Assembly: GCF_019879105.1 (NCBI RefSeq) | Contig: NZ_CP082249.1 | Span: 1,736,001 to 1,800,000 of the forward strand | Reading direction: 5' to 3' | Length of the DNA stretch: 64,000 nt | DNA from: Natrinema sp. SYSU A 869 | GTDB lineage: Archaea; Halobacteriota; Halobacteria; Halobacteriales; Natrialbaceae | Shown here: piece by piece, positions 1-64,000 of the stretch | How positions within the stretch are numbered: position 1 is the stretch's first letter | Layout: each line of letters opens with the position of its first letter | Position numbers and translations under genes: made by a program | The notes under the pieces: model-generated | The model's database searches: none | Told to the model about the DNA's origin: nothing | Seen by the model: the letters and a program-made list of their open reading frames with translations, nothing else

Positions 1-2123
1 ACATCATCCCGACCGAACGGATCGCGGTCGAGCGCGTCGCCGGCGACGAGATCGCCGTCCACACCGTCGACGACACACCGTTGCGACGGCTGCTCGACGC
101 GGGACCGGCGATGATCGCGGCGAACTGGCTCCTCGTCGGGTACATCGCATGGCAGTCGCCGGTCGCGACGGTTGCGACCGCTGCCGTCGTCCTCGGCGGG
201 ATGCTCGGAGCGCTGGTTCTCCATCGGCGCGGCCGACGCTATTCGGCCGTCTGTCTGGGTCTGACGGGTCTCGCTGCCGCGGCCGTGCTGTTCATTATCG
301 GGCTGTTCTCCCTGTGGCTCGTTTTGACCGGCTTGTTCGGTGCCTACGCCCTGATCTACTGGACGATCGGCCATCGAAACCGCGTCATGCTCGATCGCCT
401 CGCGGCGGTGTCCGCCGACCGCGAGTACGGGGACGTCGCCCTCGTCACCGGGAAGGCCCACCTCGGCGGCCTGGCCCGACTGGCGGACGAGCGAGGGCTG
501 ACGGTCGCGGCGGTCCACACCTCCATGTGGCGCAAACCCGGAGAGATGCTCACCGAGTTCGATCCGTCCGATCTCCGTGAGTTCGGGCGGACGACCGATG
601 GGGGACGGCGCTATCCCGAAGTGGTCGCCGGCAGCGAGCGGGGAGTGACGCGTCGGCGGATCGGTGCGGCCTGTCTCGATCTGGCCCTTCTTCCGCTTTT
701 GGCACTCGTCGCGTACGCTCCCGTAGCGATCGCGTACGAGGGAATCAACGGGATCGGAACGGGCAACACCTCCCTCCCTATCTTTGCCGGTTCCGCCCTT
801 CTGGCACTCGTCTGCTACCCGACGATCGCGGAATCGCGATACGGAACGACCGTCGGCAAACACGTGGCCGGTCTGGCGGTCGCGACCGCGGACGGCGAGC
901 GCCCGTCGACTCGCCAGGTACTCGTTCGGAATCTATGTCGGCCGGTCGATGCGCTCGGCCTGTACGCACTTGGCAGCGCCGTGATGGCCGGCACCGATCG
1001 CCACCAGCGCATCGGTGATCTCGCCGCCGATACCGTCGTCGCCTCGATCGATCCGAGAGACCGTGCCGACTGGCGTCTGTCGCGTGCGATCTATCCGGAA
1101 AGCGAACGAGAGGGACTGCAATCCCGAGCGATAGCCGCGTTCATCGACGCATGTCTGATCTCGATCCTCACCAGCGGTCTCCTGATCGCCGTCGTGTTCG
1201 GAGTCGGTGTCCAGCAGTGGCTCACCAGCGCCGACGGCTTCGCGTATCCCGAGGAGATAAGGATAGCGCTGTTCCTTCTCGTCTCCGTGGCCTACTACGC
1301 GATACTCGAGTACCGATACGGAACGACGCCCGGGAAACACATCTGTGGGAATCGGGTCGTGGTCGACGCCGACGGCGGCCGACTCTCGAGACGCCAGGCG
1401 CTCGTTCGGAACCTTCTCCGGCCGATCGACGCGCTCGGTCTGTACGCCATCGGGGCACTGGCGATGGTCTGGACGGATCGCACCCAGCGCCTCGGCGACG
1501 TCGTCGCCGGGACGGTCGTCGGCAGGCGCGCCGCCCCGAACGGCACCACGACCGATTCGGATCGGGTCGAGGATCCCCGACCGGCCGACAAGGAGCGGCC
1601 ACCGATCGTCGCTCCGGGCACCGAGGGCGCGATCGGCAAACGGGTCCTCGCGGCGATCGTCGACTAGATAGCCGCGATCGCGGCGTCCCTGGCCGTCCTG
1701 TTCGTCGTCGGAATGGGCTACGAGATCGCCTGGGGGTCCTTCGAGGAGGCAACCAACGTGATCTGGGTCGGCGCACCGGTCGTCGGCTGGATCGGCTACT
1801 TCGTCGTCTGCGAGGGGGCCACCGGGACGGCGGTCGGTAAGCGCCTCCTCGGACTCGCCGTCGCGGACGCCGACGGCGGCCCCGCCCGCGGCCGGCAAGT
1901 ACTCGTCCGTAACCTCGTCCGCCTGCTCGAGGCCTCGCTGTTGTATCTCCCGAGCGTTCTCGCGATCGCCATCACCGAGCGCGGGCAACGCCTCGGCGAT
2001 CTCGCCGCGGGGACGATCGTCGGCGTTCGCGATCGCCGGCAGACAGCCGCCTCGAGCGAGCGCGGCGCGTCGGCTACAGACCACGCAGACACCGACTCCC
2101 ACCAACCGAGCGTCCGAACGTGA
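1..2123 (+). pseudogene. RDD-repeat membrane protein, 5' partial, interrupted by in-frame TAG
   Basis: The reading frame is open to the left edge (first full codon at base 3), so the true start lies outside the window. The product has an N-terminal membrane pair, a soluble segment, then three RDD-type units. Each unit has two membrane helices and a tail resembling VRNLxRPxDALGLY...TDRxQRxGDLAAxTVV. A TAG at 1665-1667 stops translation inside the first helix of unit three, but the same frame continues cleanly to 2123 with the rest of that unit (VRNLVRLLEASLLY, ERGQRLGDLAAGTIVG). Units one and two carry ordinary residues at the position of the stop, so a nonsense substitution is the simplest reading. 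RDD proteins are poorly defined inner-membrane proteins, some linked to ion transport. The truncated 5' product could still fold with two units. Confidence 0.8.
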
Positions 2124-2224
2124 CGTCGCTCCGGCGGGAATCGGTAGCGCGACGCCGAGATGGCCCGCGATCGGTGTCCGATCCTGATTGAGGTGTTTTA
2201 ACCGTGCCGCTCCAAGGAGCGTGC

Positions 2225-2305
2225 ATGAATACGTCCATTTCACGACGCCCGACTCCGTCGGGGGACCGGGGCCTCGAGCGGACGAGCGACGGTGAGAGCA
2301 AATGA
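2225..2305 (+). CDS. 26-codon micro-ORF coupled to small membrane protein 1
   Basis: The ATG at 2225 opens a 26-residue polar, Arg/Ser-rich peptide (MNTSISRRPTP...). Its TGA overlaps the ATG of the next gene as ATGA (2302-2305). A TTTTA box at 2196-2200 is centred 27 nt upstream, the spacing of a leaderless haloarchaeal transcript, so this ORF rather than the downstream gene would sit at the 5' end of the mRNA. A second copy of the module at 2581-2822 has the same peptide length and the same spacing. No homology is recognised. It may be a translated micropeptide or a ribosome-loading device for the coupled gene. Confidence 0.5.
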   Translation: MNTSISRRPTPSGDRGLERTSDGESK

Positions 2306-2466
2306 ACAGACGGCAGTTGCGACCGGTCTATCTGGTGGGCATCGCGCTGAATGTGGTCGCGTTCACGTATGCGGTCACGAACGGAACATGGCTGTATGCG
2401 GGCGCGTTCGTGTTCGTGGCGGTCTATCTCGTCGTACGCCTTCGGATGCTCTCTGCCGACACATAG
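2302..2466 (+). CDS. Small 54-aa membrane protein, copy 1
   Basis: This 54-residue protein starts MNRRQLRPVYL. Two hydrophobic helices are predicted at about residues 9-26 and 30-46, followed by a basic VRLRM segment and an acidic end. It is paralogous to the gene at 2658-2822: an ungapped alignment by eye gives 26 of 54 identical residues, including the RPVYL start, the central AFxY and the VRLRM tail. The function is unknown. The positive N-terminus and short loop suggest a hairpin with both ends in the cytoplasm. Translation is probably coupled to the preceding micro-ORF through the ATGA overlap. Conservation between the copies supports a real gene despite its size. Confidence 0.75.
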   Translation: MNRRQLRPVYLVGIALNVVAFTYAVTNGTWLYAGAFVFVAVYLVVRLRMLSADT

Positions 2467-2580
2467 GTCGTCGCCGAGCGTAGGTACTCGAGGACGGCAA
2501 ACGACGGGACGGCCGAGAGCGCGTCGCTGGGTCCGGTTGCCAGTGAGTAGCTTTTACTATTGTCCATCCGACGAGCGGAT

Positions 2581-2661
2581 ATGAACGGGATTCGACCGGG
2601 GCACGCGGTGCCGACGAGAAAACCGCGACTCGGCACGCGGACGGAGGGACCTGACGAATGA
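2581..2661 (+). CDS. 26-codon micro-ORF coupled to small membrane protein 2
   Basis: The ATG at 2581 opens a 26-residue basic peptide (MNGIRPGHAVPT...) whose TGA overlaps the next ATG as ATGA (2658-2661). A TTTTA box at 2552-2556 is centred 27 nt upstream, exactly as in the first copy. The distance from the leader ATG to the downstream ATG is 77 nt in both copies, although the peptides share almost no residues beyond MN. The conserved geometry suggests that length and position matter more than sequence. No homologue is recognised. Confidence 0.5.
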   Translation: MNGIRPGHAVPTRKPRLGTRTEGPDE

Positions 2662-2822
2662 ACGAACGACGGTTGCGGCCGGTGTATCTGATCGGAGTTG
2701 GGGGATGCGCGTACGCCTTCTGGTACTTCATCTCGTTCGGTGCGAACCTGACCGCTGCCGCGTTCGGCGTCGCGACGGTGGCCCTCATCGTTCGGCTCCG
2801 GATGGTGACTGGCGACTCCTGA
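2658..2822 (+). CDS. Small 54-aa membrane protein, copy 2
   Basis: This 54-residue protein starts MNERRLRPVYLIG, with two hydrophobic helices at about residues 9-25 and 31-46 and a VRLRM motif near the C-terminus. It matches copy 1 at 26 of 54 positions without gaps. It has its own promoter-like box and coupled micro-ORF, so the whole unit of promoter, micro-ORF and membrane protein appears duplicated and then diverged. Function is unknown. The following 176 bases (2823-2998) hold nothing I recognise. Confidence 0.75.
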   Translation: MNERRLRPVYLIGVGGCAYAFWYFISFGANLTAAAFGVATVALIVRLRMVTGDS

Positions 2823-2998
2823 CGATCATGGCTGTCGCCGCTCGCACCGAGCGCCCCAACACCTCCGAATATTTGGCATCGGCGCATCGAGAGAATCAGT
2901 CACGGATCCACTCTGCAGAAGGTCGAGCATTTCCGTCGAGCGAGACGGAACGCGAGAGATGTATCGAGACGCGGCGACGTCGAACGCGACGACCGTCG

Positions 2999-3490
2999 CT
3001 ACTCGGATCGGAACACGCGGTACGCGCCCTGTCCGATTGCCACCGGCTTCGTCGCTCCGTCGGGGGCCGTGCTTTCGACGGTAATCTCGCTGACGCCGAC
3101 GCTGCCACCGACGCGAATCACGTCAGCGGTCGCCACGAGGTCGCTCGTCGCCGGGCGGAGATAGTTGACGTTCAGGTTGATCGTCGCGATCCGCGCACCG
3201 AAGGGGTCGTCCATGGCCGTCCGCAAGGAGAGGCCGCCAACGGTGTCGATGAGCGTAGCCGCGACGCCACCGTGGAGATCCGCCTCCTCGTTGGGCGCGG
3301 CATTGGGTCGCGTGTTCGTCAATTTCTCGTCGTAGGGGATCGACATCGTCATCGTCCCGTCGCCGACGTTGTCGACGGTCGTCCCGAGCCACGAGAGGAA
3401 CTCCTGATTCTCGTCGAGGAAATACTGGAGCATCCCCTCGAGGTCGTCGAACTCGTCGAGCGCGTCCATCGTCGGCGTCTCCTCGGTCAT
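2999..3490 (-). CDS. PaaI-family hotdog thioesterase
   Basis: A 163-residue protein with the hotdog-fold acyl-CoA thioesterase signature HGGVAATLIDTVGG at about residues 73-86. In PaaI-type enzymes this segment forms the central helix and acyl-CoA site, with the Asp acting in catalysis. The C-terminal half carries the usual strands (ATINLNVNYLRPA; ADVIRVGGSVGVSEITV). It probably hydrolyses a small or aromatic acyl-CoA in the cytoplasm; the substrate cannot be read from sequence. The N-terminal extension of about 35 residues is acidic. It is transcribed divergently from the serpin gene, sharing a 161-bp intergenic space. Confidence 0.85.
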   Translation of the reverse strand: MTEETPTMDALDEFDDLEGMLQYFLDENQEFLSWLGTTVDNVGDGTMTMSIPYDEKLTNTRPNAAPNEEADLHGGVAATLIDTVGGLSLRTAMDDPFGARIATINLNVNYLRPATSDLVATADVIRVGGSVGVSEITVESTAPDGATKPVAIGQGAYRVFRSE

Positions 3491-3651
3491 GGCCGCCTGT
3501 CCGTCGGCGACAGTCTTGACAGCTACGTTTCCCGGCGTGTCCGTTGTCCGGCGTTCATCGACTGGACCCCGACGGCGCTACCGACGGGGAAGCTCAAATG
3601 ATTGTTTCACTCTCCAGAAAGGGTTTATCGCTACCCGGCGGCCATTCGAGT

Positions 3652-5103
3652 ATGGCAATTGGCGGACACGACAGGCGAACCGTTCTGGCGCTCTCCGGTG
3701 CCTTCCTCGCGGGTGCCGCCGGATGTACGAGCCACGAGCCAGCGGATCGTGACAGCGGCGATCCAGCTGAGACCGACACCGATAACCCGGACACGAACGG
3801 CGGCGGATTCGACGGGTACGCAACGCCTGATTTCCCGACTATCGATCCCGTTACCGATCCCGAAATCGAGCCCGCCATGCTCGCCGAGCAGGTCCGGGGG
3901 AACGTCGCGTTTTCGTTCAATCTCCTCCGACAGCTCCGCGACGACCAACCCGAGGCGAACCTGTTTTGCTCACCGTACAGTGTCTCGGTCGCGCTGGCGA
4001 TGACGTACGCCGGTGCCCGCGGCGAGACGGCCGCCGAGATGGCCGACGCGCTCCAGTACGAACTCGAGCGCGATGACCTCCACCCGGCCTTCGGCGCGCT
4101 CGAGGCCGAATTCGAGCGGCGCAACGAGGACGGTGCGGACGTCGACGATCCGCTCGGCGGCGAGAGTGGCGACGGGGACGCCGAGGACGCTGACGCAGAC
4201 GGAGACGAACTCGGCTTCCAACTCTCGAGTGCCAACTCGGTCTGGGCCGAGGAGAGCTACGACTTCGACGCGGCGTATCTCGAGTTGCTCGAGACCTACT
4301 ACGGGGTCGGTGAGCGGCTGGTCGACTTCAAAGGGAGCCCCGACGAAGCCCGTCGAGAGATCAATGCGTGGATCGAAGAGCGGACGAACGACCGGATCGA
4401 GGACCTCCTGCCCGAGGATTCGATCAAGCAGTCGACCCGGCTCGTCCTGACGAACGCGGTGTACTTCCTCGCGGCCTGGAAACGCGAATTCGATCCGGAC
4501 GCAACCGAACCGGCACCGTTCACGAGTTTCGACGGCAGTGAAACCGACGTTGAGATGATGCACCAGACCGCGGATTTCCAGTACGCCGAAATCGATGGCC
4601 ATCAGCTCGTGGAACTCCCCTACGCCAACGGCGACACCAGCATGGTTGTCGTCCTCCCCGCCGAAGGCGAGTTCGAGACGTTCGAATCCGACCTGTCCGT
4701 CGACCGGCTCGCGACGATGCTCGAGGCAGGCTCAAAAACCCGGGTCGACCTTGCACTCCCGAAATTCGGTATCGAGTCGAAATTCAGCCTCGTCGCCATC
4801 ATGGAACAATTGGGCATGGAGCGAGCCTTCGACTCGCGCGCGGACTTCAGCGGGATGGTCGAGGGCGACAACGCGGACCTGGTCGTCGACGATATCGTCC
4901 ACCAGAGCTTCGTCGATGTCGACGAGGAGGGGACCGAAGCGGCGGCCGCGACAGCAGTCGTCGTGGAAGTGACGAGTATGCCGTCTGAAACGGTCGAACT
5001 CACCGTCGATCGCCCGTTCCTGTTCTATATCCGAGATCGGCCCACCGAGACGCCGCTGTTCGTCGGCCGCGTCGTCGACGGCGAGACGCTGCAGGACGAC
5101 TGA
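3652..5103 (+). CDS. Secreted serpin-family protease inhibitor (Tat lipoprotein)
   Basis: A 483-residue serpin. The chosen ATG follows a TATA-like gggtttatc by about 28 nt. The N-terminus reads HDRRTVLAL then LAGAAGC, a Tat signal with a lipobox, so the inhibitor is expected to be exported folded and lipid-anchored outside the cell. The serpin core begins near residue 85 (NLFCSPYSVSVALAMTYAGA). The reactive-centre hinge EEGTEAAAATAVVV lies at about residues 425-438. It matches the small-residue hinge consensus, so an inhibitory rather than storage-type serpin is likely. The scissile bond falls near VTSM by alignment logic, but the loop is about two residues longer than in alpha-1-antitrypsin, so P1 is uncertain. 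A roughly 30-residue Asp/Glu/Gly-rich insertion lies near residues 160-190. Confidence 0.93.
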   Translation: MAIGGHDRRTVLALSGAFLAGAAGCTSHEPADRDSGDPAETDTDNPDTNGGGFDGYATPDFPTIDPVTDPEIEPAMLAEQVRGNVAFSFNLLRQLRDDQPEANLFCSPYSVSVALAMTYAGARGETAAEMADALQYELERDDLHPAFGALEAEFERRNEDGADVDDPLGGESGDGDAEDADADGDELGFQLSSANSVWAEESYDFDAAYLELLETYYGVGERLVDFKGSPDEARREINAWIEERTNDRIEDLLPEDSIKQSTRLVLTNAVYFLAAWKREFDPDATEPAPFTSFDGSETDVEMMHQTADFQYAEIDGHQLVELPYANGDTSMVVVLPAEGEFETFESDLSVDRLATMLEAGSKTRVDLALPKFGIESKFSLVAIMEQLGMERAFDSRADFSGMVEGDNADLVVDDIVHQSFVDVDEEGTEAAAATAVVVEVTSMPSETVELTVDRPFLFYIRDRPTETPLFVGRVVDGETLQDD

Positions 5104-5112
5104 CGGCTCGTC

Positions 5113-6006
5113 TCAGACGGCCCCGCTCGAGCGAACCCGCACCCGAACCCGCTCGCCGCGCTCGAACGAACGCTCCGGACAGATCAGTTTCGCGCCGAAG
5201 TCGCTGTCTCGAGCGCAGAACAACGATAGCCCGGTGATCGGCTCGCCGTTGGCCGTGACGGTCACATCGTCCCACGCGATTGTGCGGCCGTCGGCGACGC
5301 CGAGGCGGTCGCCGTTCAGCGACACAACCCTCTCGGACGATCCGTCCCGCTCTATCGAACCGCCCCGTTGGAGCAGTCCGCCACCGTCGTAGTGCGGGAG
5401 CCCGCCGTCGAGGACGCCGCCGTCGTCGGCTCGCACGCCGACGAACGCCGTTCCGGGATCGGGATGGGGCGGCGCATCGAGGATCGCGTAGGTATCGCCG
5501 GTCGAGACAACCCGGCCGGTGCCGTCCCACTCGAGCGGGCGCACCGGAACCTCGAGTTCGATCGGGAGCGAGCCCGACGCCCGATAGGGGTTCTGGTCGG
5601 GTCCGCGAAACCCGACGTGGAGGTGATTGTCGACCCACGGTGCGAAAAAGCCCGCGCGGACGAGTCGACCCAGCGAGTCGCCCCGGTCGACGCGGTCGCC
5701 GGCCGCGACCGACGGTTCGACGTGGAGGATTCTAACTGTTAGCCCGGCAAACGGGCTGGAGTCCGCGGGCTCGAGCAGGATCAGATGGTCGTGATCGGGC
5801 GCGTAGGATTTCGGCGGCGCGCGGACGGTCCGGGTCTCGCGGACGGTGCCGGCGACTGGACTCGGCGCGGCAGTCGTCCGGCCGTTGATCAGGGTCCCGG
5901 GATACAGATCGATCGCGCAGCCGCCGTCATGGGCGGGATATGGCGAGTTGTACAGCGAGAAGCGCTCGTAGCGAGCCAACACGGCCTCGGAGAGCATGAC
6001 GGCCAT
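5113..6006 (-). CDS. M23/LytM-like peptidase-fold protein
   Basis: A 297-residue protein with features of the M23 (lysostaphin-like) fold: His26...Asp33 (HDGGCAID), a central hisdine (LHVEP, about residue 95) and an HLH at about 128-130 (NHLHVGF). In M23 enzymes the H-x(n)-D and HxH residues bind zinc. No signal peptide is visible, and haloarchaea lack the peptidoglycan that M23 enzymes normally cleave, so it may be a peptidase of other substrates or a non-catalytic scaffold. The C-terminal 130 residues look like a separate beta-rich region. It ends 9 bp from the serpin stop, convergent with it. An alternative start is Met4. Confidence 0.65.
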   Translation of the reverse strand: MAVMLSEAVLARYERFSLYNSPYPAHDGGCAIDLYPGTLINGRTTAAPSPVAGTVRETRTVRAPPKSYAPDHDHLILLEPADSSPFAGLTVRILHVEPSVAAGDRVDRGDSLGRLVRAGFFAPWVDNHLHVGFRGPDQNPYRASGSLPIELEVPVRPLEWDGTGRVVSTGDTYAILDAPPHPDPGTAFVGVRADDGGVLDGGLPHYDGGGLLQRGGSIERDGSSERVVSLNGDRLGVADGRTIAWDDVTVTANGEPITGLSLFCARDSDFGAKLICPERSFERGERVRVRVRSSGAV

Positions 6007-6063
6007 CGGTCGTCCCAGTCTGGGCGGCGTGAAGGTTTAGATGCACCGAGTCAAATGACAGAC

Positions 6064-6795
6064 ATGCGCGTTTTTCGCGGGCGGGAAGCGTCTATCGCGG
6101 CCGATCGCGAGGCGAGCCAGCGACTGCTCTCGGTGGCTGCCGACGGCGAGCAGGCCATCCGCGTCTGGACGCCTCACCGGCAGGTCGCGTTCGGCCGCCG
6201 GGATGCCCGCCTCGAGGGGTACGACCGTGCTCTCGAGGCCGCCGACGGACGCGGGTTTCCGTCGATCGAGCGCAGCGTCGGCGGTCGAGCGGTCGCCTAC
6301 GACGGCGCGACGACGCTGGCCTTCGCTCGCGCCGAACCCGTTACTGACCGCCGCGCCGGCACGACCGAGAGATACGACCGCGCCACTGCTTCCCTCGAGC
6401 GGGCGCTGCGAACGCTCGGTCTCGAGCCGAGTCGGGGTGAGCCCGACGACTCGTTTTGCCCCGGAACGCACTCGCTGTCGGTCACGGACGCGAGCGCCGA
6501 TGGACGACGGCGGAAACTCGTCGGGATTGCCCAGCGCGTTCGGAGCGACGCCGCCCTCGTTGCCGGCATCGCGCTCGTGGCTAACCGCGCGGAACTCACG
6601 GACGTGCTCGAGGCGGTCTACGACGCGCTCGCGGTGCCGCTCGATCCGGCATCGGTCGGGACCATCGCGGCCGCGGGCGGGCCGTCGGATCCTGACACCG
6701 TCCGGGTGGCGCTCAAGGAGGCCCTGATCAGTGACGCGAGCGACGTTTCGATCGAACGCATCGGTGATGGTCGGGAGTGGTCCGGCGTCCAGTAA
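6064..6795 (+). CDS. Lipoate-protein ligase A family protein
   Basis: A 243-residue member of the BPL/LplA/LipB fold. It contains the RSVGGRAVAY segment (residues 70-79), equivalent to the RxxGGGxVxH motif that binds the lipoyl/biotinyl adenylate. It also has the downstream KLVGIAQR motif with the candidate catalytic Lys151. It probably transfers lipoate or a related acid to carrier domains of 2-oxoacid dehydrogenase or glycine-cleavage proteins. The start at 6064 sits about 27 nt from a gtttag box; ATG 6055 is an in-frame alternative. The motif is less canonical than in LplA (Arg-Ala replacing Gly-Ala), so the substrate could differ. No lipoylated partner is encoded nearby. Confidence 0.75.
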   Translation: MRVFRGREASIAADREASQRLLSVAADGEQAIRVWTPHRQVAFGRRDARLEGYDRALEAADGRGFPSIERSVGGRAVAYDGATTLAFARAEPVTDRRAGTTERYDRATASLERALRTLGLEPSRGEPDDSFCPGTHSLSVTDASADGRRRKLVGIAQRVRSDAALVAGIALVANRAELTDVLEAVYDALAVPLDPASVGTIAAAGGPSDPDTVRVALKEALISDASDVSIERIGDGREWSGVQ

Positions 6796-6872
6796 CCGGA
6801 ACGGAGACCCCAAATTGACGCCGTCCCGGACGGAACCGAGAGGGTTTTCGACGCGCGGGCCGGCAGTGTGGC

Positions 6873-7427
6873 ATGGGAGAGAGATACGATAAGGAACGGG
6901 AGCTCGCCGCGTTCGCCGAGTTCGTCGCGGACGCCGATCGAGAGCCGGTGGTCGTCGTTGCGGGCTGTGGCGCGGGGGCGACCGTCGAGTCGCTCCGCGA
7001 GTACGACGTGGCGGCGTACGGCTTCGATGCCTCCCAGTCGATACTGGAGACGGCGGCACCGTCGACGCGGGAGTGGCTGCTCGAGGCGGATATTCGCGAC
7101 GAGGATCTCGTCACGTCGCTGCGCGAGGCGTTCGGGATCGACGAGATCGATATCTTCGTCACTGAATGCATGCTCTCGTTCTTGGACGTCGACGAAGCGA
7201 CGGCCGCGCTGGCCCGGATCCGAGAGACGAACGGTGTTGGGGTGGTGCTCCACTTGGTTCGGATAGATCCGCCGGTAGCAGCCCAAGAGGGAGAGATCGA
7301 CGCGACGATACTGCCACCGGCGGAGTGGCAGGCGGCGTGTGACCCCGACGGTGCGGATATCTGGCGTGACGCGCTGGAACGGCTCGATTTGCCGCCGTCG
7401 GAAACGGGAGACGACGGCGGGACGTAG
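6873..7427 (+). CDS. Class I SAM-dependent methyltransferase
   Basis: A 184-residue protein with a Rossmann-type methyltransferase core: motif I VVAGCGAGATVES (about residues 28-40), an acidic residue after strand 2 (YGFDASQS), and a later ECMLSFL segment at the motif IV position. This fits small-molecule methyltransferases. The family is short, with a proline-containing C-terminal segment (ILPPAEWQ). The start is supported by a tttt box 27 nt upstream. The substrate is unknown and neighbours give no clue. The interval to 7556 contains nothing recognised. Confidence 0.8.
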   Translation: MGERYDKERELAAFAEFVADADREPVVVVAGCGAGATVESLREYDVAAYGFDASQSILETAAPSTREWLLEADIRDEDLVTSLREAFGIDEIDIFVTECMLSFLDVDEATAALARIRETNGVGVVLHLVRIDPPVAAQEGEIDATILPPAEWQAACDPDGADIWRDALERLDLPPSETGDDGGT

Positions 7428-7556
7428 ACGAGGACGATTACCGAGCGAGCGCGTCTCTCGAGGCTGGCCATCGGTCCCAGCCCGGTACCCCGAGCCCGAG
7501 CGTCTCGAGCCGAGAGTGAGGTAACGTTTTTTCGCTCCGCGTCGTCGACCTCGAGT

Positions 7557-7592
7557 ATGACGACACGAGTGCGGTCGGAGGGGACGCGATGA
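7557..7592 (+). CDS. 11-codon micro-ORF coupled to downstream gene
   Basis: The ATG at 7557 reads MTTRVRSEGTR and stops at a TGA that overlaps the next gene's ATG as ATGA (7589-7592). A run of T at 7527-7532 lies about 28 nt upstream, placing this ATG at the expected 5' end of a leaderless transcript. The arrangement repeats that seen at 2225 and 2581. The peptide is very short and chance cannot be excluded. Confidence 0.3.
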   Translation: MTTRVRSEGTR

Positions 7593-8149
7593 CGGCGGAC
7601 GAGTCGAAACCGGCGGACGAATCGGAGCCGACGGACGAGTCGGTGGTCGCTGACGGCGCGGAGCCGGCGGGGCCGCTCTGGGAGGACCTCCTCGCGGACG
7701 CGAGCGCCATCGCCGAAGAGTACCGCGAGGACGGCTGGGACGCCGTCGTCCTCGATCCCACTGGCGTCTCGCCGGTCGATCGGGACGAACGGATCGGACT
7801 CGACGTGACGGTCAGTGCCGAGGAGTACGAGGTCGTCGAGACCCTCATCGAGGAGGGAGACGTCACGATCACGTCGGCGAACGTCTACTACCGCCCGCTC
7901 GCGGCGGACGGAAGCGATCGGCGAGTCGCGCTCACGGTCGAGCGCGACGAATCGAGCGAGACGGCGATCTTCGTCCCGCTCACGTACGATATTTCGGCCT
8001 GTCGAGACATCTTCGAACCGGCGCTTCTGGAGGAGGAACTCCTGACCCACGTGACGACCGATTCGACGGACCGGTGGGTCAGCTTCTCCCACGACGATCC
8101 GTCGCTCTTTCTCGAGGAGTCGGACGTTCGAGCGTGGAAGGCGAACTGA
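7589..8149 (+). CDS. Conserved haloarchaeal protein of unknown function (DUF7529-like)
   Basis: A 186-residue soluble, acidic protein. The first 28 residues are a low-complexity Asp/Glu/Ser/Pro tail (TADESKPADESEPTDES). The rest is a compact alpha/beta domain beginning PLWEDLLADASAIAEEYREDGWDAVVL and ending ThrxSTDRWVSFSHDDPSLFLE. I recall a haloarchaeal family with this layout (I believe DUF7529), but the assignment is from memory. No catalytic motif is evident. Translation may be coupled to the micro-ORF at 7557. It ends 12 bp before the convergent nadC. Confidence 0.7.
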   Translation: MTADESKPADESEPTDESVVADGAEPAGPLWEDLLADASAIAEEYREDGWDAVVLDPTGVSPVDRDERIGLDVTVSAEEYEVVETLIEEGDVTITSANVYYRPLAADGSDRRVALTVERDESSETAIFVPLTYDISACRDIFEPALLEEELLTHVTTDSTDRWVSFSHDDPSLFLEESDVRAWKAN

Positions 8150-8161
8150 GCCGGTACCGGA

Positions 8162-9028
8162 TCAGTCGCCGGTCCGGAAGGACAGATCGAGCGACGGTGC
8201 CGAGTGGGTCAGCGACCCCATCGAGATCACGTCGACACCGGTCGCGGCGTAGTCGGGAACGTCCCCAACGGTGATTCCGCCGCTGGCTTCGGCCAGGACG
8301 CCCTCGTAGTCGGCGAGTTCGTCGACGGCTGCCCGCGTCTCCGGCGGGGTCATGTTGTCGAGCAGGACGATGTCGGCACCGGCCTCGGCTGCCCGCGGCG
8401 CGTCCGCGACGGTTTCGACTTCTACGTCAATCTTCGTTGCGAACGAGGTCTGGGCCTGAAAATGGGCGATAGCGCTCTCGAGTCCCATCTCCGCGACGTG
8501 GTTATCCTTGACCATGACCATATGCGAGAGGTCGAGCCGGTGGGTGTCGCCGCCGCCCACGACGACCGCGCGTTTCTCGAGGCCGCGCAGGCCGGGTGTG
8601 GTCTTGCGGGTCGCGGCGATAGCGACGGTATCCGATTCCGTTCTGCGCTCGCGGGCCGTGGCTGCTCGCGTTTCCGAGGCCCGTCGCGCCTCGCGGGCCG
8701 CGTCGACTGCCGTCCGCGTCCGCGTTGCGATTCCGGATGCGTGGCCCGCGAGGTTCACGGCGACGCGCTCACCCCGGAGAACGTCGCGTGCAGCTCCCTC
8801 AACTTGGAGCAGTTCGTCGCCGGAATCGATCTCGGTCCCATCCGCGATCCGATCGGTCACGGCGACGTCGAGGTACTCGAAGACGCCCATCGCGGCCTCG
8901 AGGCCGGCGGCGACGCCCGACTCCTTCGAGACGAGACGGCCCGTCGTCTCGCCGGGGACCTGATTCGTTACGTCGTGGTGGCCGACGTCCTCACGGAGCC
9001 AGCGCTCGATCTGTGCGTCGGTAATCAT
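8162..9028 (-). CDS. nadC: Nicotinate-nucleotide pyrophosphorylase (carboxylating)
   Basis: A 288-residue quinolinate phosphoribosyltransferase, the last step of the quinolinate branch: quinolinate plus PRPP gives nicotinate mononucleotide, CO2 and PPi. Hallmarks are the N-terminal EDVGHHDVTNQ, the conserved NLAGHASGIATRT, the basic-residue segment ATRKTTPGLRGLEKRAVVVGG with PRPP/quinolinate contacts, and the late DIVLLDNMTP and EASGGIT motifs. The start ATG (9026-9028) lies 1 nt after the nadB stop, so nadA-nadB-nadC form a tightly packed operon. Longer in-frame starts inside nadB are unlikely. Confidence 0.97.
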   Translation of the reverse strand: MITDAQIERWLREDVGHHDVTNQVPGETTGRLVSKESGVAAGLEAAMGVFEYLDVAVTDRIADGTEIDSGDELLQVEGAARDVLRGERVAVNLAGHASGIATRTRTAVDAAREARRASETRAATARERRTESDTVAIAATRKTTPGLRGLEKRAVVVGGGDTHRLDLSHMVMVKDNHVAEMGLESAIAHFQAQTSFATKIDVEVETVADAPRAAEAGADIVLLDNMTPPETRAAVDELADYEGVLAEASGGITVGDVPDYAATGVDVISMGSLTHSAPSLDLSFRTGD

Positions 9029-9029
9029 C

Positions 9030-10568
9030 TCAGTCGTCCGCCGGCGGTTCTGCCGTTGAGTCGTCGGCGGCGGTCGCGACATAGTGACAGCCCACCGATT
9101 CGGTGTTCTCGCCCGCCGCTCGTGCGATCAACAGCGCGACGACGCTGGCGTTTCGCAGTTCGTAGAGGTCCCGCGCCGTCCGCGTACGGATGTAGGCGTC
9201 GACCTCGCCCTTGAGTCGCCGGAGAACACTGCTCGCGCGGGCGATCTCGTCGGGATCGCGCTCGAGGCCGAGAGACTCGTCCATCGTCTGCGTCAGTCGA
9301 GTGAACTTCTCGGCAGCGAAGCGTTCGGGGAGGTCTGGGTCCCGGTTCAGGAGTTCGGGAGCCTCGACGGCTTCGGGGTCGAATCCGACCGCGTCTTCGC
9401 CCGCGCGGAGTCCCCAGACCAGTCCCTCGAGCAAGCTCGTACTCGCCAGCCGGTTCGCGCCGTGGACGCCGGTGCGGGCGCACTCGCCGACGGCATAGAG
9501 CCGATCGAGCGAGGTCCGTCCGTTCTCGTCGACGTCGATCCCGCCACAGAGGAAGTGCTCGCAGGGCGCGACGGGGATCTCGTCGCCCTCGATCCCACGG
9601 TCGCGACACTTCTCGGCGATAGCGGGGTAGTCGGCCGCGAACTCGAGGGGGCTCACGTCCAAGACGACCTCGCCGGTCGCTTCGCGTTCGGTCGCGACCG
9701 CGCGGGCGACGACATCGCGGGGCGCGAGGTCGCCCTGCGGGTGGTAGTCCTCCATGAACTGCTCGTCATCGCCGTTGCGCAGCACTGCGCCCTCACCGCG
9801 GAGGGCTTCTGAGAGCAAGAACGGGTCCTCGCCGGCGTAGGCGGTCGGATGGAACTGGACGTACTCCATGTCCTCGATATCTGCACCCGCGAGCGCGGCC
9901 ATGGAGATGCCGTCGCCGGTGGCGTCGTCCGGATTGGTCGACCGGCCGTAGAGCGCGCCGACGCCGCCGGTCGCGAGGATCGTCGCGCCGGCGTAGATCG
10001 GGTTCCCGTCCGGTTTTTCATCACTCACCACGCCGTGGACGCGCCCCTCATCGGTGACCAACTCGAGCGCGGCGGTATCCTGCCGCACCTCGATCCGCTC
10101 GTGGTCGTCGACGTAGTTCAGGAACGGCCGCAGGATGTGCGAGCCGGTCGCGGCGTCGACGTGGAGGATCCGGTATTCGGAGTGGGCCGCCTCCCGCGTG
10201 TAGTCGAACGTGCCGTCGTCGCCCTCGTCGAAGTCGACTCCGAGGGTGTCGACGAGCACGTCCTCGACGGCGTCGTCGGCGTTCTCGACGAGCGCGTCGA
10301 CGGCATCGGGATCGGCGGTGCCGTCACTGGCCTCGATGATGTCCGTTTTGAGCGACTCAGGGTCGCCCCGCGTCGTCGAGATGCCACCCTGCGCCCAGTC
10401 AGTACTGGCGCCGTCGGGTTTCGTCGCCTTCGTCAGGAGGAGGACCGCCGCGCCCTCTCTGGCCGCCGCGAGTGCGGCCGCACAGCCCGCGATACCGCTG
10501 CCGACGACGAGGACGTCCGCGCGTTCGCCGTCGGTCGTCGTCGCCGTCCCGGTGTCTGTCTCGGTCAT
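9030..10568 (-). CDS. nadB: L-aspartate oxidase
   Basis: A 512-residue flavoprotein of the succinate dehydrogenase/fumarate reductase family. It oxidises L-aspartate to iminoaspartate, the substrate NadA condenses with dihydroxyacetone phosphate. The FAD-binding GSGIAG is at residues 23-28, followed by TDWAQGGIS, a hallmark of NadB, and then the substrate-site segment EYVQFHPTAY. The C-terminal ELRNASVVALLIARAA matches the helical domain. It lies 4 bp after nadA's stop and 1 bp before nadC, which argues for co-transcription and channelling of the unstable iminoaspartate. Confidence 0.97.
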   Translation of the reverse strand: MTETDTGTATTTDGERADVLVVGSGIAGCAAALAAAREGAAVLLLTKATKPDGASTDWAQGGISTTRGDPESLKTDIIEASDGTADPDAVDALVENADDAVEDVLVDTLGVDFDEGDDGTFDYTREAAHSEYRILHVDAATGSHILRPFLNYVDDHERIEVRQDTAALELVTDEGRVHGVVSDEKPDGNPIYAGATILATGGVGALYGRSTNPDDATGDGISMAALAGADIEDMEYVQFHPTAYAGEDPFLLSEALRGEGAVLRNGDDEQFMEDYHPQGDLAPRDVVARAVATEREATGEVVLDVSPLEFAADYPAIAEKCRDRGIEGDEIPVAPCEHFLCGGIDVDENGRTSLDRLYAVGECARTGVHGANRLASTSLLEGLVWGLRAGEDAVGFDPEAVEAPELLNRDPDLPERFAAEKFTRLTQTMDESLGLERDPDEIARASSVLRRLKGEVDAYIRTRTARDLYELRNASVVALLIARAAGENTESVGCHYVATAADDSTAEPPADD

Positions 10569-10571
10569 GAA

Positions 10572-11705
10572 TTAGATATCGAGCATCCGATCGAGCGCGA
10601 CGCCCGCGAGTTCCTTCTCCTCGGGGGCGACCTCGATCACGTTGTGTTCGCGACCCTCAGCGAGTTCCTCGAGCACCCAAGCGAGGTAGTTGGGGTCGAT
10701 CTGGCGCATGGCGTTGCAGTCCATGCAGGCGTCACCACAGAGTGGGACGACGTTCACGTCGGGGTGCCAGCGCTGGAGGTGGTTCGTGAGGTGGATCTCG
10801 GTGCCGATGGCCCAGGTGTCGCCGGGATCGGCGTTCGCGACGGTCTCGCAGATCGTGCTTGTCGAACCGGCTTTGTCCGCCGCTTCGACGACTTCGCGCC
10901 GGCATTCGGGGTGGACGATCACGTTGGCGTCGGGGTCGTCCGCCCTGATCTCCTCGATGTGGTCTTCGCGGAACCGCTCGTGAACCTGGCAGTAGCCGTC
11001 CCAGAGGATGATATCACTTTCTGCGACCTCGTCGGCGTCCTTGCCCTCGGGATCCCAGGGGTCCCACTCGGCGATTTCGTCTTCCATGTCGAGTCGGTGG
11101 GCAGTGTTCTCCCCGAGGTGTTTGTCGGGGAGAAAGAGGACCTTGTCACCCTTATCGAAGGCGTATTCGAACGCCTTGTGGGCGTTCGAGGATGTACAGA
11201 CGAGCCCACCCTGGCTTGCACAGAAGGCCTTCAGGTCGGCATACGAGTTCATGTACGTGATCGGAATGATATCGGCGTCCGGCGCGGCCGCCGTGATCTC
11301 GGCCCACGCGCTGTCGACCTGCAGGGCCTCGGCCATCCCTGCCATCGGACACGACGCCTCCATGCTCGGGAGAATCACCGACTGGTCGTCGTCCGTGATG
11401 ATGTCCGCGCTCTCGGCCATGAACGTCACGCCGCCGAAAATCACGTACTCGGCATCGGCCTCGGCCGCCTCTTTCGAGAGCTGATAGGAGTCACCGATGA
11501 AGTCAGCGTGCTCGACGATTTCTCGTCGCTGATAGTTATGCCCCAGGATGACGACATCGTCGCCAAGTTCCTCGAGCGCCGTCTCGATACGTTCGGTCCG
11601 TTCCTCAGCCTCGAGCTCCCGGTATCGCGATGGGAGTTGCTCGAGGTTGTCGTATTTGAACAGACTCAGATCGGTTTCCAGCTCCGCCGTTTCCATTTTG
11701 ACCAT
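10572..11705 (-). CDS. nadA: Quinolinate synthase A
   Basis: A 377-residue NadA, which condenses iminoaspartate with dihydroxyacetone phosphate to quinolinate using one oxygen-labile [4Fe-4S] cluster. Visible markers are LGHNYQRREI near residue 54, EASCPMAGMA, GLVCTSSNA and the C-terminal CGDACMDCNAM, which supply the cluster cysteines. It is the first gene of the nadABC operon. The upstream segment 11706-11760 contains an AT-rich ttattcaa element and an imperfect palindrome. Met4 is an alternative start. The cluster implies sensitivity to oxygen in an otherwise aerobic lineage. Confidence 0.97.
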   Translation of the reverse strand: MVKMETAELETDLSLFKYDNLEQLPSRYRELEAEERTERIETALEELGDDVVILGHNYQRREIVEHADFIGDSYQLSKEAAEADAEYVIFGGVTFMAESADIITDDDQSVILPSMEASCPMAGMAEALQVDSAWAEITAAAPDADIIPITYMNSYADLKAFCASQGGLVCTSSNAHKAFEYAFDKGDKVLFLPDKHLGENTAHRLDMEDEIAEWDPWDPEGKDADEVAESDIILWDGYCQVHERFREDHIEEIRADDPDANVIVHPECRREVVEAADKAGSTSTICETVANADPGDTWAIGTEIHLTNHLQRWHPDVNVVPLCGDACMDCNAMRQIDPNYLAWVLEELAEGREHNVIEVAPEEKELAGVALDRMLDI

Positions 11706-11719
11706 CTTCCGTCACCTGT

Positions 11720-11735
11720 TGATGTTTGCATATCA
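11720..11735. promoter_or_regulatory. Imperfect palindrome upstream of nadABC
   Basis: The 16-mer TGATGTTTGCATATCA lies 15-30 bp upstream of the nadA start. Its outer four bases pair exactly (TGAT/ATCA) and the inner positions only partly. The location between the AT-rich promoter and the start would suit an operator for NAD-responsive control. No regulator is identified here, so this is only a candidate site. Confidence 0.25.
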
Positions 11736-11909
11736 GTAGGGGCTATTGAATAACTTTTTCCTTCGAAAGGCGATTCCGGGGGAATACCATTGACGTATAC
11801 CGCGTTCGAAAACCCGCCATCAGTTTTTGCTAGGATCGACAGATTCCGAGCGCTGACAGTCACGATTCCGTTCAGTGTAGCCCATTTTGTTGCAGGCCGT
11901 AGGACGAGT

Positions 11910-12980
11910 ATGGCACTCGAGGACGCATTCGCAAACTTCATGCGTCGGGACTGGGAGCGCGAATCGGTCACGGAAACGGTCCGGCTCGCGGTCATCGGGA
12001 TCGGCGGTTTCGCGCGCCAGCGCGCGCTACCCGCGATTGCGGAGGGGTCCTACTGCGAGACGACGGTGCTGGTCACGAGTTCGCCCGATCGGGCGACGGA
12101 TGTCGCTGAGACGTACGACATCCCACATGTCATCGACTACGACGAATTCCTCGCAGGCGAACAGACGGACGCCTACGACGGGATCTACATCGCGACACCG
12201 AACGCCTATCACGGACAGTACGCGACCGCGGCGGCCGAGTTTGGCAAACACGTCCTCTGCGAGAAACCCTTGGAGATCACCGCCGAACGCGCTCGGGGAG
12301 TCGTCGACGCCTGTGCCGACGCCGGCGTAACGCTGATGACGGCCTATCGGCTCCAGACCGAGCCAACGGTTCGTCGCACCCGGGAACTCGTCCGCGAGGG
12401 TGTGATCGGCGACGTCGTCCAGGTCCACGGCGGCTTCTCACACCCGCTGCTCGAGCACGCGAGCCTCGACACGTGGCGGCTTGACCCCGACCTCGCCGGC
12501 GGCGGCACGCTGGTCGATCTCGGAATCTATCCGCTCAACACGACCCGATTCCTCCTCGGCTGCGAACCGACAGGGGTGTACGCAACGACTCACTCGAGCG
12601 GCGAGCCGTTCGACGCAGTCGAGGAACAGATCGCGTTTCAACTCGAGTTCGAGACCGGCGCGACGGCCTCGTGTACGGCGAGTCTTGATGCCCACGCCCG
12701 GAGCGCACTCGAGTTGGTCGGCACCCAGGGCATGATCGACATCGAGTCACCGTTCGGCGGCGTCGTTCCGCAGGAAATGGTCGTCGAAAGCAAGGACGTT
12801 CGCATGGAGTACACCGGCCCGCCGGTCGACGAGGTCTGCGAGGAGTTCGACTACTTCGGCTACTGCGTGCTGACCGGGACCGATCCCGAACCCGACGGCG
12901 AGGACGGTCTTGCGGATCTGCAGGCTATCGAGGCCGCCTACGAGTCGGCCGAGACGGGCTGTCGGGTCGCACTCGAGTGA
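11910..12980 (+). CDS. Gfo/Idh/MocA oxidoreductase, probable D-xylose 1-dehydrogenase (Gfo6 type)
   Basis: A 356-residue NAD(P)-dependent dehydrogenase. The Rossmann motif GIGGFA is at residues 30-35 and the family-defining EKP at about 118-120. The C-terminal half has the usual open-faced beta-sheet domain (GGTLVDLGIYPLN). The N-terminal FMRRDWE resembles haloarchaeal D-xylose 1-dehydrogenases (XacA/Gfo6), which open the oxidative xylose pathway; glucose-fructose or other sugar dehydrogenase activity remains possible. The ATG at 11910 has a tttt box about 25 nt upstream; an in-frame ATG at 11790 would add 40 residues without family similarity. No xylose pathway gene adjoins it. Confidence 0.85.
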   Translation: MALEDAFANFMRRDWERESVTETVRLAVIGIGGFARQRALPAIAEGSYCETTVLVTSSPDRATDVAETYDIPHVIDYDEFLAGEQTDAYDGIYIATPNAYHGQYATAAAEFGKHVLCEKPLEITAERARGVVDACADAGVTLMTAYRLQTEPTVRRTRELVREGVIGDVVQVHGGFSHPLLEHASLDTWRLDPDLAGGGTLVDLGIYPLNTTRFLLGCEPTGVYATTHSSGEPFDAVEEQIAFQLEFETGATASCTASLDAHARSALELVGTQGMIDIESPFGGVVPQEMVVESKDVRMEYTGPPVDEVCEEFDYFGYCVLTGTDPEPDGEDGLADLQAIEAAYESAETGCRVALE

Positions 12981-13053
12981 GCGCGGCTGTCGGTCGAGTG
13001 AGAACAGGTTTCGCTCGGCCTCGAGCGGTCTCGCTCATCGGATAGCCGTCCGG

Positions 13054-13587
13054 TCAGTGACGGTCCGCCTCCCCGTCGACAATTCGGTTCCGTTCGCGGG
13101 CGGCACGTGCTTCGTCGATCGAATCGTTCGCGACGAGCCGATCGACTTTCCGTTCGAACTCCGCCTCGGTGAGGTCGCCCGCAACGTACTGCTGTTTCAG
13201 GTCGGCGAGTGCCTGCTCGGCTCGTTCGTCCGCTGACGGTTCTGGCGGTGACAAGAACTCCGAGAGCCCGAGGTGCTGCAGCGGCGTATACTCGCGCTCG
13301 AGCCGCTCGGCAAGCGTCGCCATCCGATCGCTCCGTGGCAATGACGCGTTCTGGACGAGCACCCACAACACGCCGACGGTCGAGACCGCAAGAAGGCCGA
13401 CCAAGAGGGTAACGGCTGTGAGAACGGGCACCGCAATCTCGAGTAGCCTCGTCACGATGGGCGTCCCGCTTGCGAGCCCGGAATACACGAGTATACCGAG
13501 GTAACCGACGACGGCGAGGAGCAATCCACCGGAGACGAGGACGCCAAGAACGGATAGCCATAGCCACTTGTTCCTGAGAAGTCCCAT
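13054..13587 (-). CDS. Membrane protein with C-terminal SHOCT domain
   Basis: A 177-residue protein. Two strong membrane segments occupy about residues 7-36 and 46-78, followed by a linker and the SHOCT-type helical hairpin LADLKQQYVAGDLTEAEFERKVDRLV near residues 126-152. SHOCT modules are common C-terminal oligomerisation or interaction tails in archaea and bacteria, so a membrane-anchored assembly factor is plausible but no function can be named. The start lies about 25-29 nt from an atatatgaata box, in keeping with a leaderless transcript. Confidence 0.8.
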   Translation of the reverse strand: MGLLRNKWLWLSVLGVLVSGGLLLAVVGYLGILVYSGLASGTPIVTRLLEIAVPVLTAVTLLVGLLAVSTVGVLWVLVQNASLPRSDRMATLAERLEREYTPLQHLGLSEFLSPPEPSADERAEQALADLKQQYVAGDLTEAEFERKVDRLVANDSIDEARAARERNRIVDGEADRH

Positions 13588-13648
13588 TGTCGACCACTAG
13601 GGAGAGCGTATTCATATATCCAACGCGGCTCGAGCCGTCGGAGACGGT

Positions 13649-13780
13649 ATGGTCGAACCGACTGCACCACTCTCGTTTCTCAGTCGGTACACCGCCTGGC
13701 GTCGACGGCGGACGCTCGAGCGACTCGCCGATCGGCTCGCTGCCGAACTCGCGGCCGGCGGATCGACGACCTACCGGTAG
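13649..13780 (+). CDS. Possible small 43-aa Arg/Leu/Ala-rich protein
   Basis: The ATG at 13649 opens MVEPTAPLSFLSRYTAWRRRR followed by an amphipathic, Leu/Ala/Arg-rich helix, and stops at 13780. A catatatcc box lies about 35 nt upstream but also serves the divergent SHOCT gene, so promoter support is weak. The composition resembles a short membrane-binding helix. No family is recognised, and a chance frame is quite possible. Confidence 0.25.
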   Translation: MVEPTAPLSFLSRYTAWRRRRTLERLADRLAAELAAGGSTTYR

Positions 13781-13851
13781 AATCAGGCGTTTGAGGGACG
13801 CTATTGCTCGAGAGCAACGAAGTACGCCACAGCAAAGTGGACGGCAGGAAA

Positions 13852-13923
13852 AGCCTAGGGCGGGATTTGAACCCGCGCTCTCGTCCTTACCAAGGACGCG
13901 CTTTACCGCTAAGCTACCCAGGC
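13852..13923 (-). tRNA. tRNA-Thr (anticodon GGT)
   Basis: Read on the minus strand, the acceptor GCCTGGG pairs with CCTAGGC with one G-T wobble. The anticodon stem CGTCC/GGACG encloses the loop TTGGTAA, giving anticodon GGT. The T-arm GCGGGTTCAAATCCCGC is perfect. CCA is not encoded. A cataaag box about 30 bp upstream (near 13950-13957) is the likely promoter. Confidence 0.95.
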
Positions 13924-14023
13924 GCGTACTTCTTCGTTGACCGGAGATGTCTTTATGGGTTTCGATTCGAACGAGCCATGCGCCGGCTTGTCGCAGTCCC
14001 GTCCCGCGGTCGTCGAAGCGACA

Positions 14024-14791
14024 TCAGGGATCGGTCGCCGACGTTGCTCGATCGATCGCGTGGTCCTCGAGTGACTGCTCACGAACTGCGGGCTCGAGGT
14101 CGCCGAGCGACTCCTCGACCGGTGGGAACGAGGTGCCGACAGTGTCGGCAAGCGTCTCGACGATGGCCAACAGGTGTGGCGATGGGGTTTCGCCGACGGC
14201 GACGGCCCCAGTAAGGGCGGCGAGTTCGAGTACGTCTCGCTCGAGGGCGGCGTCGAGATCGGACGGCGTCGGATCGAGGTCGCTGCCGCCTGCCGAGTGC
14301 TCGGTCCGACAGGTCTGATCGCGACCGAACGACTGGACGGTCCGGACCGCTTTGTTGGCGGCGTCGGTACGAGCCAGCAGGTAGAACCCGCGGGCGACGA
14401 GGATATCGGCCGCGAGGATTGCGAGGTCGCCGTCGCCCGCGTCGGCATCGGTCGTCGTCCAAGGCTCGTCGTGGGCGAGTGAGCGGGTTAAGCGTAGTCC
14501 CTCGTAGATAAGCTGGACGCCGGCCGCATTGGTGACGACACCGTCGGGGTCACAATCGTCCGTTCGCTCGCCTCTCTCCGCGGCCGAGGACCCAGTGCTG
14601 TGGGACTGCTTGTGATCGTCTCCGATGACGTGACCCTCGGATGCCATCATCGCGGCGCTCTCGAGTGTGAGTGTTCCGGGAACCATCGATGCACGCTCGA
14701 GAGTCGCTTCGATAAAGTCGTGTAGCTGTTGTGGTTCGACGTCCGCGACGGCCTCGGCGGCGGCACGCCGACAGCTATCGGCCTTCTCCAT
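14024..14791 (-). CDS. All-helical haloarchaeal protein of unknown function (DUF7114-like)
   Basis: A 255-residue protein that appears mostly helical. The N-terminal half contains VTNAAGVQLIYEGLRLTRSLAHDEPW, and the middle has GDLAILAADILVARGFYLLARTDAANKAV. That segment recalls the helical core of the small subunit of heptaprenyl diphosphate synthase, but no DDxxD prenyl-diphosphate motif is present. A link to isoprenoid synthase folds is therefore only structural speculation. I recall the family label DUF7114 from haloarchaeal annotations. It is divergent from the enoyl-CoA hydratase gene with only 60 bp between starts. Confidence 0.7.
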   Translation of the reverse strand: MEKADSCRRAAAEAVADVEPQQLHDFIEATLERASMVPGTLTLESAAMMASEGHVIGDDHKQSHSTGSSAAERGERTDDCDPDGVVTNAAGVQLIYEGLRLTRSLAHDEPWTTTDADAGDGDLAILAADILVARGFYLLARTDAANKAVRTVQSFGRDQTCRTEHSAGGSDLDPTPSDLDAALERDVLELAALTGAVAVGETPSPHLLAIVETLADTVGTSFPPVEESLGDLEPAVREQSLEDHAIDRATSATDP

Positions 14792-14851
14792 TAGCGGGGG
14801 GTTACGACGGGGGAGGCAAAGACCTTTGGAAACGCCCGATCGACTGCTGCC

Positions 14852-15556
14852 ATGATTGACGTCGACGCCGACGGATCGATTCGTACCCTGACGATCGACC
14901 GCCCCGAGGCACGCAACGCGCTCACGGTCGATGGACTCGAAGCGTTGGAAACGGCGGTCGACGACGCCGACGAGCCGGTGATCTACCTCCGCGGACGCGG
15001 CCCGGCCTTCTCCGCGGGAGCCGACCTGAACGAGGTCGCGGCGCTCGAGGGAGACCGCGACCGCGCGGCCGAGTTCGCGCGCCTAGGCCAGCGCGTGGCC
15101 CAGACGATCGAGGACTCCCCCGCAGTCGTCGTCGCAGGGATCGACGGCCCCGCACGCGGAGGCGGCCTCGAGCTGGCACTGGCCTGTGACATCCGGGTCG
15201 GCACGCCCGAGTCGACCTACGGCGAACCGGGGGTCAACTTCGGGCTGTTCGGTGCTTGGGGCGGGACCGTCCGGCTGCCCCGCATCCTCGGCGAGGGCGA
15301 TGCCCTCGAGTTCGCGCTCTCGGGCCGGTCGATCGACGCCGAGGAGGCGCTGCGAATCGGCCTGCTCTCGCGAATCGAGGACGATCCACACTCGGTCGCT
15401 GCGGAAATCTCGGACAACGCCCACGACGCACTCGCCGCCCTGAAACGCCGGGTTCGGGATGACGGCGATCGCGCTACACAGGAACGACGCGAAGCCGAGG
15501 CGTTCGCCGACCTCGTCGCTGCCCACGCCGACGATATCGACGCGCTGCTCGAGTAG
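14852..15556 (+). CDS. Enoyl-CoA hydratase/isomerase family protein
   Basis: A 234-residue crotonase-fold protein. The oxyanion-hole segments are FSAGADLNEVAAL (about residues 50-62) and GPARGGGLELALACDIRVG (about 98-116), followed by the hydratase-type PGVNFGLFG. The length is slightly shorter than the usual 255-260 residues. Crotonases catalyse hydration, isomerisation or decarboxylation of CoA thioesters. The Asp/Glu pair of classical hydratases is not clearly preserved, so the reaction is open. The start is supported by an acctttgg element about 28 nt upstream. It may feed the acyl-CoA genes at 48-56 kb, but it is not linked to them. Confidence 0.88.
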   Translation: MIDVDADGSIRTLTIDRPEARNALTVDGLEALETAVDDADEPVIYLRGRGPAFSAGADLNEVAALEGDRDRAAEFARLGQRVAQTIEDSPAVVVAGIDGPARGGGLELALACDIRVGTPESTYGEPGVNFGLFGAWGGTVRLPRILGEGDALEFALSGRSIDAEEALRIGLLSRIEDDPHSVAAEISDNAHDALAALKRRVRDDGDRATQERREAEAFADLVAAHADDIDALLE

Positions 15557-15645
15557 GCGGACTCGAGATCCGGTATCGCTCGAGCAGTGGTGATCGGCGA
15601 GGACCGGTGCAAAGTGATTTATCCGGTGACATGTACAGCGAAGGT

Positions 15646-16176
15646 ATGCCTGGACCAATGTTTCTGGACGGCGACCGCATTACACTGCGACCGATCGAAG
15701 AGGCGGACCTCGAGTTCCTGCAGACCCAGGTCAACGACCCGCGAATTCGGCGGCCGATCGGCCGATCAAGACCCATCAACCGCGAGCAGGAGCGCGAGTT
15801 CTTCGAGAACGACGTGTGTAGCGACGACACCGTGGGCCTCCTGATCGTCGCCGACGCGACGCCAGTCGGAATCGTCGGCCTTCACGATTTCGACTGGGAG
15901 GCTCGGAACGCCGAAATCGGCTACTGGGTCGCACCCGACCACCACGAACGGGGCTACGGCACTGAGGCGACGGCGCTCCTCGTCGCACACGGCTTCGACC
16001 AACTCGGACTCCACCGGATCGCCGCCCGCGTCTTCGAGTTCAACGAGCCGTCGGTCCGGCTCCTCGAGTCGGTCGGGTTCACGCGGGAGGGTGTCCATCG
16101 CGACGCTGAATTCGTCGACGGCGAGTGGCAAGACGTCTACTGGTACGGGCTGTTAGAGGACGAGTGGCGGGAGTGA
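15646..16176 (+). CDS. GNAT-family N-acetyltransferase (RimJ/RimL type)
   Basis: A 176-residue acetyltransferase. The N-terminal GDRITLRPIEEADLEFLQTQV is typical of the RimJ/RimL branch. The acetyl-CoA motif A spans EIGYWVAPDHHERGYGTEAT (Gln/Arg-x-x-Gly-x-Gly region near ERGYGT), and the C-terminal RVFEFNEPSVRLLESVGF matches motif B. The substrate could be a ribosomal protein N-terminus or a small amine. The ATG at 15646 was chosen because gtgatttatc lies about 27 nt upstream; two in-frame ATGs further upstream would put that box inside the gene. Confidence 0.88.
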   Translation: MPGPMFLDGDRITLRPIEEADLEFLQTQVNDPRIRRPIGRSRPINREQEREFFENDVCSDDTVGLLIVADATPVGIVGLHDFDWEARNAEIGYWVAPDHHERGYGTEATALLVAHGFDQLGLHRIAARVFEFNEPSVRLLESVGFTREGVHRDAEFVDGEWQDVYWYGLLEDEWRE

Positions 16177-16192
16177 TCGACAGCAGGCTAAA

Positions 16193-16987
16193 TCAGTCCA
16201 GCGGGTCCGGTGCCGGCGGGGCCGTTCGCTTGTGTTCGCTGCGTTCGTACATCCCGCGGACTCGATCGACCGTTGCTTCGTCGACCTCGAGTAGTCGGGC
16301 GGTTGCGGCGATCGACAGCGGGCCGTCGATGTGCGTTGCTAGAATCGAGTCGAGGACATCGTAGCTAACGCCGAGTTCATCCTCGTCGGTCTGGTCGGCC
16401 CACAGCTCCGCGGTCGCGGTCTTGGCCGCCAGTTCCTCGGAGACGCCGACGTGGCGGGCGAGCTGGCGGACCTGCCCCTTGTAGAGGTTCCCGATCGGAT
16501 GGCAGTCGACGGCCCCGTCGCCGTACTTGGTGAAGTAGCCGACCGCGGCCTCGCTGCGGTTGCCGGTCCCGACGACCAGCCGGTCCTCGTGGTTGGCCAC
16601 GAGGTAGTTCAGGACCGCTCGGGCGCGAGCGCGTGCATTCCCGACCGCCTCGCGGTCGCCCTCGGCCTCGGGATAGGCCGCCAGAAGCGAGTCGACGATT
16701 GGTTCAACCTCGATCACGTCGTAGGGTATTTCGAGGTTCTGGGCGACCAACTCGGCGTCGCTCATGTTCTCCTCGCTGCTGACCGTTGCCGGGAGAACGA
16801 GCCCGTGGACGTTCTCGGCCCCGAGCGCCTCGACGGAGAGATTCGCGGTCAGCGTACTGTCGATCCCGCCTGAAAGGCCAATGACCGCACCGTCGGCACT
16901 CGCGGCGTCGACCCGGTCGCGAATGAATCCCGTGATGTGTTCGCGTCGCTGCTCGAGTTCCGCCTCCGAAAAGCGAAGGTCGATCAT
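16193..16987 (-). CDS. nadE: NH3-dependent NAD+ synthase
   Basis: A 264-residue NAD synthetase that amidates nicotinate adenine dinucleotide to NAD with ATP and ammonia. The PP-loop motif SGGIDS is at residues 39-44, VGTGNRSE lies mid-protein, and the substrate segment GAVDCHPIGNLYK follows. There is no glutaminase domain, so free ammonia is used. It completes the pathway begun by nadABC 5 kb away and used by the NAD kinase at 23.0 kb; the adenylyltransferase step is not in the window. It converges on the acetyltransferase gene 16 bp away. Confidence 0.97.
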   Translation of the reverse strand: MIDLRFSEAELEQRREHITGFIRDRVDAASADGAVIGLSGGIDSTLTANLSVEALGAENVHGLVLPATVSSEENMSDAELVAQNLEIPYDVIEVEPIVDSLLAAYPEAEGDREAVGNARARARAVLNYLVANHEDRLVVGTGNRSEAAVGYFTKYGDGAVDCHPIGNLYKGQVRQLARHVGVSEELAAKTATAELWADQTDEDELGVSYDVLDSILATHIDGPLSIAATARLLEVDEATVDRVRGMYERSEHKRTAPPAPDPLD

Positions 16988-17126
16988 GGGAGCAGGTATG
17001 GGCGGCGTGACCTAATAGCCTCCCCTCCCCGGGGAAAAGTGACCGGGCGGTCGGTTTCAGAGATCGCTCGAGGTCTGACGTGCTGCTCAGTTTCCGGGTA
17101 CGGCTATCGTGAAAACGGGGACCGAA

Positions 17127-17200
17127 GGTCCGGGTGCGAGAATCGAACTACGCGTCTCAGCCTCCACGGGCTGAAGGATTACCACTACCCCAACCCGGAC
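17127..17200 (-). tRNA. tRNA-His (anticodon GTG), structurally aberrant
   Basis: Read on the minus strand, the acceptor GTCCGGG pairs perfectly with CCCGGAC. The discriminator is C, the hallmark of tRNA-His, and the anticodon region holds GTG. The cloverleaf is defective, however. The stem CAGCC/GGCTG encloses only six bases, CGTGGA, lacking the universal U33. The T-stem GCG-T-AG/CTCGC has a one-base bulge. Typical haloarchaeal tRNA-His, as I remember it, has TTGTGGA and GCGGG/CCCGC at these points. It may be a decayed copy, a mis-sequenced gene or a genuine variant. Confidence 0.7.
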
Positions 17201-17373
17201 ACACTGCGTCTTGCCGCACGTCTCGCTACCACGGTGGACACGTAATATGTACTGACAGTCTGCAGCGAGTGCAACGTAAGGCTGGATTCTTGTGTGGCAG
17301 CGGTGGCGACGGGGAATCGCTCGAGAGCGCTACGTTGAAGTGTAGCCGGTGAGTATTCTCGAGTGTCGGACGT

Positions 17374-17499
17374 GCGCCGGTGTCCCGCCGAACGGAGTGA
17401 GGCGGGGCTCGGCGCGCAAGCGAACGAAGTGAGCGCAGTGCGCCGGTGGTGAGCAGTTCCAAAGGAACTGCGATCCACGGCGCGAATGAAATGAGCGCC
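17374..17499. repeat. Repeated tRNA-Gly 5' ends and hairpins with a conserved loop
   Basis: The first bases of tRNA-Gly, GCGCCGGTG(G)T, occur at 17374, 17440 and at the gene itself (17495). Between them are hairpins of the form stem-GAAYGRARTGA-stem. At 17384-17406 CCCGCC/GGCGGG flank GAACGGAGTGA. At 17422-17432 GAACGAAGTGA sits in a weaker stem inside GGCGC/GCGCC. At 17479-17499 GGCGC/GCGCC flank GAATGAAATGA, and its right stem is the first five bases of the tRNA. A separate perfect hairpin GCAGTTCC-AAA-GGAACTGC lies at 17453-17471. There is no coding capacity. Confidence 0.8.
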
Positions 17500-17565
17500 G
17501 GTGGTCCAGTGGTAGGACTCGAGCTTCCCAAGCTCGCGGCCCGGGTTCAATTCCCGGCCGGCGCA
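17495..17565 (+). tRNA. tRNA-Gly (anticodon CCC)
   Basis: The acceptor GCGCCGG pairs with CCGGCGC and the discriminator is A. The D-arm is regular. The anticodon stem CGAGC/GCTCG encloses TTCCCAA, giving anticodon CCC. The T-arm CCGGGTTCAATTCCCGG is perfect. CCA is not encoded. The 5' acceptor strand doubles as the right arm of the upstream hairpin at 17479-17499. Confidence 0.95.
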
Positions 17566-17585
17566 CTTCTCGAGTGGCCCATGAT

Positions 17586-17605
17586 CCGATAGTAGAATCT
17601 ATCGG
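17586..17605. terminator. Perfect 7-bp hairpin between tRNA-Gly and tfb
   Basis: CCGATAG and CTATCGG form a perfect inverted repeat with the 6-base loop TAGAAT, 20 bp after the tRNA end and 52 bp before the convergent tfb stop. It could act as a bidirectional termination or processing element. No U-tract follows directly, so the role is inferred from position only. Confidence 0.35.
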
Positions 17606-17657
17606 TGGGAACTCAGTAGCACGTTACGTTTGACGCTAAAATGGGACTGGGCCCGGC

Positions 17658-18623
17658 CTACTCGTGAATGCCCATCGCTTCGATCTGTTCCTGATACCGG
17701 TTCCGGATCGTTACCTCGGTCACCTGTGCGACATCGGACACCTCGCGCTGGGTCTTCTTCTCGTTACAGAGCAGTGACGCGGCGTAGATTGCGGCCGCGG
17801 CGTAGCCGGTCGGCGACTTGCCCGAGAGGAGCCCCTTCTCGGTCGTCGTATCGATGATTTCGTTCGCCTTTACCTGGACCTCTTCGGAGAGCTCGAGTTC
17901 CGAGCAGAACCGGGGCACGTACTTCTTGGGATTGACCGGCTCCATCTCGAGGTTGAGTTCCTGAGCGACGTAGCGATAGGTGCGGCCGATCTCCTTGCGC
18001 TCGACGCGGGAGACGGCAGCGACTTCCTCGAGCGATCGGGGGATGCCTTCCATGCGGCAGGCGGCGTAGAGTGTACTGGTCGCAACGCCCTCGATGGAGC
18101 GCCCGCGGATGAGGTCTTCGTCGAGCGCGCGCCGGTAGATGACGCAGGCGACCTCGCGGACCGAGCGGGGGATGGCGAGCGAGGAGGCCATCCGATCGGT
18201 CTCGGAGAGGGCGAACTGGAGGTTCCGTTCGCCGGCGTCTTTGGTGCGGATCCGTTCTTGCCACTTTCGCAGGCGACGCATCTGATTGCGTTTGTCCGAG
18301 GAGATCGACCGGCCGTAGGCGTCCTGATTCTTCCAGTCGATGGAGGTCGTCAGGCCCTTGTCGTGCATCGTCTGGGTCGTCGGCGCGCCGACGCGGGACT
18401 TGTTCTGGCGCTCGGAGTGGTTGAACGCGCGCCATTCAGGACCGTGGTCGATGTTGGTTCCTTCGACGATGAGCCCGCACTGATCACAGACGAGTTCGCC
18501 CTGATCTTCGCTTTTGACGAGCGTTCCACCGTCACACTCGTCACACACCCGCTCGCGCTCCGGTTCCTGCGTTTTTTCTGTCGTTTCAGGATCGCGTTCG
18601 CGCTGACGGGTGGGGCTTGCCAT
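17658..18623 (-). CDS. tfb: Transcription initiation factor IIB (TFB)
   Basis: A 321-residue general transcription factor that bridges TBP-TATA and RNA polymerase. It has an N-terminal zinc ribbon (C-x2-C-x15-C-x2-C, beginning CDEC and ending CDQC), then the B-reader/linker ([19 protein letters not shown]), then two cyclin repeats covering about residues 120-310. The C-terminal helix-turn-helix ([20 protein letters not shown]) contacts the BRE. The start at 18623 follows a cccttaag box by about 27 nt. Haloarchaea usually encode several TFBs, and which paralogue this is cannot be told here. The tfb mRNA would itself be leaderless. Confidence 0.97.
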
Positions 18624-18732
18624 TTCATGTTGATAACGATGTTGCAAGGACTTAAGGGCTCGCCACCGAAGTACCACTCTTCAACTGTCATATGACTCCC
18701 GGTTCTGACGAAAAACAGCGCGATCAGCCGTC

Positions 18733-20262
18733 TCAGAGGTAGCCAAAGAGCGTTCCGACTAGAACGAGCAGCCACATCGCAGTACCGACGACCAACATGT
18801 CGTTGAACTTCGTGCTCCGAGACGCGCGTTTGGCCGCGCCGCCGGCGATCAGACCGAGCGCAACGACGACGAGCATCCGCTGGACGACGACATCGACGGG
18901 CAGCGAGGAGACGCCGAGCAGGCTATAGTCGAGCCAGACTGCGACCGCGAGCGAGCCCGCGGCGACGATGGCGGCGTCAAGCCGTCGCGTGAGCCCGCGT
19001 GCGAGTAGATAGGTCGCGACCGGGATCCCGACCCCGATCACCGGATAGAGGATCGCGGCGATCTGGTGGGGAGTGAGGAACGTGGCTTGGCGCTCAAGGG
19101 CGAGGCCGCCTATCCGGACACCCAGATACAGCGCCAGGATAGTGAAGACGAGGAGGACGTGACCGGCCTCGAGGCGGGCGTAGGCGGCGGCGAGCCGCTG
19201 GCGGTCGACATCGGTGAGGTGGTCGTCGATCGCGTCGGGCGTCCGCTCGGCGATGCGCTCCCCCGTGGACGTGGACCGCTCGGTGCCGCTCGATGCGTTG
19301 ATACCGCGTCTCCCGGCTCGGACGCCGATGAGCGTCGGGACGACGAGCAGGCCGGCGAGTTCGACGAGGGTCGCCCAGCCGTCGGCGTCGGCGGAGTTCC
19401 TGTTGTCGAGGTAGATGCGGCTCACATCGTCCTGGACGTCGACTCGCGGGTGTTTCATGAAGTCAGTCTCTACTTTCGTCTGGGCGTCCTGGGAGCCGTG
19501 AACGCGGTGTCGAAGGGTGAACCAGTCGAAGTGCTCCGAGTGGGTCTGCATGGCGACCCAGTCGTCATCCTCGTTGGGGCTCTCGTAGAGGCGGATGTGG
19601 TATCGCTGTCCGAAGTAGTCGCCGTCCTCGAGCTGGCGCGTTTCGGTCGTCCAGTAGCCGCTCTCGTTCGGGCCGGGATCGACGTAGGCGTAGCGGGTGC
19701 CGCCGTCGGCCTGCCCCCAGTTCAGGTTGGGAATGGGACCCTGCGAGTCCTCAGACGCCGCTTCCTCGTCGGTTGCGTTTGCCGACGAGTTGTTCGCCGT
19801 CGTTTCGGTGTCGGTCTCGGCGTCCGATTGCGTTTCGTCGGCGGTCGTGTTAGCTGGTTGCGTTCCGTTAGCGGTCGCGTTAGCCGGTTGCGTTTCGTTG
19901 TCGGAGGCGTTCCCGCCGGTAAGCGAGTACGTATCCGGCAGCGCTTCCTCCTCGGATTCGTTGATCTCCGACCAGTCACCGCCGTCTGCCTCAGTCAGTA
20001 CCCGCTCAATGTCGTCGATGTCACCACGGACGACCACGTTGATCGGACTCCGTTTCTGGAACTGCTGGGTGGGACTGAGATACTCCCAGAAACTGCTCTC
20101 GGAGTCATCGAACGAGACGAGTTCCGGCGTCCGCTGCTCCGGCTGGGCCGGCGCTTCCGACGCTATCTGGCTGGTCGATAGCGACAGCAACAGCGACGGC
20201 CCGCCGACGAGGGCGAACGCAAGAGCGAGCAGAACGGCTGTGATCACGATCGAACGGCGCAT
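18733..20262 (-). CDS. Membrane protein with extracytoplasmic LssY_C-like domain
   Basis: A 509-residue protein. Its N-terminal signal anchor is followed by an extracytoplasmic domain and then about six membrane helices from residue 290 onward. The domain pairs INVVVRGDIDDIERVLTEA with a later YFGQRYHIRLYESP...WVAMQTHS block; this order resembles the LssY C-terminal domain, an uncharacterised module often tied to membrane or lipid proteins. The two parts are split by a roughly 75-residue Asn/Thr/Ala/Glu-rich linker containing tandem repeats, probably disordered and glycosylatable (several NxT/S sequons). I place the start at the Met preceding RRSIVITAVLL. Function unknown. Confidence 0.7.
   Translation of the reverse strand: MRRSIVITAVLLALAFALVGGPSLLLSLSTSQIASEAPAQPEQRTPELVSFDDSESSFWEYLSPTQQFQKRSPINVVVRGDIDDIERVLTEADGGDWSEINESEEEALPDTYSLTGGNASDNETQPANATANGTQPANTTADETQSDAETDTETTANNSSANATDEEAASEDSQGPIPNLNWGQADGGTRYAYVDPGPNESGYWTTETRQLEDGDYFGQRYHIRLYESPNEDDDWVAMQTHSEHFDWFTLRHRVHGSQDAQTKVETDFMKHPRVDVQDDVSRIYLDNRNSADADGWATLVELAGLLVVPTLIGVRAGRRGINASSGTERSTSTGERIAERTPDAIDDHLTDVDRQRLAAAYARLEAGHVLLVFTILALYLGVRIGGLALERQATFLTPHQIAAILYPVIGVGIPVATYLLARGLTRRLDAAIVAAGSLAVAVWLDYSLLGVSSLPVDVVVQRMLVVVALGLIAGGAAKRASRSTKFNDMLVVGTAMWLLVLVGTLFGYL
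19823..19900. repeat. 30-bp tandem repeat inside the LssY_C-like gene
   Basis: Two 30-bp units (19841-19870 and 19871-19900) share the pattern GCGGTCGYGTTAGCYGGTTG then CGTTYCGTT, and a partial third copy precedes them. They encode repeated TQPAN-type residues in the Asn/Thr-rich linker. The unit is a multiple of three, so copy-number change would keep the frame and vary linker length. Confidence 0.75.
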
Positions 20263-20468
20263 CTCTCCATCATTAGTGACGGCGCACACATCAAACCGTG
20301 TGTAACGGATCCAATGTATCCCGTTCGCGCACGATGACTGTGGACGAGCGGATCACGGTCGCAGAATTATCTATGGTTACGCGGTCGTGAACCGACCCGT
20401 CTACTCGAGCAAATCGATCACCCCGTTCGAGTGGACGATCCGCTATTGCTGCGCGGATTCGGTTCCAC

Positions 20469-20897
20469 TCATACGTCAGGACCGATGGTGGTGACGGGAA
20501 CGGGGGCTTCGCGGACGACGCGCTGGGAGACGCTGCCGACGACGTTGCGTTCGTACTCGTCGCCACTGGTTCCCATGACGATCAGGTTGACGTCGGCAGT
20601 CGCGGCGTAGTCGACGATACACTCGGCGGGGTTGCCGGTGTCGACCGCTGTCGTCGTCTCGATCCCGTGGTCGGCGGCACGGGTTGCCGCATCGTCGACC
20701 GCCTCGTGGGCGGTCTCCTCGAGGTCGTCACGGACCTGCTCGATGCGGTCGTCGTTGAGGACGAGGAACGCACGGTCGTCAACGACCGAGAGAACGTGGA
20801 GGGTCGCGTCTCGCGTGGTCGCGACATCGATGGCGTGGTCCGCGACGGTCGCCGCGTGGTCGCTGCCGTCCGTCGGAAGCAGGATCGTCTCGTACAT
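20469..20897 (-). CDS. Universal stress protein (UspA family)
   Basis: A 142-residue single-domain Usp starting MYETILLPTDGSDHA. The nucleotide-binding motif G-x2-G-x9-G-(S/T) appears as GTSGDEYERNVVGS near residues 113-126, so it should bind ATP. Such proteins form cytoplasmic dimers with stress-related or regulatory roles. It stands alone between the LssY_C-like gene and a small membrane gene. The flanking 20263-20468 has no gene I can support. Confidence 0.95.
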   Translation of the reverse strand: MYETILLPTDGSDHAATVADHAIDVATTRDATLHVLSVVDDRAFLVLNDDRIEQVRDDLEETAHEAVDDAATRAADHGIETTTAVDTGNPAECIVDYAATADVNLIVMGTSGDEYERNVVGSVSQRVVREAPVPVTTIGPDV

Positions 20898-20976
20898 TGC
20901 TGTCTACGTGAACCACTCACGCGGACCAAAAAAGGGGTTTCCCTCCGTCTTCTGCGGTGGGAATGCCCAAACGAGA

Positions 20977-21339
20977 CTAGATACCCGGGATGCCGAGCGC
21001 GTCGGGGGTGACGAAGCCGACCACCGCGAGCGCATAGAGAATCCCGACCGCGACGATCCAGGCGACGAACCCGATCGCGGCCGCAGATCCCCAGCCGCCG
21101 GGATAGCGCCAGTTGATGACGCCGACCCAGATGACCAGCATCAACAAGACGCCGAGGATGGGGATCCAGCCGACGAAAAAGCTCGTGATCGCCCACGCGG
21201 CCGCCCCGATGAGGGCGGTGACCGCTGCGTTCACGAAGCTCGCGTCTCTGTCTAACACCAGCCGCGCGCCTGCAAGAATCCCGATCGTTCCGACCAGTAA
21301 GCTCAGGACGAAGATCAGGATGGAGTCCGCGACGGCCAT
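20977..21339 (-). CDS. Small four-helix membrane protein
   Basis: A 120-residue protein made almost entirely of four hydrophobic helices (about residues 5-27, 37-54, 58-76 and 86-110) with short polar loops. A GGWGSAAAIGFVAW segment begins helix four. Many haloarchaea carry a protein of this size and topology, but I cannot name a function. It starts 1 bp after the stop of the amphi-Trp gene, so the two are very likely co-transcribed and may work together at the membrane. Confidence 0.75.
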   Translation of the reverse strand: MAVADSILIFVLSLLVGTIGILAGARLVLDRDASFVNAAVTALIGAAAWAITSFFVGWIPILGVLLMLVIWVGVINWRYPGGWGSAAAIGFVAWIVAVGILYALAVVGFVTPDALGIPGI

Positions 21340-21340
21340 A

Positions 21341-21580
21341 TTAGGGTTTCCAGCTCAGTTCGATTTCCACTGTCTCACGATTCCCCCGGAGCATCGAGGA
21401 TCGCTCGACGGTCTCGACCGAGACATCGATATTGTGGGGCGGGTTGAGCGATACATTCTTGTTCCCGACCCGGATCGTGACCTCCTCATTCTCGCTCCCG
21501 AACTCCGTCGCGAGCTCTTGGAGGTACGCGGCGAGTTCCTCTCGTGGCAGTGTTTCATCGGCTGTCGTCCGTTGGGCCAT
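21341..21580 (-). CDS. Amphi-Trp domain protein
   Basis: A 79-residue protein matching the short amphi-Trp family: an N-terminal helix LPREELAAYLQELATEFGSE, a beta-rich middle (VTIRVGNKNVSLNPP), and an ending VEIELSWKP with the family's Trp in a terminal strand. The biochemical role is unknown; the family is widespread in haloarchaea as stand-alone domains. The start at 21580 lies about 30 nt from a tacttttg box; an upstream in-frame start at 21607 would overlap that box. It is the first gene of a two-gene operon with the membrane protein at 20977-21339. Confidence 0.8.
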   Translation of the reverse strand: MAQRTTADETLPREELAAYLQELATEFGSENEEVTIRVGNKNVSLNPPHNIDVSVETVERSSMLRGNRETVEIELSWKP

Positions 21581-21699
21581 ACGGGAGTATCGGGTGCCTG
21601 TCCGCAAAAGTATGGGCCCTGAACATGTCGATAAGTGCTGTTTACTGGATTAGGGACCGTTGTAACATTCGACTAGGCGGAATCGGGACGAGCGGCGAC

Positions 21700-22785
21700 T
21701 CAAAACAGATTCGCCTGCTGATAGACGGAAATCCCCTCGCCCGTGATCTCGTATGGTTTTTTCTCCCGAGAATGATTCGCGTCGCGGATCTTCTGGATCT
21801 CGATCGCCAGCCGCGTCTCGCGGAAGTCATCGGGCCTGACGTACTGCAGGATGAAGACGGCATCCGTGAGATACTCGACAATGCCGTACCGTGAGGCGTA
21901 GGGCGTCTCCTCTGAAGCCTCACTCGTCAACAGTGCGGTAACGCCCGCCTCTTTCAGACTCCGGGAGAAATCGTATATTTCGTTGCGGCGTTTTGCCCGA
22001 TCCTGATACATCATCTCGAGCAGGGAGACCGAATCCAACACGAGCCGCGAGGCGTCGAACTCCGCGACGAGCGCGGGGAGTTCGTCGCGGATCGATGCCA
22101 GACTGTTGGCCATCTCGATAGGGTCGACATCGACGACGGCGAGCTGGCCGTCGGCGACGTACTCATCGAACGCGTACCCCTTCTCGGTCGCGCTGTTGAT
22201 GACCTGGTCGCGGCTCTCCTCTAGGGTGATAAACACCGCGCGTTCACCCTGCTCGAGGCCGTGGTGGAGGAACTGGAGCCCGAAAGTTGTCTTGCCGGTC
22301 CCGGCGCTGCCCATTGCGACGATCAGTGAGCGTTCGGGGACGCCGCCCTGAATCATCCGATCGAGGCCGTCGATGCCGAGATCGAGTCGGGGGAGATCCG
22401 AGTCGATCTCCTCGTCGAAGTCGGGCTTGTCGCTGCCCTCGAGTACGAAATCGAGGTCGTCGAACCCCTCGGGGCCGGCGGCCGAGTCGGTATCGTCGCG
22501 TTCATCGGCAGTCGTCGGCGTTTCGACGTCCTGTAACGCCGACCCGAAGCCCTCGTCGAACAGGGAGTCGTCTGCCGGATCGGGAATCGACTCGGCAGCG
22601 TCAGACGACGCGTCGGAGTCCGACTCCGAATCGGAGCGAGGGTCCGCGCCCGACTCGGGCAATTCAGCCCCATCGTCGCTCTCGGGAGCCGCCGAGTCAG
22701 CCGTCGTGGATGGCGGCGTCGGCTTGTCGTCGGCCTCGTTCTCGAGAGCGCGTTCGAACCAGTCGTCGTTGTCGTCATCACTCAC
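21700..22785 (-). CDS. KaiC-like RecA-superfamily ATPase
   Basis: A 361-residue protein with one KaiC/RecA domain. Walker A MGSAGTGKTT is at about residues 158-167, Walker B RLVLDSVSLL near 250, and the VAFITLEES-like segment matches KaiC proteins. Residues 1-130 are a Ser/Asp/Glu-rich, probably disordered tail. Haloarchaeal KaiC-like ATPases are signalling switches, some tied to taxis or circadian-like output; the partner is unknown. The start is GTG at 22785, preceded by GGTGATC, a good match to the haloarchaeal anti-Shine-Dalgarno, unlike the leaderless genes around it. GTG 22794 and ATG 22905 are alternatives. Confidence 0.85.
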   Translation of the reverse strand: MSDDDNDDWFERALENEADDKPTPPSTTADSAAPESDDGAELPESGADPRSDSESDSDASSDAAESIPDPADDSLFDEGFGSALQDVETPTTADERDDTDSAAGPEGFDDLDFVLEGSDKPDFDEEIDSDLPRLDLGIDGLDRMIQGGVPERSLIVAMGSAGTGKTTFGLQFLHHGLEQGERAVFITLEESRDQVINSATEKGYAFDEYVADGQLAVVDVDPIEMANSLASIRDELPALVAEFDASRLVLDSVSLLEMMYQDRAKRRNEIYDFSRSLKEAGVTALLTSEASEETPYASRYGIVEYLTDAVFILQYVRPDDFRETRLAIEIQKIRDANHSREKKPYEITGEGISVYQQANLF

Positions 22786-23030
22786 GGCGATCACCCGCTG
22801 GCCGCCGAGGTGAGAGGCGAGAGCGGAACGGGTGCCACCAGCGAGCCGAGCCGCTGGCACCGACGGCGATATGACATGGAGCGGATTCGAATAGACAGGC
22901 GCCATACTGGATACTGCGACGGGGTCGTCGCTGACGGATACCTGTCCGGAGTCATCCCATCCGGATTAAGCTTGTTGCCGGCAGCCGGACAAGCGTGGCT
23001 TTTTGACGACGGGGCGGGTATCCGCCGTCG

Positions 23031-23867
23031 ATGGACGTCGCCGTCGGAATCGTCGCCCAACGTGATAACGAGCGTGCACAGGCACTCGCCGCGAGCCTCG
23101 TCGACGCCCTCGAGCGCGAGGGAGCCGGCGTCGTCGTCGACGAAGCGACCGGCGGGGCGGTCGAGGCGGATGCCGTCCCCGTCACCGCGATGGCAGGCCG
23201 CGACCTCGTCGTGAGCATCGGCGGCGACGGGACGCTGTTGTTCGTCGCCCGCGAAGTCGGTTCGACGCCGATTCTAGGAGTCAATCTCGGCGAAGTCGGC
23301 TTTCTCAACGCCGTCGCGCCCGACGACGCGCTCGGCGTCGTCACTGAACTCGTGGCGGAACTCGATGAAACAGGGAGCGTCGAGGAACGCGAACTCGCAC
23401 GACTGCAGGCGACCGGTGTCGAAGAAAACTGGACGCTTGAACCCGCTCTCAACGAGGTCGTCGTCCACGGACCGCGACGAGGGAACGGCGGCGGCGCGAC
23501 CGTTGCGATCGACGTCGACGGGCAACGGTACACCAAGAGCCACGCGGACGGCGTCCTCGTGGCCACGCCGACGGGATCGACCGCGTACAATTTGAGCGAG
23601 GGCGGACCGCTGGTCCATCCGTCCGCCGAGACGCTCGTCGTCGCGCAGATGGCCGCGACCGAGTCGATGCCCCCGCTGGTCGTCGAACCAGAGACCGAGA
23701 TCACCCTGACCGTCTCCGGAACCGAAACCGCCTACGCGATCAGCGACGGGCGGAACCGACAGCGCCTCGAGCCACCCGCCACGGTTTCGATCGCGCTCGC
23801 GACCGAGTCCGTCAGGCTGGTTGGCCCGCAGGCGAACTTCTTCGACGGCCTCGACAAGCTCGAGTGA
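23031..23867 (+). CDS. NAD kinase
   Basis: A 278-residue ATP-NAD kinase that phosphorylates NAD to NADP. The diagnostic GGDGT is at residues 64-68, LGVNLGEVGFLN follows, and NEVV (about residue 142) precedes the second conserved segment HADGVLVATPTGSTAY. The C-terminus has the expected beta-rich ISDGR motif. The start lies about 30 nt from a gctttttg box. With nadABC and nadE this window covers most of de novo NAD(P) synthesis, although the genes are in separate transcription units. Confidence 0.96.
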   Translation: MDVAVGIVAQRDNERAQALAASLVDALEREGAGVVVDEATGGAVEADAVPVTAMAGRDLVVSIGGDGTLLFVAREVGSTPILGVNLGEVGFLNAVAPDDALGVVTELVAELDETGSVEERELARLQATGVEENWTLEPALNEVVVHGPRRGNGGGATVAIDVDGQRYTKSHADGVLVATPTGSTAYNLSEGGPLVHPSAETLVVAQMAATESMPPLVVEPETEITLTVSGTETAYAISDGRNRQRLEPPATVSIALATESVRLVGPQANFFDGLDKLE

Positions 23868-23870
23868 GCC

Positions 23871-24524
23871 CTAGCTGTCGCCTTCGACGAGCCGCTCTAA
23901 GTGCTCCGGTGGGACCGAGCCGCGGGCGACGTGGCCGTCCGAGACGAACGTCGGGACGCCGGTGACGCCCGTCTGCTGTGCCTCCGCGAATCGGTCCTCG
24001 AGTTCCGCACGGATGCCCTCATCCGCGACCGCATCGCGGATCTCGTCCGTCGGGAGGCCGATGTTCGACGCGAGATCGACCAGCACATCGACATCGCCGA
24101 TGTCACGGTCGTCCTGCCATAGCGCCGTATAGATCGCCTCGTCGAACGCCTCCCACTGCTCGGGATACTCCTGCTTGACGTACCACGACGCGACCTGTGC
24201 GTCGAAGGAGTCGACATCGGTCGTGATCTCTTGGGCCATCTCGACGTCGTACTCCTCCTGGAGTCGGCGAACGTTCTGTTTCGCCTGCTCGTAGTACCCC
24301 TCGTCCTTGCCGTCGTCGACGTCGTGATCGATCGACCCGTCGGGATTGCGCTTCCCGCTGCGAAGGTCGAAGGGATGCCACTCGACGTCGAGTGGCTCGT
24401 CGCGGTCCTCGCGGTACTGTGCGAGCGAGCGTGTTCCCAGATAACAGAACGGGCAGACGTAGTCAGCGTAGATCTCGATTCGGTCGGTCGTTTCCGGTGT
24501 CGATCCGGTGTCAGCGTCAGCCAT
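23871..24524 (-). CDS. DsbA-family oxidoreductase (FrnE-like)
   Basis: A 217-residue thioredoxin-fold protein with CPFC at residues 24-27 and a GVPTF cis-proline loop near residue 193. The intervening helical insertion is typical of the FrnE/2-hydroxychromene-2-carboxylate isomerase branch. No signal peptide is visible, so it should act in the cytoplasm, perhaps in disulfide isomerisation. It is convergent with the NAD kinase, with only 3 bp between the two stops. Confidence 0.92.
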   Translation of the reverse strand: MADADTGSTPETTDRIEIYADYVCPFCYLGTRSLAQYREDRDEPLDVEWHPFDLRSGKRNPDGSIDHDVDDGKDEGYYEQAKQNVRRLQEEYDVEMAQEITTDVDSFDAQVASWYVKQEYPEQWEAFDEAIYTALWQDDRDIGDVDVLVDLASNIGLPTDEIRDAVADEGIRAELEDRFAEAQQTGVTGVPTFVSDGHVARGSVPPEHLERLVEGDS

Positions 24525-24624
24525 AGCACCGATAGGAACCTAATACGGAAAAGTCGCCGGTCACCGGCAGTCGACGTCGAGACGAGGTGTGGCCCGGTCC
24601 AGAATTTGGCCGGCAACCGCGTCG

Positions 24625-25392
24625 TTAGCTCTCGGATCCGGCGGCCGCGTCCGCGGCCTCGGTTTCCGACTCCGTCACGTCCGGCAGGTTCGGATCCCGG
24701 TAGGGGTTGCGCCCGTAGGCCGGCAGGTCGTCCTCGAGTTGGGACTTGAGGACACGACGCAGCCGATTTAGGCTCGTCGTGTCCAGCCCGTACTCGGCCG
24801 CGAGTCGCTCGAACGTCTCCTCATCAGTGATATCGTGTGCACGATACCGGCCGAACAGTTCCTCCATCCGGTCGGCGGAGAGCGTCTGTACGTCGATATC
24901 GTCCAACCCGAAGTACTGCTGGCGGTCGACGTCGACGACGTGGCGGATCACGACCAGCGCCACCTTCTCAATCGCGCGCTGACTGCCGAACTCGGTGAGG
25001 TCGATCTCGTCCATGACGCCCAGTGCGAGGTCGCGCTGCCACGGCGTCACCTCGAGGGCGTTACACAGCGCCTGTGTCGTTCGCAACCGGTCGAGGCGGT
25101 GGGCGCGCTCGCCGTAGCCCGGCGTCGCCGCGTGCTGTTCGTCGTGGAGGCGACGGACGCTCTCGGAGAGGTCCGCGTCGGGCGAGTCCGCACGGCCGAT
25201 GACCGTCGCACTCGGCGTGACGACGCCCCACTGGCGGACCGTCGAATCGCGTTGCACGTCGGCCCGTGAGAGCGACCCGGAGCCGGGCCGGGTCTCGAGG
25301 CGGCGCTCGCTGTCGGGATCAGGTTCGACGCCGGCCGCGACGGCCGCGGCTCGCTCGGAATCTGGACCAGGGTCGGCACCGTCGTCTTGCAT
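24625..25392 (-). CDS. DNA-directed RNA polymerase subunit epsilon (haloarchaeal)
   Basis: A 255-residue protein matching what I recall of the haloarchaeal RNA polymerase epsilon subunit. After a 50-residue disordered N-terminus comes VRQWGVVTPSATVIGRADSPDADLSESVRRLHDE. Next is a cyclin-like helical core (LRTTQALCNALEVTPWQRDLALG; SQRAIEKVALVVIRHVVDVD). A C-terminal LNRLRRVLKSQL segment ends near AYGRNPYRDPNLPD. The core resembles TFB cyclin folds and may bind polymerase or nucleic acid. The assignment is by memory of the family, not by a search. Confidence 0.8.
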   Translation of the reverse strand: MQDDGADPGPDSERAAAVAAGVEPDPDSERRLETRPGSGSLSRADVQRDSTVRQWGVVTPSATVIGRADSPDADLSESVRRLHDEQHAATPGYGERAHRLDRLRTTQALCNALEVTPWQRDLALGVMDEIDLTEFGSQRAIEKVALVVIRHVVDVDRQQYFGLDDIDVQTLSADRMEELFGRYRAHDITDEETFERLAAEYGLDTTSLNRLRRVLKSQLEDDLPAYGRNPYRDPNLPDVTESETEAADAAAGSES

Positions 25393-25551
25393 CGTCTGTC
25401 GCTCGGAGAGGGAGAGTGAAAAAGGCTCGCTCCGTTCAGTACACCAGTTCGATGGACAGACAGCCTTTCTAACAGGAATCAGGCGATACGCGTCTCTCGA
25501 GCAATATCAGGCGCTATCGCTCACTGCTCGATATGATCGGTCCGCAAAAAG

Positions 25552-25592
25552 CCCTTCGTAGCTTTACCTTGTGACCAGAGGCACTTAAAGAA
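25552..25592 (+). repeat. 42-bp repeat R1
   Basis: First of five copies of a repeat with left part CCCKTCRTAGCTNTA, core CCTTGTGACCAGAG and right part NYACTTAAAGRA. All copies run in the + orientation. The right end, CTTAAAG preceded by purines, looks like a BRE-TATA promoter, but no start codon follows at the usual 27 nt. R1 lies 160 bp upstream of the RNAP epsilon start, in a stretch (25393-25819) without genes. Confidence 0.85.
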
Positions 25593-25762
25593 GATCGCTC
25601 GATTCGATCGGCCTCCGTCACGACCGATCCTCGCTACCTCAGTCCAGGGATGCCGGTCAGAACCGCGAGTACCGTCGTAACCGGGAGGGACCGGTTCGAC
25701 CGCTGGTATCCAGTGAGATGCGCCGCTATCCGGTTGAGACGCACTCAAGAAGGATCCGCTCT

Positions 25763-25804
25763 CCCGTCATAGCTACACATTGTGACCAGAACCACTTAAA
25801 GGGA
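25763..25804 (+). repeat. 42-bp repeat R2
   Basis: Second copy: CCCGTCATAGCTAC then TTGTGACCAGA and ACCACTTAAAG. It ends 16 bp from the stop of the minus-strand nucleotidyltransferase gene, so it marks that gene's 3' border. Just before it, 25742-25762 (ACTCAAGAAGGATCCGCTC) resembles the sequence that follows the R1 TATA-like box, hinting at nested or tandem copies. Confidence 0.85.
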
Positions 25805-25819
25805 CGACGCCGGCACGAA

Positions 25820-26740
25820 CTATCGGATCGCGGCGATCATCTCGTCGATGAACCTGTCTAGCCGTTCGGTATCGGGCCCGTCTCGGGCGTGGATCTCGGG
25901 GTCGATCGCTTTCGGCGGGTGGGCGAACTCGCGACCCACGGCGTCGCCAACGACGGCATCGCCGTCACCGTCCCGTTTCCGCTCGAGCAACTCGCGAGCG
26001 CGTTTGATCCGGTCGGCGTCGAAGACCGCGGGTGCCTGCTCGGTCAGAAATGTCCCGAACTCGAGGACCGGCAGGTCGTGTTCGCCGCGCTCACCGGTCT
26101 CTTTGAGGTAGTATGCGGACATGGACGCCCGGTAGATCATCAAGTTTCGCTTGACCGTGGGTTTCGTCTGCGTCTCGCTGAACCGCTCGTCGTCGGCCGG
26201 AACCGTCATCGTCCCGTCGTCAGTTTCGACGGTGTATTCCCCGGTACCAGCATCAACGATTGGGAAGATTTCGTCGTCAGTGCGGACCAGATGGTGCGAG
26301 ACGTACTTGCGATAGTTGCTCGTCGCGATCCCGCGCCAAGTGTGGTAGATATCGATCGGGTTGTACGTCCGCTCGATATACGCAGTGAGACCGGCAGGAT
26401 CGAACGCGAGCCGATAGCGGATCGGACTCCGCAGCAGGTCAATCGCGCCCTCATTGGAGTCGGCGAGCAGGCGTGCGAACGTCCGTACGTCCCACCCTTG
26501 ATATTCGAACTCGCCGCGGTCCTCGACGATGGTTTCGGGGGCCGTCTCGAGATGGGCGTAGCGCCGCAGATCGGTCGGTGCGAAGACGAACCCGACGTCG
26601 TAGTCGCTGTCGGGGCTCGCCGCGCCCCACGCACGGCTCCCGCGGGCGACCGCCAGCGCGACCGCGACGTCGTGCTCGCGTTCGATCGCCGTCAGGTGAT
26701 CATCGACGGTCTCGTCGGCGTGGTTCGGAACTGAAGACAT
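25820..26740 (-). CDS. RlaP-like nucleotidyltransferase
   Basis: A 306-residue member of the DNA polymerase beta-like nucleotidyltransferase superfamily (COG3541/RlaP branch). The catalytic signature GSRAWGAASPDSDYDVGFVF spans residues 34-53: G-S for the nucleotide phosphates and the D-x-D pair for metal. The RlaP-specific helical C-terminal half follows (YNPIDIYHTWRGIATSNYRKYV). These enzymes are expected to add nucleotides to RNA or a small substrate, and RlaP genes often accompany RNA repair or phage-related loci. The gene is bounded by R2 just past its stop and R3 about 72 bp upstream of its start, as in a mobile cassette. Confidence 0.88.
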   Translation of the reverse strand: MSSVPNHADETVDDHLTAIEREHDVAVALAVARGSRAWGAASPDSDYDVGFVFAPTDLRRYAHLETAPETIVEDRGEFEYQGWDVRTFARLLADSNEGAIDLLRSPIRYRLAFDPAGLTAYIERTYNPIDIYHTWRGIATSNYRKYVSHHLVRTDDEIFPIVDAGTGEYTVETDDGTMTVPADDERFSETQTKPTVKRNLMIYRASMSAYYLKETGERGEHDLPVLEFGTFLTEQAPAVFDADRIKRARELLERKRDGDGDAVVGDAVGREFAHPPKAIDPEIHARDGPDTERLDRFIDEMIAAIR

Positions 26741-26811
26741 GGCTGGAGCTGTGTGCGCCTAGAACGAAATGTGAAAAGACCGGGAAATATGAGAAGACTG
26801 GGTGACGAATG

Positions 26812-26853
26812 CCCTTCGTAGCTTCACCTTGTGACCAGAGATACTTAAATGGA
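26812..26853 (+). repeat. 42-bp repeat R3
   Basis: Third copy: CCCTTCGTAGCTTCA then CCTTGTGACCAGAG and ATACTTAAATG. It shares the CCCTTCGTAGCTT left end with R1, while R2, R4 and R5 have CCCGTCATA, so two subfamilies exist. It separates the nucleotidyltransferase cassette from the micro-ORF and truncated membrane gene. The segment 26854-26941 contains nothing recognised. Confidence 0.85.
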
Positions 26854-26972
26854 TGCCGCTGGAGACGTGGCCGGTCCGGACCGACCACCGAACGCGGTCA
26901 GCGGTGCGATTACCGACAGTCACCTCGCCGTTCAGGGCGGGTTTTTAGCCCTGTATCGTCCGAAAACAGACT

Positions 26973-27122
26973 ATGACGAGTTCGGACGGTCGAACGGTGA
27001 TGCCCGTCGACGAGGGCGCTCACATCGTCTGCCATACGAGACAGTCGCGAATAGATCACGGTTCCGAAACCAAGCGACGCAGAGGTGACCGCTTCGAGAG
27101 CGACCGCTCTCCTCGATTATGA
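26973..27122 (+). CDS. 49-codon micro-ORF coupled to truncated membrane gene
   Basis: The ATG at 26973 opens a 49-residue peptide rich in Arg, Asp, Ser and His (MTSSDGRTVMPVDEG...). Its TGA (27120-27122) overlaps the ATG of the next gene as ATGA. TTTTTA at 26942-26947 lies about 28 nt upstream, so this ORF would occupy the 5' end of a leaderless mRNA. The layout repeats that at 2225, 2581 and 7557. No homologue is recognised. Confidence 0.45.
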   Translation: MTSSDGRTVMPVDEGAHIVCHTRQSRIDHGSETKRRRGDRFESDRSPRL

Positions 27123-27529
27123 GCCGTTCCGGCATTCGATCCGCGATAACGGGGGACGAATCGATCGTCAAGTGGTTCGTGCTCGATGCAAGTCGCCTGA
27201 CCGTGACGGGACTCCTGACGATTGCCTCCTTCGTTCTCCTGACTGTCTTCGGAGCGCTCGATCTTCCACTCAAGTCGATATTGAGTGAGACCGATACGTT
27301 CGAAACGCTGTTTCAGACGCTCACCGGCGTCCTCATTACCGGGATGACGCTCGTCGTATCGGTCAATCAGTTGGCACTCTCTCAGGAGTTCAGCTCGCTG
27401 GGTCGGCAGCGAGAGCGAATGGATCGGTCGATGTCGTTCCGGAAGGAATCCGAGCGAGAGTTCCAGTGGACCGGTCCGCCGGAACCGGATCGCTTCCTCG
27501 AGACGAGAACGACCAGCTTCCCGTCATAG
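27119..27529 (+). pseudogene. Truncated haloarchaeal membrane protein
   Basis: A 136-residue frame with two membrane helices (about residues 28-50 and 64-86) followed by NQLALSQEFSSLGRQRERMDRSMSFRKES. That pattern matches the N-terminal third of longer haloarchaeal membrane proteins that I recall continuing for several hundred residues. Here the frame runs straight into repeat R4, whose CCCGTCATAG supplies the stop at 27527-27529. The last residues (TTSFPS) are therefore repeat-encoded, and the gene looks cut off at the repeat junction. It is unlikely to be functional as the original protein. No remainder of the gene is found downstream. Confidence 0.65.
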
Positions 27530-27645
27530 CTCTATAGGAACAACTGAAACGATTTACGCGCCGATCGCACAGCCGTCGTGCGATCGGGTGTGCAGTGACT
27601 TTCAGTGGCTACTATAGCTTGTAACCAGAGACGCGGAAAGAACAA
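27518..27645 (+). repeat. 42-bp repeat R4, split by a MITE-like insertion
   Basis: The left half TTCCCGTCATAGCTCTA (27518-27534) and the right half CTTGTAACCAGAGACGCGGAAAG (27618-27640) together restore one copy of the repeat, with a few changes in the TATA-like part. An 86-bp inverted-repeat element occupies the gap, so the repeat predates the insertion. Confidence 0.75.
27532..27617. mobile_element. 86-bp MITE-like element
   Basis: Terminal inverted repeats CTATAGGAACAACTGAAA (27532-27549) and TTTCAGTGGCTACTATAG (27600-27617) match at 14 of 18 positions by my alignment. An internal perfect palindrome CGATCGCAC-AGCCGTC-GTGCGATCG spans 27562-27586. There is no coding capacity, so transposition would need a transposase in trans. 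The ends resemble those of haloarchaeal insertion sequences I have seen, but I cannot name the parent family. No clear target duplication can be read. Confidence 0.7.
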
Positions 27646-27724
27646 GCGAGGTCGGAACGCCGCAGTACGCAGAGAGCGAGAACGTCGCAACTACCGAATT
27701 AGCACACCAGAGAACGGCGGTCTT

Positions 27725-27766
27725 CCCGTCATATCTCTACCTTGTGACCAGAGATACTTAAAGAAA
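27725..27766 (+). repeat. 42-bp repeat R5
   Basis: Fifth copy and closest to consensus: CCCGTCATATCTCTA then CCTTGTGACCAGAG and ATACTTAAAGAA. It ends about 95 bp upstream of mptA. If the TATA-like part is active it could drive mptA with a roughly 70-nt leader. It closes the repeat-bounded region at its right side. Confidence 0.85.
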
Positions 27767-27860
27767 CGACGGCACTCGAGACAGTGACGGAAATCGGGAA
27801 CTCGTCGAGCCAGTTACTGGTTCCGAAAGGTTGAATCGCCCGCTGCCCTGAATGCGGGCA

Positions 27861-28787
27861 ATGAGTCATCAGTTGCCGGATGTGCAGGCGACGTCGCCCG
27901 ACGTGACCGTCGGCCTGAGTCAGGTCGGCGTCACCGGCGTCGACAAACTCGTCAAGATCGCCCGCGAGGACAAGCGCCCGATCGTCCTCACCGCCGAGTT
28001 CGAGGTCTTCGTCGACCTCCCGGGCTGGCGCAAGGGCGCAGACATGAGCCGCAACATGGAGGTCATCGATGAGATCCTCGAAGACGCCACCCGCGAGGAG
28101 GCCTACGGCGTCGAAGAGGTCTGTGGCGAAGCCGCCGAACGGCTGCTCGAGCGCCACGATTACACGTCGAAGGCTGAGGTCTCGATGGAGGCCGAGTTCA
28201 TGCGCCGCGAGCAGACGCCAGCGAGCGACCGCGAGACCCAGCACATGGTCGACATCGTGGCCTCGGCGACGGCGACCGAGGAGGGCACCCGCGAAGAGAT
28301 CGGCGCGAACGTCACTGGCATGACCGTCTGTCCCTGCTCGCAGGGGATGTCCACGGCCCGCGCAAAGCAGACCCTCGAGGATCTCGGCGTCGAGGAGGAG
28401 ACGATCACGGAGTTCTTAGACGAAGTGCCACAGCCGGGTCACTCCCAGCGGGGCCACGCGACGCTGACCGTCGAGGCCAACGGCGACCCGTCGGTCGATC
28501 TGAACGACATCATCGACATCGCACGGGACTCGATGAGCGCGCGGATCTACAACCTCGCGAAGCGGCCCGACGAGGATCACATGACCTACGAGGCCCATGC
28601 TGACGCGAAGTTCGTCGAGGACTGCGTCCGTGCGCTGGCCGAGGGCGTCGTCGAGGAGTTCGACCACCTGGCCGACGACGCGGTGATCACGATGAGCCAG
28701 TCCAACGACGAGTCGATCCACCAGCACAACGCCCACGCCGAGCGCATCGTCGAGATGGAGACGCTGCGCGACGAGATCGAGAACTAG
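27861..28787 (+). CDS. mptA: GTP cyclohydrolase MptA (type IB/IV)
   Basis: A 308-residue FolE2-family enzyme that converts GTP to 7,8-dihydroneopterin 2',3'-cyclic phosphate, the first step of archaeal pterin (methanopterin or folate-like) synthesis. Markers are [26 protein letters not shown] with the metal-site Cys, [11 protein letters not shown], and the C-terminal [13 protein letters not shown] with conserved histidines. I chose MSHQLPDVQ as the N-terminus; an in-frame ATG at 27852 would add three residues. A GCCCGC/GCGGGC hairpin (27838-27859) ends one base before the start codon. Its stop overlaps that of the convergent TrmB gene by 4 bp. Confidence 0.96.
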
Positions 28788-29587
28788 AACTCGAGCGGCT
28801 CTGCTTCTTCCCACCGCGGAACGAATTCATCGTGGACGTTCGCGGCGAACTCGGGGTCTTTCAGGTCGATCATGCCGAAGGCCTCGCCCGATGAGAGCGG
28901 GTTTGGAACCTGAATGCAGATCTCGACGCCGTCGATGATGTTGAACGAGCCCGTGACGTCGTCGTGCGTGCGGACGTCGAAGTCGTCGCGTTGCTGTAAG
29001 GTCTCCCGATAGCGCCGACCCACTTCCTCCGACATCGAGCTGACCATCTCACGAGTCATCAACAGATCGACCGAAACGCCGCGGTCGATGGCATCCTCGA
29101 GTTGGGCGTTGATCTCCTCGCTGACCGCCTGCATGTCCCACTGCGGGGACGGATGCGATGACACCATCACGATATCGCGATCCGCGGCCGCGAGTCGCTC
29201 TAAGAGGAGATCGATCGTTTCCTCGGGGCCGACGGCAGCGGTCCAGAACTGCTCTTCGACTGGCTCGGCCGCGTCGAGTTCGTTGGCCAGATCGTCGACG
29301 ATCGACTCGTACTGGTCGGCTTTCTCCTCGAGTTCGCGCTTCTTGTCCTCGAGAAGCCGATCGAGCGCCGTCGACGGCTCGACGGCAACGTACTTCTTCG
29401 GCCGGCTCGCTGTCTGGCTCCGGACCAGATTGTACTGTTCGATGCTATTCAACACGTCGTAGATCCGCCCCATCGGGACGTCACTCGCCCGTGACAGTTC
29501 CTTGGCCGTCGTGGGGCCGGTGCTGAGCAACGATCGGTAGGCTCGAGCTTCGTACTCGGAGAGCCCGAGATCCCTGAGATTGGCCAT
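28784..29587 (-). CDS. TrmB-family transcriptional regulator
   Basis: A 267-residue regulator. The N-terminal winged helix-turn-helix ([40 protein letters not shown], residues 7-46) is typical of TrmB. It is followed by a coiled-coil ([23 protein letters not shown]) and a ligand/dimer domain from about residue 110. In this family the effector is often a sugar or metabolite. A gcgtttatg box lies about 27 nt upstream of the start, implying a leaderless mRNA. It converges with mptA, overlapping at the stops, so it is not obviously co-regulated with it. Confidence 0.92.
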
Positions 29588-29669
29588 GTCTGAAAAGAAT
29601 CGACCGAAGCGTCATAAACGCTGCGGTAGTTTGACATACAACCGGTCTCGGCCGTTTCGGGGCCGAACG

Positions 29670-31319
29670 TCAGTCGAGAACGGACTGAATCCGTTCGCCC
29701 AACTCGTCCGGAGTTTCGGCACTCTCTGACACACGATCACCGCGTTCGGCCCGCGCCGTTCCCGCTTTGAGGTCGTCAGCGTCGGGGATGACGACCTTTT
29801 CGTGGTCGGCCATCCGGAGCGCCGCTCGATGGAGGTCCGATCCGGGATCGGCGGCGACCCTGATCACCAGCGGCTCTTCGAGCAGCCGGGAGACAGCCGT
29901 CGCATAGCGGGCGACCTGGACGGTGAACCGGTCACTCGCCCCCGCGAAGGCCTCGAGGGTCTCGCGGGCGAACTCGCAGTAGCGGTCCTCACCGGTGAGG
30001 ACGGCCAGATCAATCAACGCGTCCGCGAACGCGACGTTCGAATCGAGCGGCCGGAGCGGCCGCTCGCACAGACCGACGCCCTCCGCAGGACCGTCGAGGA
30101 ATGAGTCCTCGTCGTGGAGCCGATCGATCGTCGCCTCCGCGACCGCCGTCGCGTCTGCGAGTGCGTCCGTCTCGAGGGTGCTGGCAGCCGTCGTTAGCGC
30201 TGCAAGCGCGCGGGCCTGATTCGCGAGCAGCGGGACCGCATCGCCGTCGGCATCGCGTTCGACGGCGTCGTCGCGTACGTGGGCGACGACACCCTCCTCA
30301 AGCAGGTCCTCGCGGAGGGTCGCGAGCGCGCGTTCGGCGTATCGGCGGGCTCGATCGTCGTCGGTATAGGCATAGTAGGTGAGTAGTCCCTCGATCGCCA
30401 GCGAATTCGAGCCGGCGAAGACGCCTCGATCGACCGGCGGCTCATCTGCGGCCGCTCGCTCGGTCGCGTCGAGGCTGTGGGCATCGTCCTTGCCGGGGGC
30501 CTGACTGTTCGCGAAGGCATCGGCATCGGCGTTCCACAGCGTCGTCGTCAGGAACTCGACCGTCCGATCGGCGGGGTCGCGGTACTCGTCCTTCCCCGTG
30601 TGAAGATAGGCGTTGGCGAACGCGCGCACGAGCGCGCCGTTGGAGTCCAAGAGCTTCTCGCGCTGGAGACCCGACCAGTCGCGATCGGTTGCGAAGCGAT
30701 AGAAGCCCCCGTCATATTCGTCTAACAGGTTCGCGCCGACCGCATCGTACGATCGCAATGCCATCTCTCGGTCACGTTTGAGCGCGAACTCTAGGGTATC
30801 GGGCAACGGGAATTTCGGGCTCTCGCCCCAGCCGCCGGCGGTCTCGTCGTAGTTTTCCGAGAGTTGGCCGAGCATGGCCGACTCGATATCGGCCGTCAGT
30901 TCGCCGGCCGGCGGGTTGTCATCCCGGAGCGGCCGCGGGACGCGCGCTGCACCGCTGCCTTTCGTGTCCCACATGGTTCGGACGCTGTCGAGGACCTGTC
31001 GCATCCCGTCGGGGCCGAGATAGCCCGCACCGGTCAGGACTTTGCCGTCGGGTGCGAGAAAGACAGTCGATGGAAACCCGCCCATATTGTACCGGTCGCG
31101 GACGCGCGGGTAGCGGTCTACGTCGACCCGCACGGGAACGAAGCTGTCGTTGACGTTGGCCGCGATGCGGGGCTCCGCGTAGGTTTCGTCGTCCATCTCG
31201 TGGCAGTGGTCACACCACGTCGCGGTCAGCGAGAGCAAGACGGGAACGTCGGCCTCCGCTGCCTCGTCGAAGGCGTCCTGTCCCCACTCGCGCCACTCGA
31301 CGCGGGTCGTATCGTCCAT
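29670..31319 (-). CDS. DUF255 thioredoxin-domain protein (YyaL/SSP411 type)
   Basis: A 549-residue protein. The N-terminal thioredoxin-like domain has the active-site CDHC at residues 36-39 within LTATWCDHCHEMDDETY, the classic DUF255 signature. The rest is an (alpha/alpha)6-barrel-like region with AGGWGESPKFPLPDT and GGFYRFATDRDW, as in YyaL and spermatogenesis-associated protein 20. The family is abundant in haloarchaea but its substrate is unknown; a redox-linked processing role is often suggested. The length is shorter than bacterial YyaL (about 690). In-frame upstream codons are antisense to fxsA and were excluded. Confidence 0.9.
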   Translation of the reverse strand: MDDTTRVEWREWGQDAFDEAAEADVPVLLSLTATWCDHCHEMDDETYAEPRIAANVNDSFVPVRVDVDRYPRVRDRYNMGGFPSTVFLAPDGKVLTGAGYLGPDGMRQVLDSVRTMWDTKGSGAARVPRPLRDDNPPAGELTADIESAMLGQLSENYDETAGGWGESPKFPLPDTLEFALKRDREMALRSYDAVGANLLDEYDGGFYRFATDRDWSGLQREKLLDSNGALVRAFANAYLHTGKDEYRDPADRTVEFLTTTLWNADADAFANSQAPGKDDAHSLDATERAAADEPPVDRGVFAGSNSLAIEGLLTYYAYTDDDRARRYAERALATLREDLLEEGVVAHVRDDAVERDADGDAVPLLANQARALAALTTAASTLETDALADATAVAEATIDRLHDEDSFLDGPAEGVGLCERPLRPLDSNVAFADALIDLAVLTGEDRYCEFARETLEAFAGASDRFTVQVARYATAVSRLLEEPLVIRVAADPGSDLHRAALRMADHEKVVIPDADDLKAGTARAERGDRVSESAETPDELGERIQSVLD

Positions 31320-31452
31320 ACCGGACCGACGTGAGTCCGCGGCGTAAGCCCTTCGTTCGCTTACGGATCGTCGAGTGGGCCGCGAGCGGACGGTAATTCC
31401 GTTCGTGGAACGAGAGTAAAGGATTTTCACCCTTCGGTGGCTATATCGGGGT

Positions 31453-32049
31453 ATGCTCCGGTGGATCTTCGCGTTGTTGCTCATCCCGTTTCTCGACGCC
31501 GTGTTGCTCGCGGTGATCGTCACCCAATTCGGGTTCGTCAACTGGGTCGGGATGGTGCTGCTCGTCGTTCTGACGGGACTGGTCGGGATGCTCCTCGTCC
31601 GGGCGGAAGGGCGGCGGACGATTCGGAAGATGCAACGGACGATGGCCGCTGGCAAGCCGCCGACCAACGAACTGCTCGACGGGGGGCTACTGATCGCTGC
31701 CGGAGCGTTCCTGCTGACCCCCGGACTGGTGACCGACCTGATCGGCTTCCTGCTCGCCGTTCCGCTGACGCGGATCCCGATCCGTGCCGCCCTCAAGCGG
31801 TTCGTGATCGTTCCCTACGCGGACAAGAAGACGGGCGGATTCGCCAGCGGCAACGTCTGGACGGTTGGCTTCCCGAACGATGAGACGTCGGGCGGAGCCA
31901 CCGAGCCGACCGACGGCGGGACGTACGATCTCGGCGATGACGACTACACCGTCGACGGAAACGATGACGAGTCGTACACAATCGACTTCGGCGACGAACG
32001 GACAGACGACGCGGACGACGAGCGAGACGACGACCCCCTCGCTCGGTAG
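31453..32049 (+). CDS. FxsA-family membrane protein
   Basis: A 198-residue protein. The FxsA domain covers residues 1-125 with four membrane segments (WIFALLLIPFLDAVLLAVIV; VGMVLLVVLTGLVGMLLV; GGLLIAAGAFLLTPGLVTDLIGFLLAV) and the family motif LLLTPGxxTDxxG. The last 65 residues are a soluble, strongly acidic tail. E. coli FxsA suppresses phage-T7 exclusion by the F plasmid, but the general function is unknown. It is divergent from the DUF255 gene and lies upstream of tRNA-Ile. Confidence 0.9.
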   Translation: MLRWIFALLLIPFLDAVLLAVIVTQFGFVNWVGMVLLVVLTGLVGMLLVRAEGRRTIRKMQRTMAAGKPPTNELLDGGLLIAAGAFLLTPGLVTDLIGFLLAVPLTRIPIRAALKRFVIVPYADKKTGGFASGNVWTVGFPNDETSGGATEPTDGGTYDLGDDDYTVDGNDDESYTIDFGDERTDDADDERDDDPLAR

Positions 32050-32128
32050 CGGTTCGCACGGGTCCCAAAGAAAGAAACGCTTAAACGTCCCACCGAGCAA
32101 CTATCGAGTGCGAAGAAGACGACAACGC

Positions 32129-32202
32129 GGGCCAATAGCTCAATTAGGTTGAGCGCCACTCTGATAAGGTGGAGGCTCTCGGTTCAAATCCGAGTTGGCC
32201 CA
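32129..32202 (+). tRNA. tRNA-Ile (anticodon GAT)
   Basis: The acceptor GGGCCAA pairs with TTGGCCC and the discriminator is A. The anticodon stem CCACT/GGTGG encloses CTGATAA, giving anticodon GAT. The T-arm CTCGGTTCAAATCCGAG is perfect. CCA is not encoded. An AT-richer segment with cgcttaaac about 40 bp upstream may be its promoter. The 3' 22 bases are repeated twice downstream. Confidence 0.95.
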
Positions 32203-32469
32203 TTTCTGCTGCGAACAACGCAAACGTAGTGAGCCGTGAGCAACAGAAATACAATCAACTTGGATTTGAGCCTTGGCAGTCGCAGCTGGTGAACGAAGTG
32301 AACCAGACCGTCTGCCTCTGGTTCAAATCCGAGTTGGCCCACTTCTCGCGATGAACTAACTCGTGAGTTGCGAGTACGTGCTGCCGCGAGGGTTTGAACT
32401 ACGGAAGACGCATGCTCGCGAGTAAACGAGCGAGACCGTCTTCCGGTGGTTCAAATCCGAGTTGGCTCA
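32181..32469 (+). repeat. Three copies of the tRNA-Ile 3' end with hairpin spacers
   Basis: The 22-bp tRNA 3' end (GGTTCAAATCC then GAGTTGGCCCA) occurs at 32181-32202 (inside the gene), 32320-32341 (identical) and 32448-32469 (one change). The spacers are 118 and 106 bp. Each holds a hairpin just after the tRNA copy, a segment resembling a reversed T-arm (GGATTTGAGCC; GGGTTTGAAC), and another hairpin before the next copy. The first spacer's second hairpin is CTGGT-GAACGAAGTGA-ACCAG (32286-32306), with the same loop as those near tRNA-Gly. There is no integrase or coding sequence. Such 3'-end copies are what site-specific integration into a tRNA leaves behind. Confidence 0.85.
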
Positions 32470-32470
32470 T

Positions 32471-32761
32471 ATGTTTCCGGTAAGCAACATCGTGTGCCGT
32501 GAATACGTGCTGCTGCAGGGGATCAGGCTGCAGGCGATCGGGCTCGGCGTCGGCATTGTCACCGCCGCTATCTTCGCATTCGTCATCCGGACGACCGGAC
32601 TCGTCTCACCGATGATCGACCTCTTCGAGGTTTCGGAGATTGAGGGCCGTTTGAGCCCTGTTTGCTCTCACTCGTCATCGCGATCATCGGTGCGTTCGAG
32701 CGCGGCGAGCAGCCACGTCCAGCAGTTGCCACCATTGGCCGGCGAGCCGTCCGCAAGGTGA
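32471..32761 (+). CDS. Possible membrane-protein fragment beside tRNA copies
   Basis: The frame opens MFPVSNIVCREYVLLQGIR immediately after the third tRNA 3'-end copy and has one convincing membrane helix (about residues 22-45, LGVGIVTAAIFAFVIRTTGLV). After about residue 58 the sequence becomes Ser/Arg-rich and overlaps the antisense LLM fragment, so only the first ~180 bases look protein-like. It may be the remnant 5' end of an element-borne or displaced gene. Function unknown. Confidence 0.3.
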   Translation: MFPVSNIVCREYVLLQGIRLQAIGLGVGIVTAAIFAFVIRTTGLVSPMIDLFEVSEIEGRLSPVCSHSSSRSSVRSSAASSHVQQLPPLAGEPSAR

Positions 32762-32904
32762 TCGAACCAGGGGTGGAAGTAGTCGTTAACCCACGCGGTG
32801 TCGAAGCCGGCCGCCTCGGCGAGTTCGACCTGGCGGAGACACTCCGCGGGCGAGAACTCCTCGAGAGAGGCGAACCATCCGAATCTCACCATGTGTTCGA
32901 ACAC
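32668..32904 (-). pseudogene. N-terminal fragment of an F420-dependent LLM-class oxidoreductase
   Basis: Seventy-eight residues match the start of luciferase-like, F420-dependent oxidoreductases: FEHMVRFGWFASLEEFSPAE, then LAEAAGFDTAWVNDYFHPWFDH and GGNCWTWLLAALERTDD. In intact family members this is the first quarter of a roughly 320-residue TIM barrel and continues with a glycine-rich strand. Here it stops after DDRDDE. The rest of the gene is absent on both sides, so this is a truncated relic. It supports the view that 32.2-33.6 kb is a decayed insertion zone. Confidence 0.75.
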
Positions 32905-33582
32905 GTTGTGACCGCTTCTATACCTAGTCAGAAGGGTGAAACTAACCGTCGCCTTCCAGGGCCGTCATGCGAACCGAAAGCCAGACCCCAGCCAGATGTA
33001 CCTGGCGGACATAATACTATAAAACAATACATGAGTAGACACTTACATATAGATGATGGCACAGCAGCTGACGGTCGGTAGAGTCCGATTCGAACGGTCA
33101 CTTCTACAGATTTCGACTGAAAAATAGATTACTGCGACCTCAGAGGCGTATTACTCGATTGGGGGGACAGTCTCTGGATGCGCCGGTGATCGACGCGAGA
33201 ACTGTGGTCCAGATTCAGAAATAGAAATTGCACTGTGCCTCCGGATATCTGTCCGAGAACGGCTGAGATTGGCTGTTTGGAAACGATATTGGAATAGACC
33301 GGTAGTCCCTACTGCTTTCGATCTCAACTACCACTATTCAAATATATCTATAGTATACCCCAGTATTCTATTTGATATCCTACGAATAATATGCTTGAGT
33401 GGTCGCTGGTAACGATTTCGGCGGACCGAGATCACGATGGTATGCGATAACCCCGGACCGAGTACCGGGATCGATCGGAGGATAACGTTCGTTCCCGGAC
33501 CCATCGAATTACACCCATATGTTTGTAACACAGTGTTGAGTCGCTCGAGACGGTCGCAGTGACCGGCCCGTTGGTCGCGGAC
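32905..33582. other. AT-rich intergenic zone without recognisable genes
   Basis: This 678-bp stretch is clearly AT-richer than its surroundings, most of all near 33000-33050 and 33330-33400. Short frames on both strands have no codon bias or family features. The composition and adjacency to gene fragments suggest transferred or decaying DNA. I see no tRNA, CRISPR or clear repeat in it. Confidence 0.5.
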
Positions 33583-34644
33583 TCACAGCTCCGGAAATTC
33601 GATGCCAGTCACGCGAATGATTTCGGCCTCGACGTCCTCGAACAGCGCACCCCACGCACCGATTGAGACGAGTCCGTCGCCGGTCTCGAGGAAGAGCGTC
33701 ACCTGCCCGGCGAGGTCGGTATACGTGGGGTTTCGCGGCGGTTCGAGTTGCCCGCCCCACGTCGCCCGGACGAGGTCACCGCGAATCTCGACTCGCTCGC
33801 CGGTTTCGATCCGGCGGCCGATCACCTGCAGCGTCATCGACGTCCCGTCGCGGAGCAACGACGCGGCATCGTAGACAAACCCTTCGATGCTCACGTAGGT
33901 CGGGGGCTGGTCCCGATCGAGATGGAGTCGTTCGTTCTGTGCCCACAGACACGTCCGGAAGTACCAGTGCAAAATAAAGGAGAGAATCTCGTCACCGATC
34001 GTAATCCCGTAGGAGCGGTCGCTGTGGACGTTTGGAGCGAAGAACGCGTACCGACGATCGACGATCGCCAGGAACGGCCCCGGAATGGGACACCGTCGTA
34101 TCTCGATGACGCCCTCGATGTCGGGAACATCGGCTTCGCCGGCGTCATAGACAGCGATCTGTATCAGAGCGCCGTTCATCGCGGCGGTCTCGATCGTCGT
34201 CCGCAACTCCTCGAGCTGGGATGGCGTGGCGGCTAGCGCGACGGAGACGTTCGACTCGGCGATTGCGTCCCCGGTACTCCTGAGGACCGTTTCGGTCCGC
34301 TTGAGGACGCTGATCCGCGATTCTCTCGGGTCCGGTCGCTCCCAGCGGTCCTCGATTTCGGCGGCGGCGTCCGCGAAGGTTTCGCTCTTCTGACGCAGTC
34401 GGTTGAGGACGTCGACCGGCTCGCGCGGCCGGGCGTGCAACCGGTCGCGCTCGAGGGTCTCCACGAATCCTTCCTCCGCTAACGAGCGGACGACGTCGTA
34501 GATCCGCGAGGACGAGACCGACGACTGCTGGGCAATCTCGGTCACAGGGGCGGTCCCCGACTCGAGGAGCGTCAGGTACGCCTCAGCCTGTTGGCCGGTC
34601 AACCCGGCATCCTCGAGCGCCCGTCGGAGTGTCTCTGTGTTCAT
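33583..34644 (-). CDS. TrmB-family sugar-responsive regulator
   Basis: A 353-residue TrmB-like regulator. The winged HTH is at about residues 3-60 (EDAGLTGQQAEAYLTLLESGTAPVTEIAQQSSVSSSRIYDV). A coiled-coil linker follows, then a phospholipase-D-like middle domain (ISVLKRTETVLRS...) and a C-terminal domain like the sugar-binding region of TrmB (IEGFVYDAASLLRDGTSMTLQVIG). The start MNTETLRRAL was chosen over an upstream Met for its fit to the family. It lies directly downstream of the GH3 glycosidase and Opp transporter genes and is the obvious candidate regulator of that locus. Inverted and direct repeats around its own start hint at autoregulation. Confidence 0.9.
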   Translation of the reverse strand: MNTETLRRALEDAGLTGQQAEAYLTLLESGTAPVTEIAQQSSVSSSRIYDVVRSLAEEGFVETLERDRLHARPREPVDVLNRLRQKSETFADAAAEIEDRWERPDPRESRISVLKRTETVLRSTGDAIAESNVSVALAATPSQLEELRTTIETAAMNGALIQIAVYDAGEADVPDIEGVIEIRRCPIPGPFLAIVDRRYAFFAPNVHSDRSYGITIGDEILSFILHWYFRTCLWAQNERLHLDRDQPPTYVSIEGFVYDAASLLRDGTSMTLQVIGRRIETGERVEIRGDLVRATWGGQLEPPRNPTYTDLAGQVTLFLETGDGLVSIGAWGALFEDVEAEIIRVTGIEFPEL

Positions 34645-34719
34645 ACTTGTCCCTGTATCATGATCGTACAAAAACGTATGTGCAGCCATTAGACAATAAA
34701 ATTACACAATACAGAGACA
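34630..34719. promoter_or_regulatory. Candidate operator repeats at the trmB start
   Basis: TGTCCCTGTAT (34648-34658) and ATACAGAGACA (34709-34719) form a 10-of-11 inverted repeat separated by 50 bp in the trmB promoter. A related direct copy TGTCTCTGTGT (34630-34640) overlaps the first codons. The spacing over the promoter suits autoregulation by looping or by two bound dimers. Whether the TrmB protein itself binds is inferred. The gap 34690-34967 otherwise holds no gene. Confidence 0.4.
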
Positions 34720-34967
34720 TATAACTGCACAAATCACTCCACGGTAGAACGTACTTCTGTCCGATGGTTTCGAAGCGGGCATTCGTTGTTCACTAGCCGA
34801 TACACAAACACGTTGTCAGTATCGATTCGCTCTCTGCAGGGGAACAAAGCGATTCAGCCGCTGAGGGGCGACTTTAGCGCGAGGAGACCGGTGACGCTTG
34901 CGCTGGTAATCCGGCGGTGGCGAGGAACGGGTGGGAGGTCCACCGCGATTCGAACGGCGGTCGTCAG

Positions 34968-37186
34968 TTAGCAGCGCTCGTCGGACCGCTTGACCGTGAC
35001 TGTCGTCGAGAGACCGTCACAGGAGAGTGTGAACGCGCCTGGCTCGACTGCCGTTCGGCCGCGGGAGTCGGTCACGGCGAGTGCGTCGTTCGGAATCGTC
35101 ACCTCGGTGGTCGTCGACTCGTCGGGCTCAAGGCTGACTCGCGCGAAGCCGACGTGCTCGCGGACGGGCCGAACTCGCGAGCTCACGTCGTCTCGCAGGA
35201 AGAAATCGACCGATCGATTCCCCGGCCGATCGCCGACGTTCTCGACGGTGATCGACGCGGTGATCGATTCGGCGGGCCCGATCTGCGATTCCGCGACCGA
35301 CAGGTTCGAACACGCGAACTCGGTGTAGCTCCCGCCGTCGCCGAACGCATAGAGTGGATCGTACGTATCGGGGTGTTCGTCGGCACCGATCGGCGTTGGA
35401 TGCGCGACGTGGTTGAACGTCGACGAGAGATCGCCCGCCGAGCGCGGGACGCTAATCGGCAGCCGACCCGCCGGATCGAAGTCGCCGAACAGCACGTCAG
35501 CGATGGCCTCACCGCCCTCGCTTCCTGGATAGTACGAGTACAACAGCGCATCGGCGTTGTCGGCGGTCCAGGAGAGCGCCAGCGGCCGGCCCGCGATCGC
35601 GACGACCGCGAGCGGCGTCTCGGTCTCGTGGACCGCCTCAAGCAGGTCGCGCTGGGCGGCCGGGAGTTCGAGTCGCGACCGCGTGGGGAAGTCCCCGGTC
35701 GGGCCGACGAGACTCTTCGGGCCGAACTCGTGGTAGTACCAGCCCTCGCCGACGGCGACGACCGCCACGTCCGCGTCCGCCGCTGCATCCGCGACCGCCT
35801 CAAGGTCCCTCGTTCACTGAGCGTCGCTCCCTGCTCGTATTGGACCGTCGTCTCGTCGCCGGCGCGGCCCGCGATCCCCTCGAGCACCGTCGTCCCCGAG
35901 TCCGGATCGGGATCCTGCACGCTCCAGCCGCCGTACTGGTTGCACAGGGAGTCGGCGTTCGGCCCCGCGACGAGAATCGAATCGAGGTCGTCGGCCAGCG
36001 GAAGCACGCCGCCGTTCTCGAGGAGGGTCTGTGACTCGCGGGCCGCCTGGAGTGCGGCCCGCCGGTGGGCCGACGCGCCGACCGTCGTCCGAACCCGCTC
36101 GACGTCGACGTAGGGGTCCTCGAAGAGGCCGAGCGACGCCTTCAGCTCGAGGATTCGGGAGACCGCGTCGTCGATGCGCGCTTCGGAGAGGTCACCGGCC
36201 TCGACGAGGTCCCGAATGTGGGCGGTGTACTCGTCGCGGCCGATCGAGATCAGGTCGAGCCCCGCGTCAACGGCCGTTCGCGCCGAATCCCGCTGCGACG
36301 CCGTCACGCGGTGGTCCTCGTGGAGATGGTCGATCCCGCCCCAGTCCGAGGCGACGGCACCGTTGAACCCGAGCCGTTCGCGCAGGAGTTCGATGAGGTA
36401 CCGCCGGGAACCGTGGGCCGGCTCGCCGTCGATCGAGTTGTAACACGGCATCACGACCGACGCCCCGGCGTCGATGGCCCGGGCGAACGGCGGGACGAAC
36501 AGCCGGTGGATCGTGCTCGCCGAGCGATCCACCGCCGCGGCGTCCTCGCCGCCCGCGGGGTCGCCGTAGGCGGGGAAGTGTTTCGCCGTCGCGGCGACCC
36601 GCGGGCCGTCCGCCTCCGACTCGAGTCCGCGAACGGTCGCGCCGGCGAACGCGCCACAGAGCAGCGGGCTCTCGCCGAAGGTCTCGAAGGTGCGGCCCCA
36701 GCGCGGATCGCGAGCCACGTCGCAGGTTGGGCCGTAGTTCAGATTTGCACCCGTTGCACGCATCTCCGCAGCTGTGATCTCGCCGGCCAGACGCGCGTTC
36801 GCCGGGTTTCGGGTCGCTGCGACGCCCAGACCGTGAGGGAACACCGTCGCCCCGTCGACGTACGCGTGGCCGTGGACGGCGTCGACGGGGAGCAACAACG
36901 GGATTCCGTGGTGCGTCTCCTCTATCGCGACTCGCTGTAATCGGTTGGCGATCTCGGCGACTCGTCGGGGGTCGCGATGCGGGGAAATACCGATCCCGAA
37001 TGCCGCGATCGTCCCGACGCCCTCATCGCGTACGAGCGCCGCCGTGTCGTCGACGCTCAGTTCGGTATCACCCATCGATCCGACGTACGCCCCGACGAGC
37101 TGACCAACCTTCTCGGTCAGCGTCAGGCTCTCGGGATCGGGTATCGGACAGTCGTCGCTCTCGGAAGGTCGTTCTCGACCAGTCAT
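34968..37186 (-). pseudogene. Glycoside hydrolase family 3 beta-glucosidase, single-base frameshift
   Basis: Two overlapping frames together make one 739-residue GH3 enzyme. Upstream frame: LTLTEKVGQLVG, the barrel motifs ARDPRWGRTFETFGESP and KHFPAYG, and VASDWGGID with the nucleophile Asp. Downstream frame: the second alpha/beta domain (VAVVAVGEGWYYHEFG; RPLALSW; GSEGGEAIADVLFGDFDPAGRLPISVPRS) and a fibronectin-III-like end. The switch falls at the G3 run of 35807-35809 (minus strand); one added G gives SERGDLEAVADAAADADVAVV and an intact frame of 740 codons. No signal peptide is present, so it would hydrolyse imported beta-glucosides or xylo-oligosaccharides inside the cell. The start is MTGRERPSE, about 30 nt after an attttaaga box. 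Confidence 0.88.
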
Positions 37187-37275
37187 TCCTTCGTTTAATT
37201 GGTTCGACACCTCTTAAAATTAGGTGCTCGAGAGAAGGGACGACGCGAGTCGAATCGAACGGCGACGGAGAGCGG

Positions 37276-38381
37276 TCAGTCCGTAGACTGGGATGGAGAC
37301 TGGGACCCACCGTCGCTCGGGTCGCCGTCGTCGGCCAGCGGCGGCGTCGACCAGTACTCGTGGTCGGAGACCTCACGGAAGCACGCTACCTCGTGGTCGT
37401 CCCCAGATGGACGGAGTCTGGGTCGGTGCGCCGGCATGCCTCGCGGGCCTCGGGACACCGTGTGTGGAACCGACAGCCGCTTGGCGGATCCGTCGGATCT
37501 GGAATGTCGATCGTTCGAACGGGCGGCTCCGCGGCGTCGGTGCCGGCGTGGAGGTCCGGCGTCGCCCACCTGAGCACCTTCGTGTAGGGGTGTTTCGGGT
37601 CGTTGATCACCCGTTCGGCGGGACCGATCTCGACCAGTTGGCCGAGGTACATCACGCCGATCCGACCGCTGGCGTGGGACGCCAGATACCGCGCGTTCGA
37701 GAGGTCATGCGAGACGAACACGAACGACGTATCGAACTGTCCCTGCAACTCGAGCAGCAGGTCCATCATCTCGACGCGCAGGGAGACGTCCAGCGCCGAG
37801 ATGGCCTCGTCAGCCAAGATCAGATCTGGATCCATCAACAGCGCACGGACGAGCGCGACGCGCTGTTGCTCGCCGCCCGAGAGCTGGTGGGGGTAGCGGC
37901 CGGCGTAGTCGCTCGGCGGCGTCATCCCGACGCGCTCGAGCATCGAGAGCACCTCTCGGCGGCGGTCACCGGCGCTCATGTCGGCCTGCCAGCGTTTGAG
38001 CGGGGCCTCGAGGATCTTCAGCACCCGGCGGTTCGGGTTGAGTGCGCTCCCGGGGTCCTGATGGATGATCTGGAGCGCGCGGCGGATCTCGTCGTGGGGA
38101 ATCGTCACATCACCGCGGCCGTCCTTCGTGTCCCAGACGTCCTGTCCGCGATACCGGACGCTACCGCCGGTCGGCCGCTGGAGTCCGATCGCCGTCTTTC
38201 CGAGCGTGGTCTTCCCGCAGCCCGACTCCCCGACGAGGGCGACGACGTCGTTTTCCCCGATATCCAGCGAGACGCCGTCGACGGCTCTGACGGTCTCCGG
38301 ATCGCTGAACTCGAGCAGCCCCTGACTCTCCTCGAAGTGGACCTCGCACTCCTCGAGCGAGACAAGCGGCTCCCCGGTCAT
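37276..38381 (-). pseudogene. oppF: Oligopeptide/oligosaccharide ABC transporter ATPase OppF, C-terminal frameshift
   Basis: An Opp/Dpp-type ATPase with Walker A GESGCGKTTL (residues 51-60), signature LSGGEQQR and Walker B ILADEAISALD. The C-terminal oligopeptide/dipeptide region holds the cysteine motif GCRFHTRCPEA. As read, it stops at TAG 37386 after DSVHLGTTTR. One added G in the G4 run at 37401-37404 restores LGDDHEVACFREVSDHEYW and a stop at 37276, giving 368 residues. Even the short version keeps the full ATPase core, so it may function. The ATG overlaps the oppD stop as ATGA, showing translational coupling in the operon. Confidence 0.88.
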
Positions 38382-39517
38382 CGCTGCTCCTCCGTGACCG
38401 ACGCCTGCGGATCCCCGTCCGCTGCGTCGACAGTGAACGGTACCTCGTCGGCCGCGTCCTGCCAGTGGAAGCACGCGGTCTCGTGGTCCTCACTGGCCTG
38501 CTGGAAGGCCGGGTCGTCGGCGACGCAGGTCTCGTCGGCGAGGGGACAGCGCGGATGATAGGAACAACCCGCGGGGACGTCGACCGGGTCTGGGGCCGAG
38601 CCCTCGATCGGTCGCATCTCGGAAAGCGGCGCGTCGAGGTTCGGCGTCGCGTTCAGCAGGGCCCGCGTGTAGGGGTGCGCGGCGCGGTGTAAGATCTCCT
38701 CGGTCGGGCCGAGTTCAATCAGTTCGAAGGCGTACAAGACGGCGATCCGGTCGGCCAGTTCGGCGACCAGCGGCAGATCGTGCGTGATGAACACCATCGT
38801 CAGATCGTACTTCTCCTGGAGGGCCTCGAGCAAGGAGAGGATCGAGCGCTGCATCAGCAGGTCCAGCGCCGCCGTCGGCTCGTCCATCACGAGCACTGCC
38901 GGCTCGAGGACGAGCGAGAGCGCGATCAGCGCCCGCTGTTGCATGCCGCCGCTGAGTTCGTGCGGGTAGGAATCGAGGACGCGTTCGGGCTCGAGGTAGA
39001 GGTCCGAGAGGAGTTCGCGGGCGCGATCCATTCCGGCCTCGACGTCGTACTCGTGGGCCTCGAGCGTCTCCTCGAAGTGCTTGCGGACCCCCATAGTCGG
39101 GTTGAACGAACTCATTGCGCCCTGGAACACCATGGAGATTTCCTCCCAGCGCAGTCCCTTCAGCGCTCGATCGCTGAGTTCGAGGACGTCGACGGGCTCG
39201 CTATCCTCGGGATAGTAGGTGATTTCGCCTGACAGGACGCCGGGGTCGACCACCGCGTCCAGCATCGACGAGGCAAGCATCGACTTGCCGCTGCCGCTCT
39301 CGCCGACGACGCCGATGATCTCGCCGCGCCGAACGTCGAGGTCGACGTCGTCCAGCACGCGAGAGACACCGCGATCCATCTCGAAGGCGACCTCGGCGTC
39401 CCGTATCTCGAGGATTCGGTCGGTCGCGCCGTCCGCATCGCGCGTTCGATCGGTCGTACTGTCTGTACCGCGTGTCGTCGTCTGCGTGTACGTGGGTTGG
39501 GTGTCTCGTTCAGTCAT
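38378..39517 (-). CDS. oppD: Opp/Dpp-type ABC transporter ATPase OppD
   Basis: A 379-residue ATPase. After a Thr-rich 30-residue tail come Walker A GESGSGKSM (residues 72-80), the Q-loop SMVFQGAMSSFNP, signature LSGGMQQR, Walker B VLVMDEPTAALD and the H-loop FITHDL. The C-terminal extension with CSYHPRCPLADETC is typical of oligopeptide/dipeptide transporter ATPases, where cysteines may bind a cluster. It pairs with OppF to power the OppB/OppC permeases. It begins 3 bp after the restored oppC stop. Confidence 0.95.
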   Translation of the reverse strand: MTERDTQPTYTQTTTRGTDSTTDRTRDADGATDRILEIRDAEVAFEMDRGVSRVLDDVDLDVRRGEIIGVVGESGSGKSMLASSMLDAVVDPGVLSGEITYYPEDSEPVDVLELSDRALKGLRWEEISMVFQGAMSSFNPTMGVRKHFEETLEAHEYDVEAGMDRARELLSDLYLEPERVLDSYPHELSGGMQQRALIALSLVLEPAVLVMDEPTAALDLLMQRSILSLLEALQEKYDLTMVFITHDLPLVAELADRIAVLYAFELIELGPTEEILHRAAHPYTRALLNATPNLDAPLSEMRPIEGSAPDPVDVPAGCSYHPRCPLADETCVADDPAFQQASEDHETACFHWQDAADEVPFTVDAADGDPQASVTEEQR

Positions 39518-39520
39518 TGC

Positions 39521-40701
39521 TTATACCGGTGGGTTGACCTCGTGGTCGGTATCGTCTTCCTGGATCGTCTCGCCCTCGTGGCGGGTACGGACCCGCGGGT
39601 TGAACAGGCGGTCGGTCCCTGTGAGAGGAGGATCAGCGCCATCGACAACACGATGATCGGGAGCATCGGGAAGAGAATCATATACGACTTACCCGAGACG
39701 GACAGGGCGTTGTTGACGTTGTACGCCCAGTCGAGCATCACGCCCCAGTTCTCGGCCGTACTGCCGCCGAGTAGCCCCAGATAGTACAGCGCGATGCTGT
39801 CGTAGACGACCCGGCGAGCCGCGTAGACGAAGTTGACCGTCACGTACGGCATCAGGTTCGGTAGGATGTCCTTCCGGATGATCTGTGGGGACGAGATCCC
39901 CATTGTGCGCGACGCCTCGACGTAGGACTTCTCGCGCAGGGACAGCACCTGCGAGTGGATCGTCCGCGCGAGCCCCGCCCAGACGTTGACCGTGATGAGG
40001 ATCCCGATCACGTACGGCGAAGAGGGCTGAATGATCGCCACGAGCACGACGACCAGCGGCAGGCCGGGGATCGACATCGCGACGTCGACGATCGTGTTCA
40101 GCACCGACTCGACGGTACCGCCCTTGTATCCCGAAACCGTCCCGACAACAGTCGCCATGGCCGTCGAGAAGACCCCGCCGGCGAGGATCATCTGGAGCAT
40201 TCCGGGTGTCGCCCAGAGCAGCCCCGAGAGGATCCCGACGCCGTTGTCGAAGGTCCCCAGCGGGTAGCGCCAGTCCTGAAACGGTCTGACCCCCACCTGA
40301 TCTTGCTCCAATGAGACCGGGCTCTGCGGTGCCTCGAGTTGCCAGGGCGAGCCGAGGAGTCGGAGCACGTCGTTCAACACGGTGTACCTCAGCTGGTGGA
40401 GCCAGACGAGGATTGCCGTCGCGACGAAGGTCGTGAGGAGGATCAACGCGACCTTCGTTCGCCAATCGGACCACGCCACTTTGAACGGGGCGACGACCGA
40501 CTCCTCGAGTAGCTCGCGTGCCTGCTGACGGCGGGTAATCTCCGTGAATTCCGACTCGCCGAACATTCCGGTGGTCCCGCCGTCAGTACGCGGGCCATCG
40601 TCTGTGTGAGAGTCGCCGTGGCTCCCATCACTTCGGGGGCCGTCGTCCGTCCGGCAATCGTCGTCGGTGTGGGTATCGTCCTCAGTACGCTTCACCGTCA
40701 T
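39521..40701 (-). pseudogene. oppC: ABC transporter permease OppC, C-terminal frameshift
   Basis: A BPD-type permease with about six membrane helices and the EAA-like loop EASRTMGISSPQIIRKDILPNLMP that contacts the ATPase. The N-terminal 45 residues are Asp/Gly/Thr-rich. As read, the last residues shift at SQGPTACSTRG. One added G in the G3 run at 39617-39619 gives SQGTDRLFNPRVRTRHEGE and a TAA at 39521-39523, for 393 residues. The lesion lies after the last helix, so the membrane part would survive either way. The start overlaps the oppB 3' end by 20 bp. Confidence 0.88.
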
Positions 40702-41698
40702 CACCCGATTTGATCCGTGGATCTAGCATGCTGTACGTGATATCAGCGACGAACGTCGCGATCACGACGCAGATCGTGATCACGATGAACGTCCCCATCA
40801 TCAGCGGGACGTCGTTGTCGTTGATCGCCTCGAACATCCAGTAGCCGACGCCGTGGTACTGGAAGATCTGTTCCAGCACGACCGACGACCCCAGCATGAA
40901 CCCGATCGAGAGGAGCAGGCTGGTGTAGAGCGGCAACACGGCGTTACGTCCGACATAGCGAAGCGCGATCCGCCGCGAGGGCAGGCCGCGGAGTTCGGCG
41001 ACCCGGACGTAGTCCTCGCCGAGCGTCTGGATGCTGTTGCCCCGCATCGAGAGGGCGAGCAGTCCGTAGCCGGTGATAATATACGACAGGGCCGGTAGCG
41101 TCGCGTGTCTGAGCGCACCCGTGACGAACTCGAGGGTGAGGCCGGGGTCGACCCGTGGTGGCTGCCGCCCGCGCGGCGGGAACAGGTCGAGGATCGGTGC
41201 GTCGCTGTGGCCGACCCAGAGGATCAACAGAAACGCAGCGACGAAGTAGGGAATCGAGGTCGTGATGATGCCGACGATCGTGTTCGCCAGATCGAACGTC
41301 GATCCCTCCCGGTAGGCCATGATCGCGCCGAGAGCCAGGGAGATCGAGAACATGCCCAGCGTCGCGAGCGACATCACGAGCAGCGTCCACGGGACGGCCT
41401 CGGCGAGCGTCGTACTGACGTCTTGGCCGGCCACGAACGAGTAGCCCAGATTTCCGTCGAGCAGTTCCGACATGTACGTCACGTACGCCTCGGTCACCGA
41501 CGCGTCCGGGTCGAACATGAGGCGGCTCTCGATCGATTGACGCACGACTTCCGGGTCGATGTTGCTGTTCTGGACGATCCGATCAACCATGTGATCGACG
41601 AGCGATCCTGGAACGCTCCAGGCCAGCCCGAACGCGATCGTGACGACCGCCCAGAGCGTGAACAGTGCTTGTCCGGTCCGCTTGATGTACCAGTTCAT
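40682..41698 (-). CDS. oppB: ABC transporter permease OppB
   Basis: A 338-residue permease starting MNWYIKRTGQALFTLWAVVTIAFGL, with six membrane helices and the long periplasmic-side loop after helix one typical of OppB/DppB. The cytoplasmic coupling loop is DYVRVAELRGLPSRRIALRYVGRNAVLP. It is followed by SSVVLEQIFQYHGVGYWMFEAI, a segment conserved in this family. It forms the translocation channel with OppC. An upstream in-frame start would overlap the oppA coding end and was not used. It lies 23 bp after oppA. Confidence 0.94.
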   Translation of the reverse strand: MNWYIKRTGQALFTLWAVVTIAFGLAWSVPGSLVDHMVDRIVQNSNIDPEVVRQSIESRLMFDPDASVTEAYVTYMSELLDGNLGYSFVAGQDVSTTLAEAVPWTLLVMSLATLGMFSISLALGAIMAYREGSTFDLANTIVGIITTSIPYFVAAFLLILWVGHSDAPILDLFPPRGRQPPRVDPGLTLEFVTGALRHATLPALSYIITGYGLLALSMRGNSIQTLGEDYVRVAELRGLPSRRIALRYVGRNAVLPLYTSLLLSIGFMLGSSVVLEQIFQYHGVGYWMFEAINDNDVPLMMGTFIVITICVVIATFVADITYSMLDPRIKSGDDGEAY

Positions 41699-41721
41699 AG
41701 CAAAAACAATGTGCGATCCGG

Positions 41722-43434
41722 TCAGTCGTCGAACTTCAACAGCCCGGGCGAATCGTATCCCTCGAGGCTCTCGTCGATCTTGGGGAGCCACCACATCGGC
41801 CAGTAGGAGTAGAAGTGGGAAATGTCGTCATCGGGAATCTCGAATCGGGCACCGTTGACGAACGACTGCTCGTACTTCTCCATGATGTAGACGCAGGGAA
41901 CGTCCTCGTTGACGACTCGGGCCAGCCGCTCGACGATTGCCTCTTGTTCGGCCTCGTCGGTGGTCGTCGCGAGTGCCTGCAGGTCCGACTCGACGTCGAT
42001 CGTCTCCCCGTCGATCTCGACCTCGGTCGGGTAGTTGGCGAAGTGGCTCTCGGTGTCGCGCAGCCGATTCCGGAGGATGTAGTCGAGCGAGAAGTACGGA
42101 TGGTTCATGCGGGGTGCGCCGCCCTCCGTGTGCTGGTCGATGAAGACCTCGGGGCCGGAGCCCACGTAGCTCCCGGGACCCTCGGACCGGGGATCACCGG
42201 ACGCGTCCCAGCCGGTCTGGTTGAGATGGTCAACGACGGTCTGGGCGGCGTTCGCCCAGTCGGACCAGGTCTGTGGATAGGTCAGTTCGACACTGATCTC
42301 ACCCATCTCGTAGCCGGCCTCGTTGAGCAGTTCTTCGGCCCGCTCCGGGTCGTGGTCGTAGACGGTGAAGCCCTCGGGTTCGGTGGATCCAAGCCAGTTC
42401 TCGACGCTCGCCCACGTGAGCCCGGTCGGCGCGGGATGGTGGCTGATCTTCGTGCTCTCGCCGACGCTCCTAATGACCGACTCGCGGTCGATCGAGTGGT
42501 AAAACGCCTGTCTGACCGCCCGCTGGTCCCAGGGTTCGACGTCGTGATCGAACCAGATTGCCATGCCGAAACCGCCCGGAACTTGGAACTCGTGGACGTC
42601 GTCGGGGAACTCCTCGAGGACGTCCGGCGGGGTAAACAGGCTGTGTTGCCCGTCGGTCTCGTTGTTGATCAGCGACTCGTGGGCAGCGTTGTTGCCGTCT
42701 CGGAACTCGACCCGGTAGCCGTCCCAGTTGTAGCGATCCGCTAGATGGTGATCGGCGTAGTCCTCGAGGCCGTCTCGAGGTTCGGTCTGGGAGTAGGTGT
42801 CGTTGTGTTCCGTCAACGCGAGCGGCCCCGACGGATCGGGGGTTTCGATATCGACGCCTGCGGGGTCGTCCTCCCAGTTCTCATCCTCGAAGTCGTCCGG
42901 CGAGTAGGCGGCTAATTCGCCCAGCAGCGCGTAATCGACGAGATCCGTGTTCGTTCCCTCGGGATAGGAGACCGTCAACTCGTAGTCGCCGGTCGCCTCG
43001 GCGTCGTCGATGAACTGCCAGATCGGCTGGTCCGCCGCCTCGAAGACCTCGAGTTGGAAGACGAGGTCGTCTGCGGTAACGTCGTCACCGTTGCCCCAGG
43101 TGAACTCCTCGGAGAGGGACAGCGCCATCTCCCCGTTGTCGTGATTCCACTCCTGAATGAGATGCGGGTGAAACTCGTCGTCCTCGATCAGGTACTGGGT
43201 CCACTGGGCGTACAGACCGAACTGGTCGTGTGGGATCTCCCAGCCGACGAGGAGGTTCCAGTGGTAGTTGCTGGCGGGAAAATCAGTCTGAGTGGCGAGG
43301 AACCAGTTGCCGTCGTCGGTGCCGCCACCGAGACAGCCGGCGACCGCGGCAACCCCCGTCACACCAGCGAACGATACGAATTCGCGGCGGGATACTATAT
43401 CGCTATAGCCCCCACTTGTTGGACTGGCGACCAT
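41722..43434 (-). CDS. oppA: ABC transporter substrate-binding lipoprotein OppA
   Basis: A 570-residue solute-binding protein of family 5 (SBP_bac_5). The N-terminus has SRREFVSFAGVTGVAAVAGC: a Tat twin-arginine motif and lipobox Cys, so it is exported folded and anchored to the outer face of the membrane. The mature domain contains DVTADDLVFQLEV and WDQRAVRQAFYHSIDRESVI, both family landmarks. In archaea this family carries oligopeptides but also oligosaccharides such as cellobiose (Cbt of Pyrococcus). With a GH3 glycosidase and TrmB regulator in the locus, a beta-linked oligosaccharide is the better guess. It is the first gene of oppABCDF, with an operator-like repeat over its promoter. Confidence 0.92.
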   Translation of the reverse strand: MVASPTSGGYSDIVSRREFVSFAGVTGVAAVAGCLGGGTDDGNWFLATQTDFPASNYHWNLLVGWEIPHDQFGLYAQWTQYLIEDDEFHPHLIQEWNHDNGEMALSLSEEFTWGNGDDVTADDLVFQLEVFEAADQPIWQFIDDAEATGDYELTVSYPEGTNTDLVDYALLGELAAYSPDDFEDENWEDDPAGVDIETPDPSGPLALTEHNDTYSQTEPRDGLEDYADHHLADRYNWDGYRVEFRDGNNAAHESLINNETDGQHSLFTPPDVLEEFPDDVHEFQVPGGFGMAIWFDHDVEPWDQRAVRQAFYHSIDRESVIRSVGESTKISHHPAPTGLTWASVENWLGSTEPEGFTVYDHDPERAEELLNEAGYEMGEISVELTYPQTWSDWANAAQTVVDHLNQTGWDASGDPRSEGPGSYVGSGPEVFIDQHTEGGAPRMNHPYFSLDYILRNRLRDTESHFANYPTEVEIDGETIDVESDLQALATTTDEAEQEAIVERLARVVNEDVPCVYIMEKYEQSFVNGARFEIPDDDISHFYSYWPMWWLPKIDESLEGYDSPGLLKFDD

Positions 43435-43534
43435 ACATCCCTAGTCAATGACGCACATACATAAGTGTAGGGATGTATTTAATGTGAACTAGCAACCGGA
43501 GTAAATATACGTTCTGGGAGGGAAAATACATCCC
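43433..43534. promoter_or_regulatory. Inverted-repeat operator over the oppA promoter
   Basis: ATACATCCCTA (43433-43443) and TAGGGATGTAT (43468-43478) form a perfect 11-bp inverted repeat 24 bp apart. The first arm overlaps the oppA start codon. The second abuts the TATA-like TTATGTAT (minus strand, about 43457-43464), which is centred about 27 nt upstream of that ATG. A third half-site ATACATCCC lies at 43526-43534. Bound arms would flank the core promoter, the geometry of a repressor. The local TrmB is the prime candidate; this is inference. Confidence 0.6.
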
Positions 43535-43599
43535 GGAGTGATTATGCTGGGAATCCGCGATCCGAACGACGAGAGCACCGAACGACAGAAGATGCGATT

Positions 43600-44541
43600 T
43601 CAATCGGCCGACCAGTCGGTCCGCTCGGCGAGCCAGTCGGCTGTTTCCTCGGCAAGGTCGTGGAACTCATCGTCGCCCTCGTCGGCTAGTTCTCGGAGTG
43701 GTCGAATCGCGTCGGTCGCCTCGGCGAACCCCAGCGCGCGGACCGCGTGTGCGCGAACGAACTCGGCGTCGTCCGCGAGTCGGTCGATCAATGCGTTGAC
43801 TGTCGGCGTCGCAGCCGTGGGATTATCCGCGGCGACGTTCGCGATGGCGTCGATGGTCGCCGCGCGAGCGAGCGGCGGGTCATTCGAGAGGGCGGGCGAA
43901 AGCTCGTCGAGACGGTCGGCGATAGCATCGGGTGCAGTCGCCGTGACCTCGACGAGTGCGTGTGCCGCGAACTCCCGTATCCCGTTTACGCGCGCTCTGT
44001 CTTTCGCGATCTCGTCTCGCCGGGACGCCAAGAGGTCCGTAATTGCGTCTCGCTGTTCACTGGGTCGCTCGCGCAGTTCCGCTGACTCTGGTGCCCAGAC
44101 CGCCGGCGGATCGGCTACCACGTCGAGCAGGGCGTCCGCCGCTGGGACGAGCTCGGTCGGATCGGCCTCGAGCAACGGCGTCAACGCTCGCACCGCTCTG
44201 TGACCGGTCTGTGGCGGGTGTTCGTCGAGTTTGTCGACCAACAGCGGGAGTGCCGGACGGACTGCATCCGGATGTTCGTCCGCGACGGGTGCGAGGACGG
44301 CGGTAGCGATGCTCCCCACGACAGGAAACTCGTCGTCGAGTCGTTCGATGACACTGTCGCTGACCGCAGCGACGCGGCCCGGATCGTCGGCGGCCACGAC
44401 GCGCAAGCACTGCAACGCGGTGGTGCGAACTTGCCCCTGCTCAGCATCGAGTAGTGCGACGACTGCATCGATATCGACATTCTCAGGGTCGTTCTGTGCG
44501 GTCTCGAGGAGTACCTGATCGTCCGGGGCCTGCATGGACAT
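43600..44541 (-). CDS. HEAT-repeat protein
   Basis: A 313-residue protein composed of repeating helical pairs such as RTTALQCLRVVAADDPGRVAAVSDSVIERLDDE and FVRAHAVRALGFAEATDAIRPLRELADE, the pattern of HEAT/PBS-lyase-type repeats. It forms an alpha-solenoid, probably a cytoplasmic scaffold for protein-protein contacts. There is no catalytic motif. The start MSMQAPDD lies about 25 nt from a ttttgctt box; Met at 44535 is an alternative. The gene precedes the Opp locus in divergent context and has no evident functional tie to it. Confidence 0.85.
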   Translation of the reverse strand: MSMQAPDDQVLLETAQNDPENVDIDAVVALLDAEQGQVRTTALQCLRVVAADDPGRVAAVSDSVIERLDDEFPVVGSIATAVLAPVADEHPDAVRPALPLLVDKLDEHPPQTGHRAVRALTPLLEADPTELVPAADALLDVVADPPAVWAPESAELRERPSEQRDAITDLLASRRDEIAKDRARVNGIREFAAHALVEVTATAPDAIADRLDELSPALSNDPPLARAATIDAIANVAADNPTAATPTVNALIDRLADDAEFVRAHAVRALGFAEATDAIRPLRELADEGDDEFHDLAEETADWLAERTDWSAD

Positions 44542-44663
44542 GGCTAACACCCATTATCGACAAGCAAAAGAATGCACCGGTCACCCGGCCGACTCGAGTC
44601 GGCACAGCGGGCGGTGGCGCGGCTGACGGTGACGTGAGAGACTGTGGCAGGAGATAGAAGACG

Positions 44664-44891
44664 CTACGGCGACCGTCGGTTGCACTGCCACAGGACGACG
44701 GCGAGGCCGACTCCCGTGAGCCCGAGAATCCCGAAGACCAGCAACGAGACGACGAACGCGCCCTCGGACTGCTCACCGAGTGCCATCGCCGCCCCATTCA
44801 GGACGCCCATCACGGTGACGACGACGAGCATGAGATAGAAGTACGAGGCATGGCCACAGAGGATGTCCCAGAACTCCTCGGACGCGTTCAT
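44664..44891 (-). CDS. Small two-helix membrane protein
   Basis: A 75-residue protein with two hydrophobic helices (about residues 16-36 and 45-68) and a basic C-terminus (WQCNRRSP). The start MNASEEFWD is preceded by GGGTGAGA, a good Shine-Dalgarno match, and a gttttaata box about 70 nt upstream, so this mRNA would carry a leader. An in-frame GTG at 44945 would add 18 residues but falls before the expected transcription start region. Function unknown. Confidence 0.65.
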   Translation of the reverse strand: MNASEEFWDILCGHASYFYLMLVVVTVMGVLNGAAMALGEQSEGAFVVSLLVFGILGLTGVGLAVVLWQCNRRSP

Positions 44892-45071
44892 CGTCTCACC
44901 CTCGACGGCGGACCGGTATGGCGACGCATACCTATCCTTGCCCACTCGTCAGTATTAAAACATACCGCCGCAAGAGGGATATGACCGGATAGTCGCGGTT
45001 CAAGAGAACGGCGGACGTTCCGACCACTCGCTTGAGCAGGGGCTGGCGACAACAACAACGCTCGGTCCGCG

Positions 45072-45427
45072 TCACGTTGTCACTACCATATAGACACAGT
45101 CACGGCAGACGACCGAGACGCCAAGTCGGCCGAGAGTGGGTAGGAAGGAACAGAACTGCACTATTTCCTCATCGCGGCCGGTTTGCCCAGTCGCGTCGTG
45201 TCCGTCAGTGGGATACGTTCTTGACGATGGCCACGTCGATCCCCGCATCGGCGAAGTGCTCCGTCCAGCGCAAGAGCGTCTCGTCGGCGGGACGACTCCC
45301 ATCGCCAATCTTGAGGGTGGACGACGGCACTGGTGACGCCGACTTGCTTCGCGAGGTCCCACTGCTCGTCGGGCTCGAGCGGTAACACGAGTGAACGTTC
45401 TCTGTGAACCGCCCGTTGCATCGGCAC
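45072..45427 (-). pseudogene. Mannonate dehydratase (UxuA)-like fragment with several frameshifts
   Basis: Pieces in three frames join into one protein in order: SLVLPLEPDEQWDLAKQVGV, TSAVVHP, then (new frame) LKIGDGSRPADETLLRWTEH and FADAGIDVAIVKN, then (first frame) IPLTDTTRLG, then (third frame) GRDEEIVQFCSFLPTLGRLG and VSVVC. This order matches the N-terminal half of UxuA-type TIM-barrel dehydratases (for example the later L.RAGVKVVCYN region). At least three frame changes and loss of the C-terminal half make it a true pseudogene. The first shift is at a C3 run (45315-45317 on the + strand). It may be a relic of uronate or hexonate catabolism linked to the sugar locus upstream. Confidence 0.65.
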
Positions 45428-45573
45428 GGAAGGGCTTCAACCTTGTCCCGGAACGCCCCGATCGATGCTGTCGCGGGGCCACCAGTGACGCGTTCACAGC
45501 TACCCGTTCGAGGGCCGTTCGCCTCGGTCTTCTCCTCGAGCGGGCGGGTTGGCACACGAGAAATCCGTCTCGA

Positions 45574-45933
45574 TTACGGTACGATCGGTGCCAGCAATGG
45601 TTCGCGAGACACCAGGAGAACGACGTTATTGCTCGCGAAGAGGGCATACAGGACCACGACGGTCAGGACGAAGCCGACGTCGAACGGCCTCGAAAGGATA
45701 TAGCCGATCACGAGCACGAACCCGGCATAGATGAGAGCCGCGAGAACGACGCCAGCGAGTCCGAAGAGGCCGTGAAGCCAAACCGTAACGGGATTGATCT
45801 CGTAGGCGTACGGGACGGTGAAAAACAGGATCGTCGCGACGAGATCGACGAACCAGACACCGAAAAACGCGGCGCGGAGGCCAGTAGTACCTGGTCGATC
45901 TAACCTGATCCCGAACGAGGACGTTTCTGCCAT
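45574..45933 (-). CDS. Four-helix membrane protein
   Basis: A 119-residue protein starting MAETSSFGIRLDRPG, with about four hydrophobic helices (TGLRAAFFGVWFVDLVATILFF; VWLHGLFGLAGVVLAALIYAGFVLVIGYIL; FVLTVVVLYALFASNNVVLL). An EINPVTVWL segment after helix one recalls the NPVA motif of small DUF5658-type membrane proteins, but the match is weak. Function unknown. An in-frame ATG at 45969 would add twelve residues. The neighbouring 45428-45573 contains no supported gene. Confidence 0.6.
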   Translation of the reverse strand: MAETSSFGIRLDRPGTTGLRAAFFGVWFVDLVATILFFTVPYAYEINPVTVWLHGLFGLAGVVLAALIYAGFVLVIGYILSRPFDVGFVLTVVVLYALFASNNVVLLVSREPLLAPIVP

Positions 45934-46098
45934 CGTATCTAGATCAATGCGACTCTGAGCATTACGCATTGTACTTGCTGATTCCGGCCGGTGCGATGGG
46001 TTCACAACCAGCAATAGTGGCGGGGACGCCACCGCCATGAACGGGCTCGAGCGGTGGCAAATGCCTCGCTTCGGTCGACCGTTCACACGGCGTTCGTC

Positions 46099-46554
46099 TC
46101 ACTCATCGGCTGAGAGGCGTTGGAAATCGGGGTCGGGACACCCGTTGGGTTTCGAGGGAACGTGTCGATACGCGTGCAACTCGCCGTCTGTGGCGGCAGT
46201 CAACAAGATGTCGTCCGGCTCGATATCGTCGAACCGGTCGACTGATAATACGAGCTGCTCGACGACCGCTTCGCCGTCCTCGAGCAGGAGGACGACGTGC
46301 TCTCCGTCAACGATCCGGTCGACGACGCCGATGTACAGATCGGAGCCCTCGAGGATATCGCTGATCGCGCCATCCGCCGAAGACGTGCCGTGAGATGGGG
46401 GCCGTGTGCGCCCTGCACTCGGTGCGTGATCGGGTCGGTCAGGCAACTCCCCGGGACTCGCACCAGCGGTCGTCACTGCGGCGATCGCTCCCATGCAGAG
46501 TGCGCCGACTGTTCGGAGGACTGTCCGTCGCGGTCGTCGGGATTGATCCGACAT
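46099..46554 (-). CDS. Exported DUF3006-like protein
   Basis: A 151-residue protein. The N-terminus RRPRRTVLRTVGALCMGAIA is a Tat-like signal with a hydrophobic stretch ending near ASA-type residues, so export is likely. The C-terminal half (about residues 70-140) is a small beta-domain: IGVVDRIVDGEHVVLLLEDGEAVVEQLVLS then DIEPDDILLTAATDGEL, the pattern of DUF3006, a short domain of unknown function. A gggtttatc box lies about 27 nt upstream of the start, supporting it. The exported form is unusual, since DUF3006 proteins are commonly small and cytoplasmic. Confidence 0.7.
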   Translation of the reverse strand: MSDQSRRPRRTVLRTVGALCMGAIAAVTTAGASPGELPDRPDHAPSAGRTRPPSHGTSSADGAISDILEGSDLYIGVVDRIVDGEHVVLLLEDGEAVVEQLVLSVDRFDDIEPDDILLTAATDGELHAYRHVPSKPNGCPDPDFQRLSADE

Positions 46555-47058
46555 ACCATCCTTGGCCGCGGATTGACTGATAAACCCTCGGACGATCCGA
46601 TCGCTCTCGCTTACCTGGTCGACCGAACCCGTCTTTCGGGCGACTTCTTTACGAAGATCTATTCAATTCTATATGTTCATAGAACTATTTTATATCCAAT
46701 GTATTCTTTCCTGTACTGCATCGGTATTCGTCTGTAACTCGAAATGTGCTTGTTACCGAATCACAAGCCCATATGCTCCGCTTCGAAAGAAGATCGAAAG
46801 TTCGAGCGGCATATCTCAGGTTTTCAGTTAAGACTGGGTACAAGCGCCCCGGACCCCAATTTGAGGGAGTTCGTGAAGTTTCCGTATGATCAATGACTCC
46901 ATCGTCGGCCTACAAAATTACCAGTGAGAGATATATTATGGAAATCAGAACTCGGACGAGAGCGACCGATGGGGGAGAGAGCCGCGAACTGTCCCGAACC
47001 CATAACAGCGGTACGATTGTCACGCTTTTTGACTGAGCGCTCGGACGGAGGCGAGCGA
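46555..47058. other. Intergenic region, AT-rich in the middle
   Basis: These 504 bp contain no gene I can support. Bases 46655-46740 are notably AT-rich and include the small inverted repeat TTCTAT-ATGTTC-ATAGAA (46667-46684). The leftmost 30 bp hold the promoter of the exported DUF3006-like gene. Short frames near 46890-47166 are antisense or lack codon bias. Confidence 0.5.
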
Positions 47059-47673
47059 CTACGGATCGCGACAGTCGCAGGCACCGGTCTCGAGCAACGT
47101 GGCGACGTCGTACTGTCGGCCACACTCCTCACAGAGGACCTGCACGTCGGCGAGGACGCGGTGTGAGCCGAGTTGTAAGTGCCCGGCGTCTCGCAGCCGA
47201 GCGAGTTTGCTCTCAGTCACGGCGACCGTCCGCTGGCGGAGGCCCTCGATCGTTCGGGACTCCGTCTCCCGGGTATTCTCGTCGGTGTCCGGGAGCGATG
47301 CGTCCCGGTAGCCCGTGAGATACGACCGGATCGCGCCGTAGGAGACGAACTCCGATCGTAGCGTCTCGACATCGATACCTGCTCGCTCGAGTCGGCGTCT
47401 GGCCGCAGTTTGCTCGCCACGGGTGCCTTCCTCCCCCTCGAGGAGGGCGTACAGCCGGCCGACGTCGTCGGTGAGTGGATCGACGTCGGCGTCGGCGAGT
47501 ACGGTCCGGAGGAGTCGCTCATTGAACGACTCGGCGAGCGCCCGCAGACTCGTTCGATTCTCCGAATGAGTCCATTGCGCCTCGAGTTCGTCGCCGACGC
47601 CCTCAAGGTTGTACGTCCGGATGAGACGCAAGACTTTCGGATCCGGTCCCGGAGCCGTGTGCTGCTCGGTCAT
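47059..47673 (-). CDS. rdfA: Rod-determining factor RdfA
   Basis: A 204-residue protein matching haloarchaeal RdfA: an N-terminal KVLRLIRTYNLEGVGDELEAQWT; SLRALAESFNERLL; then GEQTAARRRLERAGIDVETLRSEFVSYGAIRSYLTGYRDA. The C-terminal CEECGRQYDVATLLETGACDC looks like a zinc-binding pair of CxxC/CxC motifs. In Haloferax volcanii RdfA promotes the rod shape. The start MTEQHTAPG was preferred over Met at 47685 because it is about 27 nt from a gactttc box. A second start would add MSHP only. Confidence 0.85.
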   Translation of the reverse strand: MTEQHTAPGPDPKVLRLIRTYNLEGVGDELEAQWTHSENRTSLRALAESFNERLLRTVLADADVDPLTDDVGRLYALLEGEEGTRGEQTAARRRLERAGIDVETLRSEFVSYGAIRSYLTGYRDASLPDTDENTRETESRTIEGLRQRTVAVTESKLARLRDAGHLQLGSHRVLADVQVLCEECGRQYDVATLLETGACDCRDP

Positions 47674-47863
47674 CGGATGGGACATTCCAGAAGACGATGA
47701 AAGTCGTTTCGATGATGTTTTCGATCGTTTCTCTTTCCGAAACAGACAATTCGGAAACCGAGATTTCTATCCCGATATATGGTCTCTCAGCGGTTGATAC
47801 CGATCGTGCAGCTCTCACGTTCGACCTGCACGGCCAGTATTTCGCCTAGCGAAATACGATCTG

Positions 47864-48633
47864 TTAGCCGTACGCGAGCGTCACCTTGATCTCACCGGCT
47901 TTGTCTCGAAGCCGGGTCGGAAGCTCGTCGTGGACGCACTCGTCGGTGAACCGGCTGGTCGGCCCGAAGACGCCCAGTCCACCGAGAAATTCGTCGTCGG
48001 GCGTATAGACGGGAACGGCGACGCCCCGAAGCCCATCCATGTGTTCCTGATCATTGACTGCATATCCCCGCTCGCGGATGCCCTTGAGTTCGTCGAATAG
48101 CGCCTCGGAATCGGTGATCGTGTTCGCCGTGTTCGCCTCGAGTCCCTCCGTGTCGATGTAGTCGGCGACCGCGTCGTCATCCCACTCCGCGAGAATGACT
48201 TTGCCCGACGCCATCGAGTGGAGCGGCCGCCGGCGACCGATCATCGTGTTCGAGAGGCTGCCGTAGCGGTGGACGTAGACGGCCTCGCCGTCCTCTTCGA
48301 CGACGAACACCGCGCGTTCATCGGTCGCCTGCCCGAGTTCGAACACCGCTCGCTTGGCGGCCGTGTATCCCACTCTCCGGGATCGAGCCCGTTCGCCGAG
48401 TTCAACGAACCGGAAGCCGAGGTAGTACTCCCCGTCGCGCTCGATCACGTAGCCTAGATCGGTCAGCGTCTGGAGGTGGCGATAGACGGTACTCTTGGGG
48501 AGGGTCGTCCGCTCGGTGAGCGCTGCGATCGTGACCCCTCCTCGTCTTTGAGCGCCTCGAGGAGTGCGAACGTTTTCCGCGTCGTTGAGACACCAACCCC
48601 GTCGGCCTCGGTCTCGTCCCGATCCGTACCCAT
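47864..48633 (-). pseudogene. IclR-family regulator, single-base frameshift near N-terminus
   Basis: Two frames join into a 256-residue IclR regulator. The first encodes MGTDRDETEADGVGVSTTRK then TFALLEALKDEEG. The second continues GVTIAALTERTTLPKSTVYR (winged HTH), then the effector domain (GRRRPLHSMASGKVILAEW; HMDGLRGVAVPV). They meet at a G4 run at 48535-48538; one added G joins EEG to GVTIAAL exactly. As read, the HTH frame lacks a proper start, so the regulator would be inactive. It neighbours the acyl-CoA dehydrogenase at 48846 and may control the fatty-acid/glutaryl-CoA genes. Confidence 0.87.
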
Positions 48634-48845
48634 ATCCGGAGGTATTCACACGCCACAATCAATGTTCCGGATACTGAAACACAGGTGTCGTCAAGCGGAA
48701 CGGTCGTCCCGGATTCGAGTTCGAGCGAGCGTGGCGAGGGGACGAGTCGGATGACGAGTCCGAAAGACGAACGCGGACGAGGGACGAAACGAGACAAACG
48801 GAGACGAAAAGCGAAGAAAACGGGTTGAACCGTCGGCTCGCGTCG

Positions 48846-50008
48846 CTACTGGTAGGCGGGGATACCGGTGAACTCCTCGCCGAGGACGAGCGTGTGGATG
48901 TCGTGGGTGCCCTCGTAGGTGTAAACCGTTTCCATGTTGGCCATGTGACGCATCGGCGAGTAGTCAGTGGTGATGCCGTTGCCGCCGAGCATCTCGCGGG
49001 CGATCCGAGACTGGTTGCGGGCCATCCGGACGTTGTTTCGCTTCGACATCGAAACGTACTGTGGTCGCATCTCGCCGCGCTCTTTGAGTTCAGCGAGCCG
49101 GTGGGCCAGCAGCTGAGCGAGCGTGATCTGGGTGCCCATCTCCGCGAGCTTGCGCTGTTGGAGCTGGAACCGACCGATCGGGCCGCCGAACTGGTCGCGG
49201 TCCTTCGCGTACTGGCGGGCCTCCTCGAAGCAGTCTCGCGCCGCGCCGACCGCGCCCCAAGCGATGCCGTAGCGGGCCTGCGTGAGACAGGACAGCGGCC
49301 CCTTCATGCCGGTGACACCGGGGAGGACGTTCTCCTCGGGCACGTGAACGTTGTTCAAACCGATCTCGCCCGTGATCGAGGCACGCAGCGAGAGCTTGTC
49401 GTCGATCTTGTTGGTCGTGACGCCGTCTCGGTCGGTCTCGACAAGGAACCCGCGAACGGGATCGTCCTCTGCCGATGTATCGCGCGCCCAGACGATGGCG
49501 ACGTCGGCAATCGGCGAGTTCGTGATCCACGTCTTCGAGCCGCTGAGGACGTAGCCGTCGCCGTCGCGCTCGGCGCGGGTCTCCATCGCCGACGGGTTCG
49601 AGCCGTGTTCGGGTTCGGTGAGACCGAAACAACCGATCGCCTTGCCCCTCCCATGTCCGGCAACCACTCCTCTTTCTGTTCCTCGCTCCCGTAGGCGTGA
49701 ATGGGATACATGACGAGCGCTCCCTGGACCGACGCCATCGAGCGCAGCCCCGAGTCACCTGCCTCGAGTTCCTGCATCAAGAGCCCGTAGGCCGTCTCCG
49801 AGACGTTCGGTGAGCCATAGCCCTCGAGATTGGGGGCGTAGAAGCCGAGTTCACCCATCTTCGAGATGAGTTCCTTCGGGAACGTTCCCTGCTCGAAGTG
49901 CTCTCCGATGTCGGGCTTGACATGTTCGTCGACGAATTCCCGGGCCGTGTCCCGGATCATCCGTTCTTCCTGGCCGAGGTCCTCCTCGAGCTGAACGAAA
50001 TCCAGCAT
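48846..50008 (-). pseudogene. Glutaryl-CoA dehydrogenase-like acyl-CoA dehydrogenase, single-base frameshift
   Basis: Two frames join into 387 residues. The first encodes MLDFVQLEEDLGQEERMIRD...LRSMASVQGALVMYPIHAYG through EEWLPDMG. The second runs RGKAIGCFGLTEPEHGSNPS to YEGTHDIHTLVLGEEFTGI. They meet at the G3 run at 49650-49652; one added G gives MGRGKAIG. TEPEHGSNPS and YEGTHDIH, with the catalytic Glu, point to the glutaryl-CoA dehydrogenase branch, which oxidises and decarboxylates glutaryl-CoA to crotonyl-CoA in lysine or aromatic breakdown. FAD is the expected cofactor. It is divergent from the acyl-CoA ligase gene. Confidence 0.87.
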
Positions 50009-50278
50009 ACGTGGACCTAGACAAATGGCACAATAGGTATTGCGATACCGGTTGTCACATGGGTCGACGTCACGACGGCGACGGGGTTCGGTTCCGAGCG
50101 GCGACCGGAGCCCGTCTCGCCAGCGACCCCGACTGGCGCATCGGCGCTCGAGTGAGCAGCGCCTCGCCATTGCCTGCGATCGTCATTGCCCGCGAGGACC
50201 AGTTTTCGGAACAACCGAAATAAATGGACTTCGAAAGTAACAACCCTTTTGTGGCCCTCAAACGACGCTACACAAGGT

Positions 50279-51892
50279 ATGACAAATCTCGTGACTGACG
50301 TCGGCGAGACCGTGGAAGCGAACCCGGATTCGGCCGCGATCGCGTATCGGGGAACCGAACTGACCTACGAGGAGTTCTGGGAGCGAGCGGGCCAGTTCGC
50401 GCAGGCGCTCGAGGACCGCGGCATCGGCGAGGGTGACCGCGTCGGCATCTACCTGCCGAACCTGCCCCAATTCGTCACGGCCTTCTACGGCACGTTGCGC
50501 GCTGGCGGGATCATCGTCCCGATGAACCCGCAGTACAAGGCCCGCGAGATCAGCCACATGCTCGGCGACAGCGGGGCGAAGGCGGTCGTCTCGCTGGCCG
50601 ACCTCGTTCCCACCGTCCTCGAAGTAGAGGACGACACCGATGTCGAGCAGATCGTCAGCGTGGGCGCGGACGCCGATGGCGCGACAGCGTTCGATGACTT
50701 CCTCGCGGACGATACGAAAGAAATCGTCGACCGCGCGGATGACGATGTCGCGGTCCAGCCCTACACGTCGGGGACGACCGGCACGCCGAAGGGCGTCCTG
50801 CTGACCCACCACAATCTGGCCTTTACGACGCGGGCTAACGCCAGCGTTCCGCCGGGCGGCTTCCAGGCCTCCGACCGACTCATCGGCACGCTCCCGCTGT
50901 TCCACATCTACGGCATGTCCGTCGTCATGAACGGCGCGATGTACAGCGGCGGCACCTACTACCCCGTCCCCGAATGGGATGCCCCGACAGTGATGAACCA
51001 GCTCGAGGACGACGAGATCACGATCATGTTTGCCGTCCCCGCGATGTTCAACGACATGATCAACCAGCCCGACGCCGACGAGTACGAGTTCGAGGCGCTG
51101 CGCTTCGCCAACTCCGGGGGCTCGAGTCTCCCCCGCGAGGTCTTAGAGCGGTTCGAGGAGCTGTGGGGGATCCAGCTCAACGAGGGCTATGGCCTAACCG
51201 AGACGAGTCCGGTCACGCACGCGAACACGAACGAGAACCGCCGGAAGGGGAGCATTGGCCAGCCACTCGAGGGCGTCGAGGCGAAGATCGTCACCGAGGA
51301 GTTCGAAGAAGTCCCGCGCGTCGAGGAGGGCCCGATCGACGAGGAGAGCGTCGCGTCGGAGACGCGACGAGGCGAAGGCGGTGACGCCGCCGGAGCGGCC
51401 GACCTCCACGAAATCACGGGCGAACTCGTCATCCACGGCCCCAACGTGATGACGGAGTACTACGGCTTGCCCGAAGCAAACGAGGAAGCCTTCACCGAGG
51501 AGGGTGGCAAACGCTGGTTCCACACCGGTGATATCGGCTACTGGGACGCGGATAACTTCTTCTACGTCGTTGACCGGGAGAAGCACATGATCGTCACCGG
51601 CGGCTATAACGTCTATCCGCGCGAGGTCGAGGAGTTGCTCTTCGAGCACGCGGACGTCGCCGACGCCGCCGTCGTCGGGGTTCCGGACGAGCGCCGCGGC
51701 GAGACCATCAAGGCCTTCATCGTTCCCACGCCTGACGCCGAGGCGACGCCGGAAGACATCAAACAGTACTGCCTGACGAACCTCGCGGAGTACAAACACC
51801 CGCGTGAGGTCGAGTTCGTCAAGGAACTCCCGCGAACGACCACCGGCAAAGTCCAGAAGTTCGAACTCCGCGACGAGGGCGGCGACGCGTAA
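50279..51892 (+). CDS. Long-chain fatty-acid/acyl-CoA ligase (AMP-forming)
   Basis: A 537-residue ANL-superfamily ligase that activates a carboxylic acid with ATP to an acyl-AMP, then to acyl-CoA. Motifs: P-loop YTSGTTGTPKGVLLTH (about residues 162-177), YGLTETSPVTH, WFHTGDIGYWD, and the C-terminal catalytic-lysine region TTTGKVQKFELR. An acidic insertion (about residues 345-380) is not part of the core fold. The start lies about 27 nt from an acccttttg box, excluding the longer upstream frame. It probably supplies acyl-CoA for the dehydrogenase, thiolase and 3-hydroxyacyl-CoA dehydrogenase that follow. Confidence 0.95.
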   Translation: MTNLVTDVGETVEANPDSAAIAYRGTELTYEEFWERAGQFAQALEDRGIGEGDRVGIYLPNLPQFVTAFYGTLRAGGIIVPMNPQYKAREISHMLGDSGAKAVVSLADLVPTVLEVEDDTDVEQIVSVGADADGATAFDDFLADDTKEIVDRADDDVAVQPYTSGTTGTPKGVLLTHHNLAFTTRANASVPPGGFQASDRLIGTLPLFHIYGMSVVMNGAMYSGGTYYPVPEWDAPTVMNQLEDDEITIMFAVPAMFNDMINQPDADEYEFEALRFANSGGSSLPREVLERFEELWGIQLNEGYGLTETSPVTHANTNENRRKGSIGQPLEGVEAKIVTEEFEEVPRVEEGPIDEESVASETRRGEGGDAAGAADLHEITGELVIHGPNVMTEYYGLPEANEEAFTEEGGKRWFHTGDIGYWDADNFFYVVDREKHMIVTGGYNVYPREVEELLFEHADVADAAVVGVPDERRGETIKAFIVPTPDAEATPEDIKQYCLTNLAEYKHPREVEFVKELPRTTTGKVQKFELRDEGGDA

Positions 51893-52034
51893 TCGCGACC
51901 CGACGAGGCGGGCTATCGGATCGATGTCTGCCGGCGAGTTTCCATCATGGCTGTCTATCGGACGGTTGAGTTAACAATACCAAAAAGATGGGATATCCGA
52001 AGCTACTTTGTAAGACGACACCAAGCAATCTATT

Positions 52035-53174
52035 ATGACGTTCCAGCTGTCAGACGAACACAACGCGATCCGCGACGCCGTCCGCGAGTTCGGCGAAAAC
52101 GAGCTGAAACCGGTCGCCGAGGAACACGACCGCGAACACAAGTACCCCGAAGAACTGCGCAAGAAGGCCGCCGAATACGACTTCGTCGCGCCGAACATCC
52201 CGCTCGAGTACGACGGTGCCGGGATGGACAAGATCTCTTCGACGATCGTCACCGAAGAGCTCTGGCGAGCCGACCCCGGTATCGGCTCAGCCGTCGGCAG
52301 TGCCGGCTTCGGGACTGACATGATCATCGAGTTCGGCGATGAGTGGATGAAAGAGGAGTGGCTGCCCAAGATCGCCAACGGGGAGACGGCCTCCTGTTCC
52401 ATGATCTCCGAGCCCGCCCACGGGTCGAACGTCGCTGGCATCGAAACGGTCGCCGAGAAAGATGGCGACGAATACGTCCTCAACGGTAACAAGATGTGGA
52501 TCACCAACGGGACCGTCGCTGACGTCGGCGTCCTGATGGCCAAGACGAGCCCCAATGCGGGTCATAAGGGTATCACCGCCTTCCTCGTCGAGATGGACCG
52601 CGACGGCATCACAACCGAGAAAATCACCAACAAGCTGGGCATCCGCGCCTCCGACCTCGCCGAGGTCGTCATCGATGACGTCCGCATTCCCGAGGAGAAC
52701 GTCATCGGTGACGTCGACAAGGGCTTCTACCAGCTGATGGAGTTCTTCGCCTCCGGCCGCACCAGCGTCGCCGCCCAGGCCGTCGGTGCTGCCCAGGGTG
52801 CGCTCGACGCCGCCATCGAGTACGCCACCCAGCGCGAGCAGTTCGACCAGAAAATCTCCGAGTTCCAGGCCATCCAGCACAAGATCGCCGAAATGGCTAC
52901 CAAGGTCGAAGCTGCCCGCTCGCTGACCTACCGCGCCGCGACCCAGGTCGAACAGAACAATCAGGACGTCGCCGCGCAGTACTCGAGCATGGCGAAGCTG
53001 TTCGCCTCCGAAATCTCGGTCGAAGTCGCCGACGAGGGCATCCAGGTCCACGGCGGCTCGGGCTACGTCACGGATTACCCCGCCGAGCGCTACTACCGCG
53101 ACGCCCGCATCACGAAGATCTACGAAGGCACCAGCGAGATCCAGAAGAACATCATCGCCGACCAGATCCTGTAG
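52035..53174 (+). CDS. Acyl-CoA dehydrogenase
   Basis: A 379-residue FAD enzyme introducing the alpha-beta double bond into acyl-CoA. Recognisable parts are the N-terminal helical domain (LSDEHNAIRDAVREFGENELKP), the flavin-site motifs CSMISEPAHGSN and MWITNGTVADV, FASGRTSVAAQAVGAAQGALDAA, and the C-terminal YEGTSEIQKNIIADQIL with the conserved Arg/Glu region. It is most like the short- or medium-chain branch. An unusually AT-rich 60 bp precede the start. It forms the first oxidation step of a beta-oxidation set with the genes at 50279, 53301 and 54878. Confidence 0.95.
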   Translation: MTFQLSDEHNAIRDAVREFGENELKPVAEEHDREHKYPEELRKKAAEYDFVAPNIPLEYDGAGMDKISSTIVTEELWRADPGIGSAVGSAGFGTDMIIEFGDEWMKEEWLPKIANGETASCSMISEPAHGSNVAGIETVAEKDGDEYVLNGNKMWITNGTVADVGVLMAKTSPNAGHKGITAFLVEMDRDGITTEKITNKLGIRASDLAEVVIDDVRIPEENVIGDVDKGFYQLMEFFASGRTSVAAQAVGAAQGALDAAIEYATQREQFDQKISEFQAIQHKIAEMATKVEAARSLTYRAATQVEQNNQDVAAQYSSMAKLFASEISVEVADEGIQVHGGSGYVTDYPAERYYRDARITKIYEGTSEIQKNIIADQIL

Positions 53175-53300
53175 CGCGGGACTCGAGACCGCGGACCCGA
53201 CGCGAAACGTAGCAGTATTTTTGCAGTGGACGTGTCGCAAGCGACGAGTACCAATGGAGACGAACCGCGACTCGACCGAACGGGTCCGGCCCACCCGTCC

Positions 53301-54443
53301 CTACTGCTCCGGTACGCGGAACTCGACGGCTGCTCCCTGTCCGTAGCCGACGCACATCGTCGAGAGACCGAGCCCGCCGCCCCGCCGCTGGAGTTCGTGG
53401 ATCAGGGTGACGGGGAGGCGAGCGCCCGAAGCACCCAGCGGGTGGCCGATAGCGATTGCGCCGCCGTTGACGTTGAAGGTATCGTCGTCGAAGCCGAGTT
53501 CGTCCCGGCAGTAGATCGTCTGGCTGGCGAACGCCTCGTTGAGTTCGACGAGATCGTAGTCGTCGGCGTCGCGTCCGTTTCGCTCCCAGATGCCCCGCAC
53601 TGCGGGCACCGGACCGATCCCCATCACCGTCGGGTCGACGCCGGCGACGTTGTGATCTTCGATTTCCGCCATTATCTCGAGGCCCTGTTCCTCGGCGAAT
53701 TCCTTACTCGTGATCAGGACCCCCGCAGCGCCGTCGGAGACCTGCGAGGCGTTGGCGGCGGTGACGGTGCCGTCCTCCCGGAATGCGGGCGGCAGACCGG
53801 CGATCTTCTCTTTCGTGGTGCCGGGTCGGAGCCCCTCGTCTTCCTCCATGAGGCCGTCCTCGGTCTCGATGGGGACGATTTCCTCGTCGAACGTTCCCGC
53901 CTCAGTGGCCTCGACCGCGCGCTGCTGGCTGCGGGCACCGTACTCGTCCTGCTGGTCGCGGGAGACGTCGTACTCCCGGGCGACGTTCTCGGCGGTTTGG
54001 CCCATCGCGAGGCCGGCCGCATCGTACTGTTCGGCGATCCCGGCATAGGAGTCGATCCCCTTCCGGCGCTCGTTGCGGGACATGTTCTCGACGCCGCCGG
54101 CGACGATGACCTCGCGCTGACCCGCCCGAATCGCGTCGCTCGCGCTCATGATCGCCTCCGCTGAGGAGGCACAGAGTCGGTCGATGGTGGTGCCGGGCAC
54201 CTCCTCGCCGAGGTCCGACAGGAGGGCGATGACCCGTGCAATGTTATTGCTCTGCTCGTTGACCTGCTTGGCACAGCCCCACCTGATGTCGTCGACGTCC
54301 GCGCCCGAGAGTCCCGTCCGCTCGAGCATTTCGTTTACCAGCGGAACCGAGAGCTCTTCGCTACCTGTGTCGGCGTAGACGCCACCGTGTTTCCCCTGTG
54401 GAGTCCGGACTGCCTGGACAATAACTGGCTGCCGATCGCTCAT
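53301..54443 (-). CDS. Acetyl-CoA C-acyltransferase (thiolase)
   Basis: A 380-residue thiolase II. The nucleophilic Cys lies in [17 protein letters not shown]. The His loop is [19 protein letters not shown] and the second Cys is in [13 protein letters not shown]. It cleaves 3-ketoacyl-CoA to acetyl-CoA plus a shortened acyl-CoA, or runs the reverse. Unlike many thiolases here, no adjacent DUF35 (OB-fold) partner is present, so it is probably a degradative enzyme acting alone. It is transcribed against the acyl-CoA dehydrogenase. The gap 54444-54877 downstream of its start holds no gene I can support. Confidence 0.95.
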
Positions 54444-54877
54444 TGGTAGTGAGTGGCTCGCGCTCCGGTACTAAAGTAACTCCGTTCCTTGCTATTCAGT
54501 CGGGAATGTTCGGCCTCGGCTCGGAACGAAGGGTGATGCACGTGCGGTGGCGCGCACTGGGCCGCGGCGAACTCGTGTGAGCCGCGGTCCGAAGCCGTGC
54601 GAGTCGGCTGGGGAGGACGTGGTGCCGTGTCGGGCGGGACTGAAAGGGGCTCTCGGGGCTTTCTGTGTATGAGAAACGCATTTCGGGTCGTCTGCTCACA
54701 CTGGCAACGAGGGATTTACACGTCCTCACCGCCCGACTGCGGTCCTCGCTCCCTCCGTCGCTGTAGTCCTCGTCCACCGGAAGACACAGTAGATCGTAGC
54801 GATTCTGATCCGATACTGTACGAGCGCGGTTTGTTCGAAAGGGAACGCTTTTGATCGTTTCCGCAGAGGCTTCGCAC

Positions 54878-55765
54878 ATGCAAATCGCAGTCCTCGGAGC
54901 CGGTAGTATGGGACACGGAATCGCACAGGTCTCCGCAATGGCGGGCCACGACGTGGTTCTCCGGGACATCGAGGAGGACTTCGTCGAGGATGGTCTCGAG
55001 GGGATCCGAACCAACCTCCAGGGCGGCGTCGACCGGGACAAGCTCACCGAAGGCGAGATGGAAGCGACCCTCGAGCGCATCGAGGGGACGACGGACCTCG
55101 AGGCGGCGGTCGAGGACGCCGACCTCGTCGTCGAAGCGGTGCCCGAGGACATGGATCTCAAACAGGACGTGTTCTCGGACATCGAGGACGCGGCGAGCGA
55201 GGACACGGTCATCGCCTCGAACACCTCCTCGCTGTCGGTGACCGAGATGGCCAGCGCGCTCGAGCACCCCGAACGCGCCGTTGGCCTCCACTTCTTCAAC
55301 CCGCCCCACATCATGGACCTTGTTGAGATCGTCATCGCTGAGCAGACCGACGAGCGCACCGAGGCGTTCGCCGTCGACTACGTCCAGGGGATCGAGAAGG
55401 AGGACGTCGTCGTTCGGGACACGGCCGGTTTCGCCACGTCGCGGCTCGGGCTGGCACTGGGCCTCGAGGCGATCCGGATGGTCGAGCAGGGCGTCGCCAG
55501 TCCGGCCGACATCGACGAGGGGATGGAAATCGGTTACGGCCATCCGATGGGGCCCCTCGAGCTGACCGACCACGTCGGGCTGGACGTGCGCCTGCACATC
55601 GCGGAACACCTCCGGGAAGAGCTCGGCGAGCGGTTCAAGCCGCCCCAGTCCCTGCGCCGGAAGGTCCGGGCGGGCAACCTCGGCAAGAAGACCGGCGAGG
55701 GCTACTACGTCTGGGCGGATGGCGAGCGCGTCGGCATGAGCGGCGAATGGGGCGACGACACGTAG
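54878..55765 (+). CDS. 3-hydroxyacyl-CoA dehydrogenase
   Basis: A 295-residue NAD-dependent dehydrogenase. The Rossmann motif GAGSMGHGIAQ is at residues 7-17. The catalytic His lies in GLHFFNPPHIMDLVEIV, preceded by SNTSSLS. The C-terminal domain has GFATSRLGLALGLEAIRMVE and GPLELTDHVGLDV. It oxidises 3-hydroxyacyl-CoA in beta-oxidation. The start at 54878 sits about 27 nt from a gcttttgatc box, and an upstream in-frame start would overlap that box. The C-terminal motif KKTGEGYYVW is typical of stand-alone enzymes rather than fusions. Confidence 0.96.
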   Translation: MQIAVLGAGSMGHGIAQVSAMAGHDVVLRDIEEDFVEDGLEGIRTNLQGGVDRDKLTEGEMEATLERIEGTTDLEAAVEDADLVVEAVPEDMDLKQDVFSDIEDAASEDTVIASNTSSLSVTEMASALEHPERAVGLHFFNPPHIMDLVEIVIAEQTDERTEAFAVDYVQGIEKEDVVVRDTAGFATSRLGLALGLEAIRMVEQGVASPADIDEGMEIGYGHPMGPLELTDHVGLDVRLHIAEHLREELGERFKPPQSLRRKVRAGNLGKKTGEGYYVWADGERVGMSGEWGDDT

Positions 55766-55918
55766 GGGCCGCCATCGTCCGCTTCGATCCACGAGACAGG
55801 ACCGGTTCGGAGACCGATACCCAACTCGTTAGGCGAGCCGTTTGTTTCGCTGCCACTGATACGAGAGAATACCGCCCGACGACTCGGGCGGCGGCCCCGG
55901 GGGCGCACGTGGAAAACT

Positions 55919-55981
55919 GACGGGGCTACTTTCGGATTCGACGGGGCCACTTTCAGATTCGACGGGGCCACTTTCAGATTC
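55919..55981. repeat. Three tandem 21-bp repeats
   Basis: Units at 55919-55939, 55940-55960 and 55961-55981. Units two and three are identical; unit one differs at two positions. The unit begins GACGGGGCCACTTTCAGATT. It lies between the 3-hydroxyacyl-CoA dehydrogenase and the FAD/Fe-S gene in a 409-bp gap with no credible coding sequence, 190 bp upstream of the latter's start. It could be an array of regulator sites or a slippage product. Confidence 0.9.
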
Positions 55982-56174
55982 GGTCACCACCCCAGTATCG
56001 GAACGCCCACGTGCCAGCCGGGTGGTTCGAGATCCGCCACCCGGTCACTACCACTCCCCCTCGAGCGGTGATCGGACCCGTCGACTAGATAGGACGGAAC
56101 CGGCATTAGGGGTCGGGGTGTCGCCGGATTGTCTGAATGCGGGTATTTTAGCCGCCCCTGAGCAAGGGTGACGT

Positions 56175-59100
56175 ATGTCCCTGGAGCCGAGCGCCGACCC
56201 GGCCGCCGACCGGCGAGCGAACTACGACTATCGAAGCGACGACGTCGATCGCCCGGCCCTGGTCGCGGACCTTGAGACGATCGTCGACTGCGAGGTCCGT
56301 GCCGACTCCTACTCCCGCGAACTGTACGCGACCGACGCGAGTGCCTACGAGATGACGCCGATCGCCGTCGCCTTCCCCCAGTCGACGGCCGATGTGGCGG
56401 GAATCCTCGAGTACTGCGCGGAACGGCAGATTCCCGTCCTCCCGCGCGGTGGCGGGACGAGCCTTGCCGGCCAGACGGTTAACCGGGCCGTCGTGCTGGA
56501 TTTTACCCGCCACATGAACGAGATCCTCGAGATCGATCCGGACGGCCGCAGTGCGACTGCCCAACCCGGAACGATCCTTGGGACGCTGAACGAGGCTCTC
56601 GCACCCCATGATCTCAAGTTCGCACCTGACCCGGCGTGGGGCGACAAGAGCGCCATCGGCGGCGCAATCGGGAACAACTCGACCGGCTCGCACTCCCTGA
56701 AGTACGGTAAGACCGACGCCTACATCGAGGAGGTCGAAGCCGTCCTCGCCGACGGCACCGTCACCCGGTTCGGCGAGGTCACCGTCGCGGAGATCGGCGA
56801 GCAGGCCGATCCTGATGGCGACCTCGAGGGCCGAATCTACGCCGAAGTCGAGCACATCCTCGAAGCGGATGCGGATCGCATCGAAGAAACGTATCCCGAT
56901 CTCAAGCGCAACGTTTCCGGATACAACCTCGACCGACTCGTCGCCGAGGCCCGCGGGAACGAACTACCAGGCGGCGAGGAGACCGGCGAGCCCGGAACGG
57001 TCAACCTCGCGCGCCTGCTGGCCGGCAGCGAGGGCACCCTGGCGATCGTCACCGAGGCCACCATCTCGCTCGAGCCGGTGCCCGAGACGAAAGCGGTGTC
57101 CCTACTCTGCTATCCCGACCTCCACGAGGCGATGCGGGATGTCGTCCCGATCCTCGAACACGACCCCGCGGCGGTCGAGGTCCTCGACGACGTGTTGATC
57201 GATCTCGCCAGCGATACTGCGGAGTTCGGTCCCGTTACCGAGATGCTCCCCGAGGGGACGAACGCCGTCCTCCTCGTGGAATTCTATGCCGAGGACGCCG
57301 ACCACGGCAAAGAGCAGGTCGCCGGGCTCCTGGCCGACCGCGTGCCGTCGGCGACGCCCGCGGCGGAGCCGACCGACGGTGCCCCGAGCAGTGACGCCGA
57401 GACGCTCGCGATCGAGGCCCTCGAGGCCTACGACGACACCGAGCGCGCGAAGCTCTGGAAGCTCCGCAAGTCCGGCCTGCCAATCTTGCTCTCGCGGACG
57501 ACCGACGAGAAGCACATCTCCTTCATCGAGGACACCGCGATCCCGCCAGCGCGGCTCCCCGAATTCGTCGAGGGCTTCGAAGAGATCCTCGAGAAACACG
57601 ACACCTACGCCAGTTTCTACGCTCACGCCGGCCCCGGCGTCCTCCACGTCCGGCCGCTCGTGAACACGAAGACCGAGGTGGGCCTCGAGCAACTCCACGG
57701 CATCGCAGACGACGTGACGGATCTCGTGGTCGAGTTAGAGGGGTCGGTCTCCGGCGAACACGGCGACGGCCGCGCCCGAACCCAGTGGAATCACAAACTC
57801 TACGGCGACGAGCTCTGGGAGACCTTTCAGGACCTCAAGACGGCGTTTGACCCCGACTGGATTCTGAACCCGGGGCAGGTCGTCTTCCGCGAAGACGTCT
57901 CCGCGAGCAGCGCGAGCGGAGGCTCGTCACGGAAAACCCGTGACGGTGATCCAACTGATCTGCGGGAGCACCTGCGGTTCGACCCCGACTACGAGTTCGA
58001 GACGGGGTTCGAACCCAAACTCGAATGGAACAACGATAACGGCATGCAGGGCATGGTCGAGCTCTGTCACGGCTGTGGGGGCTGTCGCGGCGAGCAAGAG
58101 ACCACGGGCGGCGTGATGTGTCCGACCTACCGAGCGAGCCAAGAGGAGATCACGGCGACCCGGGGCCGGGCGAACGCGCTCCGGCAGGCCATGAGCGGTG
58201 ATCTCGATCCGGACGAGGCCGTCTCCGACGAGTTCGTCGAGGAGGTGATGGGGCTCTGTATCGGCTGCAAGGGCTGTGCCATCGACTGCCCCAGCGAGGT
58301 CGACATGGCGAAGCTCAAGGCCGAAGTCACCCACGAGTACCACCAGCGCAACGGCGCGACGCTCCGAGATCGGCTCTTCGCCAACGTCGCGACCCTCTCG
58401 AAGTTGGGGAGTCAGTTCGCCCCGCTGTCGAACGCCCTGCCGAAGCTGCCGGGCGCGCGCAAGGCACTCGAGGTTACCCTCGGGATCGATGCCGACCGGC
58501 CGCTGCCGACGTTTCACGCGAAGACGTTTCGGGATTGGTTCCACGAGCGAGGCGGCGCTCGCGTCAGGGAGGCTGATGCCACCCGGAAGGTCGTCCTCTA
58601 TCCTGACACCTACACTAACTACAGCCACCCCGAGGCCGGAAAGGCGGCCGTCCGCGTGCTCGAGGCCGCCGGCGTCCACGTCGCCGTCCCCGACGAACTC
58701 GGCGACACGGGCCGACCGGCGTTCTCGAAGGGGTTTCTCGAGAAGGCGGGAGACGCGGCCCGTGAGAACGTCAACGCACTCGCGCCGCGGGTCGCCGACG
58801 GTTGGGACGTAGTTGTCATCGAGCCCTCCGACGCGGTCATGTTCCAGAGCGATTACCTCGATCTGCTCTCCTCGGATGCGGCCGAAACGCTCGCCGACGC
58901 AACCTACGGCGTCTGCGAGTACATCGACAGCTTCCGGTTGGATGAGGAGATTACGTTCGGCGCGAATGCGGTGACGCATGAGCTTGTCTACCATGGCCAC
59001 TGTCATCAGAAATCAGTCGCGAAGGACCACCACGCAGTCGGGGTCCTCCGGCGGGCCGGCTACGCCGTCGACCCGCTCGATTCGGGCTGCTGTGGCATGG

Positions 59101-59300
59101 CCGGCAGTTTCGGCTACGAGTCCGAACACGCCTCGATGAGCGACGCCATCGCCTCGATCCTGTACGACCAGGTCGACGACAGCGGCGGCGAGCGCGTCGT
59201 CGCCCCCGGAGCCTCCTGTCGCACGCAACTCGAGAACAGGCCCAACGTGTCCGAGGAGCCACCGACGCCGATCGAAGTCGTGGCCGAGGCGCTCGAGTAA
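56175..59300 (+). CDS. FAD-binding and 4Fe-4S oxidoreductase (D-lactate/glycolate dehydrogenase type)
   Basis: A 1041-residue fusion. Residues about 30-250 are a PCMH/FAD-binding-4 domain (LPRGGGTSLAGQTVN; IGGAIGNNSTGSHS), and about 300-570 a FAD-oxidase C domain (HAGPGVLHVRPLV; SGEHGDGRARTQW). A linker follows, then two 4Fe-4S motifs (CHGCGGC at about 631; CIGCKGCAIDCPSEVDM at about 694). CCG-type domains come last (HGHCHQK about 941; SGCCGMAGSFGYE about 970). It resembles a GlcD-GlpC/DLD fusion oxidising a 2-hydroxyacid such as D-lactate and passing electrons to the membrane chain. A gtatttt box lies about 28 nt upstream. The linker contains two small palindromes. Confidence 0.93.
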   Translation: MSLEPSADPAADRRANYDYRSDDVDRPALVADLETIVDCEVRADSYSRELYATDASAYEMTPIAVAFPQSTADVAGILEYCAERQIPVLPRGGGTSLAGQTVNRAVVLDFTRHMNEILEIDPDGRSATAQPGTILGTLNEALAPHDLKFAPDPAWGDKSAIGGAIGNNSTGSHSLKYGKTDAYIEEVEAVLADGTVTRFGEVTVAEIGEQADPDGDLEGRIYAEVEHILEADADRIEETYPDLKRNVSGYNLDRLVAEARGNELPGGEETGEPGTVNLARLLAGSEGTLAIVTEATISLEPVPETKAVSLLCYPDLHEAMRDVVPILEHDPAAVEVLDDVLIDLASDTAEFGPVTEMLPEGTNAVLLVEFYAEDADHGKEQVAGLLADRVPSATPAAEPTDGAPSSDAETLAIEALEAYDDTERAKLWKLRKSGLPILLSRTTDEKHISFIEDTAIPPARLPEFVEGFEEILEKHDTYASFYAHAGPGVLHVRPLVNTKTEVGLEQLHGIADDVTDLVVELEGSVSGEHGDGRARTQWNHKLYGDELWETFQDLKTAFDPDWILNPGQVVFREDVSASSASGGSSRKTRDGDPTDLREHLRFDPDYEFETGFEPKLEWNNDNGMQGMVELCHGCGGCRGEQETTGGVMCPTYRASQEEITATRGRANALRQAMSGDLDPDEAVSDEFVEEVMGLCIGCKGCAIDCPSEVDMAKLKAEVTHEYHQRNGATLRDRLFANVATLSKLGSQFAPLSNALPKLPGARKALEVTLGIDADRPLPTFHAKTFRDWFHERGGARVREADATRKVVLYPDTYTNYSHPEAGKAAVRVLEAAGVHVAVPDELGDTGRPAFSKGFLEKAGDAARENVNALAPRVADGWDVVVIEPSDAVMFQSDYLDLLSSDAAETLADATYGVCEYIDSFRLDEEITFGANAVTHELVYHGHCHQKSVAKDHHAVGVLRRAGYAVDPLDSGCCGMAGSFGYESEHASMSDAIASILYDQVDDSGGERVVAPGASCRTQLENRPNVSEEPPTPIEVVAEALE
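57913..57944. repeat. Two adjacent palindromes inside the FAD/Fe-S linker
   Basis: CGAGC-GGAG-GCTCG (57913-57926) is followed at once by GTCACGG-AAAAC-CCGTGAC (57926-57944). Both are perfect inverted repeats within codons for the interdomain linker (ASSASGGSSRKTRDGDPTD, about residues 577-595). The encoded residues are polar and flexible. This looks like insertion of a small palindromic element that kept the frame. Confidence 0.65.
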
Positions 59301-59337
59301 TCACGACTCGGGAGCAATATCTGCTGAAGACGATCGT

Positions 59338-59397
59338 TTGTTGCTGTCGGTCTTGGGTTGTTGCTGTTGGCCTCACTTTCTTGCTGTCGGTTTTGCA
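59338..59397. repeat. Three imperfect 20-bp direct repeats at the origin edge
   Basis: Units at 59338-59357, 59358-59377 and 59378-59397 share TTGTTGCTGTYGG or TTCTTGCTGTCGG at their 5' ends. They lie between the end of the FAD/Fe-S gene and the first ORB, pointing toward the AT-rich segment. They could be part of the origin or of a terminator region. Confidence 0.7.
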
Positions 59398-59423
59398 CTA
59401 TCTATCGAGAATACAACAATACA

Positions 59424-59692
59424 CCCACACCCCGGGCGTCGAGTGTAGATGGACGAAAGGCTATGAGAGAGGCACTATCTGGCAGATTTAGGAATCGCTC
59501 GGATATCGATTGATCGGTTAGCATCAAATGACATGAATTAGATGGGGAAGATTTATAACTGATAGTTAGAAACAGTATCCGTACTCCATAAATATTGAAG
59601 GTGAGATAAGAGGGTGTGGATTTCTAGAAGCGCCGTTTAGCGTTTTTACGGTAGTTTTCGGCAATCTACACTCGACACCCGGGGTGTGGGTA
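59424..59692. other. Replication origin core: inverted ORB pair around an AT-rich segment
   Basis: An ORB-like 27-mer in minus orientation at 59424-59450 (reverse complement CTACACTCGACGCCCGGGGT plus GTGGGTG) faces an almost identical copy at 59666-59692 (one or two differences). Between them are 215 bp, the most AT-rich stretch nearby, suited to be the duplex-unwinding element. A further half-site TTTCACTCGACACGAGG lies at 59775-59791. The adjacent orc1/cdc6 gene and the array beyond it complete the pattern of a haloarchaeal oriC. The G-string and TCGAC core are read directly; origin activity is inferred. Confidence 0.85.
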
Positions 59693-59917
59693 TCTCTTTC
59701 ACCGCGTTCTCACGAGGCGTTCTCGTGTGACGACTGGATAAGCGCGCAGAACCCCACAGCTATGTCACAATCCAATTTCACTCGACACGAGGAAACCAGT
59801 CTGTGTGTTATATTGTGCGTAAAAGCCCTCGTTGCGCTGATTTATGCACTCTACATCCGACAACTGGTGTCTCTCAATCACTAGTCTATATATAACCCCC
59901 ATCGGTACGTGACGGGT

Positions 59918-61171
59918 ATGGAAGACGGCACCGGTAGCGAAAACGAGTCTCTCGAGGACTTCTGGGCAACGGAAGACCCGATATTCAGCCGCAAGGAACT
60001 CCTCGATATCGACCTCGTTCCGAACGAGGATCGAATTATCGGCAGAGACAGTGAAATCAAGAATGTTGCCTCGAGCATTCATCCCGCAGTGAAAGGCCAG
60101 TCTCCTCGAAATACACTCATTTATGGAAAAACGGGAACCGGCAAATCGCTTGTCGCGAAACACGTCACCAGAAGTGCCCAGCAGTATTCGGTCGAAAACG
60201 GGACGGAGCTGGGGAGAGCGTACATCGACTGTACACAGACGAAGACCGAAACACGCGTCGTGATTAATCTGGCTCAAACGCTGAACGATCCGGAGGAAAC
60301 GGGCATCAGTATCCCTGTCACTGGATTATCGACTGACGTCTATTACGAGCGCTTTTGGTCGATTCTCGATCAACGCTACGATGTCGCGATCATCATTCTC
60401 GACGAAATCGACAAACTCCAAGATAGCGAGATCCTCATGCAACTGTCTCGCGCAGGGGAGGCCGGAAAACTGGACTCCTGTAATGTGGGGATTATCGCGA
60501 TCAGCAACAAAATCTCGTTCAAGGAATCGCTCGATGAGCGAATCCTTAGTAGTCTGCAGGACCGTGAATTCGTGTTCCCACCATACGATGCGAATCAACT
60601 CCGCGAGATCATGTCGAATCGAGAGGATGCCTTCAGAGACGGCGTCCTTTTAGACGACGTCATCCCACTGAGTGCCGCGTTCGCTGCACAAGAGCACGGC
60701 GATGCGAGGAAGGCATTAGATATTCTCCGAAACGCCGGCGAACTGGCAAAGGACGAAGACGCCGAGGAAGTAACTGAAGATCACGTACGCAATGCTCGAG
60801 AGAGAGCCGATATCGACCGATTCTCCCAGCTCCTCGAAGGGCAACCAACGCAAATCAAGGCGTCCGTATACGCGCTGTCACTACTCGCGGAGCAACACAG
60901 CGACCGGGAAGAATTTGCGACTCGCGAGGTTTACGAGATGTACCAGACTATCACTTCAGATAGCGCTCTCGGAATCGAAACGCTCTCTCAGCGCCGAATG
61001 AGCGATAAACTCGACGAACAGGTGTTTCTCGATATTCTCGGACGGACTGAACGAGTCGGACGCGGGTACAGTAGCGGCGTGACGAATTACTACTACCTAT
61101 TGGAGGATCCGTCCGTCGTACAGGCCGTTATTCACGACGATAATCGCTTTTCGGAACTCAATCGAACGTAA
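59918..61171 (+). CDS. orc1: Orc1/Cdc6 replication initiator
   Basis: A 417-residue AAA+ initiator. Walker A GKTGTGKSL is at residues 70-78, Walker B VAIIILDEIDKLQ near 155, sensor-1 IIAISNK and sensor-2 GDARKALDIL. The C-terminal winged helix (from about residue 320) would bind the ORBs. In archaea Orc1/Cdc6 recognises origin boxes and loads MCM. The ATG at 59918 lies about 30 nt from tctatatata; a GTG at 59909 is in frame but less well placed. The gene is embedded in ORB-like repeats on both sides, so it is probably an origin-linked, origin-specific initiator, one of several in such genomes. Which paralogue is not determined. Confidence 0.96.
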   Translation: MEDGTGSENESLEDFWATEDPIFSRKELLDIDLVPNEDRIIGRDSEIKNVASSIHPAVKGQSPRNTLIYGKTGTGKSLVAKHVTRSAQQYSVENGTELGRAYIDCTQTKTETRVVINLAQTLNDPEETGISIPVTGLSTDVYYERFWSILDQRYDVAIIILDEIDKLQDSEILMQLSRAGEAGKLDSCNVGIIAISNKISFKESLDERILSSLQDREFVFPPYDANQLREIMSNREDAFRDGVLLDDVIPLSAAFAAQEHGDARKALDILRNAGELAKDEDAEEVTEDHVRNARERADIDRFSQLLEGQPTQIKASVYALSLLAEQHSDREEFATREVYEMYQTITSDSALGIETLSQRRMSDKLDEQVFLDILGRTERVGRGYSSGVTNYYYLLEDPSVVQAVIHDDNRFSELNRT

Positions 61172-61181
61172 CTAGGAGAAA

Positions 61182-61556
61182 TTCACTCGACATCCGGGGT
61201 GGCTAGATAGATAGTAGATGGTAGATAGTAGATGGGTTTGGCAGGTGATTTCACTCGACACCTGGGGTGGAAGACAATTCAGACGGCGCTCTCTCGAGGG
61301 ACGTGTCTCGCTATCACATTTCACTCGACAGTTGGGGTGTTCCTATTCGTATAGTTAGGTTATAGGGCGTCTATCCCCTGATTTAGCACACTTACATTCG
61401 ACACCTGGGGTGGTAGTCCGCAGACGAGTTCACTCGATACGTGGGGTATCAGGACCTGTCCACACTCGATACTCGGCTTCGAGACGATTCATTCGACAAC
61501 TGGTCTGGCTCACGGATTCGTATCGGTATCGCATTTCATTCGACAGCCGGGGTAGC
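61182..61556 (+). repeat. Array of ORB-like repeats downstream of orc1
   Basis: At least seven direct copies resemble TTTCACTCGACACCTGGGGT plus GG. They lie at about 61182, 61249, 61319, 61391, 61429, 61488 and 61532, with a degenerate one at 61460. Spacing is irregular (about 40-70 bp). Copies keep CAYTCGAYA and most keep GGGGT; 61488 has TGGTCTGG instead. All face the same way as the right ORB of the core origin. A TAGATAG-rich run (61204-61235) lies between the first two. The region 61172-61772 has no credible gene. Confidence 0.85.
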
Positions 61557-61617
61557 ATGTTCTGGAGTGGAATCGACGGCTCACGAACTCATGGCGGACG
61601 CTCGAGTGAGCGACCAA

Positions 61618-61721
61618 GTGGCGTTTAGACGGTGTTCGCGTTTTGACGGTGTTCAAGTTGAGAACAGGCGAGGGATGAGGCGTGTTTCGCGGACTCGAGC
61701 GCGACCCTTTTCAAACGCCAC
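61618..61721. promoter_or_regulatory. Inverted and direct repeats upstream of the ABC exporter
   Basis: GTGGCGTTT (61618-61626) and AAACGCCAC (61713-61721) form a perfect 9-bp inverted repeat. Between them GACGGTGTTC occurs twice (61628-61637 and 61645-61654). The segment lies 50-155 bp upstream of the ATPase start and past the last ORB, so it may control the exporter. No regulator is assigned. Confidence 0.3.
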
Positions 61722-61772
61722 ATAGCTGAGAGAAGCGGCTACCCGAGTCACCGCCCTTTCTTCGAGTCCGCT

Positions 61773-62852
61773 ATGTCGACTCGAAACTCGATGACCGAGA
61801 CCGCACCGAGTTCGGAACAGTCAGGGCAAATCGACGCGTCGCTCGCTATCGACGCCGAGAACGTTCACGTCACGTACGCTGACGGAACCAAAGCCGTTCG
61901 CGGCGTGTCGCTCAGCGTCCAACCGGGCGAGTGTTTCGGGTTCGTGGGTCCGAACGGGGCGGGAAAGACGACCACGATACGGACGCTCGTCACGTTGCTA
62001 TATCCCACCGAGGGAGCCGTCTCCGTCAACGGCTACGACGTTCGAACCGATCCGCAGGCGGTCCGCGAATCGATTGGCTACATGGCGCAGGAGACCAGCG
62101 TCGACGAGGAACTGACCGCCCGCGAGAACGTCCGGTTCGCCTGTGAACTGTACGGCGTCCCGAAGGCCGACCGAGCGGACCGCATCGCGGAACTACTCGA
62201 GATCGTCGGCCTCGGGGACGTCGCCGACACGCGGGCGGCGAACTTCTCCGGCGGCATGCAGAAGCGATTGGACGCGGCCACGGCACTGGTCCATCGACCG
62301 TCCGTAGTGTTCCTCGACGAACCGACCGTGGGCCTCGATCCGGAGGCGCGACTGCGGCTGTGGGACCATCTCGAGGGACTCCTCGAGCGCGGGAGCACCA
62401 TCTTTCTTACGACGCAGTACCTCGACGAGGCCGATCGCCGCTGTGATCGGCTCGCCCTGCTCCGGGATGGCGAGGTTGTTGCGACCGATACGCCGGCCGC
62501 GCTCAAGTCCCGCGTCGGCGGTGACGTGTTGGCCCTGCAGTTTGCCGACGACGTCGATCACCGGATCGCACGGGCGAAGCGCGTCGTGCGTGAGTCGGAT
62601 GCGGTCGATCCCGTGGCGATCGAGACGACAGAGAACGGGCTCACCGTCACGGCGGCGACCGCTCGTCGGAGCGCCCACGACCTGTTCGTCGCGCTCTCCG
62701 AGGCGGGGATTCGCGTGACCGGGTTCGACGTCCGATCGCCGACGCTGGACGACGTCTTCCTCTCGCTGACCGGCGACCGCCCCGACCGCTCCGAGTCGGG
62801 CGACGGACCGCGCTGGGCGTCCGCGGCCGCAAAACGGGAGGGATCGCGATGA
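61773..62852 (+). CDS. ABC exporter ATPase (DrrA/CcmA type)
   Basis: A 359-residue ATPase. After a 25-residue acidic tail come Walker A GPNGAGKTT (59-67), Q-loop YMAQETSVDEELT, signature FSGGMQKRL, Walker B VVFLDEPTVGLDP and the H-loop TTQYLDEAD. The C-terminal DUF4162-like region ends in VRSPTLDDVFLSLTG, the hallmark of daunorubicin-resistance-type exporters. It powers the permease encoded directly after it (ATGA overlap). The substrate could be a drug, lipid or other hydrophobic compound. ATG 61791 is an alternative start. Confidence 0.93.
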   Translation: MSTRNSMTETAPSSEQSGQIDASLAIDAENVHVTYADGTKAVRGVSLSVQPGECFGFVGPNGAGKTTTIRTLVTLLYPTEGAVSVNGYDVRTDPQAVRESIGYMAQETSVDEELTARENVRFACELYGVPKADRADRIAELLEIVGLGDVADTRAANFSGGMQKRLDAATALVHRPSVVFLDEPTVGLDPEARLRLWDHLEGLLERGSTIFLTTQYLDEADRRCDRLALLRDGEVVATDTPAALKSRVGGDVLALQFADDVDHRIARAKRVVRESDAVDPVAIETTENGLTVTAATARRSAHDLFVALSEAGIRVTGFDVRSPTLDDVFLSLTGDRPDRSESGDGPRWASAAAKREGSR

Positions 62853-63766
62853 GTTCGGGACCCGAACCGTCGGCGGGGGTCTCCCGCGACGAGGGACGGA
62901 GGGCCGCGGGGAACGGTTTCGTCGCCGATACGCTGGTCTCCCTCAAGCGGTGGCTCGTCAAAACGTCGCGGAGCCCGTTCGTAACGTTCTCCTCGCTCGT
63001 CCAGCCCGTCGTCCTCTTTGTGTTGATGGCGTCGGTCTTCGGAGCCGTCGCGGAGGGCGCGCTCGCTGACGCCTACGGCGACGGCGTCCACTACGTCGCG
63101 TTTCTCACGCCGGCTATCGTGATTCAGTCCGCACTTGCCGCGGCGGCGGTCTCCGGCATCGGGCTGGTCAAAGACATGGAAACGGGGATGTTCGACAAGA
63201 CTCTCGTGTCACCGATCGACCGGGGCGCGATGCTCCTCGGGAAGGTGCTCTCGGAACTGCTCCGCGTCGCCGTCCAGACCGTCGTCATTCTGGTACTGGG
63301 CGCTCTCATGCTTCGCTCCTCCGGCGGGGCCGCTGGCAGTGCGTACCTGGCGACCGGACTGGCGGGTATCGTCGGGATCATCGGGATCACCGTGCTCTTC
63401 AGCCTCGTCTTTGTGGCGTTCTCGAACATCGTCGCGCTTGTCACGCGCGATGAGGAGGCGACGATAATGATCGCGAACCTGCTGACGTTTCCGCTCCTGT
63501 TTTGCTCGAGCGCCTTCCTGCCGCTGACTGTCCTGCCGGACTGGATCCGGACTGTCGCAGTTGTCAACCCCGTCACCTACGGCGTCGACGGGGTTCGAGC
63601 CCTCGTGCTCGGAGCGGACGTGACGACGGTCGTCGACGTGACCGCGTTCGGGGGGCTCTGGAACACCGTCGCGCCCGCGGCAGCGGTGCTCGCGCTCTTC
63701 GCACTGGTGCTGGGTGCGATCGCCGGCAAACTGCTCGAGAGCGCCTGGAAAGCCGAGGTCCGGTAG
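62849..63766 (+). CDS. ABC exporter permease (ABC-2 type)
   Basis: A 305-residue ABC-2 permease with six membrane helices: FVTFSSLVQPVVLFVLMASVFG, FLTPAIVIQSALAAAAVSGIG, then a pair around LRVAVQTVVILVLGALML and IVGIIGITVLFSLVFVAFSNIVAL, and a C-terminal pair. The TPAI and MFDKTLVSPIDRGAMLLGK segments are typical of DrrB-like proteins. Its ATG overlaps the ATPase stop as ATGA, so the two are translated together and form one exporter. An N-terminal 25-residue polar tail precedes helix one. Confidence 0.93.
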   Translation: MSSGPEPSAGVSRDEGRRAAGNGFVADTLVSLKRWLVKTSRSPFVTFSSLVQPVVLFVLMASVFGAVAEGALADAYGDGVHYVAFLTPAIVIQSALAAAAVSGIGLVKDMETGMFDKTLVSPIDRGAMLLGKVLSELLRVAVQTVVILVLGALMLRSSGGAAGSAYLATGLAGIVGIIGITVLFSLVFVAFSNIVALVTRDEEATIMIANLLTFPLLFCSSAFLPLTVLPDWIRTVAVVNPVTYGVDGVRALVLGADVTTVVDVTAFGGLWNTVAPAAAVLALFALVLGAIAGKLLESAWKAEVR

Positions 63767-63858
63767 CAACGGCCCACGCCGCTCTCGCGTCGATTTCCGA
63801 CGGCCGGGCACCATACTAGCCCGCGGATCGTCTCCACACTACCACTACCTTCAAAGGG

Positions 63859-64000
63859 TCACAGCGGCGTTCGCCCTCCTGGCCCCACTCGATCGCTCGA
63901 GGCGATGGTCGTCTCGACGAGGTGGGTCTGTGCCCGCCGGAGTCGCTCGGAGAGTGACGACGCGGAGATCCCGAGTTCGGCGGCGACGTCCTCGAGCGAC
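63859..64000 (-). CDS. Bacterio-opsin-activator-type HTH regulator, C-terminal end (partial)
   Basis: The minus strand from the right edge encodes SLEDVAAELGISASSLSERL followed by RRAQTHLVETTIASS and a stop (63859-63861). This is the C-terminal HTH_10 (Bat-type) domain of haloarchaeal regulators related to bacterio-opsin activator. The sensory N-terminal part lies beyond the window. The gene is convergent with the exporter permease, about 90 bp away. The target is unknown. Confidence 0.85.
   Translation of the reverse strand, partial: SLEDVAAELGISASSLSERLRRAQTHLVETTIASSDRVGPGGRTPL

Follow-up and report, generated by a model that had tools for sequence, protein, structure and literature searches.

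Small open reading frames (ORFs) on leaderless mRNAs, joined to the next gene by an RTGA sequence, were described in mycobacteria by Shell et al. in 2015 (PMC4633059); the peptides are unconserved, the linkage is conserved, and ribosome delivery was proposed. RTGA-type coupling is also listed as a possible route of ribosome delivery in a 2025 review (PMC12548453). The leaders described here, which precede the genes for a 54-aa membrane protein in the haloarchaeal family Natrialbaceae, have several features in common with the mycobacterial class (PMC4633059): a small ORF stands ahead of the gene (5-50 aa in mycobacteria, 9-49 codons here), its TGA lies inside the RTGA of the gene start, and the linkage is kept while the peptide is not. 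The mycobacterial ORFs have a leaderless RTG start, and a leaderless start is predicted for our leaders from the spacing of the promoter box. The mycobacterial study concerned bacteria and used mapped start sites, ribosome profiling and conservation between two species, whereas the present leaders are archaeal and are compared by sequence in dozens of genomes; moreover, the neutrality of the peptide is measured here, a Shine-Dalgarno (SD) core is found in the leader, and direct leaderless promoters occur as its replacement. A previous sequence-only reading of this DNA had stated that it knew of no such system in the literature, which the mycobacterial RTGA-joined ORFs contradict. In the searchable literature (some subscription Haloferax ribosome-profiling work lies outside its reach), we came across no archaeal example of neutral leaders coupled to a gene; the kind of leader is known from mycobacteria, and its archaeal, neutral, SD-bearing form appears to be undescribed.

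In Haloferax volcanii, termination-reinitiation has been demonstrated for other overlapping gene pairs, nine of which are strictly coupled, and in haloarchaea the SD sequence is amply used for reinitiation and hardly for de novo initiation (PMC6728339). One tested adjacent gene pair of Sulfolobus is quoted in a passage of the same paper as not coupled. As described in the relevant sections of the two studies (Huber et al. 2019, PMC6728339; 2023, PMC10666635), the H. volcanii pairs have in common with our leaders a haloarchaeal host, a 4-nt ATGA overlap and an SD sequence inside the upstream ORF; however, their upstream ORF is an ordinary protein gene, while here it is a leader of 9-49 codons without peptide-level selection. 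For H. volcanii, Babski et al. in 2016 reported 16 cases in which a long 5' UTR carries a uORF of 15-31 aa on the same transcript as the gene (PMC4983044). In the passages that deal with them, these appear as likely real acidic small proteins within 5' UTRs of 150-250 nt, in contrast to our leader peptides with their median pI of 8.5, and stop-start overlap, phase conservation and neutrality are not discussed there. Finally, in the bicistronic-design leaders of synthetic biology, for example in Leuconostoc (PMC5995908), a short first cistron drives the second by coupling, as is proposed here, but those leaders are engineered, whereas ours are natural and predicted to be leaderless.

The window, that is, the whole analysed stretch of 64,000 nucleotides from Natrinema sp. 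SYSU A 869 (contig NZ_CP082249.1, positions 1,736,001 to 1,800,000), contains two adjacent modules, A and B:

2196..2200 (centre 2198), + strand: promoter box TTTTA of copy A, TATA-like, 27 nt before the leader ATG at 2225
2225..2305, + strand: leader micro-ORF A, 26 codons and TGA, peptide MNTSISRRPTPSGDRGLERTSDGESK; translation from a leaderless mRNA 5' end is predicted
2291..2295, + strand: SD core GGTGA in micro-ORF A, assigned to the downstream start; it makes an in-frame TGA at -9 nt
2302..2466, + strand: 54-aa two-helix membrane protein, copy A
2552..2556 (centre 2554), + strand: promoter box TTTTA of copy B, TATA-like, 27 nt before the leader ATG at 2581
2581..2661, + strand: leader micro-ORF B, 26 codons and TGA, peptide MNGIRPGHAVPTRKPRLGTRTEGPDE
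2643..2647, + strand: SD core GGAGG in micro-ORF B, as read from the sequence
2658..2822, + strand: 54-aa two-helix membrane protein, copy B, a tandem duplicate of copy A

The geometry that the sequence-only reading gave for both modules (TTTTA 27 nt before the ATG, 26 codons, ATGA, 77 nt) is correct to the base: the leader-to-gene offset is 77 nt and the stop/start overlap is ATGA in A and in B. It had also noted that the membrane proteins have 26 of 54 residues in common and the micro-peptides almost none, and this is borne out, with 26/54 identical positions in an ungapped comparison of the proteins and 5/26 between the leader peptides. AlphaFold2 models of both window paralogues have helices at residues 3-27 and 30-52 (mean pLDDT 85), that is, a predicted two-helix hairpin. 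The best Pfam match of the 54-aa protein, DUF6358, scores 13.9 bits and falls below the curated cut-off of 28.4, and NCBIfam yields no match to it. No conserved operon partner of the gene was seen in the neighbourhoods inspected. Upstream of the modules in the window lie a gene for an RDD-family protein (81-1667, + strand) and then a separate 136-aa ORF (1713-2123, + strand); in some other Natrinema and in many other genera the upstream neighbour is an isochorismatase-family hydrolase instead. In four of the 20 genera whose neighbourhoods were fetched (L136, L138, L140, L144), the 54-aa gene is followed by an unannotated small protein of 50-64 aa, of the MLES..YVELAIYCYFGLVAAIGLSVHVRLW type.

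Homologues of the 54-aa protein are present, mostly in single copy, in 115 of 125 genomes and 26 of 29 genera of the family. When 391 genomes were sampled from the whole class, 95 matches were obtained, only five of them outside the family, so the protein is nearly confined to it. The tandem pair of 54-aa genes was observed in the window's genus only, among the 125 family genomes searched, and the relatives named with protein A as a query come mostly from Natrinema and also from Halovenus, the nearest being Natrinema species; a related-locus search of genome contigs with protein B as a query found no relative. The tandem pair is a genus-level duplication in which promoter, leader and gene were copied together.

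For comparison of the upstream regions, 130 homologues were extracted with their upstream DNA, and ATGs located 20-150 nt upstream of the gene were scored for a box (TTTT or TTTA) at the leaderless distance. Among box-spaced ATGs, 87/93 open a frame whose stop falls precisely within the RTGA at the 54-aa start; four of the remaining six end within a few nucleotides of it, and two look spurious. ATGs without a box terminate in RTGA in 24 of 69 cases (Fisher p 5e-16 for the difference, not corrected for relatedness). Grouping by genus and leader length leaves 32 classes, of which 29 keep the exact phase (p 2e-11). The 87 leaders have 21 different lengths between 9 and 49 codons, in 11 genera, and change by whole codons; the start tetramer is ATGA in 73 of them, GTGA in 12 and TTGA in two; and the box centre lies 25-31 nt before the leader ATG in all 87, a distance that is only a proxy for the transcription start. 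This phase test indicates that the geometry of the module is beyond chance.

The fixed length and spacing emphasized in the sequence-only reading hold for the window, with 26 codons and 77 nt in both modules, but not for the relatives with their 9 to 49 codons; homologues without the 77-nt spacing, which that reading had named as evidence against itself, were found, and constant length thus fails beyond close relatives. Even in Natrinema, where 26 codons is the commonest length, the leaders of tandem copies A and B are often unequal (25/26, 26/32 and 17/26 codons, besides 26/26). Comparison within the genus points to inheritance as the source of the equal lengths in the window. About one third of the homologues (43/130) fail the combination of box and exact phase; they include direct leaderless and operon-coupled cases, leaders without a recognisable box (L026, L028, L029, L031), and leaders shifted off phase by some nucleotides (L046, L060, L070, L076). 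In L060, the CTGA that closes the leader (upstream of position 591) occupies the site of the ancestral start; the start may have moved to an ATG two codons further upstream, or CTG itself could serve as the start.

The high GC content of these genomes makes chance open frames longer, and the 24 of 69 box-less ATGs ending in RTGA could be taken to mean that the leader ORF is incidental, with transcription starting closer to the 54-aa ATG. We consider this highly improbable: chance would not be expected to put 29 of 32 genus-by-length classes in exact phase, nor to repeat this in an unrelated gene family, DUF7529 (20/20). The DUF7529 module and a third candidate both lie in the window:

7527..7532, + strand: T-rich promoter box of the second, unrelated module
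7557..7592, + strand: leader micro-ORF of the DUF7529 gene, 11 codons, its TGA overlapping the gene start as ATGA
7589..8149, + strand: DUF7529 gene, 186 aa (PF24373, E 1.5e-34)
44888..44929, - strand: leader micro-ORF of the third candidate module, 13 codons, ending in ATGA
44664..44891, - strand: 75-aa hydrophobic membrane protein, the gene that follows the 13-codon leader

A box-spaced DUF7529 leader of 9-20 codons in exact phase is present in 28 of 29 Natrinema genomes and in all 20 sampled genomes of other genera, where it has 10-20 codons. In the third candidate, relatives retain the length of 13 codons with a varying peptide, and three of eight have GTG in place of ATG. A survey of 864 kb of the window's genome gave no enrichment by itself (its purpose-written gene caller overlooks genes below about 40 codons and did not call the 54-aa genes), with 6 of 20 box-spaced ORFs coupled versus 22% of those without a box; it pointed to a few further modules, among them the DUF7529 one inside the window. 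A pyruvate dehydrogenase E1-alpha-like gene has a 7-codon ORF ending in GTGA (G000:C3:2500307-2500330, L234) at 29 of 29 listed Natrinema loci; it was not counted as a module, since in the window's genome a TTTATA also fits a direct leaderless GTG.

The evolution of the leaders was followed in 25 disjoint pairs of close relatives, with the 54-aa ORF taken from the same pairs and intervals obtained by bootstrap. The leader pN/pS is 1.02, or 1.08 with the start codon excluded (95% interval 0.83-1.45), and substitutions at codon positions 1, 2 and 3 number 58:68:56; for the 54-aa ORF, pN/pS is 0.24 (0.18-0.31) and the substitutions are 70:47:181. These values indicate that the leader peptide evolves neutrally and the 54-aa protein does not. 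With pN/pS near 1 and even rates at the three codon positions, selection therefore acts on the frame of the leader and not on its sequence. The suggestion of the sequence-only reading that the peptide acts by composition finds no support in this pN/pS, and the peptide looks like the product of untuned GC-rich DNA.

Overlapping gene pairs often encode subunits of one complex, as stated in a section of PMC10666635, and the leader could by analogy encode a functional micro-peptide partner of the membrane protein, with coupling keeping the two equimolar. Conservation of the leader frame would agree with such a role; however, the pN/pS of about 1, with substitutions spread evenly over the codon positions, the lengths of 9 to 49 codons, and the absence of a leader where the box sits at the 54-aa gene itself make it very unlikely. 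An attenuator, in which codon-specific ribosome pausing or a nascent-peptide stall regulates the gene, is also very unlikely. Leaderless cysteine-rich uORFs were proposed as attenuators in mycobacteria (PMC4633059), and our leaders are Arg-rich (17%), but Arg is expected from GC-rich DNA in an unselected frame. In the leaders neither a residue run nor a length or a position is conserved, and they lack the conserved peptide or codon run, tied to the regulated pathway, of attenuator leaders (pN/pS 1.08); Rfam has no element in 2100-2900.

Further signals are found at the junction. In 78 of 87 leaders, the 15 nt preceding the downstream start include an SD core, as against 13% of control windows taken from leader interiors, and in 43 of 87 the core is GGTGA and creates a TGA in frame at -9 nt from the start. 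The latter bears on the possibility that leader and gene form one protein through -1 frameshifting at the overlap. The frame of the gene is indeed -1 relative to that of the leader; however, apart from the in-frame stop in these 43 leaders, there is free variation in the residues preceding the stop (K, E, T, R, A, G, P, V) and no slippery heptamer is conserved, so that we give this reading practically no weight.

Several homologues have other arrangements upstream of the gene. In ten of them (L038, L040, L050, L053, L075, L078, L079, L094, L098, L102), a leader is absent and the box is instead placed 25-29 nt ahead of the 54-aa ATG; the A of RTGA is lost in seven of these ten. In genus g11, a long upstream frame appears to take the place of the leader, joined to the 54-aa ORF by GTGA coupling (L036, L041, L042, L051, L063). 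In copies A of two Natrinema loci (L008, L020) a leader ATG could not be recognised, and in L092 the codon where a 26-codon leader would start is ACG. Direct promoters, operon coupling and missing leader ATGs are all to be expected of a leader that is one route among several by which ribosomes reach the gene.

The conserved frame, the neutral peptide, the SD enrichment, the RTGA overlap and the spacing of the box, all apparent from the comparison of homologues, are consistent with a leader that is translated from a leaderless mRNA, loads ribosomes and passes them to the 54-aa gene by termination-reinitiation, the peptide being a by-product. We regard this mechanism as very probable. Each module would be a self-contained small-protein gene in which a translated leader replaces the 5' UTR. 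As judged by the box spacing, transcription would start at the A of the leader ATG or at a neighbouring base, and the ribosome would initiate on the AUG at the 5' end, in the manner usual for leaderless mRNAs of haloarchaea. It would then read 9-49 codons of arbitrary sequence and stop at the UGA of the RUGA overlap, where the SD core within the final 15 nt of the leader may position the terminating ribosome for the presumed reinitiation at the overlapping 54-aa start codon. The comparison shows that selection sees unbroken in-frame translation up to the overlap and not the peptide. The view of the leader ORF as a translational device, taken in the sequence-only reading, thus has strong support, with frame and RTGA overlap conserved and the peptide neutral.

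A broader proposal, for and against which we see about equal chances, is that Natrialbaceae have a distinct and recurrent mode of translation start, in which a leaderless neutral 'loader' micro-ORF replaces an SD-bearing 5' UTR before several unrelated gene families and, over evolution, arises, disappears or gives way to direct leaderless promoters. The mechanism proposed for the leaders is directly testable in Haloferax. It also calls for caution in small-protein censuses based on Ribo-seq, where such micro-ORFs need not represent functional peptides. The leaders provide a clean evolutionary case of an upstream ORF conserved for the act of translation and not for its product, with neutral codons and a locked frame. 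Finally, they suggest a way in which archaea dependent on leaderless mRNAs, with little de novo use of SD, may serve genes whose promoter sits upstream of the start codon.

Follow-up and report, generated by a model that had tools for sequence, protein, structure and literature searches.

Tandem hairpin units with copies of tRNA ends beside tRNA genes of Natrinema sp. SYSU A 869 and other haloarchaea

Hairpins in the leader of tRNA-Gly and the trailer of tRNA-Ile

What puts a second copy of a tRNA's own end next to that tRNA, by insertion or by copying? The question is posed by a stretch of 64,000 nucleotides of the Natrinema sp. SYSU A 869 genome (contig NZ_CP082249.1, positions 1,736,001 to 1,800,000; hereafter the window), in which tRNA-Gly(ccc) is preceded by three hairpins with a common 11-base motif, GAAYGRARTGA, and by two direct repeats of its own 5′ end, GCGCCGGTG, at 17374 and 17440. 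A preliminary description of the locus had reported these features, together with stems said to differ and still pair, and had proposed a structured element specialised for tRNA flanks. The hairpins and repeats are present as described, and so is the stem shared with the tRNA gene, the 3′ arm of hairpin 3 being the first five bases of tRNA-Gly. Differing yet pairing stems adjoin the motif in hairpins 1 and 3 (8 and 6 bp, respectively, G·T counted), but not in hairpin 2, where just 2 bp stand at the loop and the real stem lies further out: in the RNA fold, CGGCGCGC (17410-17417) pairs with GTGCGCCG (17438-17445), i.e., an inverted copy of the tRNA 5′ end with a direct one. The leader as a whole reads S-hairpin-S′-hairpin-S, where S is tRNA-Gly nt 1-11, and lies 5′ of the tRNA (Table 1).

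Leader copies of tRNA-Gly(ccc) with at most one mismatch number at least one in 9 of 14 same-genus loci, this genome included, and zero in the other 5; the count covers loci with at least 330 bp upstream, L074 (60 bp) being left out and L067 and L076-L083 being excluded, as no tRNA-Gly(ccc) was found there. At L065, the variant GCGCCGATGGT occurs in tRNA-Gly and in its copy alike. A low-scoring tRNA-His-like tRNA (37 bits, not called by ARAGORN) lies divergently from tRNA-Gly at 17128-17199 on the minus strand, and sequences similar to it occupy the corresponding place in several same-genus loci.

The preliminary description took the three hairpins for the element; they are real, but they are parts of larger tandem units found mostly 3′ of tRNAs. 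This trailer form reads tRNA(S)-hairpin A-S′-hairpin B-S, S standing for tRNA nt ~53-73 and S′ for part of S in inverted form. A unit with its copy measures ~100-140 bp, is gene-free and is tandemly repeated. Hairpin A is often closed by the T-run that follows the tRNA and a matching A-run (at many tRNAs of this genome), and hairpin B, with its internal loop TCGCAG/ACCGT, is followed by a direct copy of the unit's own tRNA from G53 to base 73. In the window, tRNA-Ile(gat) hosts two such units; besides the three plus-strand copies of GAAYGRARTGA in the leader hairpins, a fourth, at 32291-32301, adjoins this gene. RNA folding of the 85-nt tRNA-Ile hairpin reproduces the nested structure (z -7.1).

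Table 1. Features of the two arrays of the window
Feature	Position	Strand	Basis
Outer, first direct copy of tRNA-Gly 5′ end, GCGCCGGTG	17374..17382	+	sequence
Hairpin 1, TCCCGCC/GGCGGGG around GA-AC-GGA-GT-GA (17390-17400)	17383..17407	+	sequence; RNA fold: inner AC/GU pairs
Inverted copy of tRNA 5′ end, CGGCGC	17410..17415	+	sequence; paired in RNA fold
Hairpin 2, outer stem CGGCGCGC/GTGCGCCG, motif 17422-17432	17410..17445	+	motif search, RNA fold
Second direct copy, tRNA-Gly nt 1-11 (GCGCCGGTGGT)	17440..17450	+	sequence, 11/11 match
Leader hairpin X, GA-GCAGTTCC-AAA-GGAACTGC-GA	17451..17473	+	sequence; equivalents in same-genus loci
Hairpin 3, inverted copy TCCACGGCGC, loop GAATGAAATGA (17484-17494), 3′ arm = tRNA nt 1-5	17474..17499	+	sequence, RNA fold
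tRNA-Gly(ccc), host of leader array	17495..17566	+	tRNA call
tRNA-Ile(gat), host of two-unit trailer array	32129..32202	+	tRNA call
Trailer unit 1, hairpin A, TTTCTGCTGC...GCAACAGAAA	32203..32249	+	
Trailer unit 1, inverted copy of tRNA-Ile 3′ end	32256..32272	+	17-bp helix, RNA fold
Trailer unit 1, hairpin B core, GGCAG-TCGCAG-CTGGT-GAACGAAGTGA-ACCAG-ACCGT-CTGCC	32275..32316	+	R1 65.5 bits (one of 14 R1 training sequences)
Direct copy 1, tRNA-Ile nt 53-73	32321..32341	+	21/21
Trailer unit 2, hairpin A region, bounds approximate	32343..32389	+	sequence
Trailer unit 2, inverted T-loop piece, GGGTTTGAAC	32390..32399	+	sequence
Trailer unit 2, hairpin B core	32403..32444	+	R1 57.4 bits (training sequence)
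Direct copy 2, tRNA-Ile nt 53-73	32449..32469	+	20/21

tRNA linkage and distribution

The four window copies of GAAYGRARTGA compare with 0.23 expected, and a count of 4 was reached in none of 100 shuffles. The genome-wide search that the preliminary description had named as the check that could refute it left the enrichment near tRNAs standing: of the 24 sites of GAAYGRARTGAG in the 5.67-Mb genome (51 tRNAs), 9 have a tRNA no more than 300 bp away, against 0.14 expected (binomial P 1e-14), these 9 sites being spread over 6 tRNA loci and therefore not independent. The remaining 15 sites are away from tRNAs. For 11-nt GA...GA loops in general, a 464-kb sample that includes the window gave no clear excess (5 versus 2 in one Markov control, stems of at least 6 bp), and such hairpins showed no general excess away from tRNAs. 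Two tandem GA-loop hairpins with GGTCTTTTAGCGTAGATTTTTGCGCC between them occur at L019 (G000:C3:3847010-3848074), where no tRNA lies within 300 bp.

The copies are specific to their tRNA. Within 30-300 bp downstream and at no more than 5 mismatches in 21, 18 of the 51 tRNAs of this genome are followed by a copy of their own nt 53-73, while the ends of other tRNAs give 1.26. A multi-locus search at 6 mismatches, with tRNAs called with introns excluded, found the own tRNA end in 92 of 142 loci and the end of a random other tRNA in 16-30 of 142, so that single copies at this threshold are unsafe evidence; since the 142-locus set is enriched for hits, the own-genome count is preferred. The inverted piece S′ is short, tRNA-specific and often decayed: over 15 nt it matches its own tRNA at 11.1 positions and others at 9.5, and matches of at least 13/15 occur in 15 of 81 units versus 0 of 81 upstream controls. 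A 24-nt version of the test is weak (13.7 versus 12.3) and the 15-nt version clearer.

Distribution was followed with R1, a covariance model built from 14 sequences of hairpin B alone, which holds no tRNA sequence. In a 294-genome sample of the phylum, R1 matches 51 of 53 genomes of the same order and 2 of 241 others, both weakly; at E 0.01, it matches 23 of 25 relatives. Among 90 hits examined, 62 lie 32-274 bp downstream of a tRNA on the same strand, or 60 of 70 once 20 loci chosen deliberately from repeat-rich genomes are set aside (44 of the best 50, 16 of 20 from lower in the list, and 2 of the 20 from the repeat-rich genomes); two further hits, L511 and L522, are tRNA-linked by eye, and the linkage, copy-match and pattern-recovery counts do not include L499. 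At the 62 linked hits, the copy matches its own tRNA at 21.5 of 24 positions and other tRNAs at 14.4. One unit adjoins tRNA-Gly(tcc) on the 828-kb Natronorubrum bangense plasmid NZ_CP031306.1, the sole plasmid match.

Most unlinked R1 hits (f5/g5 genomes) lie inside a ~400-bp dispersed repeat preceded by a TATA-like box. At L528-L539 (G186) and L540-L547 (G242, G093), this repeat holds the hairpin-B core, with the TATA-like box CTTATAAA upstream; 11 of the G186 copies were aligned, and the repeat resembles a family of transcribed RNA genes or a SINE-like repeat. Two sequence patterns were discarded as probes. In both viral_contigs and genome_contigs, a gapped pattern of the core, AGTCGCAN{15,45}ACCGTCT, matched mostly unrelated bacteria, and among the 80 genome loci listed 3 are haloarchaeal, with a tRNA on the locus in L229 and L258 and none in L285; the matches listed for ACCGTCTN{4,6}GTTCAAATC in viral_contigs are tRNA-like or coding sequence of unrelated bacteria.

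Caps, stem pairing and differences between loci

The supposed 11-base loop is in fact a short covarying stem, made of tandem G·A mismatches and two covarying pairs and capped by a GNA triloop. In the RNA fold, the inner pairs form in hairpin 1 and in the tRNA-Ile hairpin and do not form in hairpin 3, where they are A-T/T-A. Both are formed in all 14 aligned hairpin-B cores, the outer one being A-T in 7 and G-C in 7, and covariation in A1 amounts to 38 two-sided cells, a number reached in 0 of 500 shuffles. Of 104 distinct GA-NN-NNN-NN-GA sites whose flanks form 3 or more of 5 pairs, 80 have a GNA triloop; inner pairs are Watson-Crick in 179 of 208 cases at these sites versus 50 of 204 where no more than one flanking pair forms. 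Hairpin A carries this cap as well, with a longer loop (GAGC...GCGA in 17 of 35, GAAC...GTGA in 9 of 35). Mini-hairpins of the d(GCGAAGC) type are unusually stable, and the arrays offer a natural test case for GNA-capped DNA hairpins. A kink-turn reading of hairpin B was dropped by eye, there being no 3-nt bulge beside the GA pairs.

The preliminary description is borne out in part: the element is structured and specialised for the flanks of tRNAs, and its covariation is genuine. For the further step, from covarying stems to a selected RNA or single-stranded DNA, stems alone do not prove selection on RNA. Isolated non-Watson-Crick pairs of hairpin A comprise 18 G·T, 18 A·C and 9 others, whereas the acceptor and anticodon stems of 103 tRNAs hold 32 G·T, 1 A·C and 3 others (Fisher P 7e-6 for G·T/A·C, with a stem finder that gave equal weight to both and related sequences counted as they came). 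This suggests that the pairing of hairpin A is kept at the DNA level and not in a transcript, and equal G·T and A·C means that a DNA-level cause, palindrome correction by template switching included, must be considered. The inner cap pairs show an RNA-like bias (14 G·T versus 5 A·C), and apical stems give 4 versus 2, too few to judge. The arrays warn that covarying stems may come about at the DNA level and be taken wrongly for conserved RNA.

Between orthologous loci, the difference amounts to exactly one unit together with one copy of the tRNA end. At the tRNA-Ile locus L095, a 137-bp unit plus copy is present where L096 and L098 pass directly from the tRNA to the homologous flank. Same-genus tRNA-Ile loci hold 0, 1 or 2 copies, with none within 5 mismatches in 6 of 16, although L086 and L093 show unit-like remains by eye despite having no copy at this threshold. 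Presence and absence give no direction, since precise loss via the direct repeats would mimic gain. Where arrays have at least two copies (n=31), the tRNA-proximal, first copy is the better match in 17, the last in 4, and both are equal in 10 (P 0.007), a polarity that fits growth at the intact tRNA and that polar homogenisation predicts as well. At tRNA-Arg(gcg), one unit is common to six sequences of two families; in its hairpin A, both stem arms are rewritten under unchanged caps, and its copy is identical in 6/6, a conservation that looks like function and not decay.

Origin of the arrays and comparison with known systems

Architecture, tRNA linkage, the specificity of copies for their tRNA, presence or absence of whole units and covariation are demonstrated features of the arrays. 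The reading that we tentatively prefer, at a little under an even chance, is that the arrays are non-autonomous palindromic DNA units of a REP/MITE-like kind, which insert at tRNA ends and duplicate them; the mobility once proposed for the tRNA-flank element is possibly correct. Such units would be gained at an intact tRNA end, and as the gain duplicates that end, the tRNA is preserved. On the tRNA-sense strand, the hairpin with its GA/GNA cap may be the single-stranded-DNA signature for a putative DNA enzyme, with a site-specific tyrosine recombinase as first candidate. Tyrosine recombinases are possible movers: a duplicate of the tRNA 3′ part stands at the distal end of the insert, as in tyrosine-integrase att arrays and IGE remnants, and although the ~100-140 bp units are too small to hold an integrase gene and contain none, one could act in trans. 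The arms would stay paired through DNA-level selection or through palindrome correction by template switching, and the latter would also match S′ to a new host tRNA. By simple insertion alone, the inverted internal copy is unaccounted for; it would arise by fold-back copying or by arms being corrected later.

Three other enzymes were looked for by family search. Reverse transcriptase was found in 0 of 13 genomes, which speaks against a retroelement or SINE. Cas1 is absent from this genome (G000) and from 5 of 7 other unit-rich ones (G186, G227, G242, G019, G093) and present in G267 and G051, and Y1 (HUH) transposase is absent from G019 and G093 and present in 6 of 8 unit-rich genomes. That the units form a new target-duplicating class of palindromic single-stranded DNA, copying, in both orientations, the end of any tRNA gene entered and building polar arrays on tRNA ends without reverse transcriptase, Cas1 or Y1 transposase, is a more speculative and rather doubtful proposition.

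Three rival origins and chance have to be weighed against insertion. Structured RNA of pre-tRNA leaders and trailers, whose hairpins and tRNA-end mimics would guide RNase P or RNase Z or release small RNAs, would account for linked hits being strictly tRNA-sense, for the nested RNA fold (z -7.1), the strong covariation and the 14:5 excess of G·T in inner pairs, for the tRNA-Arg(gcg) copy kept 6/6 across two families, and for the TATA-headed ~400-bp repeat of G186, which carries the hairpin core as transcribed RNA would. It is nevertheless unlikely in view of the 18:18 ratio in hairpin A compared with 32:1 for the stems of tRNAs, the 33 of 51 own-genome tRNAs that have no copy at the cut-off used, the orthologous tRNAs that do without units and the lack of an Rfam family. 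Chance palindromes from base composition carry a negligible probability: short stems are common in GC-rich haloarchaeal DNA, but both the motif's 9/24 sites near tRNAs (P 1e-14) and R1's 51/53 versus 2/241 genomes rule them out.

Enzyme-free fold-back copying, in which two template switches of the replication fork, at stable mini-hairpins close to the tRNA end, yield S-loop-S′-loop-S, would also keep the arms paired. It agrees with the S-A-S′-B-S layout and the tRNA specificity of S′ (15/81 versus 0/81 at ≥13), with G·T equalling A·C in hairpin A, with entire stems rewritten between species under constant caps, and with the absence of reverse transcriptase from 13/13 genomes and the dispensability of Cas1 and Y1. 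Template switching alone is insufficient, however, for hairpin B caps and an internal loop (GTCGCA/ACCGTC) that stay constant at unrelated tRNAs and across families, which makes this origin improbable. Quite improbable, too, are ordinary remnants, i.e., att sites of tRNA-integrating viruses, plasmids or islands reduced by deletion, given that the nested hairpins are conserved, keep a regular size at many unrelated tRNAs and also have a 5′ version; no phage record matches the tRNA-Ile array, and two core patterns had 0 matches in viral_contigs, a weak test as together they recover just 40 of 90 known hits.

Several known systems resemble the palindromic inserting units preferred here. Bacterial REP/BIME are likewise multicopy hairpin pairs with strand-specific structure; the present units differ in being tied to tRNA ends, in their GA/GNA caps and end duplication, and in that two unit-rich genomes have no Y1 transposase. 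CRISPR arrays and casposons share polar repeat-insert-repeat arrays and target duplication, but this genome lacks Cas1 and the inserts here are related hairpins. Integrated elements (IGEs) of haloarchaea that have XerC/D genes leave the same duplication of the tRNA 3′ part, and in Hfx. gibbonsii partial tRNAs were noted beside complete ones (PMC7921747). Both they and the present arrays have a direct repeat of the tRNA 3′ part adjoining an intact tRNA (PMC7921747); the inserts here, in contrast, are ~100-140 bp, gene-free and tandem, consist of conserved hairpins together with an inverted piece of the tRNA, and also occur in a 5′ form. The arrays could explain partial tRNAs beside full ones in haloarchaea. 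Haloquadratum PATEs, SMRs and MITEs are also short, non-coding, palindromic and present in many copies, but PATEs and SMRs reportedly lack target duplication, and the accessible text does not describe the Haloquadratum repeats with a copy of a target tRNA end (PMC3119063). In Methanopyrus kandleri, an archaeal palindrome similarly stands directly after about half of the tRNA genes; it is single, short and reportedly specific to M. kandleri, with no tRNA-end copies described in the accessible text (PMC5217627). Rfam 15 gave only tRNA matches over the curated score, and openly readable main text yielded no description of the hairpin units, the nearest being the partial tRNAs, the Haloquadratum repeats and the M. 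kandleri palindrome. The family of tRNA-end hairpin arrays is thus apparently undescribed so far: widespread, in 51/53 sampled genomes of the order, it has no name or model in Rfam or in the literature searched.

Hairpin cores also follow protein genes. At L488, the core comes after an aspS-like gene with no repeat of the gene end found, while at L525, after a similar gene read by eye as aspS, the same test finds the gene end plus flank repeated beyond the unit (23/25). In the genome of the window, two tRNA-Ala loci (C3:1299261 and C3:3047755) are different genes with an identical 3′ end and a closely similar unit, a similarity to be expected from conversion or site-specific exchange through the common 3′ end.
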